Assembly: GCF_020514095.1 (NCBI RefSeq)
Contig: NZ_VTKY01000004.1
Coordinates: 62,001-126,000 of the forward strand
From: Synechococcus sp. MU1643
Lineage (GTDB): Bacteria > Cyanobacteriota > Cyanobacteriia > PCC-6307 > Cyanobiaceae
Length of the DNA stretch: 64,000 bases
Direction: 5' to 3'
Shown piece after piece: positions 1 through 64,000 of this stretch (its first letter is position 1; each line of letters opens with the position of its first letter). Both the position numbers and the translations under genes were made by a program. Under the pieces are notes generated by a model that was not told the origin of the DNA, made no database searches, and saw nothing but the letters and a program-made list of their open reading frames with translations.

Positions 1-718
1 AGCTGAGGCGCTGCTCCAGGCTGCGGACACCCGCCACGCCATCGGCAATCTCGCCGACCAACACCTCATCGGTAATGTTGACGAACAGGCCGTTCTCCAA
101 CACACCGGGGATGTTGTTGATGATCTGTTCCAAAGCCACTGGATCGGCAATACCACCTTCAAGTTTGGCATCCAGCACAAGGTTGCCCTGATCGGTAACC
201 ACAGGACCGGCCTTGCGCTGGGCCATGCGTAGCTCAGCGCTGCATCCGAGGGCTTCCAGCTGCTGCTTCACTTGGCGCCAGGCCCCTGGCAGCACTTCCA
301 CCGGCAGCAGAAAACCGAGGTTGAGACGGTCCACCAGTTTGGTGGAGTCCACTACCACAACAAAACGATCCGCCCGTGCCGCCACGAGTTTTTCCTGCAC
401 GTGGCAAGCGCCGCCGCCCTTGATCAATTGGAAGCCAGGGTCGACTTCGTCGGCACCATCGATGGCTAAATCAATCCGGCTGACGGCGTTGAGGCTGAGC
501 AGTGGGATGTTGAGCTCCGCGGCCAGCACCTCTCCTTGAAAGGAGGTGGTCACACCAACGATGTCTTTAAGTTCGCCGCTGGCGAGCTTGGCCCCTAGGC
601 CCTGAATCATCAACGCTGCGGTGGAACCTGATCCTAGGCCCAGCACCATGCCGTCCTTGATCTGTTCAACAGCGGCGTCAGCCACCGCCTGTTTCATCTG
701 GGTCTGAAGATCAGCCAT
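1..718 (-). CDS. rpiA: Ribose-5-phosphate isomerase A (3' end at window edge)
   Basis: Interconverts ribose-5-phosphate and ribulose-5-phosphate in the Calvin and pentose phosphate cycles (known for the family). The reading frame starts at the ATG at 716-718 with [20 protein letters not shown] and runs open for 239 codons to the window edge. The phosphate-binding GLGSGSTA motif lies near residues 27-34, the DGADEVD motif near 88-94 and the KGGGGA motif near 101-106, all intact. Base 1 is an A, which fits the first base of a stop codon on the minus strand, so the protein is probably complete at about 239 residues. The gap to the protease gene upstream is only 38 bases, so the two may be cotranscribed. 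Confidence 0.95.
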
Positions 719-756
719 CAGGTCACGTCCTTAGGGGCGCGACCGTAGCAAGGGTT

Positions 757-1977
<1,221 letters not shown>

Positions 1978-2192
1978 CTAACAAATCAGCAAACGCAGTT
2001 TTTCACATGCGTGGGCTTCTGGCTCCAGCGGCAGCCAGGCGATGCTTTCCCAGATGCACCAGCCGAACTGGGCAACACCTGACAGCGGGTAGACGGTCCC
2101 GTACATTGATGATGTGTCCGACGGGCATCTCCCTGCGGGAGATTGGTCACAACTGAAATGCGCGTCGGGCCGACGTCCGCCCTCAGTTCGCG

Positions 2193-2660
2193 TTGCCTCA
2201 TCCTCTGCTTCCAGATCTCGAAACGCTGGCCACCGAGGTGGCCGCCAGCAAAGGCTTTGCCCTTTGCGGCATTCAGCTGCTCACCCACATGAGCCCAATG
2301 ACCCTGGAAGTGCAGATCCGCCACAGCAATGGAGCGGATGTGAGCCTCGATGACTGCGCGGGTTTCAGCGGGGTATTGGGGGATGCCCTTGAGGCCTCTT
2401 CCCTGCTCACTGACGCGTATGTTCTGGAGATCAGCAGTCCAGGCATCGGCGACCAGCTGTCCAGCGATCGCGACTTTGAAACCTTCCGCGGTTTCCCCGT
2501 TGAGGTTGATCACCGCGACAAGGACGACAGCGAGCAACGTCTGGAGGGCCTCTTGCTCGAACGCGACGCCGAAACGCTGCAGATCAACATTCGCGGGCGA
2601 ATCAAACGTATTCCTCGGGATTGCGTGATCGGTGTCCGCCTCACGAGTCCAGGCAGCTGA
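2193..2660 (+). CDS. rimP: Ribosome maturation factor RimP
   Basis: Assists late assembly of the 30S ribosomal subunit. The protein has 155 residues, close to the family norm. It begins from a TTG codon with MPHPLLPDLETLATEVAASK, and carries the family features around VSLDDC (residues 51-56) and LEISSPGI (about 78-85), followed by the C-terminal SH3-like part with IRGRIKRI. It heads the conserved rimP-nusA-ylxR-infB gene order found across bacteria, which strongly supports the call. nusA follows after 54 bases. Confidence 0.93.
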   Translation: MPHPLLPDLETLATEVAASKGFALCGIQLLTHMSPMTLEVQIRHSNGADVSLDDCAGFSGVLGDALEASSLLTDAYVLEISSPGIGDQLSSDRDFETFRGFPVEVDHRDKDDSEQRLEGLLLERDAETLQINIRGRIKRIPRDCVIGVRLTSPGS

Positions 2661-2714
2661 ACCCAGCGTTCACCCCCCTGAAACCGCTCCCTTCTTTTCT
2701 CCTAACCCAAAGCG

Positions 2715-4154
2715 ATGGCTCTTGTTCTGCTTCCCGGCCTCAGCAACCTGATCGACGACATCAGTGAAGAGAAGAAGCTTCCGCCCCAGGTGGTGGAAGC
2801 GGCCCTGCGGGAGGCCCTGCTGAAGGGCTACGAGCGCTACAGGCGCACTCTTTATCTCGGAATCAGCGAAGATCCCTTTGATGAGGAGTACTTCAGCAAC
2901 TTTGACGTTGGCCTCGACCTTGAGGAGGAGGGCTACCGGGTTCTCGCCAGCAAGATCATTGTGGATGAGGTGGAGAGTGAAGACCACCAGATCGCGATCG
3001 CCGAGGTGATGCAGGTGGCCGATGACGCCCAGGTGGGTGACACCGTGGTGCTGGATGTCACCCCGGAGAAAGAGGATTTCGGCCGCATGGCCGCCGCCAC
3101 CACCAAGCAAGTGCTGGCCCAGAAGCTGCGGGATCAGCAGCGCCGAATGATCCAGGAGGAATTCGCTGATCTAGAGGATCCGGTACTGACGGCCCGAGTA
3201 ATCCGCTTCGAACGCCAGTCGGTGATCATGGCGGTCAGCTCAGGCCTAGGCCGTCCGGAAGTGGAAGCAGAACTCCCCCGGCGCGATCAACTGCCCAACG
3301 ACAACTACCGCGCCAACGCCACCTTCAAGGTCTTCTTAAAGGAAGTGAGCGAAGTTCCCCGCCGGGGACCGCAGCTGTTCGTCAGCCGCTCCAATGCCGG
3401 CTTGGTGGTTTACCTGTTCGAGAACGAAGTTCCCGAAATCCAGGAAGGATCGGTTCGGATCGTGGCCGTGGCCCGTGAAGCCAATCCGCCCTCACGTTCA
3501 GTGGGTCCTCGCACCAAAGTTGCCGTCGACAGCATCGAACGCGAGGTGGACCCAGTCGGCGCCTGCATTGGCGCCCGCGGCTCTCGCATTCAGCAGGTGG
3601 TGAACGAACTGCGTGGAGAAAAAATCGACGTGATTCGCTGGTCCCAAGATCCGGGCCAGTACATCGCTAATTCACTCAGCCCAGCTCGGGTGGAAATGGT
3701 TCGCCTGGTGGATCCAGTGGGCCAGCATGCCCACGTGCTGGTGCCCCCCGACCAGCTGAGCCTGGCCATCGGCCGCGAAGGCCAGAACGTGCGCTTGGCC
3801 GCCAGACTCACCGGCTGGAAGATCGACATCAAGAACTCCACCGAATACGACCAAGAGGCAGAGGATGCCGTGGTAGCGGAGCTGATCTCCCAGCGGGAGG
3901 AAGAGGAAGCCCTCCAACAGCAAGCAGAAGAAAGGCTGGCCGTCGAACAGGCCGCTCGAGCGGAAGAAGATGCACGCCTGAGGGAGCTGTATCCGCTGCC
4001 CGAAGACGAGGAGGAGTACGGCGAGGAGCAGCCCGAGCAGGAGTTCTCGGACGAGGAGCCCTCTGAGTTGGAAGCTGGCTCCGAAACCGAAGCTGAAACT
4101 ACGGACGCAACGGTTGAAGCCGATACCGATGCCGATCAGGAGCAGGTCCGGTGA
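2715..4154 (+). CDS. nusA: Transcription termination/antitermination factor NusA
   Basis: Binds RNA polymerase and nascent RNA and modulates pausing, termination and antitermination. The 479-residue protein starts MALVLLPGLSNLIDDISEEK. An N-terminal RNA polymerase-binding domain is followed by an S1 domain (about residues 135-200) and two KH domains, the first with GACIGARGSR near residue 283 and the second with LAIGREGQNVR near 350. The tail from about residue 395 is a very acidic, Glu/Asp-rich low-complexity extension. The last codon overlaps the GTG start of the next gene (GTGA), so translation is probably coupled. Confidence 0.96.
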   Translation: MALVLLPGLSNLIDDISEEKKLPPQVVEAALREALLKGYERYRRTLYLGISEDPFDEEYFSNFDVGLDLEEEGYRVLASKIIVDEVESEDHQIAIAEVMQVADDAQVGDTVVLDVTPEKEDFGRMAAATTKQVLAQKLRDQQRRMIQEEFADLEDPVLTARVIRFERQSVIMAVSSGLGRPEVEAELPRRDQLPNDNYRANATFKVFLKEVSEVPRRGPQLFVSRSNAGLVVYLFENEVPEIQEGSVRIVAVAREANPPSRSVGPRTKVAVDSIEREVDPVGACIGARGSRIQQVVNELRGEKIDVIRWSQDPGQYIANSLSPARVEMVRLVDPVGQHAHVLVPPDQLSLAIGREGQNVRLAARLTGWKIDIKNSTEYDQEAEDAVVAELISQREEEEALQQQAEERLAVEQAARAEEDARLRELYPLPEDEEEYGEEQPEQEFSDEEPSELEAGSETEAETTDATVEADTDADQEQVR

Positions 4155-4429
4155 GTGACCGTCCCGTCCTGCGTCGCTGCGTGGCCTGCCGCCAACTCTT
4201 GGATCGCCGCCAACTGTGGAGGGTGATCCGCGACTATCAGGACGGAGTTCTCCTCGATGAGGGGATGGGCCGTTCGGCCTATCTCTGCCGCGAGGAGAAC
4301 TGCCTTGAGGAGGCGACCCGTCGCAAACGTCTGCATAAAGCCCTGCGTTGTCAGGTGCCCGAAACAGTGCTTGCGGTGTTGAAACAGCGGCTTAACCAAA
4401 GCGTTGGTGAATCCGCTGAGGCAGACTGA
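4151..4429 (+). CDS. YlxR family (DUF448) RNA-binding protein
   Basis: A 92-residue basic protein, usually found between nusA and infB, with a proposed nucleic-acid-binding role. It starts at GTG within the nusA stop region (4-base overlap). The family signature RRCVACRQ is at about residues 7-14 and GRSAYLC near residues 40-46, followed by a second Cys in REENCLEEA; the typical basic stretch RRKRLHKALR follows. The position in the rimP-nusA-ylxR-infB block fixes the assignment. The exact biochemical function of this family in cyanobacteria is not established. Confidence 0.93.
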   Translation: MSDRPVLRRCVACRQLLDRRQLWRVIRDYQDGVLLDEGMGRSAYLCREENCLEEATRRKRLHKALRCQVPETVLAVLKQRLNQSVGESAEAD

Positions 4430-4498
4430 ACATTGGCCCCACGTTGTGAGTGGCCACCGCGGCATTCCATGCCCGGACCGATCGGAGACCCGAACTGA

Positions 4499-7400
4499 AT
4501 GACCAGCAGCGGCAAAGTCAGAATTTACGAGCTGTCCAAGGACCTCGGCCTTGAGAACAAAGACGTGCTGGATGCGGCTGAAAAGCTCTCGATTGCTGCG
4601 AAGAGCCACAGCAGCTCGATCAGTGACGCTGAAGCAGGAAAAATCCGTTCTCTGCTTGGGAAAGGCCGGAATGGTGCGACGTCCGCTGCCGCGGCCCCTG
4701 CAAAACCCGCACAAGGGAAGGCCATCCTCTCAGTGCAAAAAGCAGCTCCTGCCGCCCCGAGCAAACCCACCCCAGCGGTGAGCAAACCGGTCGCCAAGCC
4801 CCAAGTGGCGGCCAAACCACAAGCGGCCCCGAAACCTCCCGCAGCGGCCACGCCCAAACCGGTGATCAGCAAGCCGGCCCCTGCCCCGGCGAAATCGTCG
4901 GCAGCTCCTGCCCGGCCCGCCGCGCCTCAGAAACCACCTGCAGTCCCGGCGCGACCGACGGCGGCAAAGCCCTTGCCAAGGCCTGCCGCAGCCAAGCCGC
5001 AGGTCATCAGCAAGCCAGCTGCGGGAAAACCGGAACTGGTGAGCAAGCCCAAGGCTGCTGCCAAACCCACGGCACCCACGCCGCGGCCTACACAAGCTCG
5101 CCCGGCGCCGCGTCCCGCTGTGGCTGGAAGTCCAGCACGGCCCACCCCTGGCCAGGGTCAAGGTCAGCCCAAGCCGCAAATCATCCGCGCTGGCGCCCCA
5201 TCTCGGCCCGGCAATCCAACCCGTGCCGGCGCTCCTGCAAAACCCGGAGCACCTTCACGACCAACCCCCAGGCCTGAACTAGTGGGCAAACCTGTGCCCC
5301 GCCGTCCTGCTGGCACAGGCGTGCCTCAACGCCAGGGGGGTCCAAGCCGTCCAGGAGCCCCCACCAGACAGGGGGGTCGCCCAGGGATGCCTCCCCGCGG
5401 CGGCAACACCCTGGAACTGGTCGGCAAGCCGATTCGTCGCGACGGCAGCGGTCGTCCTGGAGCGCCCACCCGTCCGGGAGCTCCTGGACGTCCCGGCATG
5501 CCCGCTGGAATGCGCAAACCGGTGGCTCCCGGTGAGCTCATGCAGCTGCAGAAGCCTGTCGGCAGGCCGGCGGCACCGGCACCCCGCCGTCCCGATGCGC
5601 CCACCAAAGCCGGTGCTGGAGCAGGAACGGCCACCCCGCCTGTAGCGCGTCCGAATGCTCCCTCGGCACCCCGCCGTCCCAGCTTCCGTCCCGGCGGGCC
5701 TGGAGGACAGCGGCGCCCTGGTCGGCCCGACTGGGATGACAGCGCCCGGCTCGATGCTCTGCGCAGCCGCTCGCCGCAGAAGCAGCGCCAGAAGGTGCAC
5801 ATCATCGGCGAGAACGATGATTCCCTGGCGGCACAGACCGGCGGCTTCGCCGGCGAACAGGAGAACATGGTTCTGTCGGCGAGCCTGGCTCGTCCCGCCA
5901 AGCCCAAATCGCAGAAGCGCACCGCACCAAAACCGGTGGCGGCGATGCGTAAGCGCAAGAAGGAAACCGCCCGTCAGCGTCAGCGCCGGCGTGCCATGGA
6001 ACTGCGGGCAGCACGGGAAGCCAAGCAGGTGCGGCCCGAAATGATCGTGGTGCCGGAGGACAACCTCACGGTGCAGGAACTGGCGGACATGCTGAGCGTC
6101 GAAAGCTCAGAAATCATCAAATCCTTGTTCTTCAAAGGGATCATCGCCACGGTCACCCAGACCCTGGATATGCCCACGATCGAGGCCGTCGCCGACGAAT
6201 TCGGCGTGCCTGTGCTGCAGGACGATGTGGAAGAGGCGGCCAAGAAGACCGTCGAAATGATCGAAGAGGCAGACAAGGCTCACCTAATCCGGCGTCCGCC
6301 CGTGGTCACCGTCATGGGCCACGTCGACCACGGCAAAACCAGCCTGCTGGATGCCATCCGTCAGGCCCGCGTCGCTGCGGGTGAAGCTGGAGGTATTACC
6401 CAGCACATCGGTGCGTATCAGGTTGAGATCGAGCACAACAACGAACAACGCAAGCTCACCTTCCTGGACACTCCTGGCCACGAAGCGTTTACCGCCATGC
6501 GAGCTCGCGGCACCAAGGTGACCGACGTGGCTGTGCTGGTGGTGGCCGCCGATGACGGCGTACGGCCGCAGACCCTAGAAGCCATCAGCCACGCCCGGGC
6601 CGCGGAAGTGCCGATTGTGGTAGCGATCAACAAGATCGACAAAGAAGGTTCATCGCCCGAAAGGGTGAAGCAGGAGCTGTCGGAGCAAAACCTGCTAGCT
6701 GAAGACTGGGGCGGCGATGTGGTGATGGTGCCGGTGAGCGCCATCAAGGGCGAAAACATCGACAAGCTGCTGGAAATGCTGCTGCTGGTCACCGAAGTGG
6801 AAGACCTGCAGGCGAACCCGGACCGCTTGGCCCGCGGCACAGTGATCGAAGCTCACCTCGACAAGGCCAAAGGCCCCGTGGCCACGCTGCTAGTGCAGAA
6901 CGGCACCCTTAAGACCGGCGACGTGGTCGCCGCTGGTCCAGTGCTGGGCAAGGTGCGCGCCATGGTGGACGACAACCGCCAACGCCTCAAGGAAGCTGGT
7001 CCCTCCTTCGCTGTGGAGGCTCTTGGCTTCAGCGAGGTGCCCACCGCCGGTGATGAGTTCGAGGTGTACCCCGACGAGAAATCAGCCCGGGCGGTTGTAG
7101 GCGATCGTGCCTCCGATGCGCGTGCCACCCGTCTAGCTCAGCAGATGGCGTCACGACGCGTCTCGCTCACAGCCATGTCCGGCCAGGCGAATGATGGTGA
7201 GCTGAAGGAACTCAACCTGATTCTCAAAGCCGACGTTCAGGGCTCTGTGGAAGCCATCCTCGGATCGCTCGAGCAGCTGCCCAAAGATGAGGTGCAGGTT
7301 CGGGTGCTGCTGTCGGCACCTGGCGAGATCACCGAAACCGACGTCGACCTGGCAGCCGCCTCCGGCGCAGTGATCGTGGGTTTCAACACTTCCATGGCCT

Positions 7401-7819
7401 CCGGCGCCAAGAAAGCCGCGGATGCCACCGGGGTGGATGTACGCGACTACGACGTGATCTACAAGCTTCTGGAAGACATCCAGATGGCGATGGAAGGTTT
7501 GCTCGAACCGGAACTGGTAGAGGAAGCCCTGGGCGAAGCCGAGGTGCGCGCCGTCTTCACCATCGGCAAGAGCGCCGTGGCTGGCTGTTACGTCACCACC
7601 GGCAAGCTTCATCGCAACTGCCGGGTGCGGGTGCACCGCGGTAAACAGGTGGTTTACGAGGGCGACCTCGACTCTCTTCGTCGCAACAAGGACGACGTCA
7701 AAGAAGTGGCCACGGGCTTCGAATGCGGTGTCGGCACCGATCGGTTCGCCAACTGGGAAGAAGGCGATCGCATTGAAGCCTTCAAGATGGTTACTCAACG
7801 CCGCAAACTCACCACCTAA
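4499..7819 (+). CDS. infB: Translation initiation factor IF-2
   Basis: GTPase that places fMet-tRNA on the ribosome. At 1106 residues it is longer than the E. coli protein (890) because of a large Ala/Pro/Lys/Arg-rich disordered region (about residues 60-420), which is usual in cyanobacteria. An IF2_N motif opens the protein ([19 protein letters not shown]) and a second one lies near residue 523. The GTPase core has the P-loop GHVDHGKT near residue 607, DTPGHEAFT near 656 and NKIDK near 710, followed by domains II, III and the C-terminal fMet-tRNA-binding region. The start is an ATG 69 bases after ylxR. Confidence 0.97.
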
Positions 7820-7833
7820 CCCCGCAAGCGATC

Positions 7834-8946
7834 GTGCAGCCCCGCAGCGAGCCCCTGCTCTGGCTTCAGTGCCTGGCTCTTGGAGCCATCCCCCTGGAGC
7901 TGCTGCTGATCCGCCTGGTCCTGGCCGGTGCGGATCCGGGCCCCGTGCCTGGTGTGGAGCGATTTCTGATCTGGGGCGTCGGGGTATTGGCCCCAGCCGT
8001 CGCGTTGTGGCGACGCCCCGCCGACTGGGGGTCACTCCTGTTGGTGCGTCAGCCGCTGGCTAGCCGCAACAGAGAGCAACTCCGCATCAGTGCATCGCAC
8101 AGCGCCCTGAGCAGTCGGGTCGCCGTGAGTATCACCGCAGTCATCCTGCTGCCTGTCCTCTGGTGGTTAGATGATTCAGCCGTGCTGGCGAGTGAGTTTT
8201 CCCCGGTTTCGGGGCAATCCCGCCTGGTCACCCTGCTGCTGGTGAGTCCGCTTCTAGCCTTGATGGTCTGGCAAGTGCAGCAGCTGGTTCAAGCTGCGAC
8301 ACTGTTGTTGGCGTCGGGTGCAACGGTTGCCCCTGCCGATTTAGCTTTTCCTGCTGACGCTGTTGCAACGCAACGCACCAGCCTTGGCCTGCAATTGCTC
8401 AACCTCCCCGCCCTGGAATGGCCGGAGCCTGCAGTAGAACCGAGTAAGCAAGGGGCCGATGCGGCCATGAATGTGGAAGTCGCCGAGTCTGAGACGGACG
8501 ACAGCACTGATCAAGCCAGCACTGAAAACGTCAGCGACGACGACACTTTTAAAAACGAAGATCCAGACGAAGAGCGCTCAACCATCAATCCGGTGCCAGC
8601 TGACGTGTATGACGAGGCTGAGGCCGAAGCACCGGACCCCGTCGATGCAGAGGCCCAAGACGACGAATCTGAAGACAAAGGTGCGGATGATGCCGATGGA
8701 GATGAAGAACAAAACTCCAAGCCACCAGCCCCCTCGGAATCAACCGTCGCTGCTACCGCCTCTGTTCCGGTCGAACCAGAGCAGCCCGGAGAAGAGCAGG
8801 AGAGCACCGCCCTGGATCCCGAAATCAGAAAGGTCGACAGTGCCGCCGGCGGAAGCACGGAAAGCCATCGTGAACAAGCCGAGCCCAGCGGAGGCAAAGA
8901 GAGCAAACCAGACCAGCCGTCTGAGCCCACGCCAGGGGGTCTGTGA
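7834..8946 (+). CDS. Membrane protein with acidic low-complexity C-terminal tail
   Basis: A 370-residue protein starting at GTG, 14 bases after infB. The first half is hydrophobic, with four probable membrane segments (about residues 8-28, 42-60, 95-112 and 132-150). From about residue 200 onward it is dominated by Glu, Asp, Ser, Pro and Ala and looks disordered. This matches the family annotated in marine picocyanobacteria as 'low-complexity tail membrane protein', of unknown function. The last 207 bases lie opposite the 3' part of the convergent DUF3493 gene, so the composition of the tail is constrained by that gene. Translation of the hydrophobic half is convincing; the true C-terminus is less certain. 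Confidence 0.8.
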   Translation: MQPRSEPLLWLQCLALGAIPLELLLIRLVLAGADPGPVPGVERFLIWGVGVLAPAVALWRRPADWGSLLLVRQPLASRNREQLRISASHSALSSRVAVSITAVILLPVLWWLDDSAVLASEFSPVSGQSRLVTLLLVSPLLALMVWQVQQLVQAATLLLASGATVAPADLAFPADAVATQRTSLGLQLLNLPALEWPEPAVEPSKQGADAAMNVEVAESETDDSTDQASTENVSDDDTFKNEDPDEERSTINPVPADVYDEAEAEAPDPVDAEAQDDESEDKGADDADGDEEQNSKPPAPSESTVAATASVPVEPEQPGEEQESTALDPEIRKVDSAAGGSTESHREQAEPSGGKESKPDQPSEPTPGGL

Positions 8947-9012
8947 CTCTTTGAGCAAACGTTCCCGCAAAGCTGGATCCAGGCGGGATTTGGAGCGCTG
9001 ATTTTCGGACAA
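8740..9012 (-). CDS. DUF3493 family small membrane protein
   Basis: A 90-residue protein with the cyanobacterial and plastid-lineage DUF3493 pattern: a basic start, LDPALRERLLKESQTPWRGL (residues 11-30), then two hydrophobic segments (about 31-50 and 65-82). No ATG is available; the best start is the TTG at 9010-9012, and an in-frame stop lies six codons upstream. The function of the family is not firmly known; it is a thylakoid or plasma-membrane candidate. It overlaps the neighbouring low-complexity-tail gene by 207 bases in antisense orientation. Confidence 0.82.
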   Translation of the reverse strand: MSENQRSKSRLDPALRERLLKESQTPWRGLRRLVWFALFASAGLGLFTMAFRASAGGTVDLSDFGIQGGALLLFSGLLWFDRNRGGSSDG

Positions 9013-9055
9013 ACGTCCAAGTCGGATTCAGAGCAAATGTTAAATTGCCGTTGTC

Positions 9056-9128
9056 GCCGATGTAGCTCAGCCGGTAGAGCAACGCTTTCGTAAAGCGTGG
9101 GTCGCCTGTTCAAGTCAGGTCATCGGCT
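9056..9128 (+). tRNA. tRNA-Thr (anticodon CGT)
   Basis: The 73-base cloverleaf is complete. The acceptor stem GCCGATG pairs with CATCGGC, the D arm is GCTCAGCCGGTAGAGC, the anticodon stem ACGCT/AGCGT encloses TTCGTAA with anticodon CGT, and the T arm is CCTG-TTCAAGT-CAGG. The discriminator base is T and CCA is not encoded. It lies immediately before a 547-base stretch without a convincing gene. Confidence 0.95.
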
Positions 9129-9675
9129 TTATCAGTTTTGCATAGATCCACCTGATTCAATGCAGAATTAATTTATACATAGAGTCCTCAGCCTTGCTAA
9201 CAAGCAGAGATCATTACCTAGCGCGATCAGGCCGCTGAGAAGGCCATTCCAGGGAATAATTCAATGTTCCAGATCTACATCAGCCAATACTTCAGACGCC
9301 TCCGGATTCAGAAGCACCAATACTCTTCGCGACCAAAGTTTGAGCTGGCGTTTTAACCAGGGCGTCATCATCGCTTCTTCAACAAGGCGCTGGTACGAAA
9401 CATCCGCGATCACCCCGATTCCACCGCCCTACGACCTCTTCGTTCGCGTCATCAATTGGGTATTCAGAACCCAGTTGCTGCTGTCATTTGAAAGCCAGGG
9501 TTCAGCGCTTACGGGAAGTCTGCTGTTCTTCGGGTTCCTGATTGCTCAGCACATCGGGGGCCTATGTCGAAGGGCCTTTCGATCAAGACGGCAGCAGCTT
9601 TTCGATGCCCCTGAATACGATCTGCGTGGGAATCAGTGAAGACCTGATGCCGAGACAACTCGACTACGGCCAGTA
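9129..9675. other. Intergenic stretch without a supported gene
   Basis: Between tRNA-Thr and the sdh relic there are 547 bases that look more AT-rich than the surroundings, with no reading frame I can assign. A 99-codon frame at 9340-9639 has no recognisable motif, and its codon use and amino-acid pattern do not look like a conserved protein. The stretch may be leftover DNA from the same decay event that removed most of the sdh genes, or an insertion behind the tRNA gene. I see no repeat of the tRNA 3' end that would mark an attachment site. Confidence 0.5.
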
Positions 9676-10607
9676 TTGTCCAAACCGGAATCCTGTGTTC
9701 TGGGATTGATAACCCTGATGGGCATTGGATCAGCCCTCAGCGGGTTGCTGCTGGTGCTGTTTCTTGTGGTTCATCTGGCCGGTTTATTACCCGCCCTGAT
9801 CGCGCCGGTGCAGTTCGAGCATTACGCCACGGCCCTGCATCGCCAGCCGTGGCTAACCACTTTAGAAGTCTGCTTGGCCGCCACCACAGCCATGCATCTG
9901 AGCTTCACTACCGCCAAAACGCTACGAAATCGGGGTGCTGGAAATACAGCTGAGCTGCGCAGCCACCGCGGTCAAATGCTTGAGGCTCTCGATCAGCTAA
10001 ACGAACAACTGATCAGCTCAGGAGAACGGCCGGGGAGCTTCGAGCACGACTGCCGCGAAGGCATCTGCGGCAGCTGTGGCTTCCTGGTGAATGGCCAGGC
10101 CCATGGCCCTCGAGCAGCCACATCGGTGTGTCAGCTCTACCTGCGGGAGTTCACCGATGGTTCGGAGCTGACCCTGGATCCATGGCGAGCCAAAGCCTTC
10201 CCCCCATCCAAGACCTGATGGTGGACCGCTCCGCATTCGACCGGCTGATCGCCGCCGGCGGCTACTGCTCAACGGGCACCGGCCAGGCTCCGGACGACAA
10301 TGCCATGCCCGTGGGCCGGGAGCAGGCCACCAGCGCCTTCAGCACAGCAACCTGCATCGGTTATGGCGCCTGCGTCGCCAGCTGCCGAAATGCCTCAGCA
10401 AGCCTTTTCGTGGCCGCCAAGCTGGCGCACCTGGGGCAGCTGCCGCAGGGACAACCGGAACGGGCCCGCCGCGCCGACGCCATGCAACGCCAAATGGAGG
10501 CAGAGGGCTTCGGCAGCTGCAGCAGCAACCTCGAATGCGAGGCGGTCTGCCCCCAGGAGATTTCCGCGGACTGGATCAGCTGGATGCACCGGGAACGGAG
10601 AAGCTGA
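9676..10607 (+). pseudogene. Succinate dehydrogenase relic: sdhC-sdhB fusion, sdhA deleted, frameshifted
   Basis: The frame from the TTG at 9676 first encodes the N-terminal part of an SdhC-like cytochrome b subunit (hydrophobic [20 protein letters not shown], then LRSHRG near residue 98). It then runs directly into SdhB sequence ([12 protein letters not shown], then the [2Fe-2S] ligands in [11 protein letters not shown] and SVCQLYL). The rest of sdhC, all of sdhA and the start of sdhB are absent. At a run of six C (10200-10205) the frame breaks: one more C would continue SdhB as [16 protein letters not shown]. The SdhB C-terminal part lies one frame over to 10607, and its cluster reads CIGYGACVASCRN, where a Tyr replaces the usual third Cys of CIGCGAC. 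These defects together make a functional enzyme very unlikely. Confidence 0.88.
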
Positions 10608-10720
10608 CTTCGCAAGAACACCACAATCGCTGGTGCACCAGCCCAGATATCATTAGAAACCTTTCTCTGATAATCAACAACGAATAACTACTGTTCTAAG
10701 TATCGATTCAAGCCAGCAGC

Positions 10721-11500
10721 ATGCAATCCAACCCCCAGCAGGAGCAAATCACCAAAACGGTGGTTGGCATGACCACCATCTTCATTAGCGGCATCGCCTT
10801 TCTCTCCAGTGTGTTCGTTGTTCCCGCCGGCGAAGTTGGCGTTATCACCACCCTAGGGAAAGTCTCTAACACCCCAAGAGAGCCAGGCCTGAACCTCAAA
10901 CTTCCGTTCATTCAGTCGACCCACAATTTCAGCGTCAGAACACAGGTCATCCCCGAAAAATTCTCAACGCTCACCAAAGACCTGCAGGTGATCGAAGCCA
11001 CAGCCACAGTGAAATATGCGGTCAAGCCAGGGGAAGCCCCCAGGATCTACAGCACGATTGCCACCGATGACTCTGCGATTTACGCAAGGGTGATTCAGCC
11101 ATCACTGCTGAAATCTCTGAAGTCGGTGTTCTCAAAGTATGAACTTGACACCATCGCCACCGACTGGAACAACATTTCCACCCTTGTACAAGAAAGCGTC
11201 TCCAATGAACTGAGCAAATTCGACTATGTAGCTGTCAAAGGCTTGGACATCACTGGCCTCAAGATTGCTGAGGAATACCGAGCAGCAATCGAGCAGAAGC
11301 AAATCGCTCAACAGCAACTTTTGCGCGCCAAAACAGAGGTTCAGATCGCCGAGCAAGAGGCCCTGAAGTTTCAGACCTTGACCCGCTCGCTCAATGACAG
11401 CGTTCTCTACAAGTTGTTCCTTGACAAGTGGGACGGAAAAACAAAGGTGGTTCCACCCATTCGCGGGGGGAGCACGCCGCCGGTGATTGTCGGGCAATAA
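10721..11500 (+). CDS. Prohibitin-type SPFH/Band 7 membrane protein
   Basis: A 259-residue protein with one N-terminal membrane anchor (about residues 15-36) followed by an SPFH/Band 7 domain starting VVPAGEVGVITTLGKV and containing PGLNLKLPFI and VRTQVI. A helical, coiled-coil-forming stretch (about residues 185-235: EEYRAAIEQKQIAQQQLLRA) follows. Prohibitin-family proteins form ring-like membrane scaffolds and often interact with FtsH proteases; this role is family knowledge. It is preceded by an AT-rich 113-base gap after the sdh relic and appears to be a single-gene unit. Confidence 0.9.
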   Translation: MQSNPQQEQITKTVVGMTTIFISGIAFLSSVFVVPAGEVGVITTLGKVSNTPREPGLNLKLPFIQSTHNFSVRTQVIPEKFSTLTKDLQVIEATATVKYAVKPGEAPRIYSTIATDDSAIYARVIQPSLLKSLKSVFSKYELDTIATDWNNISTLVQESVSNELSKFDYVAVKGLDITGLKIAEEYRAAIEQKQIAQQQLLRAKTEVQIAEQEALKFQTLTRSLNDSVLYKLFLDKWDGKTKVVPPIRGGSTPPVIVGQ

Positions 11501-11509
11501 CGGGATACG

Positions 11510-11782
11510 TCAGAGCCCAGCGCAGCCGCGGGTCGCAGCCCGTAGGTCCGCAATGGCCTGGGCGCCGCGGCCCGCCTGCAGCTGCTGCATCACCAAATCC
11601 GCCTGGACGCCCAGTAAAAGGGTCTGGCACGGATATGCACTAAGAGCCGACGCCTGTCGCTGCAGCGCCTCCGCCTCAATCAAGGCTTGTTCGCACACCT
11701 GAGGATGGCCCTGCTCAAGGCAACGCTTTGCTCGGGCCTGAAAGGCTGCCAATGGAAAAGCCCGCACCGCAGGAACTGCCAT
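11510..11782 (-). CDS. Small exported hypothetical protein
   Basis: From the ATG at 11780-11782 the protein has 90 residues with two or more Cys (KRCLEQGHPQVC, YPCQT, RGCAGL). It has no match I can name. Upstream of that ATG the frame stays open for 14 codons to a stop at 11825 and would add LIARSVTVLLVLG in front of MAVPAVRA, giving a typical signal peptide with cleavage after VRA. A CTG (11819-11821) or ATC start would be needed. I infer an exported protein whose true start may be non-standard. The four Cys in the mature part could form disulfides. Confidence 0.6.
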   Translation of the reverse strand: MAVPAVRAFPLAAFQARAKRCLEQGHPQVCEQALIEAEALQRQASALSAYPCQTLLLGVQADLVMQQLQAGRGAQAIADLRAATRGCAGL

Positions 11783-11877
11783 GCCAAGAACCAGTAGGAC
11801 TGTGACGGAGCGCGCGATCAGAGCTCAGGAGGGCGTTTTGCTGAGATGATGCCTCAACCTCGACTAAAAAACGCACC

Positions 11878-11997
11878 GTGTACACCGACTGGACCGCCAT
11901 TGCCCTGCTGCTGTTCACCGCGGTGCCGCTATTGATAGTTGTGGCGACGGCCACCTACTTCGTGATCCAGAACGATCAAAAGACTCCCCTGGGCTGA
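11878..11997 (+). CDS. 39-residue single-span membrane protein
   Basis: A GTG-initiated frame encodes 39 residues: a short polar start (MYTDWTAI), one strongly hydrophobic span (about residues 8-30, ALLLFTAVPLLIVVATATYF) and a polar end (VIQNDQKTPLG). This layout is typical of the small single-span subunits of photosystem II, cytochrome b6f and NDH-1 complexes. I cannot match it with certainty to any named subunit; an NdhP/PsbX-like accessory subunit is possible but is inference only. It sits between two minus-strand small genes with no good Shine-Dalgarno sequence. Confidence 0.55.
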   Translation: MYTDWTAIALLLFTAVPLLIVVATATYFVIQNDQKTPLG

Positions 11998-12000
11998 AGA

Positions 12001-12189
12001 TCAAGCCAGGGGACGGTTCGGACAGCTGAGTTTGGCCAGACCTGTGGTGCTGAGGGGCTGATGGTTCAACGTTGCGGATTGCACCGCCGAACTGAGCTGA
12101 CCAGTTCCAAGACAGACAATGCATGTTCGGAAGCGATCCCCAGACACCCGCTGCATTCCACTCCCACCACAGACGGTGCACGTGCACAT
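12001..12189 (-). CDS. Small DnaJ-type zinc-finger-like protein
   Basis: A 62-residue protein starting MCTCTVCGGSGMQRVSGD. It carries two motifs of the DnaJ central zinc finger type, CTVCGGSG (residues 4-11) and CIVCLGTG (residues 23-30), spaced so that four Cys could bind one zinc. The remaining half is polar and lacks motifs. Similar short proteins occur in cyanobacteria beside or inside photosynthesis-related assembly genes, but I cannot name this one. It converges on the 39-residue gene with three bases between the stop codons. Confidence 0.65.
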   Translation of the reverse strand: MCTCTVCGGSGMQRVSGDRFRTCIVCLGTGQLSSAVQSATLNHQPLSTTGLAKLSCPNRPLA

Positions 12190-12255
12190 GATCCAAAGGA
12201 TCAGACAATGAATTCAGTGTGGGGCGAAATCCCGCTGCCGATCCCGAAGTGTTCC

Positions 12256-13137
12256 TTAAGAAATCACTGCATTGATCTTCTGCTGCGTCAAGTGTTCAAG
12301 CAACTCTGGTGCACTGAGACGTGTCCCAGGTTCAAGCAGCTGAAGACCTGAGGCCAATCGCCCGATCACAGCGGCCGCATCCAACCCTGCGGTGCGGAGC
12401 GATTCCAGGCCTGAGCTGGCCTCACGCTTGGACAGCTTCTGGCCGCTGGCATCACAAAGCAGCGGCCCATGGCGGAACTGGGGAGGAGATTCACCTAGGG
12501 CCGCGAACAGGCTGCGCTGGGCTGGCAAGGCCTCGCGCAGATCAGCACCACGCACCACGTCGGTGATGCCGAAACTGAGTTCGTCGATCACGGTGGCTAG
12601 CTGGTAAGCAATGAAGCCATCGGCTCGCCGCAGCACCACATCGCCACTGCCGTGGGGATCGTGGTCGGCAACCCGTAGGCGCCAACTGGGAAGCCGCTGT
12701 TCTTGCCAGCCCCAGCTATGCCCAGCCATCCGGCAGAAGCCGGAGTAGATCGGCTGATCGGCAAGTTCCCGCCGGGAGCAGCGACAGGCGAACAAACGTC
12801 CGGAGCGGCGCAACCACGACAACCAGGAGTAGTAAATGCCACGCCGCTCGCTCTGGAGCAGCACCGGGCCATCCCACTCAAGGCCCAGCCAGCGCAAATC
12901 ACTTTGGATCGCCTCGATGGCACCGGCGCGGCTGCGCGGCGTATCGAGGTCATCAATGCGCAGCAACCAGGCACCACCGGCATGACGTGCCGCCAACCAT
13001 GACAACAGAGCCGTTTGTAGGTTGCCGAGGTGGAGCACCCCCGTTGGCGATGGGGCGAAACGGCCGCGATAGCCACCGGCGGTAGCCAAGGCACGCCCTG
13101 CATCCAGATGTTGCTGCAGATGCACCGGAACAACCAT
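12256..13137 (-). CDS. gluQ: Glutamyl-Q tRNA(Asp) synthetase
   Basis: Paralogue of the GluRS catalytic domain, lacking the anticodon-binding domain. It attaches glutamate to queuosine in tRNA-Asp (family knowledge). It has the class I start RFAPSPTGVLHLGN (HIGH equivalent HLGN) and a KMSKS equivalent KLSKREASS near the end, and Cys-rich zinc-site residues in ACRCSR and SGFCR. The total of about 293 residues fits the family. I take the ATG at 13135-13137 (MVVPVHLQQH) as the start, because the frame upstream of it runs into the HU gene terminator at 13154-13178. Confidence 0.92.
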   Translation of the reverse strand: MVVPVHLQQHLDAGRALATAGGYRGRFAPSPTGVLHLGNLQTALLSWLAARHAGGAWLLRIDDLDTPRSRAGAIEAIQSDLRWLGLEWDGPVLLQSERRGIYYSWLSWLRRSGRLFACRCSRRELADQPIYSGFCRMAGHSWGWQEQRLPSWRLRVADHDPHGSGDVVLRRADGFIAYQLATVIDELSFGITDVVRGADLREALPAQRSLFAALGESPPQFRHGPLLCDASGQKLSKREASSGLESLRTAGLDAAAVIGRLASGLQLLEPGTRLSAPELLEHLTQQKINAVIS

Positions 13138-13153
13138 CGTGGGAACAGCCAAC

Positions 13154-13178
13154 AAAAAAGGCGACCCACTGGGTCGCC
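13154..13178 (-). terminator. Rho-independent terminator of the HU gene
   Basis: On the minus strand GGCGACCC (13178-13171) pairs perfectly with GGGTCGCC (13167-13160) around a three-base loop and is followed by six T. It lies 25 bases after the HU stop codon and just before the gluQ start. Confidence 0.85.
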
Positions 13179-13202
13179 TGGAGAACGAGGTTGTGGCGTT
13201 GA

Positions 13203-13478
13203 TCAGCCCTGAACGCGATCTTTGAACATCTTGCCGGCGGTGAAGGCGGGAACGCGCTTGGCGGGAATCGCGATCTTCTCACCGGTCTTGGGGTTCAGAC
13301 CCTGACGGGCGGAGCGCTCACGAGGTTCAAAGGACCCGAAACCCAGGATGGACACCTTCTTACCTTCCACCACGGAATCGATGATCGTGTCGATGGCGGC
13401 GTCGACAACCATGGAAACGTCGGTCTTGGTGAGCTCGGTGCGAGCAGCCACCAGATTCACCAGATCAGCTTTGTTCAT
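13203..13478 (-). CDS. hup: HU-type histone-like DNA-binding protein
   Basis: A 91-residue nucleoid protein that bends and compacts DNA as a dimer. It starts MNKADLVNLVAARTELTKTD and contains the family signature GFGSFEPRERSARQGLNPKT (residues 46-65) with the DNA-contacting beta arm, followed by IPAKRVPAFTAGK. Length and motifs match bacterial HU closely. It is a single-gene unit with its own terminator downstream and a 133-base leader upstream. Confidence 0.97.
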   Translation of the reverse strand: MNKADLVNLVAARTELTKTDVSMVVDAAIDTIIDSVVEGKKVSILGFGSFEPRERSARQGLNPKTGEKIAIPAKRVPAFTAGKMFKDRVQG

Positions 13479-13611
13479 TGGTTAGAAAGAGTCGGGGGGC
13501 GGGAGACGGCTCAGATACGGCGTCGTGGGCTCGCCGCTGCCTTCCCCAAGCGGCCCAATCGTATGGAGAGCAACCGGTTGCTGCAAGCGAAACGTGTTGT
13601 GCCGCAACGCA

Positions 13612-14283
13612 TTAGCAGTTGTCCGCAACATCGCTCCAACCGCTGAAGGACACGAGCCGCTCCCCACGCAAGGCACCAAGCGCAGACCCAGAAAGTAGTT
13701 GGGGACTGGCATCTGAAGGAATCCAAGCCCTGAGTTTGGCCACACTGTTCAGCTGTCTGGGCCAATGAAATGTGCGGGCATGGCGCATCGGTGCGAGCTG
13801 CCCTGGAGCCCATGGCGTCAGCAAACGCCCGCAGAACAACAGCTCATTTGGTGCCGGAGCGAACACCACACAGCTCCCCGGCGTCGGACCCGGCGTCCAC
13901 AACAGCCGCAAACCGCTCACCGTAGTGTGTTCCTCGGAGAAGGTCTCCAACGGCTCAACATTGGGCAGGAGATACGCCTCCTGTTCCTGCACCAGCACCG
14001 GCCATCCCAAGCGCTCCTGAACGCGACGCAGGCACCCATGCCCTTCACGACTGGTGAGCAGGATCCTTGGCTTGCGGGTTCCCGCCAGCTGGCGCAGGGC
14101 AGCGAGGCTGGCCTCCGTCAACGGCGGACAGTCCACCAGCACGGGCTCGGGCTCGAGATCGAGCCACCAGGAACTGCCGCCCTGGCTGTCGCGATTGGGT
14201 GGAAACAACCAGAGGTCGTCGCGCAGCTGGTGCGGCGGCCGACCGGCTTCAAGTGTGGTGGTCATCGCCATTGGTTCAAACAA
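13612..14283 (-). CDS. Metallo-beta-lactamase-fold protein without metal ligands
   Basis: A 223-residue protein laid out like an MBL-fold hydrolase: an N-terminal strand pattern WWLDLEPEPVLVDCPP, a position for the HxHxDH motif, then WTPGPTPGSCVVF and LLFCGRLL. The metal ligands are missing. HxHxDH reads TSREGHG, the usual PGHTPGS reads PGPTPGS, and the GD of the second-metal loop reads CGR. The fold call is inference from this pattern. If it is correct, the protein cannot bind the usual dinuclear zinc or iron site and probably has a non-enzymatic or altered role. The start MFEPMAMTT could be at either Met. Confidence 0.7.
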   Translation of the reverse strand: MFEPMAMTTTLEAGRPPHQLRDDLWLFPPNRDSQGGSSWWLDLEPEPVLVDCPPLTEASLAALRQLAGTRKPRILLTSREGHGCLRRVQERLGWPVLVQEQEAYLLPNVEPLETFSEEHTTVSGLRLLWTPGPTPGSCVVFAPAPNELLFCGRLLTPWAPGQLAPMRHARTFHWPRQLNSVAKLRAWIPSDASPQLLSGSALGALRGERLVSFSGWSDVADNC

Positions 14284-14311
14284 CGGACCAAACCACTAGT
14301 TTGAAGTCGAG

Positions 14312-16417
14312 ATGTACCAACATGCCTTGAGTGGCATTCACCCCGGTTCTCCTTGGCCATTGGGCAGCAGCCTCACCAACCGAGGGGTGAACTTCGTGTT
14401 GGCAGCTCCCGGGGCCGACCGCATCGAATTGCTGCTGTACAGCAACAGCAACGAGCGCAGTCCGGAGCGGGTGATCGAACTGGATGGTCGACGTCACCGC
14501 TCAGGCGACTACTGGCACGTCGAGGTCGAAGGACTCGGCGAAGGCTGCTGTTACGGCTACCGGGTCTTCGGGCCGCTAGCGCCGGGGGGGCATGGCTTCC
14601 AGCCCTCCAAGGTGCTGCTGGACCCCGCCGCACGGGCCATCAGTGGCTGGAACGTCTACGACCGGGTGCTGGCCACCGGACCCTCACCCAACGCCCATGC
14701 CTGCCTCAAGGCGGTGGTGTGCGAACGGGACCTGTTCGATTTTCAGGCCCATCCGCGCCCACGCCACAGCTGGCAACGCACGGTGATCTACGAGCTGCAC
14801 GTGGGAGGCTTCACCGGCCGCGAGGATGCAGGGGTCGCCGCAGAGCACCGCGGCACCTACCTCGGCTTGATCGAGAAGCTGCCCTACCTCAAGGAGCTGG
14901 GCATCACGGCAGTTGAGCTGTTGCCGGTGTTTTGTTTCGACCCGGCCGATGCCCCCCCGGGGCGCGACAACGTGTGGGGATACAGCCCCATTAGCTGGTT
15001 CGCACCCCACCACGGCTACTGCAGCAGCGGCGATCCGCTACTGGCCCGACATGAAGTGCGCCAACTGGTGGCCGCCTCCCATGACGCCGGCATCGAGGTG
15101 CTGCTGGATGTTGTCTACAACCACACCACCGAGGGCAACCGCCATGGCCCAACGCTGAGCTGGCGCGGCTGTGCCGACAACGTTTACTACCAGCAAAACG
15201 ACGACGGCGATTATCAGGACGTGAGCGGCTGCGGCAACTCAATCGCCGCCAATGCGCCGATCAGCACCCGGCTGATCCTCGAGTCGATGCGCTGCTGGGC
15301 ATTGGAGCTGGGGGTGGATGGCTTCCGCTTCGACCTAGGCATCGCCCTGAGCCGCGGCGATCAACTCAACCCCCTAGACGAGCCGCCCCTATTCACAGCT
15401 ATGGAGGCCGACCCGCAGCTGAGCGACCTCAAATTGGTCAGCGAACCTTGGGACTGCGGAGGCCTGTATCGGCTGGAGGATTTTCCCGCCAAGCGGATCG
15501 GCACCTGGAACGGTCATTTCCGCGACGGGGTGCGGCGCTTCTGGAAGGGTGACGACCACACCACCTGGACCCTGGCCCAGCGGTTCAAGGGCAGCCCCGA
15601 TCTCTATGAGGGCAAGCCCGTGGCCCTGGGGCGTTCGGTGAACTTCATCACCGCCCATGACGGCTTCACCCTGGTGGATCTGGTGAGCTACAACCGCAAG
15701 CACAACCTGGCCAACGGCGAAGACAACCGCGATGGCGAGAACCACAACAACAGCTGGAACCACGGCATAGAAGGGCCCAGCAGCAACCCGCTTGTGCAAT
15801 CCCTGCGGCGGCGGCAGCAACGCAACCTGCTCAGCTCGCTGCTGCTGGCCCGTGGCGTGCCGATGCTGCTGATGGGCGATGAAGTAGGCCGGAGTCAGGG
15901 GGGCAACAACAACAGCTGGTGCCAGAACAGCCCTCTGGGCTGGATGGTCTGGGATGAAGACCACTGCGACGTGGAACTAAAGCAATTTCTGCAGCGCCTG
16001 CTGCGGCTACGCCAGGCCTTACCGCAACTGTTCAATCCACTCATACCGCCGCGGGAAAGCAACCGCAAATCAGCGGAGCAACCATCGGCGCAGCGAAGCG
16101 ATCTCTGGCGTCAATGGCACGGGGTGAACCTGGCCAAACCCGATTGGGCGGCCTGGAGTCGCACCACCGCCACCAGCCTCCACAGCGGCAGCCGCGGTGC
16201 CCTGCTCTGGATGGGCTTCAACGCCTACAAGGAAAGCCTCAGTTTTGAGTTGCCGGTTCCGGCCTCGCCCTGGAAACGGTTGATCGACACCTCCCTGCCC
16301 AGTCCCAAGGATTTCCCAGCAGAACCGGCCAACTTCAGCGGAGTGGAGATTCCGCTGCAGAGCCGCAGTTTCGTGCTGCTGCTTGCCGAAGAGGAAACGA
16401 CTGGCCTTCGATTGTGA
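14312..16417 (+). CDS. glgX: Glycogen debranching enzyme (isoamylase type)
   Basis: Hydrolyses alpha-1,6 branch points of glycogen, the storage polymer used by cyanobacteria at night. The 701-residue protein has an N-terminal CBM48 domain (about residues 10-110) and a GH13 barrel. The four GH13 regions are present: DVVYNHTTEG near residue 269, GFRFDLGIAL near 337 (nucleophile Asp), VSEPWDCGG near 375 (acid/base Glu) and TAHDGFTLVD near 445. The C-terminal beta domain ends with IPLQSRSFVLLL. It stands alone, divergent from the MBL-fold gene, with 28 bases between the two starts. Confidence 0.95.
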   Translation: MYQHALSGIHPGSPWPLGSSLTNRGVNFVLAAPGADRIELLLYSNSNERSPERVIELDGRRHRSGDYWHVEVEGLGEGCCYGYRVFGPLAPGGHGFQPSKVLLDPAARAISGWNVYDRVLATGPSPNAHACLKAVVCERDLFDFQAHPRPRHSWQRTVIYELHVGGFTGREDAGVAAEHRGTYLGLIEKLPYLKELGITAVELLPVFCFDPADAPPGRDNVWGYSPISWFAPHHGYCSSGDPLLARHEVRQLVAASHDAGIEVLLDVVYNHTTEGNRHGPTLSWRGCADNVYYQQNDDGDYQDVSGCGNSIAANAPISTRLILESMRCWALELGVDGFRFDLGIALSRGDQLNPLDEPPLFTAMEADPQLSDLKLVSEPWDCGGLYRLEDFPAKRIGTWNGHFRDGVRRFWKGDDHTTWTLAQRFKGSPDLYEGKPVALGRSVNFITAHDGFTLVDLVSYNRKHNLANGEDNRDGENHNNSWNHGIEGPSSNPLVQSLRRRQQRNLLSSLLLARGVPMLLMGDEVGRSQGGNNNSWCQNSPLGWMVWDEDHCDVELKQFLQRLLRLRQALPQLFNPLIPPRESNRKSAEQPSAQRSDLWRQWHGVNLAKPDWAAWSRTTATSLHSGSRGALLWMGFNAYKESLSFELPVPASPWKRLIDTSLPSPKDFPAEPANFSGVEIPLQSRSFVLLLAEEETTGLRL

Positions 16418-16421
16418 TCAG

Positions 16422-16492
16422 AGCGGGTGACGGGAATCGAACCCGTGTCATCAGCTTGGAAGGCTGAGGTCTTACCATTACACAACACCCGC
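16422..16492 (-). tRNA. tRNA-Gly (anticodon TCC)
   Basis: The reverse complement folds as a 71-base cloverleaf. The acceptor GCGGGTG pairs with CACCCGC, the anticodon arm CAGCC-TTCCAAG-CTG carries TCC, and the T arm is CGGG-TTCGATT-CCCG. It lies four bases downstream of glgX on the opposite strand. Confidence 0.94.
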
Positions 16493-16575
16493 TTAGTACA
16501 AACAAACCACCTGATGGGCTGGTGGTGACGTAAGCACGCATTCATTATGGCAATCCGCCTGCCCGAAGCCTCCGC

Positions 16576-17949
16576 GTGACACCGACCGACGCATCCCTGC
16601 AGGGATCCCGCCGCAGGCTGATGCTTGCTTACGGCCTGGGCGACGCCGGCACCGGACTTGCCGCTACCCAGCTGGGCTTCTATCTCTTCCCCTTTTTCAT
16701 CTGCGCCGTAGGCCTGCCGGCCTTCATCGCTGGTTCCCTGCTCACGGTGAGCAAGGTCTGGGATGCCCTGAATGACCCGTTAATCGGCTGGCTCAGCGAT
16801 CACACCCGCAGCCGCTGGGGCCCGCGCCTGCCCTGGATCCTGACGGCAGCCCTACCGCTGGGCATCAGCCTGGCGGCGATGTGGTGGGTGCCACCGGGCA
16901 ACACAGTGCAGCGCACGATCTACTACGCCGTCATGGCGGTCTTACTAATGACCGCTTACACCAGCGTCAACCTGCCCTACGCCGCCCTCAGCACCGAGCT
17001 CACGCCCGACACCGCCATTCGCACCCGCCTGAATGCGGCACGGTTCACCGGCTCCATCCTGGCCGGCCTGAGCGGACTGATTGTGGCCTCGGTGGTGCTC
17101 ACCGATGGGGGCGGGGGCTACCTGGCCATGGGCCGGATCACCGGCAGCATCGCTGCCACCACCACACTGCTCTGCTGCTGGGGGCTGGCCCCCTACGCCA
17201 AGCGGGCCCAACGGCCGGTGCCCAACAACGAAGCGCCGATGCAGCAGCTGAAACGGGTGCTGGCCAACCCCCGCTTCCGCCAAGTACTGGGGCTGTACCT
17301 GCTGCTCTGGTTCGGCCTGCAACTGATGCAGGTGGTGGCCTTGATCTGGCTAGTGCAGGTGGTGCATGTGCCCGCCAACCTTTCCACCTGGATCCTGTTG
17401 CCTTTTCAGATCGCTGCCCTGCTTGGCCTTCAGCTCTGGAGCAACCTCTGCAACCGCATCGGACGGGTGGCCACCCTGCGCTGGGGCGCGGGGCTGTGGA
17501 TCAGCGCTTGCCTGCTCTCGATGCTGTTCCCGCCACTGGCGGCAGATCCCAGCCTGCTGCAGCTGTTGCCGCTGGTGGGGCTGATTGCCCTGGTAGGGGT
17601 GGGGGCCGCCACCGCCTATCTGATCCCTTGGTCTCTGCTGCCCGATGCAATCGACGCTGACCCGAGCAAACCCGCCGGGCTCTACACCGCCTGGATGGTG
17701 TTCGGCCAGAAGCTGATCATCGGCCTCACCATGTCGGTGTTCGGCAGCCTGCTCTCGCTCACGGGCTACATCTCCGCCAAGGGAGGCAACTGCGGTGGGG
17801 CGCTGAGTTTCATCGAACAGCCAGTTTCAGCCCTGCTGGCAATCCGGCTCTGCATGGGTCTGATTCCCGCCATCCTGGTGCTGCTTGGCCTTGTGGTGAT
17901 GCGAGGCTGGCCTGACCGTGGAGCCCACCTGCAGAAGGCCGCCGGATGA
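16576..17949 (+). CDS. GPH-family (MelB-like) sugar/cation symporter
   Basis: A 457-residue membrane protein with about twelve hydrophobic spans. It shows the signatures of the glycoside-pentoside-hexuronide:cation symporter family: LAYGLGDAGTGL near residue 17 and KVWDALNDPLIGWLSDHTRS near residues 60-79, the latter carrying the cation-site Asp residues. The substrate cannot be read from the sequence. It begins at GTG, 84 bases from tRNA-Gly, and its stop overlaps the start of the mlaE gene by four bases (ATGA), which indicates translational coupling with a lipid-transport permease. Confidence 0.88.
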   Translation: MTPTDASLQGSRRRLMLAYGLGDAGTGLAATQLGFYLFPFFICAVGLPAFIAGSLLTVSKVWDALNDPLIGWLSDHTRSRWGPRLPWILTAALPLGISLAAMWWVPPGNTVQRTIYYAVMAVLLMTAYTSVNLPYAALSTELTPDTAIRTRLNAARFTGSILAGLSGLIVASVVLTDGGGGYLAMGRITGSIAATTTLLCCWGLAPYAKRAQRPVPNNEAPMQQLKRVLANPRFRQVLGLYLLLWFGLQLMQVVALIWLVQVVHVPANLSTWILLPFQIAALLGLQLWSNLCNRIGRVATLRWGAGLWISACLLSMLFPPLAADPSLLQLLPLVGLIALVGVGAATAYLIPWSLLPDAIDADPSKPAGLYTAWMVFGQKLIIGLTMSVFGSLLSLTGYISAKGGNCGGALSFIEQPVSALLAIRLCMGLIPAILVLLGLVVMRGWPDRGAHLQKAAG

Positions 17950-18695
17950 ACACGCCCCGTTCGATCAAACGCCTGGGCGCCAGCCTGCTGATCGGAGGCC
18001 AGGCCGTGGCCGCCACTCTGCGCGGCCGCATTGATCGAGGGGAGCTGTTTGAGCAAATGCTCGACGCAGGCCCGGGGAGCGTGCTGATCGTGCTGATCAT
18101 CTCGGTAGCCGCCGGCTCGGTGTTCAACATTCAGGTGGCCGCAGAACTCACCCGCCAGGGGGCGGGATCAACGGTGGGCGGCATCCTGGCGATCGGCCTG
18201 GCGCGGGAGATCGCCCCCCTGCTCACCTCCTGCCTGCTAGCGGGCAAGGTGGCCACCGCCTACGCCGCCCAGCTGGGCACGATGAAGGTGACCGAACAGA
18301 TCGACGCGATCACGATGCTGCGCACCGACCCTGTGGAGTACCTGGTGGTGCCCCGGATGATCGCGATGTTGGTAATGGCACCGGTGCAGTGCTTCTTCTT
18401 CTTCCTTATGGCTGTGTGGTCTGGCCAACTCACCAGCACAGCCCTCTACAACATCCCCCCGGCGGTGTTCTGGACCTCGGTGCGCACCTGGATGGCCCCG
18501 CTGGACCTGCCGTTCATGCTGGTGAAGGCCCTAGTGTTCGGAATGATCATCGCGACGGTGGCCTGCGGCTGGGGACTGACGACCCGCGGCGGACCCAAGG
18601 AAGTGGGCACCAGCACCACCGGCGCGGTGGTGATGATCCTGATCCTTGTGGCCCTGATGGATGTTGTTCTCACCCAGGTGCTGTTCGGAGCATGA
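17946..18695 (+). CDS. MlaE-family ABC transporter permease
   Basis: Membrane subunit of an Mla/TGD1-type lipid transport ABC system. The 249-residue protein contains the family pattern: an N-terminal helical part, QVAAELTRQGAGSTVGG near residue 62, LAREIAPLLTSCLLAGKVAT near residues 85-104 and the motif EQIDAITMLRTDPVEYLVVP near 117-136, then several membrane spans. Cyanobacterial homologues correspond to plant TGD1, but the substrate here is inferred. The ATPase and substrate-binding (MlaD-like) partners are not in this window. It overlaps both neighbours by four bases. Confidence 0.92.
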   Translation: MNTPRSIKRLGASLLIGGQAVAATLRGRIDRGELFEQMLDAGPGSVLIVLIISVAAGSVFNIQVAAELTRQGAGSTVGGILAIGLAREIAPLLTSCLLAGKVATAYAAQLGTMKVTEQIDAITMLRTDPVEYLVVPRMIAMLVMAPVQCFFFFLMAVWSGQLTSTALYNIPPAVFWTSVRTWMAPLDLPFMLVKALVFGMIIATVACGWGLTTRGGPKEVGTSTTGAVVMILILVALMDVVLTQVLFGA

Positions 18696-19114
18696 GTTCA
18701 ACCCCCGCCCCCGTCACCCTCAAGCCGGACGTACGGCTGCCGCTGCTGGTGGTAGCCCTTGGCCTGGCGCTGTTGCCTCTGCCGCTGACCCCCTGGCCCA
18801 CGCTGGTGGTGACATTGTTCGGCTTGTTCCTGCTGATCCAGAGCGCAAGCCTGCGCTTGGAATTCAAGGAAGACGATCTGATCGTATGGCAGAACGGCCG
18901 CGAACTACGGCGCTTCCCCTACGACCAATGGCTGAGCTGGCGGCTGTTCGCCCCTGGGCTACCAGGCCTTTTCTATTTCCGCGAGACCCATAGCATTCAC
19001 TTTCTGCCGATCCTGTTCAGCCCCAAGGAGCTGAGGGAACAGCTGGAACTGCGGGTGGGAGCTCTGGAAGTACCGAAAGACGACCCGGAATACAACACAC
19101 GCAAAAGCGACTAG
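18692..19114 (+). CDS. DUF3119 family protein
   Basis: A 140-residue protein starting MSSTPAPVTLKPDVRLPLLV with two adjacent hydrophobic spans (about residues 15-50), followed by a PH-like soluble part (LRLEFKEDDLIVWQNGRELR, near residues 55-74) and a charged end. This matches the cyanobacterial DUF3119 family of unknown function. The start overlaps the mlaE stop (ATGA). The fixed order mlaE-DUF3119 hints at a membrane or lipid-related role, by inference only. Confidence 0.85.
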   Translation: MSSTPAPVTLKPDVRLPLLVVALGLALLPLPLTPWPTLVVTLFGLFLLIQSASLRLEFKEDDLIVWQNGRELRRFPYDQWLSWRLFAPGLPGLFYFRETHSIHFLPILFSPKELREQLELRVGALEVPKDDPEYNTRKSD

Positions 19115-19224
19115 TAGCACAATTTCGCGACGATTTCGTACAGATATCCATGCAATTTCGTGCACCTCTGTCGCAGTTGTGATGCCACCTGTTTTTCTGC
19201 GGTCTGGTCGGCTGGAATGGAGGG

Positions 19225-20220
19225 ATGGAGAGCACGGCAGCTGACGCAATGCCCGACGACACCGACCCGACCCCCCAGGCGCCTGAACCGAAGCAGGCCC
19301 CAGCAGAATCCAACGGCCAAACCATCACCGAATCTGCTTTAGCAGAAGCCAACCCCGTGCTGGAGCTAGCCCTCAAGGATCTGCAAGACCGCCGTGATGC
19401 ACTGCAGGCGGAGATCACCGCGCTGACCTCCCGCAAAGAGCAACTCGAGTCCGAACTCAAGGCCAACTTCGCCGGCCAGTCCGACGCCATCGCCCGCCGC
19501 GTAAAGGGCTTTCAGGAGTACCTAGGCGGCGCCCTACAGGACCTGGTGCAGAGCGTGGAAAACCTGGAGCTGGTGGTGCAGCCGATGGTGGTGCGGCCCT
19601 CCCCCCTTGATCAAGCTGCAGACAACACAGCTGCGCCGGAGAAGCCCGGTGAGATCACTCCGCCGCCAGTGGTGGCCGACACCTTCCGTCCCGACGAAGA
19701 GCTGATCCGCCAGACACTGGAGCGCTTCCTCAAGCAGCCCGACGTCTACGCCGACCCCTGGAATCTGAGGCGCAGCATCGATGCGCGCGATATGGCCCTG
19801 CTGGAGGACTGGTTCTTCAATCAAGGCGGACGCGGCGCCCAACCCAGCCGCAGCACCCGGCCACGCAACATTCTGGTGAGTGCAGCCCTGATCGCGGTGA
19901 TCGGCGAGCTCTACGGCGATCAATTCCAGTGCCTGGTGCTGGCCGGCGGCCCTGAACGGCTCGGCGAATGGCGGCGCGGGCTCCAGGATGCTCTCGGCCT
20001 AGGCCGGGAAGACTTCGGCCCCAGCAGCGGCATCGTGCTGTTCGAGCGACCAGAAGCCCTGGTAGAGCGAGCCGACCGGCTGGAGGAGCGGGGCGAGGTG
20101 CCGTTGATCCTGATCGATGCGGCCGAGCGCAGCATCTCCATTCCTGTGCTTCAGTTCCCCCTCTGGCTGGCCTTCGCAGCCGGACCAGGTGAACGCCTCG
20201 ACGACGACGACCTGCTGTGA
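19225..20220 (+). CDS. DUF3086 family protein with N-terminal coiled coil
   Basis: A 331-residue soluble protein. After a polar disordered start (about 40 residues) it has a long heptad-rich coiled coil (about residues 45-110), then a conserved C-terminal domain (about 150-325) with DTFRPDEELIRQTLERFLKQ and DPWNLRRS. This fits the cyanobacterial DUF3086 family; the function is unknown. The stop codon overlaps the GTG start of plsY, so the two are probably cotranslated. It is separated from DUF3119 by 110 bases, which contain short AT-rich promoter-like sequence. Confidence 0.85.
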   Translation: MESTAADAMPDDTDPTPQAPEPKQAPAESNGQTITESALAEANPVLELALKDLQDRRDALQAEITALTSRKEQLESELKANFAGQSDAIARRVKGFQEYLGGALQDLVQSVENLELVVQPMVVRPSPLDQAADNTAAPEKPGEITPPPVVADTFRPDEELIRQTLERFLKQPDVYADPWNLRRSIDARDMALLEDWFFNQGGRGAQPSRSTRPRNILVSAALIAVIGELYGDQFQCLVLAGGPERLGEWRRGLQDALGLGREDFGPSSGIVLFERPEALVERADRLEERGEVPLILIDAAERSISIPVLQFPLWLAFAAGPGERLDDDDLL

Positions 20221-20834
20221 TCCAAACAACCTTCACCTCACTGCTGCTCCTGGCCATCGGCTACCTGCTGGGAGCCATACCCAGCGGATACCTCGCAGGT
20301 CGCCTGCTCAAGGGCATCGACCTACGGGACTGCGGCTCCGGCAGCACCGGCGCCACCAACGTGCTGCGCAACGTGGGCAAGGGCCCAGCCCTGGTGGTTT
20401 TCCTAATTGATGTGGGCAAAGGCGCCCTGGCGGTGCTGCTAGCGAAGAGCGTTGGCTTGAACGACTGGCTGCAGGTGCTGGCGGGATGGTCGGCGCTGGC
20501 TGGCCACATCTGGCCGGTGTGGCTGAACTGGAAGGGCGGCAAGGCGGTAGCCACCGGCCTGGGCATGTTTCTAGGCCTGGCCTGGCCGGTGGGGCTGGCC
20601 TGCTTTGGCCTGTTCATGGCGGTGATCTCAATCTTCCGGATCGTGTCGCTGTCCAGCGTGGTGGCCGCCATCGGATTGCCGCTATTGATGCTGCTCTCAG
20701 GCGGCAGTAGCGCCTATGTGGTGGTGTCGTTGATGGCGAGCTTGATGGTTCTTTGGCGCCATCGCAGCAACATCGAACGGCTGCTGGCAGGCACTGAACC
20801 CAAGATCGGAGAGAAGACCAAGGGCCTGAGCTAA
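20217..20834 (+). CDS. plsY: Acyl-phosphate:glycerol-3-phosphate acyltransferase PlsY
   Basis: Integral membrane enzyme making lysophosphatidic acid, the first step of phospholipid synthesis. The protein has 205 residues and multiple hydrophobic spans. PlsY motif 1 appears as GSGSTGATNVLRNVGKGPAL (about residues 41-60), and motif 2 as GHIWPVWLNWKGGKAVATGLG-like sequence near residues 98-117. It starts at GTG overlapping the DUF3086 stop. The nearby mlaE-type permease suggests a membrane-lipid theme for the cluster. Confidence 0.95.
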   Translation: MIQTTFTSLLLLAIGYLLGAIPSGYLAGRLLKGIDLRDCGSGSTGATNVLRNVGKGPALVVFLIDVGKGALAVLLAKSVGLNDWLQVLAGWSALAGHIWPVWLNWKGGKAVATGLGMFLGLAWPVGLACFGLFMAVISIFRIVSLSSVVAAIGLPLLMLLSGGSSAYVVVSLMASLMVLWRHRSNIERLLAGTEPKIGEKTKGLS

Positions 20835-20838
20835 GCCC

Positions 20839-21597
20839 TTAAGCAACAGCGTCACCCAACCCAATGAGGCGCGTCGACTGAAGCTCCTTGCAACACAGTG
20901 CAAAAGCAGCGCTTGGGTCTGCGGCTTTGGTGATCGGCCGGCCGATCACAAGCTGGCTGGCGCCCGCTGTAATGGCCTCGGCGGGCCCCATCACCCGGGC
21001 CTGATCACCCACCGCAGCACCTTTGGGGCGAATGCCTGGTGTCACTAAGGCGAACGGTTCTGGGTGCTGCGCCCGCAATGCAGCAGCCTCCAAAGGTGAG
21101 CAGACGCAACCACCGATGCCAGCGGTCGCCGACAACTGCGCCAACGCCCGCACCCGTCCGGCGATGGCCTGGGTGATGGCGAGTTCCCGTTGCAATTGAT
21201 GCTCCTCCCAGCTGGTAAGCACCGTCACCGCCAACAGGGTGGGGGTGGGTTGACCAGCACGTTGGGCACCGTCCACCGCCGCGGCCTCGGCTGCCTTGAG
21301 TGCTTCGCTGCCGGCGCAGGCATGCACCGTGATCAGTTCGGCCCCCAGCGCCGCTGCCCGCTGGCAGGCGCCTGCCATGGTGGCGGGGATATCGTGAAAT
21401 TTAAGGTCGAGAAACACCCGCAGCCCCTGCGCGCGCAATTGACCCACTACCTCAGGCCCTGCCTGCACGAACAGCTCCAGGCCTACCTTCACCCAGCGGA
21501 GCCCCTCCACTTGGTTCGTAAAGCGCAGCGCTTGCTCTTGCACCATGCCATCGAGCGCCACGATGATCCGATCGGCAGGATGCAGGTTCTCCATCAA
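20839..21597 (-). CDS. pyrF: Orotidine-5'-phosphate decarboxylase
   Basis: Final step of UMP synthesis. The 252-residue TIM-barrel protein begins [18 protein letters not shown]; either of the two Met codons can start it. The active-site motif is [11 protein letters not shown] (near residues 63-73), and the phosphate loop region reads VTPGIRPKG near 187-195. It overlaps the tyrS stop codon at its start by a few bases and converges on plsY with a gap of only four bases, so transcription from both sides meets here. Confidence 0.95.
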
Positions 21598-22856
21598 GCA
21601 ACAAGCCTCCGGAAGGTCTTCTTGCCCAGCTGCAGCACCTTGCCCTCCAGTTCCGCCGCTGAGGCGAACTCCCGGTTGGGGTCAATGATCTTCTCCCCCT
21701 CCAGGCGCGCAGCACCACCTTTGATTTGGCGGCGAGCCTCACTGCTGCTGGCGCAGATCCCCACAGCACTGAACAGATAAAAGGCCTTGGCCGGAAAGTT
21801 CACCTCTGCCAGGGAGGCCTCGGGCACATCCGCGGCGGCATCACCGCTTCCTCCCACCAGGGTAGCGGCATCCCTCTGGGCCTTTTGCGCCGCTGCCAGT
21901 CCATGGCGGCTGGCGGTCACCACCAGGGCCATCACCTTCTGCTTCTCGCGCGGGTTCTCCGGCAACGAAGCGAGATCTAGGTCGGTCAACAACATGACGT
22001 AGTCATCGATCGCCCCATCGCCAACCTTCTCCAGCTTGGAGTACATCGAGAGCGGATCTTCCTCCAAGCCCACCACGTTACCGAGGCTCTTGCTCATCTT
22101 CTGCACCCCGTCGAGACCCACCAGGATCGGCAGCAGTAGGCCGAACTGGGTGCCCTTGTTGAAGTGGCGCTGCAGATCGCGGCCCATGGCCACGTTGAAT
22201 TTCTGGTCGGTGCCGCCCAGCTCTACATCAGCGTTCACCGCCACCGAGTCGTAGCCCTGCAGCAGCGGATAAAGAAATTCGTGCAGGGCAATCGGAGTGC
22301 CGCTGCCGTAGCGCTTGGAGAAGTCATCCTTGGCCAGCATCTGGCCCACAGTGCCGTTGCCGAGCAGGCCGATCACTGCCGGCAGGTCCATGCCCTCCAA
22401 CCACTCGGAGTTGTAACGCACCTCCAACCGGCCAGGGGTCTCGAAATCGAGCAGCGCGGTTTTCTTGGGCTGGTCCTGCCCCAACTGGCGCAGGTAGGTG
22501 GAGGCGTTGGCGGCCACCTGCTCTTTGCTGAGCGGCACCCGCGTGGCGCTCTTGCCGGTGGGATCCCCGATCCGGGCGGTGAAGTCACCGATGATCAGCA
22601 CCGCCGTGTGGCCCGCGTCCTGGAAGGCCCGCAACTTGCGGAACAGGATGCTGTGACCCAAATGAATGTTGCTGCCAGTGGGGTCGATGCCCAGCTTCAC
22701 CCGCAGCGGACGCCCTTCCTTTTCGGCGTGGGCCAACCGGGCCGCCAAGGCCTGATCCGCATCACTGGGTTCTCCGGCCGGGAACAGGTCGGCCATGCCC
22801 CGGGACAGCCAATCAGGCAAAGACGGGGTGGAGTCCGGCATGGGGAGACGCAACAA
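21594..22856 (-). CDS. tyrS: Tyrosyl-tRNA synthetase
   Basis: Class Ic aminoacyl-tRNA synthetase charging tRNA-Tyr. The 420-residue protein has the HIGH-like motif HLGHS (near residue 72) in GSNIHLGHS, the KMSKS motif KMSKS near 263, and a C-terminal S4 RNA-binding domain (about residues 355-420, [18 protein letters not shown]). The layout matches the TyrZ-like group with HLGHS. An alternative start is the Met of MPDSTPSL, five codons in. The gene overlaps pyrF by four bases. Confidence 0.95.
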
Positions 22857-22901
22857 GCGGGCTCAGGCGATCGTACGAGTGCTGGTTCAGCTCGGGCTGT
22901 T

Positions 22902-23231
22902 TCAGCTGGAGGGGGGCTGCTCGATCTGGGCCTTCATCCGCTCGAGTGTGGAGTTCATCTGCTCGAACATCTGCTCGGGGGTAATGCCGAACTGACTGAG
23001 CTGGGTGCGCAGCTGCTCCACGGTGAGCTTTGCCTGGAAATCCTCCGAGAGCTCGAAGCGCTTCATGAACACTCGGTAGCGGCCCATCAGCTCCTCCATC
23101 GTCTCGATGAATTTCTTCTTTCCCTCTCGATCGAACTTTCCGTACTCACTGCCCAGCTGCATCAGCTGCTGGTAGTCGCTGAACAGGCGCTTGGCTTCGT
23201 CCTGAACAATGTCGGAATCGAAGAAAGCCAT
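22902..23231 (-). CDS. DUF1825 family protein
   Basis: A 109-residue, mainly helical soluble protein starting MAFFDSDIVQDEAKRLFSDY and continuing with GKFDREGKKKFIETMEELM, which is the pattern of the cyanobacterial DUF1825 family. There are no membrane spans or cysteines. The function is not known; it is widely conserved among cyanobacteria and so probably housekeeping. It may be cotranscribed with tyrS, 45 bases downstream. A 17-base palindrome lies 22 bases upstream of its start. Confidence 0.9.
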   Translation of the reverse strand: MAFFDSDIVQDEAKRLFSDYQQLMQLGSEYGKFDREGKKKFIETMEELMGRYRVFMKRFELSEDFQAKLTVEQLRTQLSQFGITPEQMFEQMNSTLERMKAQIEQPPSS

Positions 23232-23252
23232 CGTCGGCGTTAATCACTGCTT

Positions 23253-23269
23253 TGGCAAAGTTTGCCAAG
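23253..23269. promoter_or_regulatory. 17-bp inverted repeat upstream of the DUF1825 gene
   Basis: TTGGCAAA-G-TTTGCCAA is a perfect 8-bp inverted repeat around one central base, placed 22 bases upstream of the DUF1825 start. Size and symmetry fit a dimeric repressor or activator site, and it is followed by no T run. The binding protein is unknown. Confidence 0.4.
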
Positions 23270-23404
23270 AATTCGCAACTGGCAACGGGGGTGATCGCCG
23301 CACCTTGCATTGGCCTGCACTGAAGCCTTTTGTACGGTCTTGCTGAACATCACCGCCCTCTGGCGGCATCCGATTCATGGTGAGATTCGGGCTGCCTACA
23401 GGAT

Positions 23405-24308
23405 GTGGACTTCACCCCTCAGCTGGCCGCGATGCGTGAGCTTCCTCAACGCCACCGGCCCTTGTTGAAGGGGCGTCGCATCGTGGTCGCCACCGCTGAT
23501 CGCCTCTTAATCAGCGGCCTGGTTCACAACCTCGCTGGCATCGGCTCCCTCGTGGGGGCCGCAAGCACCGAAGCGGAAACCCTCGCCTGCCTCAGCAGCA
23601 CGGCCGCTGATCTGCTGATCTGCAGCGACCAGCTCGAGCGCGCTCAGGGCCCCTCTCTGGTAGCAGCCGCCAAGGCACGCCAGCCCTCCCCGCGCTGCCT
23701 GATGTTGATTCAGCGCCCGTTGCTGAGCACAATTCACGCCGCAGCCAAGGCGCAATGCGAGGGGCTCTGCAGCCATGAGCGGATCGGCAAAGGCGGCCTG
23801 CTCAGCGTTCTGCGCGCCATGGAGAGCGATGGCAGCCACATGGAAAGGGTGATTGCCGGGGTGGCGAACCACGACCGCGGTTCAGGAAAAATCGACCATC
23901 CCCTCAGCGACGTGCTGAGCCTGCGGGGAAGAGGTGCTGCGCGGTCTTTGCAAGGGCCTCAGCAATCAGGAGATTGCCGATCAGCTGCACCTCTCTATCG
24001 AAACCACCAAACAATGCGTCACAGCACCGCTGCGCAAACTCAATGCCAAAAGCCGCAACCAGGCTGTGCTGATCGCATTTCAGCGCAACCTGGTGGATCC
24101 ACCGCTGCCGATTCCCCGCTGGACCCCCCTCACCCTGAAGGTCCATTCTGAGGCCAGTCCAAGGATCCTGACGTCATTGTCCAACGCGCCGCCACCGCAG
24201 CACTGGTGGTTCTCAGCGTCAGCAGCCTCGTTCAACAGGCAGGTTACGCCGCCAGCAAGCGCACCACAGCTTGGGTTTCAACCGCAGAAACCAATGCCCG
24301 CTGCCTGA
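23405..24308 (+). pseudogene. Frameshifted LuxR/NarL-type response regulator
   Basis: From the GTG at 23405 the frame encodes an atypical receiver-like domain (LLKGRRIVVATADRLLISGL, about residues 20-39, then LICSDQLE, PRCLMLIQRP and KIDHPLSDVLSLR). In a run of four G (23925-23928) the frame breaks. Removing one G continues as LREEVLRGLCKGLSNQEIAD in a LuxR-type helix-turn-helix domain, encoded one frame over, with QLHLSIETTKQCVTAPLRKL after it. The HTH also departs from the usual pattern near the recognition helix (TTKQCVTAP). I read this as a regulator inactivated by a one-base insertion, although a sequencing error or a programmed shift cannot be excluded. The shifted frame stays open to 24308; the original end probably lay near 24150. 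Confidence 0.78.
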
Positions 24309-24490
24309 TCGAAACCGAACTGATGAAATCCGCCCAGGCACAAGAAATCTCCAACCTCTTCTTGCTCAGCAAGAAGGTTGTTGACACTAACCGGGACGAG
24401 GTGAAAACCGCTTCCGGCTACGACGATCTAATGCTCAGTTACATCGACGAACAGGGGGGTTGCAAGGATCTCGTGCGAAAGCTGCGCTGA
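24206..24490 (+). CDS. Small exported hypothetical protein
   Basis: From GTG the protein has 94 residues. The frame is open back to 24152, and an ATT codon at 24176-24178 would add IVQRAATAAL, making a clean signal peptide ending near GYAASK. The mature part contains TAETNARCLIETELMKSAQA and two Cys (ARCLIE, GGCKDLV) and no recognised domain. It overlaps the tail of the broken regulator frame. Small secreted proteins of this style are frequent in marine Synechococcus; I cannot name a family. Confidence 0.6.
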   Translation: MVLSVSSLVQQAGYAASKRTTAWVSTAETNARCLIETELMKSAQAQEISNLFLLSKKVVDTNRDEVKTASGYDDLMLSYIDEQGGCKDLVRKLR

Positions 24491-24538
24491 CGAAGCCCCA
24501 GCACCCTCGTTAATGTCGGCCCATCTCTGCTGAGCCGC

Positions 24539-25108
24539 ATGCCCCGCAGCCACTGGTTAGATCCCCTAGCCAGGCGGGTGCTTCAGGCCACTGGGCAGCT
24601 GCCGGCGACAGCCCGTCCACCACAAGCTCTGCCATTACCGATCACCCCCGAGCCTCCCTCCTGGGTGATGGATGTGAATCGCGCCAGCCGCGATCAGTGG
24701 TTGCAACTGCCGGGCTGCAGTCAGGACACAGCCGATCTGATGGTGCGGCTGCAACAGGGGGGTGTGCAATTCGCCTGCGCCGATGATCTGTTCCGACTGC
24801 TAGAGCTGCCGAGCGATCTGAGCAAGCTCTGGACACCCCATCTCCTCTTCCAGTGGCACGGTGATGCTCCACAGCAGCCCCAGGCTGCTCCCCTCGACAT
24901 CAACAACGCCAGCGCCGATCAGCTGACTCTGCTCGGCTGGCCGGAACAACGACTGGCCAACCTGATGCGGGAGCGCCGACGGGCCGGTTTCAAGAACCTG
25001 GCTGATCTGCAAGAGCGACTCTGCCTACCCGCCAGCAGCGTTGAAGCCCTGATCGGCCGGGTAAGTTTCGGAAGCCGACGCGCCGGGCCCAGCCTGCCGC
25101 TGCACTGA
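24539..25108 (+). CDS. Helix-hairpin-helix (ComEA-like) protein
   Basis: A 189-residue protein with two helix-hairpin-helix repeats of the DNA-binding type: VNRASRDQWLQLPGCSQD (about residues 45-62) and INNASADQLTLLGWPEQRLA (about 121-140), the latter followed by RRRAGFKNLADLQERL. ComEA-type HhH repeats bind DNA without sequence specificity. There is no obvious signal peptide, so this is probably cytoplasmic and not a competence receptor. The last base is shared with the start of the next gene (TGATG). Confidence 0.8.
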   Translation: MPRSHWLDPLARRVLQATGQLPATARPPQALPLPITPEPPSWVMDVNRASRDQWLQLPGCSQDTADLMVRLQQGGVQFACADDLFRLLELPSDLSKLWTPHLLFQWHGDAPQQPQAAPLDINNASADQLTLLGWPEQRLANLMRERRRAGFKNLADLQERLCLPASSVEALIGRVSFGSRRAGPSLPLH

Positions 25109-25680
25109 TGCAGGGGGATCTGTTCTCCACCGGCACACTGGCCTTCAGCAACGGGCCTGACCTGCCCCTGCAACGGGAGCAGCTGCTCGCCTGGCAGGAG
25201 CGTCTGCATGCCCATCAGGCGCCGCTATTCCGCGGGAAGAGCGCCGAAGCAACCCAAGGGGATCTATTCGGTTCCGACCCCGATGACGCTGCTGCGGCCA
25301 TCGATCCGCTGGCCCTGACACCCCTGACGATGAGTTTCTGGCGCTGGCCGGAACCCTCCCATCGCGGAGCAGCGATCTACCTGGTGATGGACAGGCCAAC
25401 CCAGCTGGAGCACCCGCTTCTGCTTTATGTGGGCGAAACCCTTGCCGCCGAGCGCCGCTGGAAAGGCGATCACGACTGCAAGGCCTACCTAGCCGCCTAC
25501 AGCGAAGCCCTGCAGCGCTGTGAGCTCAGCGCTCAGCTGAGCATCCGCTTCAGCTGCGATGTGCCCCGGGCCACCCGGGCCCGGCGAGCCTTAGAACAAC
25601 AGCTGATCCAACGCTGGTGGCCGCCATTTAACAAGGAAACCCGCCAACGCTGGGCCACCCCCTTCACCGCAGAGCTCTAA
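25108..25680 (+). CDS. GIY-YIG nuclease-like protein
   Basis: A 190-residue protein whose C-terminal half fits a GIY-YIG fold: AIYLVMD (near residue 90) stands for GIY, then LLLYVGETLAAERRWKGDHD (about 108-127) stands for YIG with the catalytic-type Arg region, and later RALEQQLIQRWWPPFNKE with Glu and Asn positions typical of the family. The N-terminus repeats QGDLF twice (residues 2-6 and about 50-54), an internal sequence echo. The coupling with the HhH gene (one shared base) suggests a DNA repair or processing pair, by inference. Confidence 0.75.
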   Translation: MQGDLFSTGTLAFSNGPDLPLQREQLLAWQERLHAHQAPLFRGKSAEATQGDLFGSDPDDAAAAIDPLALTPLTMSFWRWPEPSHRGAAIYLVMDRPTQLEHPLLLYVGETLAAERRWKGDHDCKAYLAAYSEALQRCELSAQLSIRFSCDVPRATRARRALEQQLIQRWWPPFNKETRQRWATPFTAEL

Positions 25681-25718
25681 GCCGAAGCCAGCACGCGGGA
25701 TCGCTACTCTCATCCTTT

Positions 25719-27203
25719 GTGATGCGTCCACCCATGCGCTTCTCCCTGTCCTCCACCGGCCTGCACGCGTGGAACGGCGATGTGCTGGCGGTGGGGCTGG
25801 CCCAGGGCGATGTTGATGCCATGGCAACAGCCCTGGAACAACGCTTTGCCGGCATCACCCATGCTCTCAAGCAGCAGGAGTTCAAAGGCAAGCTCGGGGA
25901 CCAGCTGGTGATCACGCCCCTGGGTGGGGGCCCGCAGCGCCTGGTGGTGCTGGGCCTGGGCGAGAGCGATGGAATCGATGCCGACCGCCTGCGCGGCGCC
26001 GCCGCCCGGGCTGCCAAGGCCGCCATCGGCTGTGAGGGCAACCTCGGCCTGCACTTGCCCTGGACAGGAACCGATGCAACAGAAGCCGCCCGCATTTGCG
26101 CTGAAGCGGTGCGGCTCTGCCTCTACAAAGACCAGCGCTTCTGCAAGGAGCCAGACCCGCGCCGGATCCCAGATGTGTTGGAGCTGATCGACCTCGATCC
26201 CGCCGCCGCCAGCGGCTTCACTGCGGTCAATGCCACCTGCGCCGGTGTGGAACTGGCCCGGGAGCTGGTGGCTGCCCCCCCGAACGTGATCACCCCAGCA
26301 GCCCTCGCAGACACGGCCGCTGGCATGGCCCGAGATCACGGCCTTGAGCTCAAGGTGCTCGAGCGCAGCGACTGTGAAGCCAAGGGTATGGGCGCCTTCC
26401 TGGCCGTAAGCCAGGGCTCCGATCTTCCCCCCAAGTTCATCCACCTGATCTATCGCCCCGAGGGCGAAGTGAAACGGCGCGTTGCCCTGGTGGGCAAAGG
26501 CCTCACCTTCGATTCCGGCGGTTACAACCTCAAGGTAGGGGCTGCCCAGATTGACATGATGAAGTTCGACATGGGCGGCAGTGCCGCTGTGCTCGGTGCC
26601 ATGCGCAGCATCGCTGAACTCAAGCCAGCCGGCGTTGAGGTGCACATGGTGGTGGCCTCCTGCGAAAACATGGTGAACGGCTCCGCTGTCCACCCCGGTG
26701 ACATCGTCACGGCCGCCAACGGAATGACGATCGAGATCAACAACACCGACGCCGAAGGCCGCCTCACCCTCGCCGATGCGCTGCTCTACGCCTGCGAGCA
26801 GAAGCCTGATGCCGTGGTGGATCTGGCCACCCTCACCGGAGCCTGCGTCATTGCCCTGGGTGATGAAATAGCCGGGCTTTGGTCAAACAATGACGACCTG
26901 GCGGATGCCCTCGATGCCGCTGCTCAGACAGGTGGTGAAGGCCTCTGGCGCATGCCACTGCGGCAGTCCTACAGGGATGGATTGAAGTCGTTGCTGGCCG
27001 ACATGAAGAACACCGGACCGCGGCCAGGCGGTTCGATCACAGCCGCCCTGTTCCTCAAGGAGTTCGTAGCCAAAGACACCGCTTGGGCCCACATCGACAT
27101 CGCCGGACCGGTCTGGAGCGACAAGGGCAAAGGGGTCAATCCCGCTGGTGCCACCGGCTACGGGGTGCGCACCCTGGTGAACTGGGTGCTGGCCCAGTCA
27201 TGA
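25719..27203 (+). CDS. pepA: Leucyl aminopeptidase (M17 family)
   Basis: Dinuclear-metal exopeptidase that trims N-terminal residues from peptides. The 494-residue protein has an N-terminal regulatory-type domain and a catalytic domain with VGKGLTFDSGGYNLK near residue 260 (metal ligands Lys and Asp) and the signature NTDAEGRLTLADAL near 340-353. The end GVRTLVNWVL is typical. The start is a GTG or the ATG next to it (MMRPPMRFSLS). Its stop overlaps the start of the next small gene by four bases (ATGA). Confidence 0.95.
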   Translation: MMRPPMRFSLSSTGLHAWNGDVLAVGLAQGDVDAMATALEQRFAGITHALKQQEFKGKLGDQLVITPLGGGPQRLVVLGLGESDGIDADRLRGAAARAAKAAIGCEGNLGLHLPWTGTDATEAARICAEAVRLCLYKDQRFCKEPDPRRIPDVLELIDLDPAAASGFTAVNATCAGVELARELVAAPPNVITPAALADTAAGMARDHGLELKVLERSDCEAKGMGAFLAVSQGSDLPPKFIHLIYRPEGEVKRRVALVGKGLTFDSGGYNLKVGAAQIDMMKFDMGGSAAVLGAMRSIAELKPAGVEVHMVVASCENMVNGSAVHPGDIVTAANGMTIEINNTDAEGRLTLADALLYACEQKPDAVVDLATLTGACVIALGDEIAGLWSNNDDLADALDAAAQTGGEGLWRMPLRQSYRDGLKSLLADMKNTGPRPGGSITAALFLKEFVAKDTAWAHIDIAGPVWSDKGKGVNPAGATGYGVRTLVNWVLAQS

Positions 27204-27436
27204 GCCGCTCCCCTGTGCGCTGGTACATCAAGGCCCAATTGGGGGTGCTTCTGCTCCCAGTAGGGCTCTGCCTATTCGGCGAAGCGGTGAGCCGCAAGGT
27301 GGTTCAGATGCTGGGCAAGGATGGAGGCCCCTGGTTCTGGTACGGAACTCTCAGCCTGATCTGCATCAACGCCGGAATCGGCTTGATGGTCGACAGCGGG
27401 CTGACCCGAGGTTTTCCGGGGCGACGTCAGGGCTAA
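27200..27436 (+). CDS. Small two-span membrane protein
   Basis: A 78-residue protein starting at the ATG within the pepA stop (ATGA). It has two hydrophobic spans, about residues 10-30 (IKAQLGVLLLPVGLCLFGEA) and 44-64 (WFWYGTLSLICINAGIGLMV), and a basic C-terminus (RGFPGRRQG). It has no motif I recognise. The coupling to pepA makes it likely to be a real gene; similar small membrane genes follow pepA in other marine Synechococcus, as far as I recall. Confidence 0.75.
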   Translation: MSRSPVRWYIKAQLGVLLLPVGLCLFGEAVSRKVVQMLGKDGGPWFWYGTLSLICINAGIGLMVDSGLTRGFPGRRQG

Positions 27437-27452
27437 TCGGGACGCGCCCAAT

Positions 27453-27635
27453 TCAGGATGCAACCGCTTGCAGCTCAAGGGAACGGTCGGGTGTTTCAAG
27501 CGCATGGATCTGCCACCTTGCTCGCTCGGAGCAAGTTTCCAAAACCCGATCGAGATCATCCGACGCATGCTTCGGCGACGCGTAGGGACCGATATGACGG
27601 GTGCCAAGACCATCCTTAATGGTCAGCAAATACAT
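27453..27635 (-). CDS. 60-residue hypothetical protein
   Basis: A small soluble protein starting MYLLTIKDGLGTRHIGPYAS and continuing PKHASDDLDRVLETC and ARWQIHALETPD. The alternating strand-helix-strand pattern resembles a compact alpha/beta domain and does not look random. It is convergent with the small membrane gene next to pepA (17 bases between stops). I recognise it only as the kind of short conserved hypothetical seen in marine picocyanobacteria. Confidence 0.6.
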   Translation of the reverse strand: MYLLTIKDGLGTRHIGPYASPKHASDDLDRVLETCSERARWQIHALETPDRSLELQAVAS

Positions 27636-27818
27636 ACAACCCTCCTCTCACCCCTTGATCCTAAGCGTGGCTTAAATTTTGGTCGATGGCTGGAAACCCG
27701 TCTGTTCACTGAGAACTTGCTGAATCACTCAGGTTGCCGCGCTTAATCTTTTCAACAGGTTGAGTGTTAATTTCTTAAGGAATTCGACCGGATTTGATCA
27801 AATAACGGCCGGATCGAC

Positions 27819-27851
27819 CCCCTGGAGCGAGACCTCGTATCGCTCCAGGGG
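27819..27851 (-). terminator. Perfect 12-bp stem-loop, candidate terminator
   Basis: CCCCTGGAGCGA (27819-27830) and TCGCTCCAGGGG (27840-27851) form a perfect 12-bp stem with a 9-base loop. It begins eight bases after the stop codon of the small minus-strand frame at 27860-28009. There is no clean T run, so it may instead be a processing or protective stem-loop. Confidence 0.5.
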
Positions 27852-27859
27852 TATCGAGC

Positions 27860-28009
27860 TCAATTGACGTTAGTCACAGCCGCTGGAGCAGCTGACCTGC
27901 CTGACATCTCGCGCAGAGAACCCGCTGCGCAGAGGGTCGAGAGCGCGATCGCGACAAGAGCGGCGCTGTTGATTAACTTGAGCGTGAGAGGCAGATGGGT
28001 GTTGACCAT
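27860..28009 (-). CDS. 49-residue hydrophobic small protein
   Basis: The ATG at 28007-28009 opens a frame of 49 codons: MVNTHLPLTLKLINSAALVA followed by IALSTLCAAGSLREMSG. It has a single export or membrane segment (about residues 8-30), a Cys in LCAAGS that looks like a lipobox-style cleavage site, and a short polar tail. Support comes from its placement: a perfect 12-bp stem-loop directly follows the stop and a perfect 22-bp palindrome lies 29 bases upstream of the start. A lipoprotein is possible but is inference. Confidence 0.5.
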   Translation of the reverse strand: MVNTHLPLTLKLINSAALVAIALSTLCAAGSLREMSGRSAAPAAVTNVN

Positions 28010-28037
28010 CTCGCGGACATTTGGCATGGAGAAAGTT

Positions 28038-28059
28038 CACTATGAACATGTTCATAGTG
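28038..28059. promoter_or_regulatory. Perfect 22-bp palindrome, candidate operator
   Basis: CACTATGAACA immediately followed by TGTTCATAGTG is a perfect palindrome without a spacer. It lies 29 bases upstream of the start of the 49-residue gene on the minus strand. The inner TGAACA/TGTTCA half-sites resemble those reported for ArsR/SmtB-type metal sensors, but no such regulator is in the window, so the binding protein is a guess. Confidence 0.55.
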
Positions 28060-28220
28060 CGACCCTTGTCAACGCGACGGAAGCGTCCGCAGAGGACGAC
28101 TCCTTTTTCTTGGGTCCCTCACACCAGAACCGTTTTGTCGTGGTGGCGACGACCAGCCATGGAAGCCAAGGCCCTCACTCGGGGGCTTCTTTCGGTGAAG
28201 GGGCAACGCGTCGAACGCAG

Positions 28221-28246
28221 GGGTGCCTAGGGAACACCCTTTTTTT
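28221..28246 (+). terminator. Candidate rho-independent terminator
   Basis: GGGTG (28221-28225) pairs with CACCC (28235-28239) around a nine-base loop and is followed by seven T. On the plus strand it would end a transcript crossing this patch, but no convincing plus-strand gene precedes it. A second, bulged stem (GAAGCC 28162-28167 with GGCTTC 28184-28189) lies just upstream. Confidence 0.5.
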
Positions 28247-28251
28247 GGACA

Positions 28252-28404
28252 TCAGGCCACAAGGACAAGGGCGATATTGAGAATCGCCAGCCCCACTAAG
28301 AACACCGCCGCCAACAACGCGGCTTCCGGGAAGAACTTGGCAATCACGAATCCCACCCCAAGAAACACCGAGGAGATCACGATGGCGACGAGGTCCGTTC
28401 CCAC
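28252..28404 (-). CDS. 50-residue two-span membrane protein
   Basis: From the GTG at 28402-28404 the frame encodes MGTDLVAIVISSVFLGVGFV, then IAKFFPEAALLAAVFLVGLA and a hydrophobic end. It has two membrane spans (about residues 3-20 and 27-48) split by a KFFPE turn. An in-frame ATT at 28417-28419 (giving IQSPPVGTD) is an alternative start, with a purine-rich GAGAG stretch just upstream. The regular helical-hairpin pattern is unlikely by chance. The function is unknown. Confidence 0.55.
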   Translation of the reverse strand: MGTDLVAIVISSVFLGVGFVIAKFFPEAALLAAVFLVGLAILNIALVLVA

Positions 28405-28844
28405 TGGAGGGCTTTGAATCTATCTCTCACACAATGACGAAATCCCGCTTGGATCGTGGTCAGCCATCCAGCAAGCGGCCCCCGCCAATGGCAGGGGCAA
28501 GGCCTGAAAGAAGCCTCGGCCTTCTTGGTGTAAGAGACGCTTCGATAGGTAAGGGTGGGGTGCACGTCGCGCGCGACCACCTCCCGGCAGGTGTTGTTGT
28601 GCTCGCGTCGGTAGGTCAGCTCAACGCTGGCCTTGGGTGCTGATGCCGCCGCTGCGTAGGCACCACCTCGATAAAGAAGTGCCGTCCTTGGAAGTTCCTC
28701 GAAGAAATCCAAGTCCCCGTTCCGTGGCTTGGAGCGTCTGCGCCCCCCCTCGAAAAAAAAAGGGGGGGGGGGGGACGTTCTATAGCAATGCTGAACCGCC
28801 TTTACGGGACAACCTTCACCCACGCGTTGTCGACGCGGGCACAC
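28377..28844 (-). pseudogene. DUF4278-like ORF, probably degraded
   Basis: The middle of this 155-codon frame has the DUF4278 pattern of repeated tyrosine-arginine strands: TALLYRGGAY, then VELTYRREHN and PTLTYRSVSYTKK. The N-terminal third is translated from a homopolymer tract (C13T9 on this strand) and is unlikely to be genuine. There is no ATG near the domain; an ACG (28683-28685) stands where a start would be expected. After the domain the frame reads through a bulged stem-loop (AGAAGGCC-GA-GGCTTCT) and then overlaps the start of the next small membrane gene. I conclude that this is a broken or frameshifted copy. Confidence 0.55.
28743..28774. repeat. C7 ... A9G13 homopolymer tract
   Basis: C7 (28743-28749), TCG, A9 (28753-28761) and G13 (28762-28774) follow each other. 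Seven C and seven of the G can pair into a hairpin with an A-rich loop. On the minus strand a TATAGA sequence precedes the C13 run, like a -10 element. Runs of this length are rare in such genomes and are prone to slippage and to sequencing error. Confidence 0.85.
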
Positions 28845-28856
28845 ACCGCCCCTTAA

Positions 28857-29120
28857 TCAGCACTCCTCACGGACGAGCGCACTGGCCGGCCATCCATCCA
28901 TCGACCAGATCACGTCAGAAATAGCATCGGCATTGATCCACGTGATGACACCCGTATCCACATCAGCCACCTGAAAGAGAGACGGAAGCCTGGGGTGACG
29001 CGCGCTCCCCTCACAGAAGATCACCTGCCCCATCCACCAATCCCCTTGGTCGAGCTGGTCTCCACCAACGATCACAAAGTGCCCTGGGCGGACATGGAGG
29101 AATGGAGCTTCCGCCTTCAC
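28857..29120 (-). CDS. DUF3104 family protein
   Basis: An 87-residue protein starting at GTG. It follows the pattern of DUF3104, a family found mainly in marine picocyanobacteria: FLHVRPGHFVIVGGDQLDQG (residues 7-26), DWWMGQVIFCEGSARHP, then FQVADVDTGVITWINADAIS and the end WSMDGWP. It is probably a small SH3-like barrel; the function is unknown. An in-frame stop lies five codons upstream of the GTG, which supports that start. The next 256 bases (29121-29376) hold nothing I can assign. Confidence 0.85.
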   Translation of the reverse strand: MKAEAPFLHVRPGHFVIVGGDQLDQGDWWMGQVIFCEGSARHPRLPSLFQVADVDTGVITWINADAISDVIWSMDGWPASALVREEC

Positions 29121-29376
29121 CGCGGGCTGCTGTGATCAACCGACATACGCCGACCATGAACTAGCACTTCTGTACTCATAGCCATGGCGGTCCAGGCTTG
29201 GCAACCCGTGGATCGCACTGGCTTTTGGGTGCGGGTGTGTTGCCAGACACTGACGTAAGCACTTTTGCTCCCTGGACGTGGATCCATGGGCGTCTAGGTT
29301 TCGGCGGTCCTCAGATCTGCAGGCCCCCTTTGGATGGCACCAGGCCATGAGGCTGCCGCTGTCGAGAACGCCACCT

Positions 29377-29529
29377 ATGACTGACCGCACTCTCAGCATT
29401 TCAGATGCACTGCGGGAAGCGCAGCTGCAGCGCCTGGAAGCCTCTTTGGCTTGCAAGACAGCATCCAAGCCTCAGGCCACAACACAGCCAGCAAAAGACA
29501 AGAACAAGGACGCCAAAGAAAGCGACTGA
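29377..29529 (+). CDS. 50-residue hypothetical protein
   Basis: From the ATG at 29377 the frame gives MTDRTLSISDALREAQLQRL, then a Lys/Ala/Thr/Gln-rich basic tail ending KDKNKDAKESD. It has an amphipathic helix and a disordered charged tail but no named family. The frame is open further upstream, but that part does not look like protein. Short proteins of this style are common in the variable regions of marine Synechococcus. Confidence 0.5.
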   Translation: MTDRTLSISDALREAQLQRLEASLACKTASKPQATTQPAKDKNKDAKESD

Positions 29530-29613
29530 TCGCAACAGTTCCCAGGCATTCCTTGATCACATCGACATATTGAGGGGCATCCGGCACTTACCGGTTTGCT
29601 CAAGTGCTGTGCC

Positions 29614-29682
29614 GTGGAGTCACTGCTCTCGATCCTGTTGGGTGTCGCCCTCGCATGGGCGATCACGCGAATGATCATCTAG
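29614..29682 (+). CDS. Possible 22-residue membrane peptide
   Basis: A GTG-started frame encodes MESLLSILLGVALAWAITRM plus two Ile: a single hydrophobic span with an acidic start and a basic end. Without homologues in view this is a low-confidence call. Its composition is typical of a membrane micropeptide, and the stop codon is followed by 63 bases before the next small gene on the same strand. Confidence 0.3.
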   Translation: MESLLSILLGVALAWAITRMII

Positions 29683-29745
29683 CTGAGCGACCGTTCGCGC
29701 ATCCGGGGGCGCTCTGCAGAGGATTGAGGCTGAAATCCTCGAGGC

Positions 29746-30039
29746 ATGGATCGATCCAATGCAGCACAGAAACTCAACCGCATTGAGCGTGAACTCGATG
29801 CGAACGCCCCGTCCGGAGGGAAACCACCTGTGAAACGAGGTGGTGGACAGAATGGAACGTCAGGCAACACATAGCTGGATGCCTTGCTGGTCACAGTGCT
29901 GTTGCTGTTCGTTGTCTCAGCAGTACTGGTATTCGCAGACCGGCTTAGCTCGACTCAACGCATGCAACTGACAGCTGGTTCCATCGGAGGAGCTGTTGGC
30001 CTGTTGCTCGGCTATTGCGTAGGAGGGCTGAGGCCTTAA
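29746..30039 (+). pseudogene. Small membrane protein gene interrupted by an in-frame TAG
   Basis: From the ATG at 29746 the frame reads MDRSNAAQKLNRIERELDAN and on to a TAG at 29872-29874. Directly after the stop the same frame continues LDALLVTVLLLFVVSAVLVF, ADRLSSTQRMQLTAGS and a second hydrophobic hairpin ending GYCVGGLRP with TAA at 30037. Together the two halves make a sensible 97-residue protein: a polar coiled N-terminus and two membrane spans. A single change of TGG (Trp) to TAG would explain the break. Alternatively the second half starts on its own at the TTG at 29884. Confidence 0.6.
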
Positions 30040-30057
30040 GGCAACAGGAACTGAACT

Positions 30058-30681
30058 CTAATTCCCCCAGGCGTTACCGGAACGAGCGTTGTCGCCCCAG
30101 ACACTGTCGAGCCTGCGGTCACGACCGCAGCTGAACCGATAAAAGTTGTATTTCACGGCGTTGTTCTCCGCGTAGTTCTGGTGGTAGCTCTCGGCTGGCC
30201 AGAAGCGAGCCGACGGCTTGAGACCCACCTTCAAAGCAGACCGTGGTTGTCCGAGCTCGATGGCCGCCGCCTCCGCACTTGCCTCAGCGGCCTGAGCCTG
30301 AGCGTCATCATCAGTAAAAATAACCGGCCGATAGGAATCGCCGCGGTCACAGAACTGACCGCCGCCATCCAGTGGATCCACATTGCGCCAGTAGCTGCGC
30401 AGCAGCTCCGCGTAGCTGATCTGATCCGGATTAAAACGCACCTGCACCGCTTCCTGGTGACCGGTGGTTTCACTACTCACCTGCCGGTACGTGGGGCGCT
30501 CCAGCTGCCCGCCGCTGTAGCCGCTCACGGCATCACGCACCCCCGGCAGATCCTCCAGGTCGTGCTCCAGACACCAGAAACAGCCACCGGCAAAGACCGC
30601 CGTCTGCAACTCAGCCATGGCCTGTTGAGGCCAGCTGAGCAGCATCAGGCAGGTGAACAACAGCAGCAGTGTTCGTTTCAT
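30058..30681 (-). CDS. msrA: Exported peptide methionine sulfoxide reductase A
   Basis: Reduces methionine-S-sulfoxide in proteins. The 207-residue protein begins with a clear signal peptide ([20 protein letters not shown], cleaved after AMA near residue 23), then the catalytic motif GGCFWCLE with Cys34 and Cys37, followed by RYPE-region equivalents and the conserved YHQNYAENN near residue 166. The signal peptide places the enzyme in the periplasm or thylakoid lumen, unlike the usual cytoplasmic form. It overlaps the lpxB stop by four bases, so it is translated at the end of the lipid A operon. Confidence 0.93.
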
Positions 30682-31859
30682 CCGAGCACCTGATCAAAGA
30701 TTGCCTTGGCAGCCCGCTCGGTCACCCCAGGAGCACCCAGCGTGGCACGCAGCCGCTCATACCCTTCCAGCATGGCGTGGCGCTCAGGGGTAGCAGTCAA
30801 CAGAGGAATCGCCATCTCCACCAGGGCTTCGGCAGTGAGTTCGTCCTGCAGCAGCTCCGGCACCAACCGCTGCTTGAGCAACAGATTCACCGGGGAGATG
30901 TGATCAACCTGGAAGCGCAGCACGTGGCGGGCAACCCAGGCCGTCAGTCGGCTCACGCGGTACCCCACCACCTGAGGAACCCCCTGCAGGGCCAGTTCCA
31001 GATTCACCGTGCCGGATTTGCCCAAGGCGAGATCCGCCGCAGCACAGAGGGTGGTCTTCAGCACATCGGCTTCAGCGGCGGGAATCACCCGGCCATGGCG
31101 CACGCCGGCCTTCTCCAGCGCTACAGCCAGGTGCGCTTCGAACTGAGCAAGCCCAGCGGGCAGAAGCACCTGAAGATCAGGGTGGCTTTGCTGCAACAGG
31201 GCCGCCGCCTGGGCCAACGGTGGCATTAAATAGCGCAACTCCTGGGGCCGCGAGGCCGGCAGCAGCAACAGCACCGGCGCCTTTGGGTCCAGACCCAGTT
31301 GGCGGCGGGCGCTGGCGCGATCGGGCAGGTTCTGGAAGCTGTCCAACAAAGGATGGCCCACCCAGCTCACATCCGCACCGCGGGCGGCATAGAACTCGGC
31401 CTCCGCCGGGAAGATCGCCAGGATCTTGTCGGTGAACCCAAGAAGACTGGTGGTGCTGCCATCGCCAAAGCGCCAGGCCCACTCTTGGGGGGCGATGTAG
31501 TAGATGATCGGCAGCGCGGGCCGCTGTCTCCGCAGCCGTGTGCCCAGACGCACATTGGCCCCGACATAATCAATCAACACAAGCCCATCAAGGGGCCGGT
31601 CCTTCAGCAGCCCATCGACCCGGGCCTGCAGCCACAGCGTGGGAAGAATCAACGGGACGGCCTCCCACAAGCCGATCACCCCCATCGGAGCGGTGTCGGC
31701 GATCAACACCGCTCCCGCCGCCTCCATGCGCGGCCCACCAAGGCCCAGCACCTCAAGCTCAAGCCCCCGTCGGTCCGCCTCAAACCGAAGGGCGCGAATC
31801 AACAGGCTGCCCTGCAGATCACCGGAGACCTCACCGGTGCTGATCAGCAGCCGAACCAT
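30678..31859 (-). CDS. lpxB: Lipid-A-disaccharide synthase
   Basis: GT19-family glycosyltransferase that joins UDP-2,3-diacylglucosamine and lipid X in lipid A synthesis. The 393-residue protein begins [20 protein letters not shown], with the family motif GEVSGD at residues 9-14, then [11 protein letters not shown] near 41, YIAPQEWAW near 122 and the C-terminal [19 protein letters not shown]. It is preceded by lpxA with a one-base overlap (TGATG) and followed by msrA. Confidence 0.95.
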
Positions 31860-32683
31860 CAGCGCCCCTGCACCGGCATCGGCCCGCGTCGGCCCTGACT
31901 GGTGGAGGCTTCAAGGAACCGGCAAAAGTGTTCAGCCGCCGGCAGCAACGGCTGGCTGCGGGCCCGCTGAAGCGCGTCGGCAATCACCAGTTCAGAGCGA
32001 TACATCAGGGTCCAGACCTCCTGAAGTTGCTTGAGTTCAGCGCCTTCGTGATTGACAGACAGGCCACTGCGCCGCAGCCCTACACGGTTCAGACCCCGCA
32101 CCCGGCCAGGATGGCCTTCCACCAGGCAGTAGGGGGGAACATCTCGGTCGACGCGGGTCATGCCGCCCACCATCGCCATCCCGCCGATGTGAACGAACTG
32201 GTGAATTCCCAGACAACCACCAATCACGGCACGATCTTCGATCACAACGTGGCCCGCCACCTGAATGGCATTGGACATGACGATGTTGTCGCCCAAATCG
32301 GAGTTGTGGCCCAGGTGGCAGTAGGCCATAAGCAGGTTGCCATTGCCGATGCGGGTCACCTCACCCTCTTCGGTGGCACGGTTGATCGTCACACATTCCC
32401 GCAGCGTGTTTCCATCACCAATTAACACCTCGGTATTGGCACCTCGGTACTTGAGATCCTGCGGCGCAAGACCTAGGCAAGCACCAGAGAACACCTTGTT
32501 GTCGCGACCAAGAGTCAGCCGTCCGTCCAAAACGGCATGGGGACCAATCCAAGTGTTCTCTCCGATCACCACCTCGGGGCCAACCACCGCACCAGGGCCG
32601 ATCACCACGCCGGCAGCTAGCTCGGCCTTTGGGTCCACCACCGCCATGGGGTGGATCTGCTGTGACGCCTTTTGCTGCGACAT
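31859..32683 (-). CDS. lpxA: UDP-N-acetylglucosamine acyltransferase
   Basis: First acylation step of lipid A synthesis. The 274-residue left-handed beta-helix protein shows the hexapeptide repeats (for example [20 protein letters not shown] near residues 26-45), and the catalytic His sits in [16 protein letters not shown] near residue 123. The C-terminal helical part follows. It is linked to fabZ upstream with five bases between them. Confidence 0.95.
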
Positions 32684-32688
32684 CCCGC

Positions 32689-33144
32689 TCAGCCCACCAG
32701 GGAGAACATCAAGTCCCCGGAACAGACCAAATCACCGTCCACTGTGGCCTCGGCCTTGACCTTGCCGAAGCGTTTGCGCTTGAGGCTGAGCAGTTCACAG
32801 CTGATCACCAGTTGATCTCCAGGAACCACAGGGCGCCGGAAGCGTACCCCGTCAATACCGGCAAAAACGAACAGTCCCTTCGGCAGATCGGGCATCTGGG
32901 TAACGATCAGACCACCCACCTGTGCCATCGCCTCGACAATCAGCACCCCTGGCATCAGTGGACGCTCTGGGAAATGCCCCTGGAACTGGGGCTCGTTCAT
33001 GGTCACGTTCTTAATTGCCGTGGCCGAAACTCCGGGCTCATGGGCGATGACCCGATCCACCAAAGCGAAGGGGTAACGGTGCGGGAGCAAGCCGGCGATC
33101 TGTTCGCTGGTGAGCACGACATCTGGGGTGGTGGATTCAGTCAC
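32689..33144 (-). CDS. fabZ: 3-hydroxyacyl-ACP dehydratase FabZ
   Basis: Dehydrates 3-hydroxyacyl-ACP in fatty acid elongation. The 151-residue hot-dog-fold protein has the catalytic His in [14 protein letters not shown] (near residue 22) and the catalytic Glu in [11 protein letters not shown] (near residue 72). It starts at a GTG that overlaps the lpxC stop by four bases. It sits, as in many Gram-negative bacteria, between lpxC and lpxA, where the same 3-hydroxyacyl-ACP pool is shared. Confidence 0.95.
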
Positions 33145-33968
33145 AAAGCGGCTGCGAGATCGGTGTGAAGACCATGGGATCCCTTGTACACAAGAATTTG
33201 TGCCTGGGGAAAACCGACGAGGGCCAGGTCGCCGATTAGATCCAAGAGCTTATGGCGCACCGGTTCGTCCTCGAACCGCAGCGGTGGATTCATCCACTGA
33301 TCACCGTCACAGACCAGGGCATTGTCCAAGGCTCCGCCCTGGATTAAACCGGCAGCACGCAGCTGCTCCACTTGCTCCCGGAAACCAAAGGTGCGTGCCG
33401 GAGCGATCTCATCGACGAAGCGTTGGGGCGTGAGCTCCAAGGCGAACTGCTGACGGCCGATGGCCGCCTGCGAAAAATCGATGATGCCCACAACACCAAA
33501 GCGATCCGACGGGGTGGCGGTGATCACACTGTTGCCGCGGGTGCGCAGCAGGGGTTTTTCCAACCGCGGTGGAGCCGGCCTCGGTGTCGCTGCAGGAGCC
33601 AAACCAGCTGCGGAGATGGCCTCTACCCAGCACAGGGCTGAACCATCCAGCAAAGGAACTTCATGGCCGCTGAGACCGATCTCCACATGGCTGAGCCCAC
33701 AACCAGCCAGGGCCGCCAGCAGATGTTCGACAGTGGCCACCGTGCTGGAGCCCAGATCCAAGGTTGTGCACAACGGGCTGTCGCGCACCTGATCCGGCCG
33801 TAGCTGGATCGGCTGCTCCATCCCTGGCAAATGCATGTGAAACCCCGGCTGATCCGTCGGCCGAAGCTCCACCGTGGACTCAGCTCCGCTATGGAGGCCG
33901 ACTCCAGAGCGTGATGTCACCGACCCCAATGTCCAGGCAGCAGAGTAGTCCTGAGGCCAGCTGGTCAC
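33141..33968 (-). CDS. lpxC: UDP-3-O-acyl-N-acetylglucosamine deacetylase
   Basis: Zinc-dependent committed step of lipid A synthesis. The protein has 275 residues from the GTG at 33966-33968 ([20 protein letters not shown]). That start overlaps the bamA stop (TAGTG) and fits better than the longer open frame upstream. Zinc-site residues are visible: [10 protein letters not shown] (His) near residue 84 and [15 protein letters not shown] (His and Asp) near residue 246. The near C-terminal GSHGLHTDL holds the catalytic His equivalent. Confidence 0.94.
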
Positions 33969-36151
33969 TAGAACTTCCAGCCCACGCCCAGGTTGAAGCG
34001 CCAATCAGATGCGAAATCTTTGCTGGCAACTTCCAAGCGGAGCGGTCCAACTGGCGTTGTAACAATCACGCCGGTGCCCACGGAAACACCGGAGCCGCTC
34101 TTATCCAGCAGCAGGCCGGGCTGGCCCGGCACATCTTTTTGGGTGCCGAAATCAGTACCGGCATCCATGAACACCTCACCGGAGAAGATGCTGATCAACG
34201 GGAAGCGGTACTCGATCGTGAGTTCGCTAAAGGCCTTGGACACTGCAAGATCGCAGTCGTACCAACCCCGAATGGAGTTGGATCCACCCATGCAGAATGC
34301 CTCGTACGGGGGCGCTTCGCCCATTATCGCGCCCCCCTTGAACTGCACACCGATGGCCTGGGGGCAATCGGCCTGCTCACCGGATTTGGGACGGCAACCC
34401 TTGTGGATCTTCAGCCAGTCCACGGGGAAGAACTGGGTGTAACTCGCCCGCAACCGGTTGAAGGTGGGGGAGTCATTGTTAATGCCGAGGAACTGCTCGG
34501 TACCAGCCGTAAAGAAGTTGCCGCTTGTGGGATTACGAGGGTTGTTGAAGTTGTTGTAAGTGGTGGCAACACGAAGTCCCACAAGGGTGTTGCTGTCGGC
34601 GCAGTTGTACGCCACGCAAATCACGGCATCACCGTCGACCACTCCATCCTTACGGTTGTTGGTGGAGACGCCGTAAGGCCGAGTACTTCCTGCAAAGTTG
34701 ACTGGCCGCACCTCAGCAAAGGACATGCCGGCCAGCACATTCCACTTGTCGTCCTTGTAAGGATCGCCTCCGTTTAACGGGCGGGAGAAGGAGAAACTGC
34801 CACCGGTCCTGCGCAGCACCACCGTGTCGCCCTCATAGTCATACCAAGTGCGGTTTGGGTACTCGCTGTCGGCCTTGTTGACGTCGTCCGGAGCCTTATC
34901 TCCATCGGTGAATCCATAGCTGCGGCCGGTCTCATAGGCCTTGTTGGAGCCGTTGTCGGCGTAGTCCTTCGCAGTACGGATGTAGCCGTTGTCATCGCTC
35001 TGGAACACCTGAGGCACTTGCTGACTCAGGAACAGCGACGTGCGAAAGCTGGTGCGGTGCTTGTCGCCATAGATCCAAGGATCTGTAAAACTGACGTTGG
35101 CCAGTCCGCCGTACTGGCCATAAGTGATGTTGGTGCTCAGATTCCAGGCTCGACCGAAAAGATTGCTTTCCTGCAGCTGCATCTGGCCAAACACACCCTG
35201 GCTTTGGCTGTAGCCAAGACCGCCGGAGAGCTGTCCAGTGGACTGCTCAATAATGCCAAGAACAATCACAACATCGCCAGGCTGCTCGGGCACTGGCCGC
35301 AACGTCACCTTCACATCACTGAATAGCTGGGTTCCGTACAACCGTTTAATGTCCCGCTCCAGCTGGTTGCGGTTAAAAGGATCACCGGGTTGGATCGAAA
35401 CCTCTCTTGTGACCACCCATTCCTTGGACTTACCTCGGATGGGATTGCCGTTCTCATCGGTGTCATCACCATCTTGGGTGAGGAATTTGACCTCAACACC
35501 AGACACATTGCCCTGGCGCAGTTTTAGCGTCACCACACCCTCAGGGCTGACCCGTTCTGGACCGGACACCCGAGCCAGGGAATAGCCCCGATCGGCCACT
35601 GAGGACTGCAAGGACTTCATCCTCTGCTGCAGATCATTGAGGTTGAGCGTGCGGCCGTAATCGGAGGCAAACGTCTCCTTAATCACCTCATCCGAGAGGA
35701 GATCCCCATCGTCGCCACTGATTTCAACAGCACTCAGCGGAGGGAAGGGTTCCACTTGAACAACCACTTGAACCCCGAGCGGTCCATTCTGAGGAACAAT
35801 CCGCACATCAGAGAACCAGCCCGTGGCCTGAATGCCATTCAGATCGTTCTGGAGCTCCTCGCGGGTGACACGCATCCCCGGAAGAACCTGCATGGCGTCG
35901 TAAGTGGAAATCTGAAGACGTTGTTCTTCCGGGTGGCCCTCGATGCCCTCAATCAACACCTCGGAGATCAGCACCCGAGGCTGTTTCTCAACGGTGTCTT
36001 GTACCACGAACTTTTCCGCCTCAACGGATTGGTTCGCAGGAGTGGCCTCCTGAGCCATCCCTGGCGGAACCGCAAGGGGGATCCCGAGCATCAGACCCAG
36101 AACCGTTTGACGAACGGCAACCGAAGAGCGGCGGGACGAACGGCGGGTCAT
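33968..36151 (-). CDS. bamA: Omp85/BamA-family outer membrane assembly protein
   Basis: Inserts beta-barrel proteins into the outer membrane. The 727-residue protein has a signal peptide (about residues 1-34, ending PGMAQ), then three POTRA-like repeats (about 55-310; for example LISEVLIEGIEGHPEEQR near residue 60) and a C-terminal 16-strand barrel. The conserved barrel loop motif appears as SNSIRGWYDCDL near residue 624, and the chain ends in WKF with the terminal Phe typical of outer membrane barrels. Three POTRA domains are typical for cyanobacteria. It heads the bamA-lpxC-fabZ-lpxA-lpxB-msrA operon. Confidence 0.94.
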   Translation of the reverse strand: MTRRSSRRSSVAVRQTVLGLMLGIPLAVPPGMAQEATPANQSVEAEKFVVQDTVEKQPRVLISEVLIEGIEGHPEEQRLQISTYDAMQVLPGMRVTREELQNDLNGIQATGWFSDVRIVPQNGPLGVQVVVQVEPFPPLSAVEISGDDGDLLSDEVIKETFASDYGRTLNLNDLQQRMKSLQSSVADRGYSLARVSGPERVSPEGVVTLKLRQGNVSGVEVKFLTQDGDDTDENGNPIRGKSKEWVVTREVSIQPGDPFNRNQLERDIKRLYGTQLFSDVKVTLRPVPEQPGDVVIVLGIIEQSTGQLSGGLGYSQSQGVFGQMQLQESNLFGRAWNLSTNITYGQYGGLANVSFTDPWIYGDKHRTSFRTSLFLSQQVPQVFQSDDNGYIRTAKDYADNGSNKAYETGRSYGFTDGDKAPDDVNKADSEYPNRTWYDYEGDTVVLRRTGGSFSFSRPLNGGDPYKDDKWNVLAGMSFAEVRPVNFAGSTRPYGVSTNNRKDGVVDGDAVICVAYNCADSNTLVGLRVATTYNNFNNPRNPTSGNFFTAGTEQFLGINNDSPTFNRLRASYTQFFPVDWLKIHKGCRPKSGEQADCPQAIGVQFKGGAIMGEAPPYEAFCMGGSNSIRGWYDCDLAVSKAFSELTIEYRFPLISIFSGEVFMDAGTDFGTQKDVPGQPGLLLDKSGSGVSVGTGVIVTTPVGPLRLEVASKDFASDWRFNLGVGWKF

Positions 36152-36194
36152 CTAGACGCAGGCTGGGCCGAAGCCACAAAAACGTGCGCTGACC

Positions 36195-36947
36195 TTACAG
36201 GCAGTTGCTGGGATTGGGGCAGCTGCCTTGGACCCGTTTGAGGACCTCCCCGTAGGCCTCCATCACACCACCGAGATCCTTGCGGAAGCGGTCCTTGTCC
36301 AAAATCCGGTCCTCAACGTTGCTATTGCGGCGATCCCAGAACCTGCAGGTATCAGGGCTGATCTCATCGGCGAGCAGGAGTGTTCCATCCGATGCAAGCC
36401 CCAACTCCAGCTTGAAATCCACCAGTTGCAGATCAAGTCCCTCGAAGAACGGCAGCAGCACCGCATTCACCCGGCGGGCCAGTTGTTCAATCGCTGAAAG
36501 TCGCGCCTGGTCCGCAACCCCCAGCAGCTGCACGCGCGCCTCAGTCAGCAGCGGATCGCCAAGAGAATCGTCCTTGTAATAAAGATCCAACAGGGCGGGT
36601 TCGATGGCTGTGCCCTCCGCGATCGGCGTCTGACGGCACAGCGATCCGGTGGCGGTGTTCCTGAGAACCACCTCCAGGGGAATGATCTCCACCCGACGCA
36701 CCAGCATCCAGGTCTCCCCGGCAAGACCGCAGTAATGGGTCGGCACCCCCTCACGCTCAAGCAGCTCGAACAACCGCGCTGAGATTTGGCAGTTCAGCCG
36801 ACCTTTGTCGTCTAGCTGAGCTTTCTTCTGGGCATTGAAGGCGGTGGCGTCGTTCTTGAACTCCACCAGCACCCGGTCTAGATCCGTGGAGGCGAAAACC
36901 CGCTTGGCCTTGCCTTCGTAGAGCAGCTCTCCGTGATCGGGCGTCAT
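36195..36947 (-). CDS. purC: Phosphoribosylaminoimidazole-succinocarboxamide synthase
   Basis: SAICAR synthase of purine synthesis. The 250-residue protein begins [20 protein letters not shown], with the family start [11 protein letters not shown]. It has [12 protein letters not shown] near residue 32 and the signature LVDFKLELG near residue 176, then [15 protein letters not shown] near 191. It overlaps the preceding hypothetical gene by four bases and ends 43 bases before bamA. Confidence 0.95.
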
Positions 36948-37852
36948 GGCGACGGTGCAACGGCTGACGGTCTTACATCAGCATGGCCTCCGGGATCCCG
37001 AGGTGAACGCAGCAGCGGATCGGGCTCGGCCTCTGGATGCAGTTGCTGAATCGCATAGCGGTCATTCAGAACGGTGGCGAGCCGCAGCATCCGCTGCCGC
37101 GGCCGCTCGCCATCGCCCCCAGCCTCCAACTGCAGTTGGAGCTGTTGATGGAGCAGGTCCATGGCCAGTCCCCAGGCCGCCGCTGCCGCCGCTTGATCCA
37201 AAGCGGTTTCCAGCAGTTGATCCGCCTGCTCGAACTGATCCGTATCGAGCCATTGCGCCGCGCGCGCCAGTCGTTTCGCCCCCTGCAGGCCCTTCAGGTC
37301 CCCCAGCAGCTGCACCTCCACAGCCACAGCGTTGCGGCCCAAAGCCGCTTCATGAAAAGCCAACTGATCCAGCCCATTTTCCTGATCCGGCAACGACTGA
37401 TCAGGGAATAGAGCCGCGTCCAGGGCTGTCAGGTTGCCATCCACCAAACGGCGCAGCGCCAAAGCCGCCTGGTGATGATCCTGAGCAGCGGCGGCAGCCC
37501 GCCAGCGCAACAACAACCACTTTCTCCGTTCATCGCCAGGCCGGGGGCTGTAGCGGTTGAGCACCACCGCCGCAGCTTCGGGGGCACCGCAGCTCATCAG
37601 GGCTTCGGCGTTCTCCAGCACGAGCTCCAACGAATCGATGACAGGATGGAGCGCCAAAAGCCGATCACGCAAGGCCTGGCGACGGCCATCGGAGTTGGCG
37701 ATGCGGGGGGCGAGACAGGCCTGCTCCTCTGCGGCCACATCCATGGAGGCCAGCGCGGTCTGAAAAGGTTCCTCGCGCATCACCTGGGGATCAGGGGCTG
37801 ACGTGACAACAGCCAGAAGGGTGAGGGCGAAGGGGAAAAGGGGGTTCCCCAT
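36944..37852 (-). CDS. Exported helical-repeat hypothetical protein
   Basis: A 302-residue protein with a hydrophobic N-terminus ([20 protein letters not shown]) that looks like a signal peptide. The rest is Ala/Leu/Gln-rich helical sequence with paired helices (for example [20 protein letters not shown] and [20 protein letters not shown]) resembling TPR-like repeats, so a protein-interaction role in the periplasm is possible. I do not recognise a named family. Its stop overlaps the purC start by four bases (ATGA), which argues for translation of both from one message. Confidence 0.75.
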
Positions 37853-37910
37853 GGCGGGCTGCGTTCTACAAAGGAAAACCTACGAGGCCCAAACCGTTCC
37901 TCCCGCAACC

Positions 37911-39218
37911 ATGGCCATTTCGTCCACCCGTCCCAACACGCTGCCCATGCTCCAACGTGCCCTCGTCGTCGGCGGCGGCGGCAGGGAACAGGCCCTGGCC
38001 TGGGCCCTGGGCCGTTGTCCAGACCTAGACACGGTTTGGATCACCCCTGGCAACGGTGGCGCTGAAGGCAGCACCCTGGCGGTGGGCGAAACCGATAGCG
38101 CTGGGTTGATTGCGCTTTGCCAGCAGAACGCCGTCGACCTGGTGGTTGTGGGTCCGGAAGCTCCTCTCGCAGATGGCGTCGCCGATGCCCTGCGTGATGC
38201 GGGCTTCGCCGTGTTCGGCCCTGGAGCGGAGGGTGCCCAGTTAGAGGCGAGCAAAGCCTGGGCCAAGCAGCTGATGCAAGAGGCGGGGGTCCCCACTGCT
38301 GGCCACTGGGCGGTGACCAGTGAAGCCGAAGCGCTGGCGGTGTTGCAGGAGGTCCAACGTCCTCTGGTGGTCAAAGCCGATGGATTGGCCGCCGGCAAGG
38401 GCGTCACGGTGGCGAACAACGTGGAGGAATCGGAAACCGCCATCCGCGAAGCCTTTGAAGGGCGTTTCGGTGCTGCGGGCTCCCAGCTGGTGCTAGAGGA
38501 GCGGATGGAGGGCCCTGAAGTGTCGGTTTTCGCCCTCTGCGATGGGGAGCGGATGGTGCTGTTGCCACCGGCGCAGGACCACAAACGGCTAAACGACGGC
38601 GATCGCGGTCCCAACACTGGAGGTATGGGCGCCTATGCCCCCGCCCCACTTCTGGATGCCGAGGGGCTGGAGGAGGTACGCCGCATCGTGCTCGAGCCCA
38701 CCCTCAAGGCCCTGCGCCAACGCGGTATTGATTACCGTGGGGTGATATATGCCGGCCTGATGATCACGGCCAATGGCCCTCAGGTGATCGAGTTCAACTG
38801 TCGTTTCGGGGATCCCGAATGCCAGACGTTGATGCCTCTACTTGGCCCTGAGATTGGAGCCGTGCTGCAGGCCTGTGCTCTGGGCCGCCTCGATCTGGCC
38901 CCGCAACTGAGCATTGCCGAATGCTGCAGTGCCTGCGTTGTGGCGGCTGCAGAAGGCTACCCGGAGGCTCCCCGCAAGGGCGATGCGATTCGCATCGCCC
39001 TTGCCCCCAGCCCAAACCATCAGCTGTTTCATGCCGGCACCCGCCGCGACAGCTCCGGCGACCTGCTCACCGCAGGGGGCCGGGTGCTGGCCGTCGTCGC
39101 CCAGGGCGATGACTTCGATGCAGCCTTTGCCGGGGCCTACAACGGCCTTAATCAGCTGGATTACGCCGGAATCACCTACCGTCGAGATATAGGCCATCAG
39201 GTGCGCTCGGGAGGATGA
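37911..39218 (+). CDS. purD: Phosphoribosylamine-glycine ligase
   Basis: GAR synthetase, the second step of purine synthesis, an ATP-grasp enzyme. I take the ATG at 37911 (MAISSTRPNTLPMLQRALVV); the Met at 37947 directly before LQRALVVGGGGREQAL is an alternative. The ATP-grasp core holds VKADGLAAGKGVTVA near residue 154, and the metal-binding end is VIEFNCRFGDPECQ near residue 290, the family signature. The upstream open frame back to 37803 overlaps the divergent gene and is not likely to be translated. It overlaps nblS by four bases (ATGA). Confidence 0.94.
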   Translation: MAISSTRPNTLPMLQRALVVGGGGREQALAWALGRCPDLDTVWITPGNGGAEGSTLAVGETDSAGLIALCQQNAVDLVVVGPEAPLADGVADALRDAGFAVFGPGAEGAQLEASKAWAKQLMQEAGVPTAGHWAVTSEAEALAVLQEVQRPLVVKADGLAAGKGVTVANNVEESETAIREAFEGRFGAAGSQLVLEERMEGPEVSVFALCDGERMVLLPPAQDHKRLNDGDRGPNTGGMGAYAPAPLLDAEGLEEVRRIVLEPTLKALRQRGIDYRGVIYAGLMITANGPQVIEFNCRFGDPECQTLMPLLGPEIGAVLQACALGRLDLAPQLSIAECCSACVVAAAEGYPEAPRKGDAIRIALAPSPNHQLFHAGTRRDSSGDLLTAGGRVLAVVAQGDDFDAAFAGAYNGLNQLDYAGITYRRDIGHQVRSGG

Positions 39219-41281
39219 GCAGCAGCAGCGGAGCAGCGATCGCTGATTGGGCACTTCCCCCCAATGGCAAACCGCCAGGGGAAGACCAGAACCTCTGGGA
39301 CCGCATCACCGCCTGGTGGGCGGAATTCACTCTTCAGACCAAGCTGCTGGCGATTGCCACGCTTGTGGTGAGCTTGATGATGACGGGTATCACCTTCTTC
39401 GCACTGAACGGGATTCAGCGCGATGCCGTGATGAACGACACCCGCTACGCCAGGGATCTGGGCTTGCTACTAGCCGGCAACGTCACCGAGCTTGTGGCGC
39501 AGGGCCAGGACCGTGAGCTGGCCAACGTCGCCGAAAAGTTCTGGCGCTCCAGCCGCAGCGTCCGCTACATCTTTTTCGCCGATCCCGAAGGCGTTGTTTA
39601 CCTAGGAATACCCATCAGCGCAACCCCCAGCAGTGGCGATGGCGAGCTCCGTCTCAACCGACGGTTGGAACTGCCCGATGAGCTGCGTCGACGCCCCCAG
39701 AACCCCCTGGTGCGACAACATCTCACGCCCCAGGGTGCCGTCACCGATGTGTTCGTCCCCCTGATCCGGGGGGGGCATTACTACGGCGTTCTCGGCCTCG
39801 GGGTGAACCCGAACGAAACCGCCCTGGCCAGTGCCGCCCTCACCCGGGAGGTGACCGTGGCGGTGTTCATCTCAATATGGGTGTTGGTGATCCTGGGAGC
39901 GGTGTTCAATGCCCTCACCATCACCCGACCGGTGAAGGAACTGCTGCGGGGGGTGCGCTCCGTCGCCTCCGGCAACTTCGGTGCCCGGGTTGACCTGCCG
40001 GTGGGAGGAGAACTGGGGGAATTGCTCACCGGCTTCAACGCCATGGCCTCCCAGCTCGAGGCCTATGACGAAGCCAACATCGAAGAGCTCACGGCCGCGC
40101 AAGTGAAGCAGCAATCGTTGATCGCCACTATGGCCGATGGCGCCATGCTGCTCGATGCCGACGGCCGCATCGTGCTGGCCAATCCAACGGCGCGGCGCCT
40201 GTTCCGCTGGGAAGGGCGCAGCCTGGAAAGCAAGGAGCTAGTTGGGGAACTGCCCGAACTGTTGGCGATCGAGCTGCACAGCCCACTCGATGCCCTGCTC
40301 GGTGGCGGCTCAGATAGTGAAGACCTTCGCTGCAGCGTGGGGGAACCAGCCCGCACCCTGCGCATTGTTCTGCAGGCTGTGCGTGATGCCAGTGGTGAAA
40401 CCCTCAAAGGCATCGCCGTCACCATCCAGGACCTCACTCGCGAGGTGGAGCTGAATGCAGCCCAGAGCCGTTTCATCAGCAATGTCTCCCATGAACTGCG
40501 CACACCGCTGTTCAACATCAAGAGCTATGTAGAAACCCTGCACGACCTCGGCGACCAGCTCAGCCCCGATGAGCAGAAAGAGTTTCTTGGGGTTGCCAAC
40601 GATGAAACCGATCGGCTCACCCGGCTGGTGAACGATGTGCTGGATCTTTCCAGGCTGGAGTCGGGTCGAACCCTGCAGTTCGAACCGATCAGCATGCGAC
40701 CAGCGATGGAGCAGACCCTGCGCACTTACCGGCTGAATGCGGAGGATCGCCAGGTGGAACTGGTTCTCGATGCTCCCGAGGATCTGCCTGAAGTGTTGGG
40801 CAACTGGGACCTTCTGCTCCAGGTGCTCGACAACCTGATTGGCAATGCCCTCAAGTTCAGCCGACCCGGTGGCCCCCTGGCGCTGCGGGCCTATCCCTGG
40901 CCCGACACCTGTTCAGTAGAGGGGACAGCGATCACTGGAAATGACGGACCCACCTGCGCCCTGACCTCACCGCTGCCCAAGCTGAGGGTGGAGATCGCAG
41001 ACACGGGCTGCGGCATCAGTAGCTCCGATCAGGAACGAATCTTCGATCGTTTCTTCCGAGTGGAAAATGCCGTTCACACGGAAGTGGGCACCGGACTGGG
41101 TCTCTCGATCGTGAGGGGCATCCTCGAGAAGCACGGTGCTCTAGTGCAAATGGTGAGCGAGCCTGAGATCGGCACCACCTTCTGGTTTGAGCTTCCGCTA
41201 GCAGAAGCCGACAAGGATGAGCTGCAACTGCAGGCGGAACGACGAAGCCGCAATGCCATCGCCGAGACCGTCGAGCTCTAG
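39215..41281 (+). CDS. nblS: Sensor histidine kinase NblS (Hik33/DspA type)
   Basis: Master membrane sensor of high light, nutrient and redox stress in cyanobacteria; partners such as RpaB and NblR are known from other species. The 688-residue protein has transmembrane segments at about residues 43-64 and 212-232 with an extracytoplasmic loop between them. These are followed by a HAMP domain (about 233-285), a PAS domain (about 298-410, ATMADGAMLLDADGRIVLAN), a HisKA domain with phospho-acceptor His426 in SNVSHELRTP, and an ATPase domain with N box LDNLIGNALKFS near 538, ADTGCGIS near 593 and GTGLGLSIV near 626. It is translationally coupled to purD, a neighbourhood also seen in other picocyanobacteria as far as I recall. 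Confidence 0.94.
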   Translation: MSSSSGAAIADWALPPNGKPPGEDQNLWDRITAWWAEFTLQTKLLAIATLVVSLMMTGITFFALNGIQRDAVMNDTRYARDLGLLLAGNVTELVAQGQDRELANVAEKFWRSSRSVRYIFFADPEGVVYLGIPISATPSSGDGELRLNRRLELPDELRRRPQNPLVRQHLTPQGAVTDVFVPLIRGGHYYGVLGLGVNPNETALASAALTREVTVAVFISIWVLVILGAVFNALTITRPVKELLRGVRSVASGNFGARVDLPVGGELGELLTGFNAMASQLEAYDEANIEELTAAQVKQQSLIATMADGAMLLDADGRIVLANPTARRLFRWEGRSLESKELVGELPELLAIELHSPLDALLGGGSDSEDLRCSVGEPARTLRIVLQAVRDASGETLKGIAVTIQDLTREVELNAAQSRFISNVSHELRTPLFNIKSYVETLHDLGDQLSPDEQKEFLGVANDETDRLTRLVNDVLDLSRLESGRTLQFEPISMRPAMEQTLRTYRLNAEDRQVELVLDAPEDLPEVLGNWDLLLQVLDNLIGNALKFSRPGGPLALRAYPWPDTCSVEGTAITGNDGPTCALTSPLPKLRVEIADTGCGISSSDQERIFDRFFRVENAVHTEVGTGLGLSIVRGILEKHGALVQMVSEPEIGTTFWFELPLAEADKDELQLQAERRSRNAIAETVEL

Positions 41282-41282
41282 G

Positions 41283-42830
41283 TCAGTCCTCGGTCGACAC
41301 ACCACGGGCAATTCGCGACAACTCGCTGCGCTCATCGGTGGTCACCCGATGGGGCACACCGGAAATGATCCGCTCAAAGTTGGAGAAGGAATCCTTGATC
41401 TGCGGACCATTGCCCGTGATCACAAATTCGCGGATGCCCTTGTCATGCCATGAGCCACGCATTTTGAACACGTTCAAGGCCCGGGCCATCTCCCCGCGGA
41501 TCTCCACGTACTGCAGCAGCAGGATCGTGTCGGTGATGGTGGAGATATGAGAGTCGGTGATCGAGTGGCTGCCCATGAACTCCTCGGAGGTGTTCGTGAA
41601 GAAACCAGCGATCTCCTCCTGCTTGGCGTAACCGGTCACCCCGATCACGAACTGACGGAAGGCGTTGTGGCTCACACCACGAGCCAGGGCAGAGAGGGAG
41701 TCGATCGCCATCCGCGATGGCTTGAATTGGCTGATCTCCGTCTTGATGATCTGCAGGTGATCTTCAAGGCCCGTTGATTCGGGGTAAGCGCAGATGATCT
41801 TGAGCAGACCGTCCTGCTCCATCTGCTCGAAGTCGATGCCCCAGCTGGTGCCGTTGCGCAGCAGCTGGGCGCGCGATTCCTCATAGGCAAACAGGATCGC
41901 TCGTTCCTTGTTGCGGCAGGCGTCTTCGATGAATTTGGAGACGAGCATCGTCTTGCCCGTTCCTGTGGCTCCGGTGGCGAGGATGATCGAATCCTTGAAG
42001 AAACCACCGCCACACATGTCGTCCAGACGGGGCACACCAGAGCTGACCCGCACGTTGGACGACCGCTGGGTGAGGCGCATGGCCCCCAGCGGGAAGATGC
42101 TGATGCCGTGTGTCCCCATGGTGAAAGGGAACTCGCCCTTCATGTGGGTGGTGCCCCGCAGCTTGAGAATTTCAACAGTGCGTCGACGCCGCTCTCCCTC
42201 GAGCACGTTGCGAAGGATCACCACGTTGTCGGAAACAAATTCTTCAACGCCGTAACGGGCAATCGGGCCGTACTCGTCGATGCGCTCGGTGGTCATCACT
42301 GTGGTGACGCCAATTTCCTTAAGCCGGGCGATCAAGCGAAAAATTTCACGACGCACCACAAAGACTGCGTCGTATTGCTGGAACACCGCAGTAATCGAAT
42401 CAATGGCGACGCGCTTGGCCTTGTACTTGCGGATGGCATAATTTATTCGTTCGATCAGACCCGATAAATCAAAGCTGCCAGCCACGTCCTGGCCGTCGGG
42501 GTCTGGCGAGGCATCAAGAATGAATAGCTTGTCCTGCTCGACCATCTCCTGCAGGTTCCAACCGAAACTGGCGGCATTGCGCAGGATGTCTAGGGGCGAT
42601 TCCTCGAAGGTGACGAAGATCCCTGGTTCGTCGAAATCTTTGATGCCGTTGTGAAGGAAGTGGAGAGAGAACACTGTCTTTCCGGTGCCGGACGTGCCGC
42701 TGATCAGCGTGCTGCGACCGATCGGTAGGCCGCCCTGGCACACATCATCAAAGCCCTCGATCCCCGTCGGGAGCTTTTGAACCTGCATCTGAGGCTGACC
42801 GCTGGTCGGAGGGAACTGCATGACAACCAC
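41283..42830 (-). CDS. kaiC: Circadian clock ATPase/kinase KaiC
   Basis: Core clock protein; a hexamer whose phosphorylation cycles daily. The 515-residue protein has two RecA-like halves (CI and CII) with Walker A motifs GTSGTGKT near residue 46 and GATGTGKT near residue 285. The phosphorylation segment SITDSHISTITDTILLLQY (near residues 419-437) keeps the Thr, Ser and Thr of the known sites. Catalytic Glu pairs (FVTFEE, FAYEES) are present. The start may be the second Met (MQFPPTSG, 42821). It converges on nblS with one base between stops. Confidence 0.97.
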   Translation of the reverse strand: MVVMQFPPTSGQPQMQVQKLPTGIEGFDDVCQGGLPIGRSTLISGTSGTGKTVFSLHFLHNGIKDFDEPGIFVTFEESPLDILRNAASFGWNLQEMVEQDKLFILDASPDPDGQDVAGSFDLSGLIERINYAIRKYKAKRVAIDSITAVFQQYDAVFVVRREIFRLIARLKEIGVTTVMTTERIDEYGPIARYGVEEFVSDNVVILRNVLEGERRRRTVEILKLRGTTHMKGEFPFTMGTHGISIFPLGAMRLTQRSSNVRVSSGVPRLDDMCGGGFFKDSIILATGATGTGKTMLVSKFIEDACRNKERAILFAYEESRAQLLRNGTSWGIDFEQMEQDGLLKIICAYPESTGLEDHLQIIKTEISQFKPSRMAIDSLSALARGVSHNAFRQFVIGVTGYAKQEEIAGFFTNTSEEFMGSHSITDSHISTITDTILLLQYVEIRGEMARALNVFKMRGSWHDKGIREFVITGNGPQIKDSFSNFERIISGVPHRVTTDERSELSRIARGVSTED

Positions 42831-42886
42831 CTATGACTTGACCGTAGTGAGCGGGAGTTGAACCGTGCTGGAGCGCACCATGTCGC

Positions 42887-43252
42887 TTAAGGATCCGAAG
42901 TGATAGTCGTGTCGGTCTCCTCATCGACAGCGTCGATCAAACTCGAGTTGAGAGCCGTGTCGGAAAGCTCGTCGTAGAGAAGATCGAGACCGATCAAAAC
43001 CCGTTCCCGATCCGAGAGATCACCAATGATGCGGCGCACCGGCGGGGGAAGAATCTTGGACAACGTTGGCGTTGCCAGAATTTTGTCCTCCTCCGCCAGT
43101 TGCGGATTTTTCAACACATCAATCACTTTCAAGGCATAGACGCCCCGGAATTCGGTTTCAAGGATGTTGCGCAAGGTTTTCAGCGCCCGCATCGAGTTGG
43201 GCGTGTTGCCCGCCACGTAGAGCTTGAGTATGTAGGTCTTGCGTGGGCTCAT
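42887..43252 (-). CDS. kaiB: Circadian clock protein KaiB
   Basis: Fold-switching clock protein that binds the KaiC CI ring and sequesters KaiA. The first 102 residues follow the canonical sequence ([20 protein letters not shown], then [20 protein letters not shown]). An acidic C-terminal extension of about 19 residues (rich in Asp, Glu, Thr and Ser) goes beyond the S. elongatus length of 102. The start ATG overlaps the kaiA stop by four bases. kaiC follows after 56 bases. Confidence 0.96.
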
Positions 43253-44133
43253 GACGACTCCTCCGAGGCATCGAGCTGATCCATCGAGCGACGTACACGG
43301 CTGGAGGCCGTGCCCGATAGAGGAAGGTCCGGCGGAATGGAACGCCGGTACATCTCACACAGATGGGCCATCACGTCGAGAAGCGCAAGGCGGTAATCCT
43401 GAAGAAAGTCATGTTTGTGACCCTCCAAACTCAGTTGTTTCCAGAATTCATCGATCAGATCCACGTGGATCTCAACGGTGCGGGTAATCGGCAGATCACT
43501 GAAAAAAGCGGTGTTCACAAAGCTTTCCAAGGCCTGATTGGCCGCGGCCGGATCGCTGAAATAACTCGCCAGCAGGTTCCGATAGGTGCGTTGGAGTGAC
43601 AGCAGCAGATCCCGTCGTTCCTCGGGGGGCAAGCTGCCCAGGAAGCGGGATGGATCTCGCTTATAGAAGACCCCGAGGTAACCAAGTCGCTCCTGCAGGC
43701 GATCGGAGAGGTTGCTGACGGCACGGGGGGAAGAGCTGCTGTCGTCCTGCCGTCCATCGACCCGACTCTGGCGCAGAAAACGCGAAATGGCAGCGTCAAC
43801 GTTGTATCCCAGCTGGGCCAGCTGGTCCTCGGGCAGATGCAACTCCTCGGGGTGGTAATCCACCTGCCCCTTCAGATCCCCAACGATTACGGCGGGGAAG
43901 AGCAGACCCGCCGCCAGTAATTGTTCCTTGGCCTCAGCATCGAGCAGGCTCTGCTCGAGCACCACAGCGTCAAAATCATCCTTCCTGGGGCCGAGAACAG
44001 CCGCCAGGGTCTCTTCAGGATCAACAGTCAGAACAACAGACTCATAACGATTGGCCGGCAGCCATGGGCGGCAGGCCTCCACCAAAGCTGGGCTAGCAAG
44101 CATGAGAGCAACAGTGAGGGCCGGCCTGGCCAT
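43249..44133 (-). CDS. kaiA: Circadian clock protein KaiA
   Basis: Stimulates KaiC autophosphorylation. The 294-residue full-length protein has a pseudo-receiver N-terminal domain (about residues 1-135), a linker rich in Ser and Asp, and the C-terminal four-helix KaiC-binding domain (about 165-285, for example [20 protein letters not shown] and [20 protein letters not shown]). The start is taken at [14 protein letters not shown]. The presence of full kaiA distinguishes this genome from Prochlorococcus, which has lost it. The four-base overlap with kaiB implies a kaiABC operon with translational coupling. Confidence 0.95.
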
Positions 44134-44265
44134 CCGTACATCCGCAACGTCGAAGCATCTGAATCTTGACGATGGGGCGCGTCAGAGACGAAGATCTTTG
44201 TTTGTCTTTCGATTGCGGGTCAGGCCTGAATCGGTTCGCCGAGCCTGAACGCGTCTTTTCACCTT

Positions 44266-44631
44266 ATGGCCGACACCAAACCAGCCGAGGAACAGAGCGG
44301 GACCTACGCCATCGTTGAGGCGTCGGGCACCCAGATCTGGCTGCAGCCCAACCGCTACTACGACATCGATCGGCTTCAGGCCGAGGTGGACGACACCATC
44401 AAGCTTGAAAACGTGCTCCTGGTAAAGGACGGCAAGGGCACCACCCTCGGCCAGCCTTACGTCAAAGATGCCACCGTGTCACTCAAGGTGATGGCCCATC
44501 GCCGCGGTCCCAAGGTGATCGTTTACAAGATGCGCGCAAAAAAGAAAACCCGCCGCAAGAATGGTCACCGGCAGGAACTCACCCGGGTGATGGTTGAGTC
44601 CATCTCCGTGGGCGGCAAGGCCATCAGCTGA
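44266..44631 (+). CDS. rplU: 50S ribosomal protein L21
   Basis: A 121-residue ribosomal protein starting [20 protein letters not shown]. It continues [13 protein letters not shown] and [16 protein letters not shown], and carries the family signature [20 protein letters not shown] (about residues 84-103). It is the first gene of the rplU-rpmA pair, divergent from kaiA with a 132-base shared upstream region. Confidence 0.97.
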
Positions 44632-44675
44632 CCTCCCCCCTCGCTCCATCAACCGCCCCACCAGCATCTCTTCTC

Positions 44676-44942
44676 ATGGCACATAAAAAAGGCACAGGCT
44701 CAACCCGTAACGGCCGCGACTCGAACGCCAAACGCCTGGGCGTGAAGGCCTACGGCGGCGAAACCGTCACCGCCGGATCCATCCTTATCCGCCAGCGCGG
44801 CACCTCCGTTCTGCCCGGCGTCAATGTCGGCAAAGGCAAGGACGACACCCTGTTTGCTCTGACCGATGGGATCGTGAAGTTTGAATCGATCCGCCGCGGC
44901 CTACGCAACCGCAAGCGCATCAACATCACTGCAGCGGTCTGA
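44676..44942 (+). CDS. rpmA: 50S ribosomal protein L27
   Basis: An 88-residue ribosomal protein starting [20 protein letters not shown], with the L27 signature [20 protein letters not shown] (about residues 32-51). It lies 44 bases after rplU and is followed by a strong terminator. The start at Ala-His directly after Met shows no cleavable N-terminal extension of the Firmicutes type. Confidence 0.97.
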
Positions 44943-44965
44943 GTTTTTCAAACCAGCATCAATCC

Positions 44966-45001
44966 AAAGCCTCAATGCCTGTTGGCATTGAGGCTTTTTT
45001 A
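44966..45001 (+). terminator. Strong rho-independent terminator after rpmA
   Basis: AAAGCCTCAATGCC (44966-44979) pairs perfectly with GGCATTGAGGCTTT (44984-44997) around a TGTT loop and ends in a run of T to 45001. It closes the rplU-rpmA unit and faces the converging methyltransferase gene. Confidence 0.93.
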
Positions 45002-45024
45002 ATGCCCCCTTTTGTCGCCCCGCC

Positions 45025-45777
45025 TCAGGAACACCGGTACAGACGGGCGGTGATCAACAGAGGGTGAAACACCTCCAGGAACTGGACCTGCAGGGTGCGG
45101 AAGAACTCATCCACCAAGGCCGGATCATCGAAATGGAAGGGATACTCCCCCTGATGCCCTTTGAAGAAGTACCAGTTCAGGAGGGCGATGGACCCGGGCG
45201 CCATGCGCTGGTGAAACTCCAATAACTGCGCCGAGGGATCCGGCAGGTGTTCAAGTACATCGAGGCAGACCACCGAATCGAAACGCACATCGCCCAGGCT
45301 GCTCAGATCACGATGCACCGAAAGCTTGTCCGCCAGACCCAGGCTTTCTGCCCGTTGCCGCACAAAGGCCTGGTTGTGGGGATTGAGATCAACAAACCAA
45401 ACGTGATCGACCTCCGGTAGCGCCGCAGCCGAGATGGCATGGGTGCCGATGCCACCGCCGAAATCCAGCACCTGGCCCTGCACCGCCATGCCCTGAAGCC
45501 GCAGCGTGTCCGCGATGTAGTCCGCACTGGAGAGATGCCAGGCCGCCAGCTCAAGCAGGTGCCCAGTGCCCACCGTGTCCTCATAGAAGGCGGTGGCGTC
45601 CTCCGGCCGGAACGCACCCGGGTGCAAGTCCGCCAAGTCGTCGGTGCTGCTGGGCAGACGCTGCTCGAGCTGCTCCAGCGTCAGGTCGAGATAATGGCTG
45701 AGGTGTTGCTTGATGCCCAAACCGTCCGCCAGGAAAGCGGAGACGTCCACATCCGTGCTGCTGCGGAGCTGGGGCAT
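45025..45777 (-). CDS. Class I SAM-dependent methyltransferase
   Basis: A 250-residue protein with the methyltransferase motifs: motif I VLDFGGGIGTHAI (about residues 102-114), motif II VWFVDLNPHN near 126 and the following VVCLDVLEHLPD near 170. The N-terminal helical segment (about residues 1-90) may cap the substrate site. The substrate cannot be read from the sequence. It is divergent from truB with very little space between the starts. Confidence 0.82.
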   Translation of the reverse strand: MPQLRSSTDVDVSAFLADGLGIKQHLSHYLDLTLEQLEQRLPSSTDDLADLHPGAFRPEDATAFYEDTVGTGHLLELAAWHLSSADYIADTLRLQGMAVQGQVLDFGGGIGTHAISAAALPEVDHVWFVDLNPHNQAFVRQRAESLGLADKLSVHRDLSSLGDVRFDSVVCLDVLEHLPDPSAQLLEFHQRMAPGSIALLNWYFFKGHQGEYPFHFDDPALVDEFFRTLQVQFLEVFHPLLITARLYRCS

Positions 45778-45818
45778 GGATGGGCTTCAGGGCGCGGCCA
45801 ACCTACGCAGCCGCCGGA

Positions 45819-46727
45819 ATGCAACAGTCAGGGCATCCCGCTCCAGCTCCGGTGAAGGGCCCCTTCGGCTTCGTGGTGATCGACAAACCCGCAGGCCTCA
45901 CCTCCCATGCCTGCGTTAGCCGCCTGCGCCGAAGCTACGGGCTCAAGCGCGTGGGCCATGGCGGCACCCTCGACCCTGCCGTCACTGGGGTTCTCCCAAT
46001 CGCCCTGGGGCCGGCCACCCGTTTGCTTCCCTACCTCCCCGGGGAGAAGACCTACACCGGTGTGATCCAACTGGGCAGACGCACCAGCAGTGACGACCTG
46101 GATGGAGAGCTGCTGGAGCAGCAGGACTGGCCTTCCCTCAATGAGGCCGAGCTCAACAGCAGCCTGGACGCGTTTCGTGGCGCGATTGAGCAGCGTCCGC
46201 CGCAGGTCTCCGCCGTCCATGTGGATGGCGAACGGGCCCATGCCAGGGCCCGGCGCGGTGAAGCCATGGACCTTCCGCCGCGGGCCGTCACCGTGCACCG
46301 GCTGGAGTTGCTGCAGTGGGATGCGGCCCAGGGGCAGCTGAGCCTCGAGGTGCACTGCTCCGCTGGCACCTACATCCGCTCGATTGCCAGGGATCTGGGG
46401 GCCAGCATCGGCTGTGGAGGCTGTCTGGCCTCGCTGCGCCGCACCCAGGCCCTGGGGTTCCATGCACACCAGGCCCATCCGCTGCCGGAACGAGATGCTG
46501 CTCCGCCCGATCCCCTGTCCCCGCTTCTGGCCCTGGGGGCCCTGCCCCGGCGTGATCTCAGCGAAGCCGAACAGAACGACTGGCGCTGCGGCCGTCGCAT
46601 CGCGATGGATCCCGGTGCTGGAGAGGCGGTAGTGGTGTGCAACGCGGATGGGAGCATGGCCGGCATCGGCCACCGCGAGAGCGAAGGTCTTTTGCGTCCC
46701 AAGGTGGTGTTCGATGCAGCAGGCTGA
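45819..46727 (+). CDS. truB: tRNA pseudouridine(55) synthase TruB
   Basis: Makes pseudouridine 55 in the T loop of tRNAs. The catalytic Asp lies in [15 protein letters not shown], with [19 protein letters not shown] before it; further family motifs are [17 protein letters not shown] and the C-terminal [12 protein letters not shown]. The start is not certain: the ATG at 45819 ([15 protein letters not shown]) is chosen, but a GTG at 45852 right before KGPFGF, or the ATG at 45780, are possible. The extra N-terminal residues do not look conserved, so the shortest form may be correct. Confidence 0.93.
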
Positions 46728-46780
46728 AACCACCTTTTTGGTTAGTACTCTCCGAGCGCATCCCGCCCTGCCCTGACGAG

Positions 46781-47524
46781 ATGGCTGGCCACAGCAAATG
46801 GTCCCAGATCAAACGCACCAAGGCCGTCGTCGACGCCAAACGAGGTGCGGTGTTCACCCGGCTGGGGCGAGAAATCATGGTGGCGGCCCGTACCGGAGCC
46901 GATCCCGCCGGGAATTTTCAGTTGCGGACGGCCATCAGCAAAGCCCGCGCCGCAGGGGTTCCCGCTTCCAACATCGATCGCGCCATCGCCAAAGGTTCAG
47001 GTAAGGCGGGTGATGGAGCTCAACTGGAGGAGGTGCGCTACGAGGGCTATGGCCCCGGCGGAATGGCGGTGCTGGTGGAGGCGCTCACTGACAACCGCAA
47101 CCGCACCGCTGCAGATCTACGACTGGCCTTCAGCAAGAACGGGGGAAACCTTGGGGAAAACGGCTGCGTGGCCTATCTGTTTGAGCACCGCAGCGAAGTG
47201 ATCCTCAACGCCGGCCGCGAGGACGAGGAACGGCTGCTGGAAAGCCTCCTGGAGATGGACGCCGATGGCTATGAGCTCTTGGACAGTACCGTGATGGTGC
47301 ATGGTCCGTACGAGGCCTTGGAGAGCCTTCAGGACGGCTTGCAATGTGCTGACTGGAATGTGCGGGAGTGGGGCCATCACTGGTCCGCCCAGACCAGCGT
47401 TTCGGTAAGTGATACCGACACCGCCCGCAGCTGCCTCAAGCTGCTTGATGCACTCGATGGGCTCGACGATGTGCGCAGCGTCAGCGCCAACCTTGACCTA
47501 GCCGAAGGGATAGAGCTCGACTGA
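46781..47524 (+). CDS. YebC/PmpR-family regulatory protein (TACO1-like)
   Basis: A 247-residue protein beginning [20 protein letters not shown], the hallmark start of the family, followed by [20 protein letters not shown] and [20 protein letters not shown]. Members act as transcription regulators or help ribosomes through proline stretches; which applies here is unknown. The frame is open upstream, but the conserved start and comparison with the family make this ATG clear. It follows truB after 53 bases on the same strand. Confidence 0.94.
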
Positions 47525-47601
47525 GCCTCCTTAAAGTTCATCGTCAGCAAATCCGCACCAAAGCTTGTGCCCGTGAGCCCAGGGCGATGCCAGCGCTAGG
47601 C

Positions 47602-47617
47602 AGAAGGCATCCCTTCT
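47602..47617 (+). promoter_or_regulatory. Hairpin abutting the Shine-Dalgarno site of the Nif11-like gene
   Basis: AGAAGG (47602-47607) pairs with CCTTCT (47612-47617) around CATC. The next bases are the Shine-Dalgarno sequence GGAGG (47618-47622), six bases before the ATG. Such placement can modulate ribosome access; whether it does so here is unknown. Confidence 0.4.
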
Positions 47618-47628
47618 GGAGGATCGCC

Positions 47629-47799
47629 ATGTCCATGAAACAGCTGGAGACGTTCATGTCGCGGGTGCAGAGCAACGACTCACTACGCGATGAGGTGCAG
47701 CGATGCGGCAAGGACAACTCCTGCGTGGTCAAGGTCGGCGCCAAACACGGCCACAAGTTCTCCCCATCACACCTGAGCCGCTGGCAAAAGGAACACTGA
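47629..47799 (+). CDS. Nif11-like domain small protein
   Basis: A 56-residue protein, MSMKQLETFMSRVQSNDSLR followed by DEVQRCGKDNSCVVKVGAKH and GHKFSPSHLSRWQKEH. The helical pattern matches the Nif11 domain, including the A/GxxxG-like turn and the final SxxxLxxW position. There is no Gly-Gly leader cleavage site or core peptide, and no lanthipeptide synthetase in the window. It is therefore an orphan Nif11 protein, not a prochlorosin precursor. A good Shine-Dalgarno (GGAGG, 47618-47622) precedes the ATG. Confidence 0.8.
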   Translation: MSMKQLETFMSRVQSNDSLRDEVQRCGKDNSCVVKVGAKHGHKFSPSHLSRWQKEH

Positions 47800-47828
47800 A
47801 GACCCGCCACAACCGGCGGCGGGATTCC

Positions 47829-48098
47829 TCAGGGGGTCCCAGCCGCCGCCTCCCCCGTTCCATCGGGTTGCTGTCGAATCAGCCGCGCCAGCATCTCCAA
47901 CTTGGCGTTCTCCGATTCCGAGGCTCGGGTTGCCATCCAGGCACTGGCTGCCTTCTGCTGGGCCAACTGCTGCACCAAAGCCAGGGCCATCTCGCGCAGC
48001 TGCTCTAAGTCCTGACAGTCCTGAATCAAGCGCGTCCAGCGTTCCGCCTCAAAACTCTGCTCAAGGCGCCGTTCCACGGGGTCGATGCTCATCGCCAC
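47829..48098 (-). CDS. 89-residue helical hypothetical protein
   Basis: The frame starts MAMSIDPVERRLEQSFEAER; the Met at MSIDP (48092) may be the real start. It is strongly helical with a probable coiled coil (residues 10-70), containing RLIQDCQDLEQLREMALALV. It resembles small cyanobacterial helical proteins that I cannot name. The next gene, nagB, lies 13 bases upstream on the same strand, so it is probably the last member of a spoIID-nagB unit. Confidence 0.7.
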   Translation of the reverse strand: MAMSIDPVERRLEQSFEAERWTRLIQDCQDLEQLREMALALVQQLAQQKAASAWMATRASESENAKLEMLARLIRQQPDGTGEAAAGTP

Positions 48099-48111
48099 TG
48101 CTCTCGGCTGC

Positions 48112-48879
48112 TCAAGCTAAAGCCGCTGCATCGCACCAGAGCCAGACATTTGGATGGGTTAGCAGCCAGCTGGCGGGCAGCGCAGGATCCGGCTCGCTTA
48201 AAGCCAGCAGCCGCTTGAGGATGCCGGCCTTGGCAGCGCCGGTCACCACAAGATGAATCTCAGCGGCCTCGAGGATCTCCCACAGGCCAAGGGTAATAGC
48301 CCGCTGGGGAACAGCCTCAACGCAACCATCGAAGAGAACCGCGTTCTGCTGCCGGGTGGCAGAGGTCAGCTGCACCTCATGACAGTGCTGATCGGGAGGG
48401 CAAGGCGGCTCGTTGAAACCAACATGTCCATTGCTGCCGAGCCCCAGAAGCTGCAGGCCGATGCCCCCGCAACCGCTGAGCTGCTCGCCGTAACGCCGCG
48501 CAGCAGCCGCTCCGTCAGCGGCAGTGCTGTCGGGAAGATGCACCGCTGAGGCGGGCAAGCCCAACGGTGCAGCGAGGTGGTGGGTCATGTAGGCCCGGTA
48601 GCCCCGCGGATCTTCCGCCGAGAGTCCGAGGTATTCGTCCAGGTTGAAACTGCACCATCGGCCGCGCAGGGCCTCAAGCTCATCGGCAGACCACGACAGC
48701 AGCCGTTCGACCAGGGTGCGATACAGCGGCTCCATCGTGCGTCCGGTAGCCAGACCCAACGGCTTCAGGGAATCCGGCCCCTGCCAATTGCGCAGATGTC
48801 GCTCCAGATGGGCCGCCAGCACAGCGCAGAGATCCGTGTCACTGGAATGGCTTTGCAGACGACAGGGAAACCGTGCCAA
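48112..48879 (-). CDS. nagB: Glucosamine-6-phosphate deaminase family protein
   Basis: A 255-residue protein of the NagB/6-phosphogluconolactonase fold. It has LGLATGRTMEPLYRTL near residue 42 (phosphate loop), FNLDEYLGLSAEDPRGYRAY near 76 (NLDEY motif with catalytic Asp) and LLGLGSNGHVGFNEP near 143. These fit glucosamine-6-phosphate deaminase better than 6-phosphogluconolactonase. The start lies within the end of the spoIID gene (41-base overlap), unless translation begins at a later codon. Confidence 0.88.
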   Translation of the reverse strand: MARFPCRLQSHSSDTDLCAVLAAHLERHLRNWQGPDSLKPLGLATGRTMEPLYRTLVERLLSWSADELEALRGRWCSFNLDEYLGLSAEDPRGYRAYMTHHLAAPLGLPASAVHLPDSTAADGAAAARRYGEQLSGCGGIGLQLLGLGSNGHVGFNEPPCPPDQHCHEVQLTSATRQQNAVLFDGCVEAVPQRAITLGLWEILEAAEIHLVVTGAAKAGILKRLLALSEPDPALPASWLLTHPNVWLWCDAAALA

Positions 48880-50326
48880 AGGGCGAAATCGGCATGTCTC
48901 TCCAGAGTGGCTTCGTTGGGGGCTTCAGCGCCAGCGATGGGTCGTGGTGCGGCCGGTAGGGAATGACCTCAGCCCCGCGGTAGTAGTGATGAAGAATCGA
49001 GCGGAAGTCAGCACCCTGCTCCGCCAGACCGTGGGCTCCCCACTGACTCATGCCAACGCCATGGCCATAGCCCTGGCCCTTCACCAACAGCTGAAGGCCG
49101 CCAGCGGACCAACGACGCACCGAAGTCTTACTGACCAGCAACGGCGGAGGGGCCGCCAACAGAGGCGGTCGTCCTCCCCGCTGGCGGGCCACCGATGCCG
49201 TGATCCGATCGATGCGAGAGCCACCACTGGCAGTCGCGTTCACCCGCCGCACCGGAAACTCCAGAGAGGGGCGCTGCCTCCCCGTCACCATCTCAAAGTC
49301 CACCAGAGTGCTTTTGAGACCCAACCGCTTGCGCAGCTCGCTGCCGCTGAGCACCAGCGATCCGCCCGGCCCGCGGACACGGGCCTGGCGGACGCGGCCG
49401 CTGCTGGAACGACTCAGCACCTCAACAGCCTGGAGCCCCCCGGTTTCGGGCAGCCGCTGACGTAGCCCAGCCGGATCAAACCATTGTTCCCAGCGGTGCA
49501 CCGGGCTGTGCTGGTCGTGGTCGGGGACGCTGACCAGATAGGGAAACTGACGGCGCCAGACCATCCCGCTCGCCTCGGTCACCCCGCCAGAACTGCTGTG
49601 AAAGACAGCATCGATCAGGCGACCACCGTGCACGAGCACCAGCGAACGGGTGCTGGCCACCGCCTTCCGGGTGCTCGGGGTTTCCGACTCCACGCCCCGG
49701 TACACCTGACTCGCCACCGTGGCCTTCACATCCCAGGCACCACCCCGGCCGCGTTGTTTCAGGGCATATGTGCGGGCCGCCACCGCCTGGGCCTGCAGGG
49801 CGGCCAGGGGCCAGCGGTGGGGCATTTCGCTACCGACAACACTGTCTAGATAGGTCTCGACGCCCAGGCTGTTGACCACGCGCAAATTCCCGCCTCGGCC
49901 GCTGATGCGCAGCACACCGCGGTAGCGACGGGACCCCAGCCAGATGCCCCGTGAGTCGTCGTTTTGCACCGTCACCAAAGTGCTGGGGGCCAGCAGCATC
50001 GATTGGCCATCCACAGTGGCTCTCAAGCGGGTTCCTTGGAGGCTGAGCTGCAGCCGCTGCGGCTGTCGCTCGCCGCCGGGGAGTCCCTGCACCCGCAGCG
50101 GCTGTGCTCCATCGGAGAGCAGGCTGACCTGGTTGTTCTCCAGCAGCAACACTCGCATCTGCGGCTCGCGGCCGCGGGCCAGCGCCATCGGCGATGGAGC
50201 GATAACAGCGACGAGCAAAAGCCCGACGGCAGTGGAGGCGCGTCGCACGCTGGAGATCAAAGGGCGACTCAGTGTGCCGCCTGTTCCTGGGTTCAGCCAG
50301 ATGGCAGCATGAGCCCTGAGGAGCAC
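48839..50326 (-). CDS. SpoIID/LytB-domain protein
   Basis: A 495-residue exported protein of the SpoIID/LytB family, which in Bacillus has peptidoglycan lytic activity. The N-terminus has a signal segment (about residues 32-52, [19 protein letters not shown]). The family motif area is [20 protein letters not shown] near residue 157, followed by [14 protein letters not shown] near 180 and [10 protein letters not shown] near 242. The C-terminus has [20 protein letters not shown], the second signature. It likely acts in the cell wall. The end overlaps nagB by 41 bases. Confidence 0.9.
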
Positions 50327-50331
50327 CGGCC

Positions 50332-51291
50332 TTGCAGGTCACTTTTCTCGGTACGAGTTCTGGGGTACCCACCAGGGCCCGCAACGTTTCAGCCGTGGCT
50401 CTGCGTTTGCCGCAGCGCTCGGAGATGTGGCTGTTCGACTGCGGCGAGGGCACCCAACATCAGTTTTTGCGCAGTGATCTGCGGCTGTCGCAGCTGCGCC
50501 GGGTGTTCATCACCCACATGCATGGCGACCATGTGTTCGGCCTGCCTGGGCTCCTGGCCAGCCTCGGACTCGCCGGCAGCTGCCCCGCAGGGGTCGATCT
50601 CTACGGGCCAGACCCGCTGGAGAGTTACCTCAACGGTGTGCTGCGCACAAGCTCCACCCGCATCGGATATCCCCTCGCCGTCCACCGGGTCAGGGATGCA
50701 GCCGAGCAGGGCACTCTGCTATTCGAGGACGACGACTTCACGGTGCGCTGCACCCCGCTCACCCACCGTGTGCCGGCCTACGCCTATCGCATCGAACAGA
50801 AGCCTCTGGCCGGTCGCTTCGACATTGAGAAAGCACGGGAACTGAACATCCCGCCCGGGCCCGTCTATGCACAGTTGAAGCGGGGTGAAACGGTGACCCT
50901 GGAGGACGGTCGCAGCATCGACGGCACCAGCCTCTGCGGTGAGGAACGGCCCGGTGTGAGCGTCGTCTATTGCACCGACACCGTGTTCTGCGAGGCGGCC
51001 GTGGAGCTTGCCCGCGGGGCGGACCTGCTGATCCATGAATCCACCTTTGCCCATGGGGAGGCGGGGATGGCGTTCCAGAAACAGCACTCCACCAGCACAA
51101 TGGCTGCCCAGACGGCCGCCGAAGCCGGTGTGGGGCAACTGGTGCTGACCCACCTCAGCCCGCGCTACGTGCCGGGCAACCCGGTAACGCCCCAAGACCT
51201 GTTGGACGAGGCCAAGGCGATCTTCCCGAACACGCTGCTGGCCAAGGACTTCCTCAGCATTGACGTCAAACCACGCTGCAACAGTTCGTGA
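50332..51291 (+). CDS. rnz: Ribonuclease Z
   Basis: Zinc endonuclease that removes the 3' trailer of tRNA precursors; CCA is not encoded in the tRNAs of this window, so it is needed. The 319-residue protein has the metal motif [14 protein letters not shown] near residue 61, with further ligands in [17 protein letters not shown] and LTHLSPRY. The start is a TTG five bases after the divergent spoIID start ([20 protein letters not shown]). All catalytic residues appear intact. Confidence 0.95.
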
Positions 51292-51364
51292 TCCGGCCAC
51301 AGAGGGTCACTTCCCCGTGATACAAGAGCTTGGTGCGGTGAATGCGTCACACCCCCTTACCTTC

Positions 51365-51877
51365 ATGGCCTCTGTGTTCTCTTCCTTGCGACGGTCCCTG
51401 AAGGGCCTTCTGGTCCTTATCCCGGTGCTGATCGGTTTGGCCGTTATCTCTCCGGCTCAGGCGGCCCAGTGGGACGCTGAGACCCTGACGGTTCCGGCAG
51501 ATCCTTCTGGCACAGAGGTGACCTTCAGCGATCGCGAAATCGATGCTGGCCGCAAGGTGTTCAACACCAGCTGCGGCACCTGCCACGCCGGTGGCATCAC
51601 CAAGACCAACCACAACGTGGGGTTGGATCCTGAGACCCTGGCCCTGGCCACCCCAGCCCGCGACAACGTTGAGGCCTTGGTCGATTACATGAAAGACCCC
51701 ACCTCCTACGACGGTGAGTACAGCATTGCTGACCTGCACCCGAGCATGCGCGACGCTGAGCTCTACCCCGCCATGCGCGACCTCGATGATGAGGATCTTC
51801 GCCTGATGGCCGGCTACATCCTGGTGTCGCCCAAAGTCCAGGGCAGTGCTTGGGGTGGCGGCAAGATCTACTTCTGA
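51365..51877 (+). CDS. psbV: Cytochrome c550 (PsbV) of photosystem II
   Basis: Lumenal extrinsic subunit that stabilises the oxygen-evolving Mn cluster. The 170-residue precursor has a signal peptide (MASVFSSLRRSLKGLLVLIP to about residue 34, ending AQA), then the heme motif CGTCH near residue 68 in NTSCGTCHAGGITKTNHN, and the second axial His in IADLHPSMRD near residue 122. The C-terminal GGGKIYF is typical. The frame is open further upstream, but the start at 51365 matches the family. Confidence 0.96.
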   Translation: MASVFSSLRRSLKGLLVLIPVLIGLAVISPAQAAQWDAETLTVPADPSGTEVTFSDREIDAGRKVFNTSCGTCHAGGITKTNHNVGLDPETLALATPARDNVEALVDYMKDPTSYDGEYSIADLHPSMRDAELYPAMRDLDDEDLRLMAGYILVSPKVQGSAWGGGKIYF

Positions 51878-51919
51878 TCAGCTCCTGCCGATCAATCCCT
51901 ACTAACCAAAATTGTTTGT

Positions 51920-51950
51920 CCCTGGCGGCCTTAGGTCGTCGGGGCTTTTT
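51920..51950 (+). terminator. Terminator after psbV, also the stop region of a convergent gene
   Basis: CCCTGGCGGCC (51920-51930) and GGTCGTCGGGG (51934-51944) pair over 11 positions with three G-T wobbles, with loop TTA, followed by CTTTTT. The loop TTA is also the stop codon (TAA) of the convergent hypothetical gene. Confidence 0.7.
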
Positions 51951-52317
51951 GTTGGGGACTCACCTGCTCAGGGGCCATGGAGTTGGGATGGCGGCTATAC
52001 CACCACTCCTGCAGATCCCGGCTGAAACGAACGGAGAACAGGGTCAGCACCGTGGGCGTGGGTCGTCCGCCCGGTTGCAGCAGTTCCACCGCGTAGGAGG
52101 GGCAGCGCCGGGCCGCCAGATCAGGGACAAACCGCCGTCCGATCCGTCGCCAGCTTGGCTCTTTGCTGCGCCAGGCCAGGCGACAGCAGGGCCAGGGCAG
52201 TTCTTCGCGATCAAACAACCGGCAACAGGGACCGATGACACGAAAGCTGTACTGACCGCCGGGGCTGGTGTGAATGCTGCCGGGCTCCAGAAGATCGTCG
52301 ACTTCGGGGCGGCTCAC
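51931..52317 (-). CDS. Conserved hypothetical protein with paired cysteines
   Basis: I take the GTG at 52315-52317 as the start (MSRPEVDDLLEPGSIHTSPG), giving 128 residues. The longer open frame upstream would be translated from the petF terminator and is unlikely. Conserved-looking parts are GQYSFRVIGPCCRLFDREEL and PWPCCRLAWRSKEPSWRRIG, with two CC pairs, then ARRCPSYAVELLQPGG and FSRDLQEWWYSRHP. It probably is a soluble protein. The family is unnamed to me; its position between psbV and petF could be chance. Confidence 0.72.
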   Translation of the reverse strand: MSRPEVDDLLEPGSIHTSPGGQYSFRVIGPCCRLFDREELPWPCCRLAWRSKEPSWRRIGRRFVPDLAARRCPSYAVELLQPGGRPTPTVLTLFSVRFSRDLQEWWYSRHPNSMAPEQVSPQQKAPTT

Positions 52318-52359
52318 GGCAGGAGAGAACAAGGGACACGCATGGAAGACGACCAAGCC

Positions 52360-52385
52360 AAAAAAAACCACCCCCGAAGGGGTGG
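52360..52385 (-). terminator. Rho-independent terminator of petF
   Basis: On the minus strand CCACCCC (52385-52379) pairs with GGGGTGG (52374-52368) around a short loop and is followed by eight T. It lies 31 bases after the ferredoxin stop. Confidence 0.93.
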
Positions 52386-52416
52386 CTGAGGACACGTCCA
52401 GTTGAAGGACAGAGGC

Positions 52417-52716
52417 TCAATAGAGCTCTTCTTCGGCGTGGGTCTTGATGGTGCAGTCGCTGGTGGGGTAGGCGACGCAGGTCAGCACGAAACCAGCTTC
52501 AATCTGGTCGTCGTCCAGGAAGCTCTGATCGGACTGATCGACGGTGCCAGCGGTGATCTTGCCGGCGCAGGTGGAGCAAGCGCCAGCACGGCAGGAGTAG
52601 GGGAGGTCGATGCCCTGCTCTTCAGCAGCGTCGAGGATGTACTGGTCGTCGGGAACTTCGATGGTCTTGTTCAGACCTTCGCTCTCGGAGACCAGGGTGA
52701 CCTTGTAGGAAGCCAT
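52417..52716 (-). CDS. petF: Plant-type [2Fe-2S] ferredoxin
   Basis: Photosynthetic electron carrier between photosystem I and FNR, FTR, nitrite reductase and others. The 99-residue protein starts [20 protein letters not shown]. The cluster ligands lie in [14 protein letters not shown] (three Cys, about residues 40-49) and in FVLTCVAYP (fourth Cys near residue 79). The C-terminal THAEEELY is characteristic of ferredoxin I. It stands alone with its own terminator. The 149 bases upstream (52717-52865) hold only the promoter region. Confidence 0.97.
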
Positions 52717-52865
52717 GATTGATGAATGCGTACAGGGTTCCGGAAAACCCGGTCCTGCAGAACGTCACATTTTTACTGCAAATAGGTGCTCAACCTGACG
52801 ATTCATGGGCCACAGGGGAGGAGGACCAATCGGAGACCCCACTCTGATAAGCCTGGCTTATGGAG

Positions 52866-53759
52866 CTAGGCCTGTCGGCGGCGGATCTCCAGCAGCCCCC
52901 AGCGGCCCTGTTCCGCTTCGGAGGTGACCATCCAGCCCAATCCCCCCAAGACCTCCTTCAGGCGCGGAGCCTGATCCACCAGGAGCCCGCTGAGTAGAGC
53001 GCGCCCATCGGGCTGAAGCAGCTCCTCGAAGCCAGGTGAGAGGGCTTCAATCACCGGAGCAAGGATGTTGCAGAGGAGCAGATCAGCGCGGCGAGGGGCG
53101 AGCAGCTCACTCAGTGTCTCCACAGAGCCAAGAGCCACCTGCAGCTCAGCCTCCGATCGGTCGTTGAGGCCGCGGTTGTCGGTCGTGGCACGCACCGCCA
53201 GGGAATCAGTATCAGCGGCCACCACCACCTCCGCCCCCAATCCCAGCGCAGCAAGGCCCAGCACCCCACTGCCGCACCCCAGATCGGCCACGAGCGACGC
53301 CACAGGAGGTGACTGCTCCAAAGCTTCCAGGCAGAGCCGGGTGGTGGGGTGACTTCCGGTGCCAAATGCACTGCCCGGGTCCATCTTGATCACCAGCCGG
53401 TCGGCATGCTCCGGCGGAACCTCCAGCCAGGCCGGCAGGATCAACAGCCCAGCACCGACAGGATCGGCCTGCCAGTGCTGCTTCCAGCTCAGGCTCCAAT
53501 CCTCGTCGGCCACATCATCCCAATGCCCAGCGGGCAAAGTGAGGCCGAAGGGCTCCGCCAGCGGCTGCAGGCTGGCGATCAGCTCCCGCCGCTGCGGGTC
53601 CGGCCACTCCGGCTTGGGGAGCCAGACCAACAACGTCTTGCGGTCAGGCGTTTCCGGCGCATGTTGCACCGCATGGCGATGCAGCCCCAGATCCGTCAAC
53701 TTCCACACCAGCGATTCCTCCAGCTCTGGAGGGCACGGGAGTGTGAGACGCCACCACAT
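52866..53759 (-). CDS. prmA: Ribosomal protein L11 methyltransferase
   Basis: Trimethylates ribosomal protein L11. The 297-residue protein has an N-terminal substrate-binding domain (about residues 1-110) and a SAM-binding domain with DPGSAFGTGSHPTTRLCLEA near residue 125 (PrmA signature), VADLGCGSGVLGLAALGLGA near 157 and LLCNILAPVIEAL near 227. Its start shares one base with the serA stop (TGATG), so the two are cotranslated, an arrangement that recurs in marine picocyanobacteria as far as I recall. Confidence 0.94.
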   Translation of the reverse strand: MWWRLTLPCPPELEESLVWKLTDLGLHRHAVQHAPETPDRKTLLVWLPKPEWPDPQRRELIASLQPLAEPFGLTLPAGHWDDVADEDWSLSWKQHWQADPVGAGLLILPAWLEVPPEHADRLVIKMDPGSAFGTGSHPTTRLCLEALEQSPPVASLVADLGCGSGVLGLAALGLGAEVVVAADTDSLAVRATTDNRGLNDRSEAELQVALGSVETLSELLAPRRADLLLCNILAPVIEALSPGFEELLQPDGRALLSGLLVDQAPRLKEVLGGLGWMVTSEAEQGRWGLLEIRRRQA

Positions 53760-55345
53760 CAGAGCGTGACCGGGTGTGCTTCCTGGATGCCCTCGATCGC
53801 CGTAATCGTCTGCAGCAAATCTGCTGGGATCGGATCATCGATACTGAGCACCATCACTGCATCTCCGCGAACGATCTTGCGGCCCACCTGCATGGAGGCG
53901 ATGTTGACGTTGTGTTCGCCCAGCAGAGAACCCAAGTGACCAATGATGCCGGGCATGTCCCGGTGTCGGGTGAACAGCATGTGGCTACTGGGCGTCACAT
54001 TGACCGGGAAGGCATCGATGCTGGTGATGCGCAGATCGCCATCGGCAAAGACAGCTCCAGTCACACTGCGGCTGCCCTGATCGCCCCGGGTGGTGATTTG
54101 AAGCGAACCGCCGGCGAAGTCACGGCTGCTCTCATCTTTCACTTCCAGCACCTGAATGCCACGGGCCTTGGCCTCCAAAGAGGCATTCACAAAGTTGATG
54201 CTGTCGCCGAGGCCAGCACTCAATAGTCCTTTCAGAGCGGCAATCACCAGAGGCTGGGAGGGATGGCTGGCGAATTCACCCTGCAACCGCAGTTCCATCT
54301 CCTTCACGTGACCTCCAGCCAGCTGACTGACCAGCAGACCCACGGTCTCGGCGAGCTGGAGATGGGGCTTGAGCCGCTCCATGATCTCGGCGCTGAGGCC
54401 GGGGATGTTGACGGCACTACGGGCCGGCAGACCCAGCAGCACATCACGGATCTGCTCCGCCACGTCAATTGCCACATTTTCCTGGGCCTCTTCCGTTGAT
54501 GCCCCGAGGTGGGGCGTCAGCACCAGACCACGCTCCACCACCCGCAGGGGGGAGTCTTCCGGCAGAGGCTCACTGGCATACACATCAAGGCCGGCACCAG
54601 CGATGACACCGTTATCGATGGCTTCAGCAATCGCGGCCTCATCCACCACGCCGCCACGGGCGCAGTTCACGATGCGCGCCGTGGGCTTCATCGTGCGCAA
54701 CAGCTCCGCATTCACCAGGTTCTCGGTGTCCTTGGTGCGCGGGATATGCAGGGTGACGTAGTCGGCGGTGCGGAACAGCTCATCAAGCTCCAGAAGCTTC
54801 ACCTGCATCCGTTGGGCGCGATCAGTTGCGATGAACGGGTCATAGGCGATCACCTCCATGCCCATGGCCTGGGCGACACGGGAGACATGGGAACCAATCT
54901 TGCCGAGACCCACCACCCCCAGTGTCTTCTTGTAGAGCTCGTTGCCGACGTACTTCTTGCGGTCCCACTTGCCGGCTCGCATGCCGCCATGGGCCTGGGG
55001 AATGTGCCGCGAGAGGGTCAGCATCATGGCCAGAGCGTGCTCCGCTGCAGCGATGGTGTTGCCCTCCGGAGAGTTCACAACCAGCACGCCCCGCTGGGTT
55101 GCAGCAGGGACGTCAACGTTGTCGACGCCGACGCCCGCACGGCCAATAATTTTCAGCCGGCTCGCCGCCGCGATCACTGCTGCGGTCACCTGGGTGCCGG
55201 AACGGATCATCAATGCGTCGTACTCACCGATGATCCCAATCAGCTCCTCCTCCGAAAGGCCGGTGCGCTGATCCACCTGCGCCACTTGGCCAAGGAGGTC
55301 GATCCCGGCCTGGTCGATCGGATCGGAGACAAGAACTTTCGTCAT
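53759..55345 (-). CDS. serA: D-3-phosphoglycerate dehydrogenase
   Basis: First step of serine synthesis from 3-phosphoglycerate. The 528-residue protein has the long-form layout: substrate and NAD domains (residues 1-310) with GVVGLGKIGSHVSRVAQAMG near residue 143 (Rossmann), the Arg-Glu-His catalytic set (NCARGGVVDE near 229, LTPHLGASTEEA near 277), an intervening domain (about 320-450) and a C-terminal ACT domain (about 455-528, HRDMPGIIGHLGSLLGEHNV), which may bind serine. It is divergent from the 55452 gene. Confidence 0.95.
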   Translation of the reverse strand: MTKVLVSDPIDQAGIDLLGQVAQVDQRTGLSEEELIGIIGEYDALMIRSGTQVTAAVIAAASRLKIIGRAGVGVDNVDVPAATQRGVLVVNSPEGNTIAAAEHALAMMLTLSRHIPQAHGGMRAGKWDRKKYVGNELYKKTLGVVGLGKIGSHVSRVAQAMGMEVIAYDPFIATDRAQRMQVKLLELDELFRTADYVTLHIPRTKDTENLVNAELLRTMKPTARIVNCARGGVVDEAAIAEAIDNGVIAGAGLDVYASEPLPEDSPLRVVERGLVLTPHLGASTEEAQENVAIDVAEQIRDVLLGLPARSAVNIPGLSAEIMERLKPHLQLAETVGLLVSQLAGGHVKEMELRLQGEFASHPSQPLVIAALKGLLSAGLGDSINFVNASLEAKARGIQVLEVKDESSRDFAGGSLQITTRGDQGSRSVTGAVFADGDLRITSIDAFPVNVTPSSHMLFTRHRDMPGIIGHLGSLLGEHNVNIASMQVGRKIVRGDAVMVLSIDDPIPADLLQTITAIEGIQEAHPVTL

Positions 55346-55451
55346 CGAAAGGCGCAGAACTGCCGCGGAGAACTGTAGAGATCAACATCCACCACCCCCT
55401 CCAGTTCGAAGTACAGGGTTCAGAATTCAGCGCATTGGATCTGAATGCCCC

Positions 55452-55952
55452 ATGCCCGTCTGTGTGATGGTGATGGCCGACGCTTCCGCGGCTGAAGGCC
55501 TGACCCAGCGGCTCCGGGACACCGATCTGCCGTTGTTGAAGTGCCTGACGATCTCCCCGAATGGGGATGCCATCGACAAGGTCCCACTGCTGAACCCAAA
55601 CCTGACCCGCCAGCAGCGGCAGCGGGGCATGGCCAGGTGGCTGATGCCTTTTGGTTTCCTCGCAGGGGTCACCTTCACCAAGATCACCACCCTCACCACC
55701 TTCGCCAGCTTTGGCCCCTGGGGTGAAACCCTGATCGGCGGCCTGCTGGGCATGGGCTCCGGCCTAATGGGGAGCTACGCCGCAGCCGCAAGCGTGGATT
55801 CAGACAACGATGCAGGCGTGCGGATCCTGCGCAACCGCCGCGACGAAGGACGCTGGTTGGTGCTGCTAGAAACCCCCAATGGGATCGAAGCCCCCTGGCA
55901 GGTGATTCAAAAGTCGCGGCCACAGCAAGTGGTTCGCCTCGACGACCTGTGA
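55452..55952 (+). CDS. Conserved membrane hypothetical protein
   Basis: A 166-residue protein starting MPVCVMVMADASAAEGLTQR. The soluble N-terminal part is followed by two hydrophobic segments (about residues 60-80 and 88-112, FGPWGETLIGGLLGMGSGLM) and a polar C-terminal domain (residues 115-166, GRWLVLLETPNGIEAPWQVI). It resembles proteins that sit next to the photosystem II S4 gene in cyanobacteria. Its stop overlaps the next start by four bases. No function is known to me. Confidence 0.8.
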   Translation: MPVCVMVMADASAAEGLTQRLRDTDLPLLKCLTISPNGDAIDKVPLLNPNLTRQQRQRGMARWLMPFGFLAGVTFTKITTLTTFASFGPWGETLIGGLLGMGSGLMGSYAAAASVDSDNDAGVRILRNRRDEGRWLVLLETPNGIEAPWQVIQKSRPQQVVRLDDL

Positions 55953-56728
55953 TGCTCCCTCGGGAGGATCTGCTGGCAGGGGCCCAGAACCCGGAAGGCT
56001 TAACGGTGCTGCTCGATCTGGCGGAGCAGGTTCTGCGCACCTGGCAACCGGCCTGGAGTCCCTTCCTCAGCGCGCCACTGCGCGAAGAAGCCTTGGCTCG
56101 ACTGGGCAGCCTTAGTGAATTGATCTGGATGAGTGATGGCGGCTATGCAGGCGCAGAGCGCCATCGCCTGCTGTGCCATCGTCACGATGACAGCCCCGAT
56201 TCAGAGCCCCCCGTTCAAGGCCTGCTGATCGAAGGTAATTTCCTTTTCGATCCCCTCTCCCCTGACGACCTGCGCGAAGCGTTGCAGGCCATGGGGGTCG
56301 AAGCAGACAGCATCGGCGATCTCTGGGTGCGGGGCGATCGCGGCGGGCAAGGGATCTGCACCCCCAGTGCTGCCGATGCCCTGCATGGCCGCCTGGGTGC
56401 CGTGCGCGAGGTGGAGATTCGCTGCGAATCCCGTCCTTTGGAGCAGTTGCAGCACCCTGTGCAACGCAGCATTCGCACTCTGAAAACGGTGGAGGCCTCC
56501 TGTCGCCTAGACGCGATTGCATCAGCCGGATTCGGCCTGTCCCGAGCCAAGATCGTGACCCACGTCAAAGCTGGGCGACTACGGCTCAATTGGGGCAACG
56601 TGCGTCAAGCCAGCCGTGAACTCGTGGTTGGCGACCGGCTGCAGCTGCAGGATCGAGGCTCTGTGGAGGTGCTCTCGCTCACCCACACCAAACGGGAACG
56701 CTGGCGCGTTGAACTGCGCCGCAGTTGA
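55949..56728 (+). CDS. Photosystem II S4-domain protein (YlmH-like)
   Basis: A 259-residue protein of the family annotated in cyanobacteria and plants as 'photosystem II S4 domain protein', related to YlmH. An N-terminal domain with MLPREDLLAGAQNPEGLTVL and a middle part with GDLWVRGDRGGQGICTPSAA (about residues 125-144) lead to a C-terminal S4 RNA-binding domain (about 180-250, RLDAIASAGFGLSRAKIVTH and KAGRLRLNWGNV). An RNA-binding role linked to ribosomes or photosynthesis is assumed from the family. The start overlaps the upstream stop (ATGA). Confidence 0.88.
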   Translation: MMLPREDLLAGAQNPEGLTVLLDLAEQVLRTWQPAWSPFLSAPLREEALARLGSLSELIWMSDGGYAGAERHRLLCHRHDDSPDSEPPVQGLLIEGNFLFDPLSPDDLREALQAMGVEADSIGDLWVRGDRGGQGICTPSAADALHGRLGAVREVEIRCESRPLEQLQHPVQRSIRTLKTVEASCRLDAIASAGFGLSRAKIVTHVKAGRLRLNWGNVRQASRELVVGDRLQLQDRGSVEVLSLTHTKRERWRVELRRS

Positions 56729-56802
56729 GTTAGGCCCCCCGCCGGCTGCTACTGTTCAGCCTCGGTCGATGAAATCACAAGATTTCAACTTGACCTATGG
56801 AC

Positions 56803-56874
56803 GGGCGATTAGCTCAGGGGTAGAGCACTACATTGACATTGTAGGAGTCACTGGTTCAAATCCAGTATCGCCCA
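56803..56874 (+). tRNA. tRNA-Val (anticodon GAC)
   Basis: A 72-base cloverleaf. The acceptor GGGCGAT pairs with ATCGCCC, the D arm is GCTCAGGGGTAGAGC, the anticodon arm CTACA-TTGACAT-TGTAG carries GAC, and the T arm is CTGG-TTCAAAT-CCAG. The discriminator is A. Confidence 0.95.
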
Positions 56875-56916
56875 CTTTCCCAGTTGGGACTGCGTTTTCG
56901 GACTTCAGACCTTGCG

Positions 56917-58302
56917 ATGACACGCACGATTGTCGTTGGCATGGGTCGCTCAGGTTTAGGGGCTGCTCGTCTGCTCAAGCAGCAAAATCGCGACGTTGTT
57001 GTTTTCGAACGGGGAGATAACGAAGCCCTCCAACACACGTCGAAATCACTCACCGAAGAAGGCATTCAGGTGGTTTTGGGGCAGCCCCTGAACCTGGAGA
57101 GCTTCAACGCCTGGCGAGAGGACCTGGACGCTGTGGTGATCGGCCCTGGAATTCCCTGGGATCACCCAACCCTGATCCAACTGCGATCCGAAGGCGTCCC
57201 AGTGCGCAGCGAGATGGATCTGGCCTGGGATGCCCTTCAGCAGATCCCCTGGATCGGCATCACAGGAACCAACGGCAAAACCACAGTCACGCATCTGCTC
57301 AGCCACGTGTTGGAGGCCTCAGGCCTCAGGGCACCGATGGGGGGAAACATGGGCCTATCCGCGGCTGAACTGGCCCACCAAATCGGCTCAGGCGCCGCTC
57401 CCCCGCCGGATTGGCTCGTCATGGAACTGAGCAGTTACCAGATTGAGGCGGCGCCCGCTGTGGCACCCAAGATCGGTATCTGGACCACGCTGACCCCAGA
57501 CCATCTCGAGCGCCACGGCAGCCTGGAGGCCTATCGGGCCATCAAACGTGGGCTGCTCGAACGCTCGGAGTACGCACTCTTTAATGCCGATGATCCAGAC
57601 CTGCGCCAGCAACGCAGCAGCTGGGACTGCGGCACCTGGGTGAGCAGTGAGGGAGCTCGTCCGGATGGCCAGCCCGCAGACCTCTGGATTGATGAAGAGG
57701 GCATGGTGCGCAATAACGCCAGCAGATTGTTTGCGGCTGATGCCCTGGCGATGCCGGGTCACCACAACCGCCAAAACCTCTTGCTGGTGACGGCTGCTGC
57801 CTTGGAGGTCGGCCTCTCCCCCCAGCAGATCGCCGACGCCTTGCGCACGTTTCCGGGCGTGCCGCACCGCCTTGAACACTTGGGAACTTTGGCGGGAGCG
57901 AGCGTGTACAACGACAGCAAAGCCACCAATTACGACGCAGCTGAGGTTGGCTTGCGGGCCGTGCAGGAGCCCGCCGTGGTGCTGGCCGGGGGGCAGACCA
58001 AACAGGGCGATGCCAGTGGATGGCTGAAGCAGCTGCACACCAAGGCCTGCTGCCTGATCCTGTTCGGCGCGGGGGCCAACGAGCTGGCCAGCCTCGCCAA
58101 AGCGGCTGGATATCCAGGGGAACTGCTGCAGTGCCAGGAGCTCGAAAGCGCCGTCAGCCTGGCCGCAACGGCCGTGCAGCGGCATCAGGCCTCGTCGCTG
58201 CTGCTGTCACCGGCCTGCGCAAGCTTTGATCAGTACCCGGACTTCGAGGCCAGAGGGGAGCACTTCCGCTCCCTGATCCAACCCCTGCTGAACGTCACCT
58301 GA
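56917..58302 (+). CDS. murD: UDP-N-acetylmuramoylalanine-D-glutamate ligase
   Basis: Adds D-glutamate during peptidoglycan precursor synthesis. The protein has 461 residues from the ATG at 56917 (MTRTIVVGMGRSGLGAARLL). The Mur ligase ATP loop is GITGTNGKTTVTHLLSH near residue 113, and further motifs are MELSSYQIE near 170 and NDSKATNYDAAEVGLRAV near 330. The frame is open upstream to 56884, but the Rossmann start after MTRTIVVG favours the shorter form. It lies 42 bases after tRNA-Val. Confidence 0.95.
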   Translation: MTRTIVVGMGRSGLGAARLLKQQNRDVVVFERGDNEALQHTSKSLTEEGIQVVLGQPLNLESFNAWREDLDAVVIGPGIPWDHPTLIQLRSEGVPVRSEMDLAWDALQQIPWIGITGTNGKTTVTHLLSHVLEASGLRAPMGGNMGLSAAELAHQIGSGAAPPPDWLVMELSSYQIEAAPAVAPKIGIWTTLTPDHLERHGSLEAYRAIKRGLLERSEYALFNADDPDLRQQRSSWDCGTWVSSEGARPDGQPADLWIDEEGMVRNNASRLFAADALAMPGHHNRQNLLLVTAAALEVGLSPQQIADALRTFPGVPHRLEHLGTLAGASVYNDSKATNYDAAEVGLRAVQEPAVVLAGGQTKQGDASGWLKQLHTKACCLILFGAGANELASLAKAAGYPGELLQCQELESAVSLAATAVQRHQASSLLLSPACASFDQYPDFEARGEHFRSLIQPLLNVT

Positions 58303-58345
58303 AACCAAACGATCGCAATTGGATGCGTCTGGGCCTGACGGTCCG

Positions 58346-58834
58346 ATGATGGGGCGAGACAAGCCTTGTGACGTGGCCTTCTGGTTGATGAAAAGCGAAC
58401 CCGACGCGTACGGGATCCATGACCTGCGTCGCGAGGGCAACACACTCTGGGATGGCATTCGCAATTACCAGGCTCGCAATTTCATGCGGACCATGGAGCA
58501 GGGCGACCAGGCGTTCTTTTACCACTCCAATTGCAAACCACCCGGGATCATCGGGCTGATGGAGGTGATGGAGACCAGCCTGGTGGACCCAACCCAGTTT
58601 GATCCGACGGCGAAGTATTACGACCCCAAATCAACCCCTGAAAAACCACGCTGGGACTGCGCACGCCTGCGATTTCTCGGAGAATTCGACGCTCTGCTCA
58701 GCCTCGACCAGCTGCGGGAGCATTACAGCGAAGAGCAGCTGCCCGTGATCAAACGCGGCAACCGGCTCTCGATCCTTCCGGTTCCCACCGATACCGCCAA
58801 CGACCTCCTTTCACGGCTTGGCCAGCTCCACTGA
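58346..58834 (+). CDS. EVE-domain protein (thymocyte nuclear protein 1-like)
   Basis: A 162-residue protein of the EVE domain family, related to PUA-fold readers of modified nucleic acid. It has the family start FWLMKSEPDAYGIHDL, then LWDGIRNYQARNFMRTM near residue 33 and QAFFYHSNCKPPGIIGLMEV near residue 53. The ATG at 58346 or the adjacent ATG at 58349 starts it. The C-terminal DQLREHYSEEQLPVIKRGNR is also typical. The natural ligand is not established. It overlaps the next gene by 17 bases. Confidence 0.9.
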   Translation: MMGRDKPCDVAFWLMKSEPDAYGIHDLRREGNTLWDGIRNYQARNFMRTMEQGDQAFFYHSNCKPPGIIGLMEVMETSLVDPTQFDPTAKYYDPKSTPEKPRWDCARLRFLGEFDALLSLDQLREHYSEEQLPVIKRGNRLSILPVPTDTANDLLSRLGQLH

Positions 58835-59546
58835 GATCCCACTGGTCACCCTGCTGCCAAGGGCCTGGATCGGCTTCAGCCGAGGGCCCTGGCGTTGTGT
58901 TGGCTTCGCAGCACTGGTGTTGATCAGCGCCAGTGGCCCTGCGGTGATCGGTCACGACCTGCGCCTGGCGGGATCCCCGTGGTTGAACCGACTGGGGGAC
59001 CTATCAGTGTTGATCAGCCTGGTGCTTCCCCTCGTGCCTCTCCTGGCCCTGCTGAGGCTGACGGATGGACTACTGCCCGATCGAGGCGACGATCGCCCAC
59101 AGCAGAGCTGGAGACAGCTGCTGCGGCAGGCCTTCACCCTGGTACTGCTTGAGCTGGTTCTCGTGCTGGGAGGCGTCGGATTGATTCAGTCGTTGAGCTG
59201 GATGCTCGGACGCTGGAGCACAGCACTGGCAGGCCTCAGCGTGCTGCTTGGGGGATTGGTACTGCTGAGCTGGCTGTTTAGCCAAACCCTGGCATTACCC
59301 CTACTCGTGCACGAGCGCTGCCGAGCGCTTCAGGCGATGGACCACAGCCGCCAACTGGTGCACCGCAACGGGCTCAAGGTGCTGGCGTTGCTGGGAATGC
59401 TGCTCGGTCTCAATCTTCTAGGGCTGATCGGGGCCACCCTGGGGCTGCTGCTCAGCCTCCCCTTCAGCGCCCTGGTGCTGATGGCCTGCTGCCGGCCTCA
59501 AACCCCATTGGTCAACGATTCCCGGCGGAACATGTTTCCGACATAA
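58818..59546 (+). CDS. Multi-span membrane hypothetical protein
   Basis: A 242-residue protein with five or six hydrophobic spans, including LGDLSVLISLVLPLVPLLAL near residue 59, LVLLELVLVLGGVGLI near 108, LSVLLGGLVLLSWLFSQTLA near 139 and LLGMLLGLNLLGLIGATLGL near 192. I see no transporter signature and cannot name a family, although the layout resembles DUF975-like or glycerophosphodiester-type membrane domains. The start overlaps the EVE gene by 17 bases, and the 3' end overlaps the convergent DUF2811 gene by 49 bases. Confidence 0.72.
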   Translation: MASSTEIPLVTLLPRAWIGFSRGPWRCVGFAALVLISASGPAVIGHDLRLAGSPWLNRLGDLSVLISLVLPLVPLLALLRLTDGLLPDRGDDRPQQSWRQLLRQAFTLVLLELVLVLGGVGLIQSLSWMLGRWSTALAGLSVLLGGLVLLSWLFSQTLALPLLVHERCRALQAMDHSRQLVHRNGLKVLALLGMLLGLNLLGLIGATLGLLLSLPFSALVLMACCRPQTPLVNDSRRNMFPT

Positions 59547-59743
59547 ACCCGGGTGATCTCCCGGGATGCCTGGCCGTTCTGCACCAGAAAGCCGGCAAGA
59601 GCCGCCTGAACCAAACGGTATTGATCCCAGTTCGGGTGCCCCTCGATGAACTGGGTCATGGCCTGCTGAAGGGGCTGCGGCACTTCCGATTGGAAACTCA
59701 CAACACTGGACTCAGCCGCGGCTTGCTCAAGGCCTTCCGGCAT
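59498..59743 (-). CDS. DUF2811 family protein
   Basis: An 81-residue protein. After a variable start (MPEGLEQAAAESSVV) it has the DUF2811 pattern: FQSEVPQPLQQAMTQFIEGH, then PNWDQYRLVQAALAGFLVQN near residues 37-56. The family is small, cyanobacterial and of unknown function; the helical pattern resembles ribbon-helix-helix antitoxins, but I make no such claim. The extra C-terminal residues after GQASREITRVYVGNMFRRE overlap the neighbouring membrane gene in antisense orientation (49 bases). Confidence 0.85.
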   Translation of the reverse strand: MPEGLEQAAAESSVVSFQSEVPQPLQQAMTQFIEGHPNWDQYRLVQAALAGFLVQNGQASREITRVYVGNMFRRESLTNGV

Positions 59744-60056
59744 TTTTTCTTTTCGAAACGAACACTAGTTCTCCACACCACAGCTCCACCGTCAAGGACT
59801 ACCCAAACAGAGCCATTCTCATCAATCTCCAGACGAGATTCCAGCCAGGAAGCCACTCCTGCACTGGCTCAACCACCGGCCTAGGCGGATCCGCGCAGCC
59901 TGCCGCCAGCGTCAAGCGAAATCAACAACAACCAAGAGATTTCCACAGCAGCCCACCACAAGGGAGCTCATGCCCCATGGCCTGTGGAAAAGCTGTGCAG
60001 AGCAGCAGGGAAAGGTCGGGAGAAATCAATGACTCAAAAACGATTAGCTGGATTAA
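59744..60056. other. Non-coding stretch with inverted DnaA-box-like sites
   Basis: These 313 bases between DUF2811 and DUF1818 hold no supported gene. They contain TTTCCACAG (59940-59948) and its exact reverse complement CTGTGGAAA (59982-59990). The second, read on the minus strand with one more base, is TTTTCCACA (59991-59983), the form of DnaA box reported in cyanobacteria. A third related site, TTCTCCACA, lies near 59769. dnaN, the usual marker of the cyanobacterial origin, is not in the window, so these are more likely transcriptional or titration sites. Confidence 0.4.
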
Positions 60057-60428
60057 TCAATGCTGTGAGTCCCACAACGTTCTCAACGCCGCAACGACCG
60101 CCGCCGCCACTGGGGCCGGCCATTCCCCCTCCGCAGCACGCCCCTCCAGCGGAGTGAGCAGTATGCGCAGCCCCCATTGGCTGCGATCACCGCTCAAGCA
60201 CCCCCACCAGACGCCTCGATCCAGCTCAAGCTCAATCGATTCCTCTGGCATCAGTTGGTCAACCAGACCCCTGTGCTGCTGCTCCAGGGTCACCACGAGA
60301 TCCACCAGATCTCGCCACTCCGGTTCGGTCAACTCAAACGCCCAGCGTTCTCCTCCTACAAGAAAGCAATATTTGCCGCGGGAGGGATCACGCGACAACC
60401 GCCAACCGTCCCCCTCCTGCTGAATCAC
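60057..60428 (-). CDS. DUF1818 family protein
   Basis: A 123-residue soluble protein of the cyanobacterial DUF1818 family. It begins MIQQEGDGWRLSRDPSRGKY, then CFLVGGERWAFELTEPEWRD, a Leu-rich helix VDLVVTLEQQHRGLVDQLMP, and ends with WGLRILLTPLEGRAAEGEWP and a helical tail. The family is related in fold to small RNA- or DNA-binding (Whirly-like) proteins, according to structural work on a Synechococcus member. The cellular role is unknown. It lies 10 bases after rpoZ on the same strand, so both are probably in one transcript. Confidence 0.88.
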   Translation of the reverse strand: MIQQEGDGWRLSRDPSRGKYCFLVGGERWAFELTEPEWRDLVDLVVTLEQQHRGLVDQLMPEESIELELDRGVWWGCLSGDRSQWGLRILLTPLEGRAAEGEWPAPVAAAVVAALRTLWDSQH

Positions 60429-60438
60429 AGCCGATTGA

Positions 60439-60666
60439 TCAACCAGGCAGCAGATCGGGCTGATCTTGCTCGTCGCTCAATTCCACGATGGCCCGCTGCA
60501 CAGGCTTGACGCTGGACTCTTCCAGCAGGCCATCAAAGTCGTCAAAGCGGCGCTGTTTGGCCCGGAAGGCAATCCGCACCGTCGTCAGATAACGGTTGCT
60601 TGATTGTCGAATCAAGCTTTCGCCACGCTTGGCGAGATCTGTGGAATCAACTCCGGCCGAAAGCAC
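60439..60666 (-). CDS. rpoZ: DNA-directed RNA polymerase omega subunit
   Basis: A 75-residue cyanobacterial omega subunit that helps assemble RNA polymerase. It starts [20 protein letters not shown], then [20 protein letters not shown] and the acidic end [15 protein letters not shown]. The conserved [11 protein letters not shown] segment corresponds to the core omega motif. DUF1818 follows and another hypothetical gene precedes it. Confidence 0.94.
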
Positions 60667-60709
60667 AGGCTTCTTTAATCAAACAACTTCAGATTAAGTG
60701 GTGGCCGTC

Positions 60710-60994
60710 TCAGGCCAGCTGATCGGTGTGAAACGGCACGTGCATGGGGTAAGCCCGCTGACGGGACCCTTGAACCCGCAAAACGATCTGGCGTCCCATC
60801 CCCAAGGCCGCCAAGGGCAAGCGCAGATCAGCGACCAAACCACTCAATTCCTCGAGATGCGCATCGTCGATGCACTCGATGCGGATGCTGCCCCAGCTGC
60901 GACGCATGCGACAGCTCCGCAGCGGCTCCAGCCTGTCCTGCAGTTCAGGATCTTCCCGGTAGAAGGAGAAGATCAGCTGTTGCAATCGATCCAT
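60710..60994 (-). CDS. Small conserved hypothetical protein
   Basis: A 94-residue protein from the ATG at 60992-60994 (MDRLQQLIFSFYREDPELQD); the frame is open for eight more codons upstream. Basic and acidic patches alternate (LRSCRMRRSWGSIRIECIDD), followed by LSGLVADLRLPLAALGMGR and an end rich in Arg, His and Pro. It is of unknown function. The gene sits just upstream of rpoZ in the same direction. Confidence 0.72.
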   Translation of the reverse strand: MDRLQQLIFSFYREDPELQDRLEPLRSCRMRRSWGSIRIECIDDAHLEELSGLVADLRLPLAALGMGRQIVLRVQGSRQRAYPMHVPFHTDQLA

Positions 60995-61056
60995 CGCCAC
61001 CAGTCCCCCTAGTCTCATCCTGACTTCACCGTGCCCTGAGCACGGTCAGAGATCGC

Positions 61057-62631
61057 GTGGGCGAAGAAAAGCTTCAGCATTCAGACCAACGGGGCGGAAC
61101 ACTCGCCATCGATTTGGGCAGCACCACCACGGTGGTGGCCTATCAAGGGGCCAGATCCGCAACAGCCAATCTGCTGAACCTGCCCGCCATCTGTAGCCGG
61201 GCCGGTGAAATTCCAAGCCTGGTTTGGGAGGCGACGCAACGGCCCCTGATTGGCCGGCAGGTGCTCGAGTCAGGACTCAATGACTCCGTGGACATCCGTC
61301 TGCATCGCGACTTCAAGGGCCGCATCGGTCAAGCGGATGCCCCCGAGCAGCAAGCAGCCCGCTGGGCTGGAGAACAGCTGCTTCAGCAAATCTGGAGCCG
61401 GCTCCCCAGCGATCTCGTGGTCGAGCGGCTGGTGCTGACCGCCCCGGTTGAGTGCTACCGGGCTTATCGCAGCTGGTTGCTGCAGGCCTGCACCACGCTG
61501 CCGGTAGCCGAGATCGCCCTGGTGGATGAACCCACAGCAGCCGCCATGGGTGCCGGCCTTCCAGCTGGTTCCACCCTGCTGGTGGTGGACCTGGGCGGAA
61601 GCACCCTGGATCTGGCCCTGGTGGCTCTGGAAGGAGGGGAAGGTCGTGCCGCGCCGATCGCACAATTGCTACGGCTGGGGGGCCGCAGCCTGGGGGACAA
61701 CAGCCGCCAGATGCTGCGCACAGCCAAGGTCCTAGGCAAGGCGGGGCTGCGCCTCGGGGGCCGTGACATCGATCGCTGGATTGTGGACCGCTGTTGCCCG
61801 GGACAACCCGCCAGCGCCCCTCTACTCAATGCCGCCGAACGACTCAAATGCCGGCTGAGTGACACCGCTTTGCCCGAACGCGAGCCCCTGATGGAATTGG
61901 CGGTGGATGAGCAGGAGCATGTTCTCCGTCTGTCGCGCAGCGAACTCAACACTCTGCTGATGGAGCGCGGCTTCGGAGACGCGCTCGAACACCTGCTGGA
62001 GACCTGTCTCGCCGGCGGTCGCCGCAACAGCTGCAGCCTTGAGGATCTGGAGGGCGTTGTGGCCGTCGGAGGCGGTGCCCAGCTGCCTCTCCTGCGCCAA
62101 TGGCTCACCGAGCACACAGCGCCAGCCCCTTTACTCACACCGCCACCGGTTGAAGCCGTGGCCCTGGGTGCGCTTCAACTCACCCCTGGGGTTTCCATTC
62201 GGGATGTGCTGCAACACGGCGTTTCCCTCCGCTTCTGGGATCAGCGCAGCAACAGCCACCGCTGGCATCCCCTCTTCGTGGCCGGTCAACCCTGGCCAAG
62301 CCCAGCCCCCCTGGAGCTCGTAGTGGCCGCCAGCCGGACTGGCCAACGCAGCTTGGAGCTGGTGCTGGGGGAACCCATCCCCCAAGGGAGCCACGGTGTG
62401 ATCTTTGTCGATGGTTTACCGACCCTGCAGGAGCAGACCGCCGGAGAGGTCTCCCACAAGCCCTGGCCGGGCGGCGAGCTGGTGCTACCCCTAGAATTCG
62501 CCGCGGAACAGGGCGAAGACTGCCTGCGGCTGCGCTGGAGCATCGGCAAGGAAGCGCAGCTTCAGCTGGAAATCAACGATTTGCGCACCGGACGGACGTG
62601 GTCCCACCCAACGCTGGGGGCCGTCCGATAA
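61057..62631 (+). CDS. Hsp70-family protein (DnaK-like, without helical lid)
   Basis: A 524-residue protein starting at GTG. The ATPase domain is recognisable: phosphate loop LAIDLGSTTTVVAYQG near residue 10, connect-1-like VDEPTAAAMGAGLPAG near residue 156, LVVDLGGSTLDLALVALEGG near 174 and GVVAVGGGAQLPLLRQWL near 331. A beta-sandwich-like substrate-binding part follows (about residues 385-520), but the alpha-helical lid of DnaK is missing and no EEVD-type end is present. It is divergent from the small gene at 60710. It probably is a specialised Hsp70 whose clients are unknown; a membrane-anchored neighbour lies downstream. Confidence 0.9.
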   Translation: MGEEKLQHSDQRGGTLAIDLGSTTTVVAYQGARSATANLLNLPAICSRAGEIPSLVWEATQRPLIGRQVLESGLNDSVDIRLHRDFKGRIGQADAPEQQAARWAGEQLLQQIWSRLPSDLVVERLVLTAPVECYRAYRSWLLQACTTLPVAEIALVDEPTAAAMGAGLPAGSTLLVVDLGGSTLDLALVALEGGEGRAAPIAQLLRLGGRSLGDNSRQMLRTAKVLGKAGLRLGGRDIDRWIVDRCCPGQPASAPLLNAAERLKCRLSDTALPEREPLMELAVDEQEHVLRLSRSELNTLLMERGFGDALEHLLETCLAGGRRNSCSLEDLEGVVAVGGGAQLPLLRQWLTEHTAPAPLLTPPPVEAVALGALQLTPGVSIRDVLQHGVSLRFWDQRSNSHRWHPLFVAGQPWPSPAPLELVVAASRTGQRSLELVLGEPIPQGSHGVIFVDGLPTLQEQTAGEVSHKPWPGGELVLPLEFAAEQGEDCLRLRWSIGKEAQLQLEINDLRTGRTWSHPTLGAVR

Positions 62632-62705
62632 GACGTCCGTCCACAGGCCCTTGGAACGGGAGCTGTCACTCCATAGAACAGAACCAATGTTCAGCTCCAC
62701 CCTTC

Positions 62706-63551
62706 GTGGCGGCACCGCGCCAACTGCTGCTGCGGCTCTGGGGTGTTGGAACCCTGGGACTGGTCCTGGCGATTGCGACAGGTGCCTACTTGTGGGAACA
62801 ACAACTGCCGGAGCGGCTCCAGAGCGCCCTCGACGCGAATGACTACGAGGCCTGCATCCGCACCAGTGAGCAACTCGCATCCCTGCGCTGGTTGGGCGAA
62901 GGCGCACCGGAAGGGCAGGCCCTCTGCCGCCAGAAGCACGCCGAAGATCTCTGGGACCAAGGCGATCCGATCGCGGCCCTCACGCTGCAGCAGCAACTGG
63001 TCGCCTCGGGCCATGGCGATCTAGACCTCCATCGCAAGACTCTCGAACGCTGGCGCCAGGTCCTTATAGATCAGGCGATTGCTCTGTTTCGTGAGGGAGA
63101 CCTGCAGCAGGCACTTGAGTTGCTGAATCCCCTGAAAGCCCCCGCACGCAGTTCGATCAGCCAACTCAGTGCAACGCTGATGGAGATCTGGAACCGCAAC
63201 CAGTTGGAAGAGCGTCGGTTGGTTCAACTAGTAGAGCAGGAACGCTGGTGGGAGGCCTTGGACAGCCTCAACAAACTCGACCATCCCTGGTGGCAGGAGC
63301 AGGCAAGCGCCACCCGTCAACAGGTGGTAAGCGCCATTCAGGCCCTCGGCGAGGCCAAGCAACACCAACAACATCCAGCGGTGTATGCCGACGTGATCAG
63401 CGGTGACAGGCTGAATGCCGCCGTCGAGGACCAGTTGGTCCAAGGATTGGACCCCTGGTCGGCCTTTTCGATGGGCTGCAGCCACCTTGGTGGTCACGTC
63501 GAAGAGGACGGACCGGAAAGTTTCTGTCGGCGCTCATCCCCGAGCCCGTGA
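62706..63551 (+). CDS. Membrane-anchored helical-repeat hypothetical protein
   Basis: From the GTG at 62706 the protein has 281 residues. A short basic start precedes one membrane span (about residues 9-27, LWGVGTLGLVLAIATGAYLW). The rest is helical and rich in Ala, Leu, Gln and Glu, with repeating pairs such as QSALDANDYEACIRTSEQLA and DQAIALFREGDLQQALELLN, a TPR-like arrangement. This gene follows the Hsp70-like gene in the same direction after 74 bases and may recruit it to a membrane, by inference from TPR-Hsp70 partnerships. The family is unnamed to me. Confidence 0.7.
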   Translation: MAAPRQLLLRLWGVGTLGLVLAIATGAYLWEQQLPERLQSALDANDYEACIRTSEQLASLRWLGEGAPEGQALCRQKHAEDLWDQGDPIAALTLQQQLVASGHGDLDLHRKTLERWRQVLIDQAIALFREGDLQQALELLNPLKAPARSSISQLSATLMEIWNRNQLEERRLVQLVEQERWWEALDSLNKLDHPWWQEQASATRQQVVSAIQALGEAKQHQQHPAVYADVISGDRLNAAVEDQLVQGLDPWSAFSMGCSHLGGHVEEDGPESFCRRSSPSP

Positions 63552-63581
63552 CAAAATGAGTTTGTGGATGACTCAGGTGCG

Positions 63582-63803
63582 ATGCAGGCGGGCGACAGGG
63601 TGACGGTGGAGGCATCCGTTGTTGTGTTCAACCATCCCGAACATCGGGGTCTGGCCTTTGACATGAAAGGCCAGACCGGTGAGGTGGCGAACGTTCTCAA
63701 TGATTGGAAAGGTCGGGTGATCAGCCCAACGCTTCCCGTGATCGTTGCCTTCGGCCGCTACAAAGCCCATTTCCGAACCGACGAACTCAAGCCTGCCGGC
63801 TGA
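63582..63803 (+). CDS. ftrV: Ferredoxin-thioredoxin reductase variable chain
   Basis: A 73-residue SH3-like subunit that shields the catalytic chain of ferredoxin-thioredoxin reductase, linking light to redox control of Calvin cycle enzymes. It starts MQAGDRVTVEASVVVFNHPE and contains HRGLAFDMKGQTGEVANVLN, DWKGRVISPTLPVIVAFGRY and the end KAHFRTDELKPAG. The catalytic chain is not in this window. The 3' end overlaps the convergent pyrR gene by 17 bases. Confidence 0.94.
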   Translation: MQAGDRVTVEASVVVFNHPEHRGLAFDMKGQTGEVANVLNDWKGRVISPTLPVIVAFGRYKAHFRTDELKPAG

Positions 63804-64000
63804 CACGGCTGAGGAACACCCCCTCCTCACCATCAACATCCCTTAGGCGCAGCTCGATGGTTTCGCTGCGTCGGGTGGGAACATCGCGGCCACAGAAATC
63901 AGGCTGAATTGGGAGCTCCCTATGGCCTCGATCCACCATGGCCAGCAGCATCACCCGTTGCGGCCTCCCCCAGCTCTGCATGGCCTCCAACGCGGCACGC
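63787..64000 (-). CDS. pyrR: PyrR bifunctional protein, C-terminal end (window edge)
   Basis: Only the last 70 or so codons are present; the N-terminal part lies beyond the window. The frame reads RAALEAMQSWGRPQRVMLLA, then MVDRGHRELPIQPDFCGRDV, PTRRSETIELRLRDVDGEEG and the end VFLSRVSRQA. The VDRGHRELPIQPDFCG segment is the PyrR signature. PyrR is a uracil phosphoribosyltransferase and, in Gram-positive bacteria, an RNA-binding regulator of pyr genes; the role in cyanobacteria is less clear. Confidence 0.92.
   Translation of the reverse strand, partial: RAALEAMQSWGRPQRVMLLAMVDRGHRELPIQPDFCGRDVPTRRSETIELRLRDVDGEEGVFLSRVSRQA

Follow-up and report, generated by a model that had tools for sequence, protein, structure and literature searches.

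A homopolymer-expanded P1 hairpin in a probably decaying Glutamine-II riboswitch-DUF4278 unit of Synechococcus sp. MU1643

A C7-TCG-A9-G13 tract in a 64,000-nt stretch of the Synechococcus sp. MU1643 genome (the window) corresponds, by alignment, to both arms and the loop of P1 in a Glutamine-II (type 2 glutamine, "downstream-peptide") riboswitch aptamer. We consider it very probable that this P1 belongs to a decaying Glutamine-II riboswitch-DUF4278 unit and was expanded by strand slippage. Most likely the biology is ordinary: the hairpin, unusual for its homopolymers, would belong to a decayed representative of a known riboswitch class, a relic rather than a new on/off switch.

According to the available sections of PMC6316151, the type 2 glutamine RNA class is confined to marine picocyanobacteria, where it occurs in multiple copies, mainly before DUF4278 genes, and a Prochlorococcus copy activates expression upon glutamine binding. 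The same sections describe an NtcA motif in the promoter of PMM1846, a DUF4278 gene of Prochlorococcus MED4 under a glutamine riboswitch. The available sections of PMC6698751 describe a coaxial stack of P1, the pseudoknot and P2, with glutamine bound in the groove of the pseudoknot, and propose that switching makes the ribosome binding site accessible. P1 is peripheral there, and its sequence was swapped by the authors for crystal growth. The numbering of pseudoknot and ligand-contact positions used below follows that source.

Results

The tract occupies positions 28743-28774 of the window. On the plus strand it consists of C7 (28743-28749), TCG, A9 (28753-28761) and G13 (28762-28774), and the minus strand reads C13-T9-CGA-G7. 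The tract is present in the assembly as the original prediction had described it, and the order given there, a minus-strand TATAGA (28784-28779), then ACGT, then C13T9, was also found. A listing of runs across the 64 kb showed that G13 is the longest homopolymer of any base in the window. Under a first-order Markov model built on the window's own dinucleotides, G/C runs of at least 13 are expected 0.012 times per 64 kb and 0.40 times per 2.07 Mb genome. Of 34 genomes of the genus, 17 contain G/C runs of at least 11; the longest, of 17, is in a single-contig genome. G13 alone is rare at the scale of the window and unremarkable for a genome of such composition. The tract exceeds chance because of its contrast with the orthologues, not because of the run length itself.

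An Rfam scan identified a Glutamine-II riboswitch aptamer (RF01704) at 28780-28708 on the minus strand with 50.1 bits against a gathering score of 33, which makes it a member of the family; the top Glutamine-II score in the genus was 74.7 bits. P1, the linking strand, P2 and the pseudoknot strand were all found in the window. P1 is distorted, whereas CGCAG, P2 and GGAACGGGG are unaltered. On the minus strand, C13 (28762-28774) aligns with the 5' arm of P1 in stretched form and also spans pseudoknot positions 4 to 6. T9-CGA (28750-28761) takes the place of the loop, which is enlarged compared with TTT-AGA in the two nearest relatives, and G7 (28743-28749) is the stretched 3' arm, for which the relatives have 4 to 5 G. 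The 3' part of the aptamer in the alignment (28708-28742), comprising the linking strand CGCAG, P2 and the pseudoknot strand GGAACGGGG, is identical to that of L036 and L037. ViennaRNA, whose model does not extend to pseudoknots, folded the runs as a hairpin. A C7/G7 hairpin had been guessed at originally, and the C run and G7 are indeed opposing arms of the riboswitch P1 in both the Rfam alignment and the ViennaRNA fold. A plus-strand match to MIR5743 (20.4 bits against a gathering score of 111 in Rfam) was dismissed as chance.

Pseudoknot positions 4 to 6 read UCA in the relatives and CCC in the window, so that positions 4 and 6 are changed. The window therefore does not carry the full pseudoknot CGUUC:GGAACG with U4:A37, plus A6, and the two C residues at positions 4 and 6 are possibly base-calling errors. 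Because U4:A37, like C5:G36, is a pseudoknot pair outside the set conserved at more than 97% (PMC6698751, available sections), its loss does not alone exclude membership of RF01704. The glutamine-contacting C1, G2, G18, C19, C39 and G40, as named in those sections, are all kept in the aligned window sequence, and because these bases are retained, glutamine binding by the window aptamer might survive. Nor would lengthening of P1 necessarily prevent binding by itself, since P1 is peripheral and replaceable and since long P1 stems of mixed sequence occur elsewhere in the family. When 19-49 nt were allowed between CGTTC and GCGCAG, a pattern unable to match the window because its CGTTC is altered, 25 matches were obtained in 23 of 400 genomes of the family. 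They read as mixed-sequence stems and not as homopolymers; one of them (G006) is a second upstream CGTTC, not a long P1.

We compared the window with its orthologues. A 901-base query gave matches in 30 of the 34 genus genomes and nine near-full-length places, one of which was the window itself, leaving eight orthologues (L036-L043). Three further records, from Synechococcus sp. AG-670-B23, an uncultured Synechococcus MAG and Synechococcus sp. MU1642, had a normal P1 in the scan of genome contigs; with a 15-mer share of 1.0 with L041, L042 and L037, respectively, they are not independent of these. Each of the eight orthologues carries GTA-N8-TAC and CGTTCA, then a C-rich arm with C runs 3-6 long, a short loop, a G arm and CGCAG, and in each an ATG is followed by a stop after 55 codons. 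The nearest two, L036 and L037, read CGTTCACCCC-TTT-AGA-GGGG-CGCAG, and the window reads CGT-C13-T9-CGA-G7-CGCAG. Between these relatives and the window, the P1 runs thus differ as C4 and C13, T3 and T9, and G4 and G7.

The window-only lesions extend from the promoter to the terminator. They affect the -10 element, both operator half-sites, pseudoknot positions 4 and 6, P1 (15 additional alignment columns), the start codon, the stop codon and the terminator, which has a 12-nt deletion, and several residues that are invariant or nearly so among the orthologues differ in the window. In the eight-orthologue alignment, the remnant of the ancestral -10 is CGTAAA at 28801-28806 (minus strand), where L036-L039 and L041 have TATAAA; it carries two window-only changes, at 28806 and 28805. 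The palindrome GTA-N8-TAC, which we take to be an NtcA site from its consensus, is intact in all eight orthologues. Both half-sites are altered in its remnant in the window (28782-28794, minus strand), which has also lost 1 nt and contains part of TATAGA.

The position of the tract bears on the earlier proposal that the runs act as a length-variable switch of promoter spacing or reading frame. A TATAGA before the run and an open reading frame after it had made this proposal attractive. However, TATAGA aligns with the 3' half of the palindrome (TACAGA or TACAAA in the relatives) and not with their TATAAA box, so that it corresponds to an operator half-site. The tract itself is part of the 5' leader: it follows the ancestral -10 and operator and precedes the ancestral start codon by about 55 nt, a position where neither the -35/-10 spacing nor the frame depends on its length. 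We rejected the proposal on these grounds and leave it only the slightest chance of being right.

Downstream of the aptamer, 28521-28688 (minus strand) aligns as the relic of a 55-codon DUF4278 gene. The ancestral ATG at 28686-28688 is now AGG, and no ATG, GTG or TTG stands at the expected place, in agreement with the first description of the frame as having no clear start. The stop codon has changed from TAG to AAG, and the Pfam DUF4278 score is 24.6 bits against a cut-off of 25.3. The window thus has neither the start, the stop nor the score over the cut-off that would mark a functional DUF4278 gene. Further on, the alignment places a terminator at 28479-28498 (minus strand), in which the hairpin stem is kept and the 12 nt beyond the stem, including the T-tract, are deleted. 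The upstream neighbour, a DUF3104 gene (28857-29120, minus strand, 88.7 bits), is intact and served as a control for local sequence quality and rate. In Synechococcus sp. AG-670-B23 (L041, the same as L133), the homologous DUF3104 region is out of frame with stops, and the gene looks broken.

We then counted changes on the window branch and the L037 branch with L038, L040 and L041 in turn as outgroups, with the run excluded and the gene taken as 28525-28692. For the promoter and aptamer the counts (window against L037) were 10 v 2, 11 v 2 and 11 v 2, and for the DUF4278 gene 11 v 2, 11 v 2 and 10 v 3. The flanking DUF3104 gene gave 3 v 8, 3 v 8 and 2 v 8. The sums for the unit were 21 v 4, 22 v 4 and 21 v 5, with hand-calculated chi-square values of about 11.6, 12.5 and 9.8. 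These counts indicate that substitution is faster in the riboswitch-DUF4278 unit than in its DUF3104 neighbour, a contrast that is not perfectly sharp. The acceleration is not cleanly confined to the unit, because the downstream ORF at 28252-28404 is also faster on the window branch (4 v 1, 5 v 1 and 4 v 0) and the counts for the terminator stretch are mixed (10 v 2, 5 v 3 and 2 v 6). In codons 2-62 of the ancestral frame, which run a few codons beyond the old stop, the window and L037 differ by 7 synonymous and 7 non-synonymous changes, and L036 and L037 differ in the same region by 5 synonymous changes and 1 non-synonymous change.

One part of the unit is unchanged. The 54-55 nt that begin with CGCAG and end just ahead of the start codon (28742-28689 and adjoining bases) are the same as in L036 and L037, and the lone change in 28686-28742 is the start codon itself. 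Upstream, 11 of 82 positions differ, and in the gene 10 of 164; a hand calculation from these rates predicts about 3 to 7 changes across the 54-55 nt. There may be residual constraint on the RNA between CGCAG and the start codon. Resting on this unchanged stretch is a reading in which the untouched 3' half would still serve as a glutamine-binding RNA after the loss of its gene, with the copy number of the slippery C13/G7 setting the balance between P1 and the pseudoknot; we regard it as very improbable.

It has also to be considered that the riboswitch might work and be length-variable, with slippage in P1 altering how stable P1 is relative to the pseudoknot and thereby tuning or phase-varying the response to glutamine. 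The run, which lies within the aptamer, is slippable by its length, and neither the nucleotides that contact the ligand nor the 3' half of the aptamer has changed. However, the start codon, the -10 and the operator that would have to be tuned are all gone, and none of the eight orthologues has a long homopolymer. A scan of the genome contigs for P1 with C7 or more, a pattern that does match the window, returned no stretch, although the window's own record was perhaps absent from the contigs. A length-variable riboswitch of this kind is therefore highly unlikely in our judgement.

Whether the tract is partly or wholly a sequencing or assembly artefact was assessed from other G runs of the same assembly. 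A G16 run opens contig C11, C14 stands at positions 36-49 of contig C3, and the assembly breaks at this G run. The start of C3 matches C11 save for five places beside or beyond the run, at which C3 has C (G on the opposite strand) and C11 has G or A; one of the five has been swallowed into the run of C3. The end of C3 looks like G-biased miscalling around a G run, presumably the poly-G miscalling of two-colour sequencing. On the plus strand, the two pseudoknot changes of the window copy replace T and A by G, directly downstream of or within G13. Since, like the C3 end, these are changes to G at the far end of a run, the run length of 13 and the changes at positions 4 and 6 are uncertain.

An artefact in which the G run was read past its true end and the next bases were miscalled as G would explain these features. 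It would, however, leave C7 and A9 unaccounted for. The contig crosses the tract with both flanks collinear with the relatives, the adjoining DUF3104 gene is clean, and runs of 11-17 G or C exist in single-contig genomes of the genus. The -10, operator, start and stop lesions are 8 to about 220 bases distant, and not every one of them is a change to G. We therefore consider an artefact unlikely as the explanation of the tract. The initial worry about sequencing was justified for the exact length of the G run, given the break at another G run and the G-biased mismatches there, but it does not extend to the other lesions, which are not of the G-miscall type.

The genome of Synechococcus sp. MU1643 has seven Glutamine-II matches, five of which, the window and four others, fit a strict core pattern. 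The four others keep the core, the NtcA-type palindrome and the ATG, and one of their genes is cut by a contig end. The two further copies (53.1 and 49.8 bits) fall outside the strict core pattern. The contig that contains the window (C4) ends within another DUF4278 gene with a glutamine riboswitch, a close paralogue with a normal P1, CCCC-TTTCGAT-GGGG (L025/L139).

Long runs elsewhere were surveyed in 20 sources, comprising 19 loci with G/C runs of at least 11 from 16 genus relatives and the C3 end of the window's own genome. A general poly-G element tied to the riboswitch was rejected, as only 1 of the 20 sources (L065) had a Glutamine-II aptamer, about 860 bases from the run. One locus (G008, L068 1501-1539) reads C11-GCAACAGCTGTTGC-G14, a hairpin stem that is largely homopolymer; its long arms on both sides fit a joint expansion of the arms. 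Two others (G005 and G020, L066 and L072 near 1501) have C12 or C15 in a similar context, resembling CTCA-C(n)-TTACCG-CCTA, and in L083 CTCA likewise precedes C13. Poly-C in the CTCA context is possibly a conserved element.

The palindrome upstream of the aptamer was examined across the genus. GTA-N8-TAC located 2-10 nt upstream of an aptamer gave 111 matches at 110 places in 30 of 34 genomes (examples are L093-L122 and L025), and the reversed control of the same 34 genomes gave none for the combined pattern. The Glutamine-II matches in these genomes total 181. In a set of 41 aptamer matches, drawn from 31 aptamer-search loci and 10 long-P1 loci, some of them overlapping, the palindrome was found within 70 nt in 38. 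These results indicate that most Glutamine-II aptamers of the genus have a putative NtcA-type palindrome directly upstream. Its identity as an NtcA site rests on the NtcA consensus GTA-N8-TAC and on the PMM1846 remark in the available sections of PMC6316151.

Discussion

In the relatives, the literature suggests that the leader RNA would fold into P1, a glutamine-binding pseudoknot and P2, and that high glutamine would turn on the small DUF4278 protein. A putative NtcA-type operator lies immediately upstream of the aptamer. The unit in the window appears to have lost selection and would be dead or dying, with the -10, operator, start, stop and terminator tail gone. With selection relaxed, polymerase slippage on the self-complementary hairpin has most likely taken C4, T3 and G4 to C13, T9 and G7. 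We infer the slippage, the loss of function and the order of events from the comparison with the orthologues.

The window copy resembles a Glutamine-II riboswitch (RF01704) in its match to the model, in P1, CGCAG, P2 and GGAACGGGG, in the DUF4278 frame downstream and in its picocyanobacterial host. It differs in the homopolymer P1 (C13, T9, G7), in C at positions 4 and 6 and in the loss of the start codon. With the DUF4278 proteins under glutamine riboswitches, such as PMM1846 (PMC6316151, available sections), it shares a homologous frame and a riboswitch leader. An NtcA-type palindrome is also present in the relatives of the window copy, whereas the window copy itself is without start, stop, operator and terminator tail.

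Phase variation through homopolymer tracts occurs at contingency loci, and the unit in the window is like these in having a long G/C run in its 5' region. Unlike them, it has no intact gene or promoter to switch, and its run length comes from one assembly. In titles and abstract openings of the literature on riboswitch phase variation, homopolymers and pseudogenes, no homopolymer-expanded riboswitch hairpin was reported.

These findings also call for caution, as long G runs in draft assemblies may fall inside RNA elements and distort them. Read as the decaying riboswitch-DUF4278 unit that we favour, a puzzling homopolymer would become a clear case of the death of a riboswitch-controlled gene, in which everything from promoter to terminator can be compared piece by piece with intact orthologues. 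In the genus, the palindromes before the aptamers suggest that transcriptional sensing (2-oxoglutarate through NtcA) and RNA-level sensing (glutamine) are combined on one short leader, which is directly testable.
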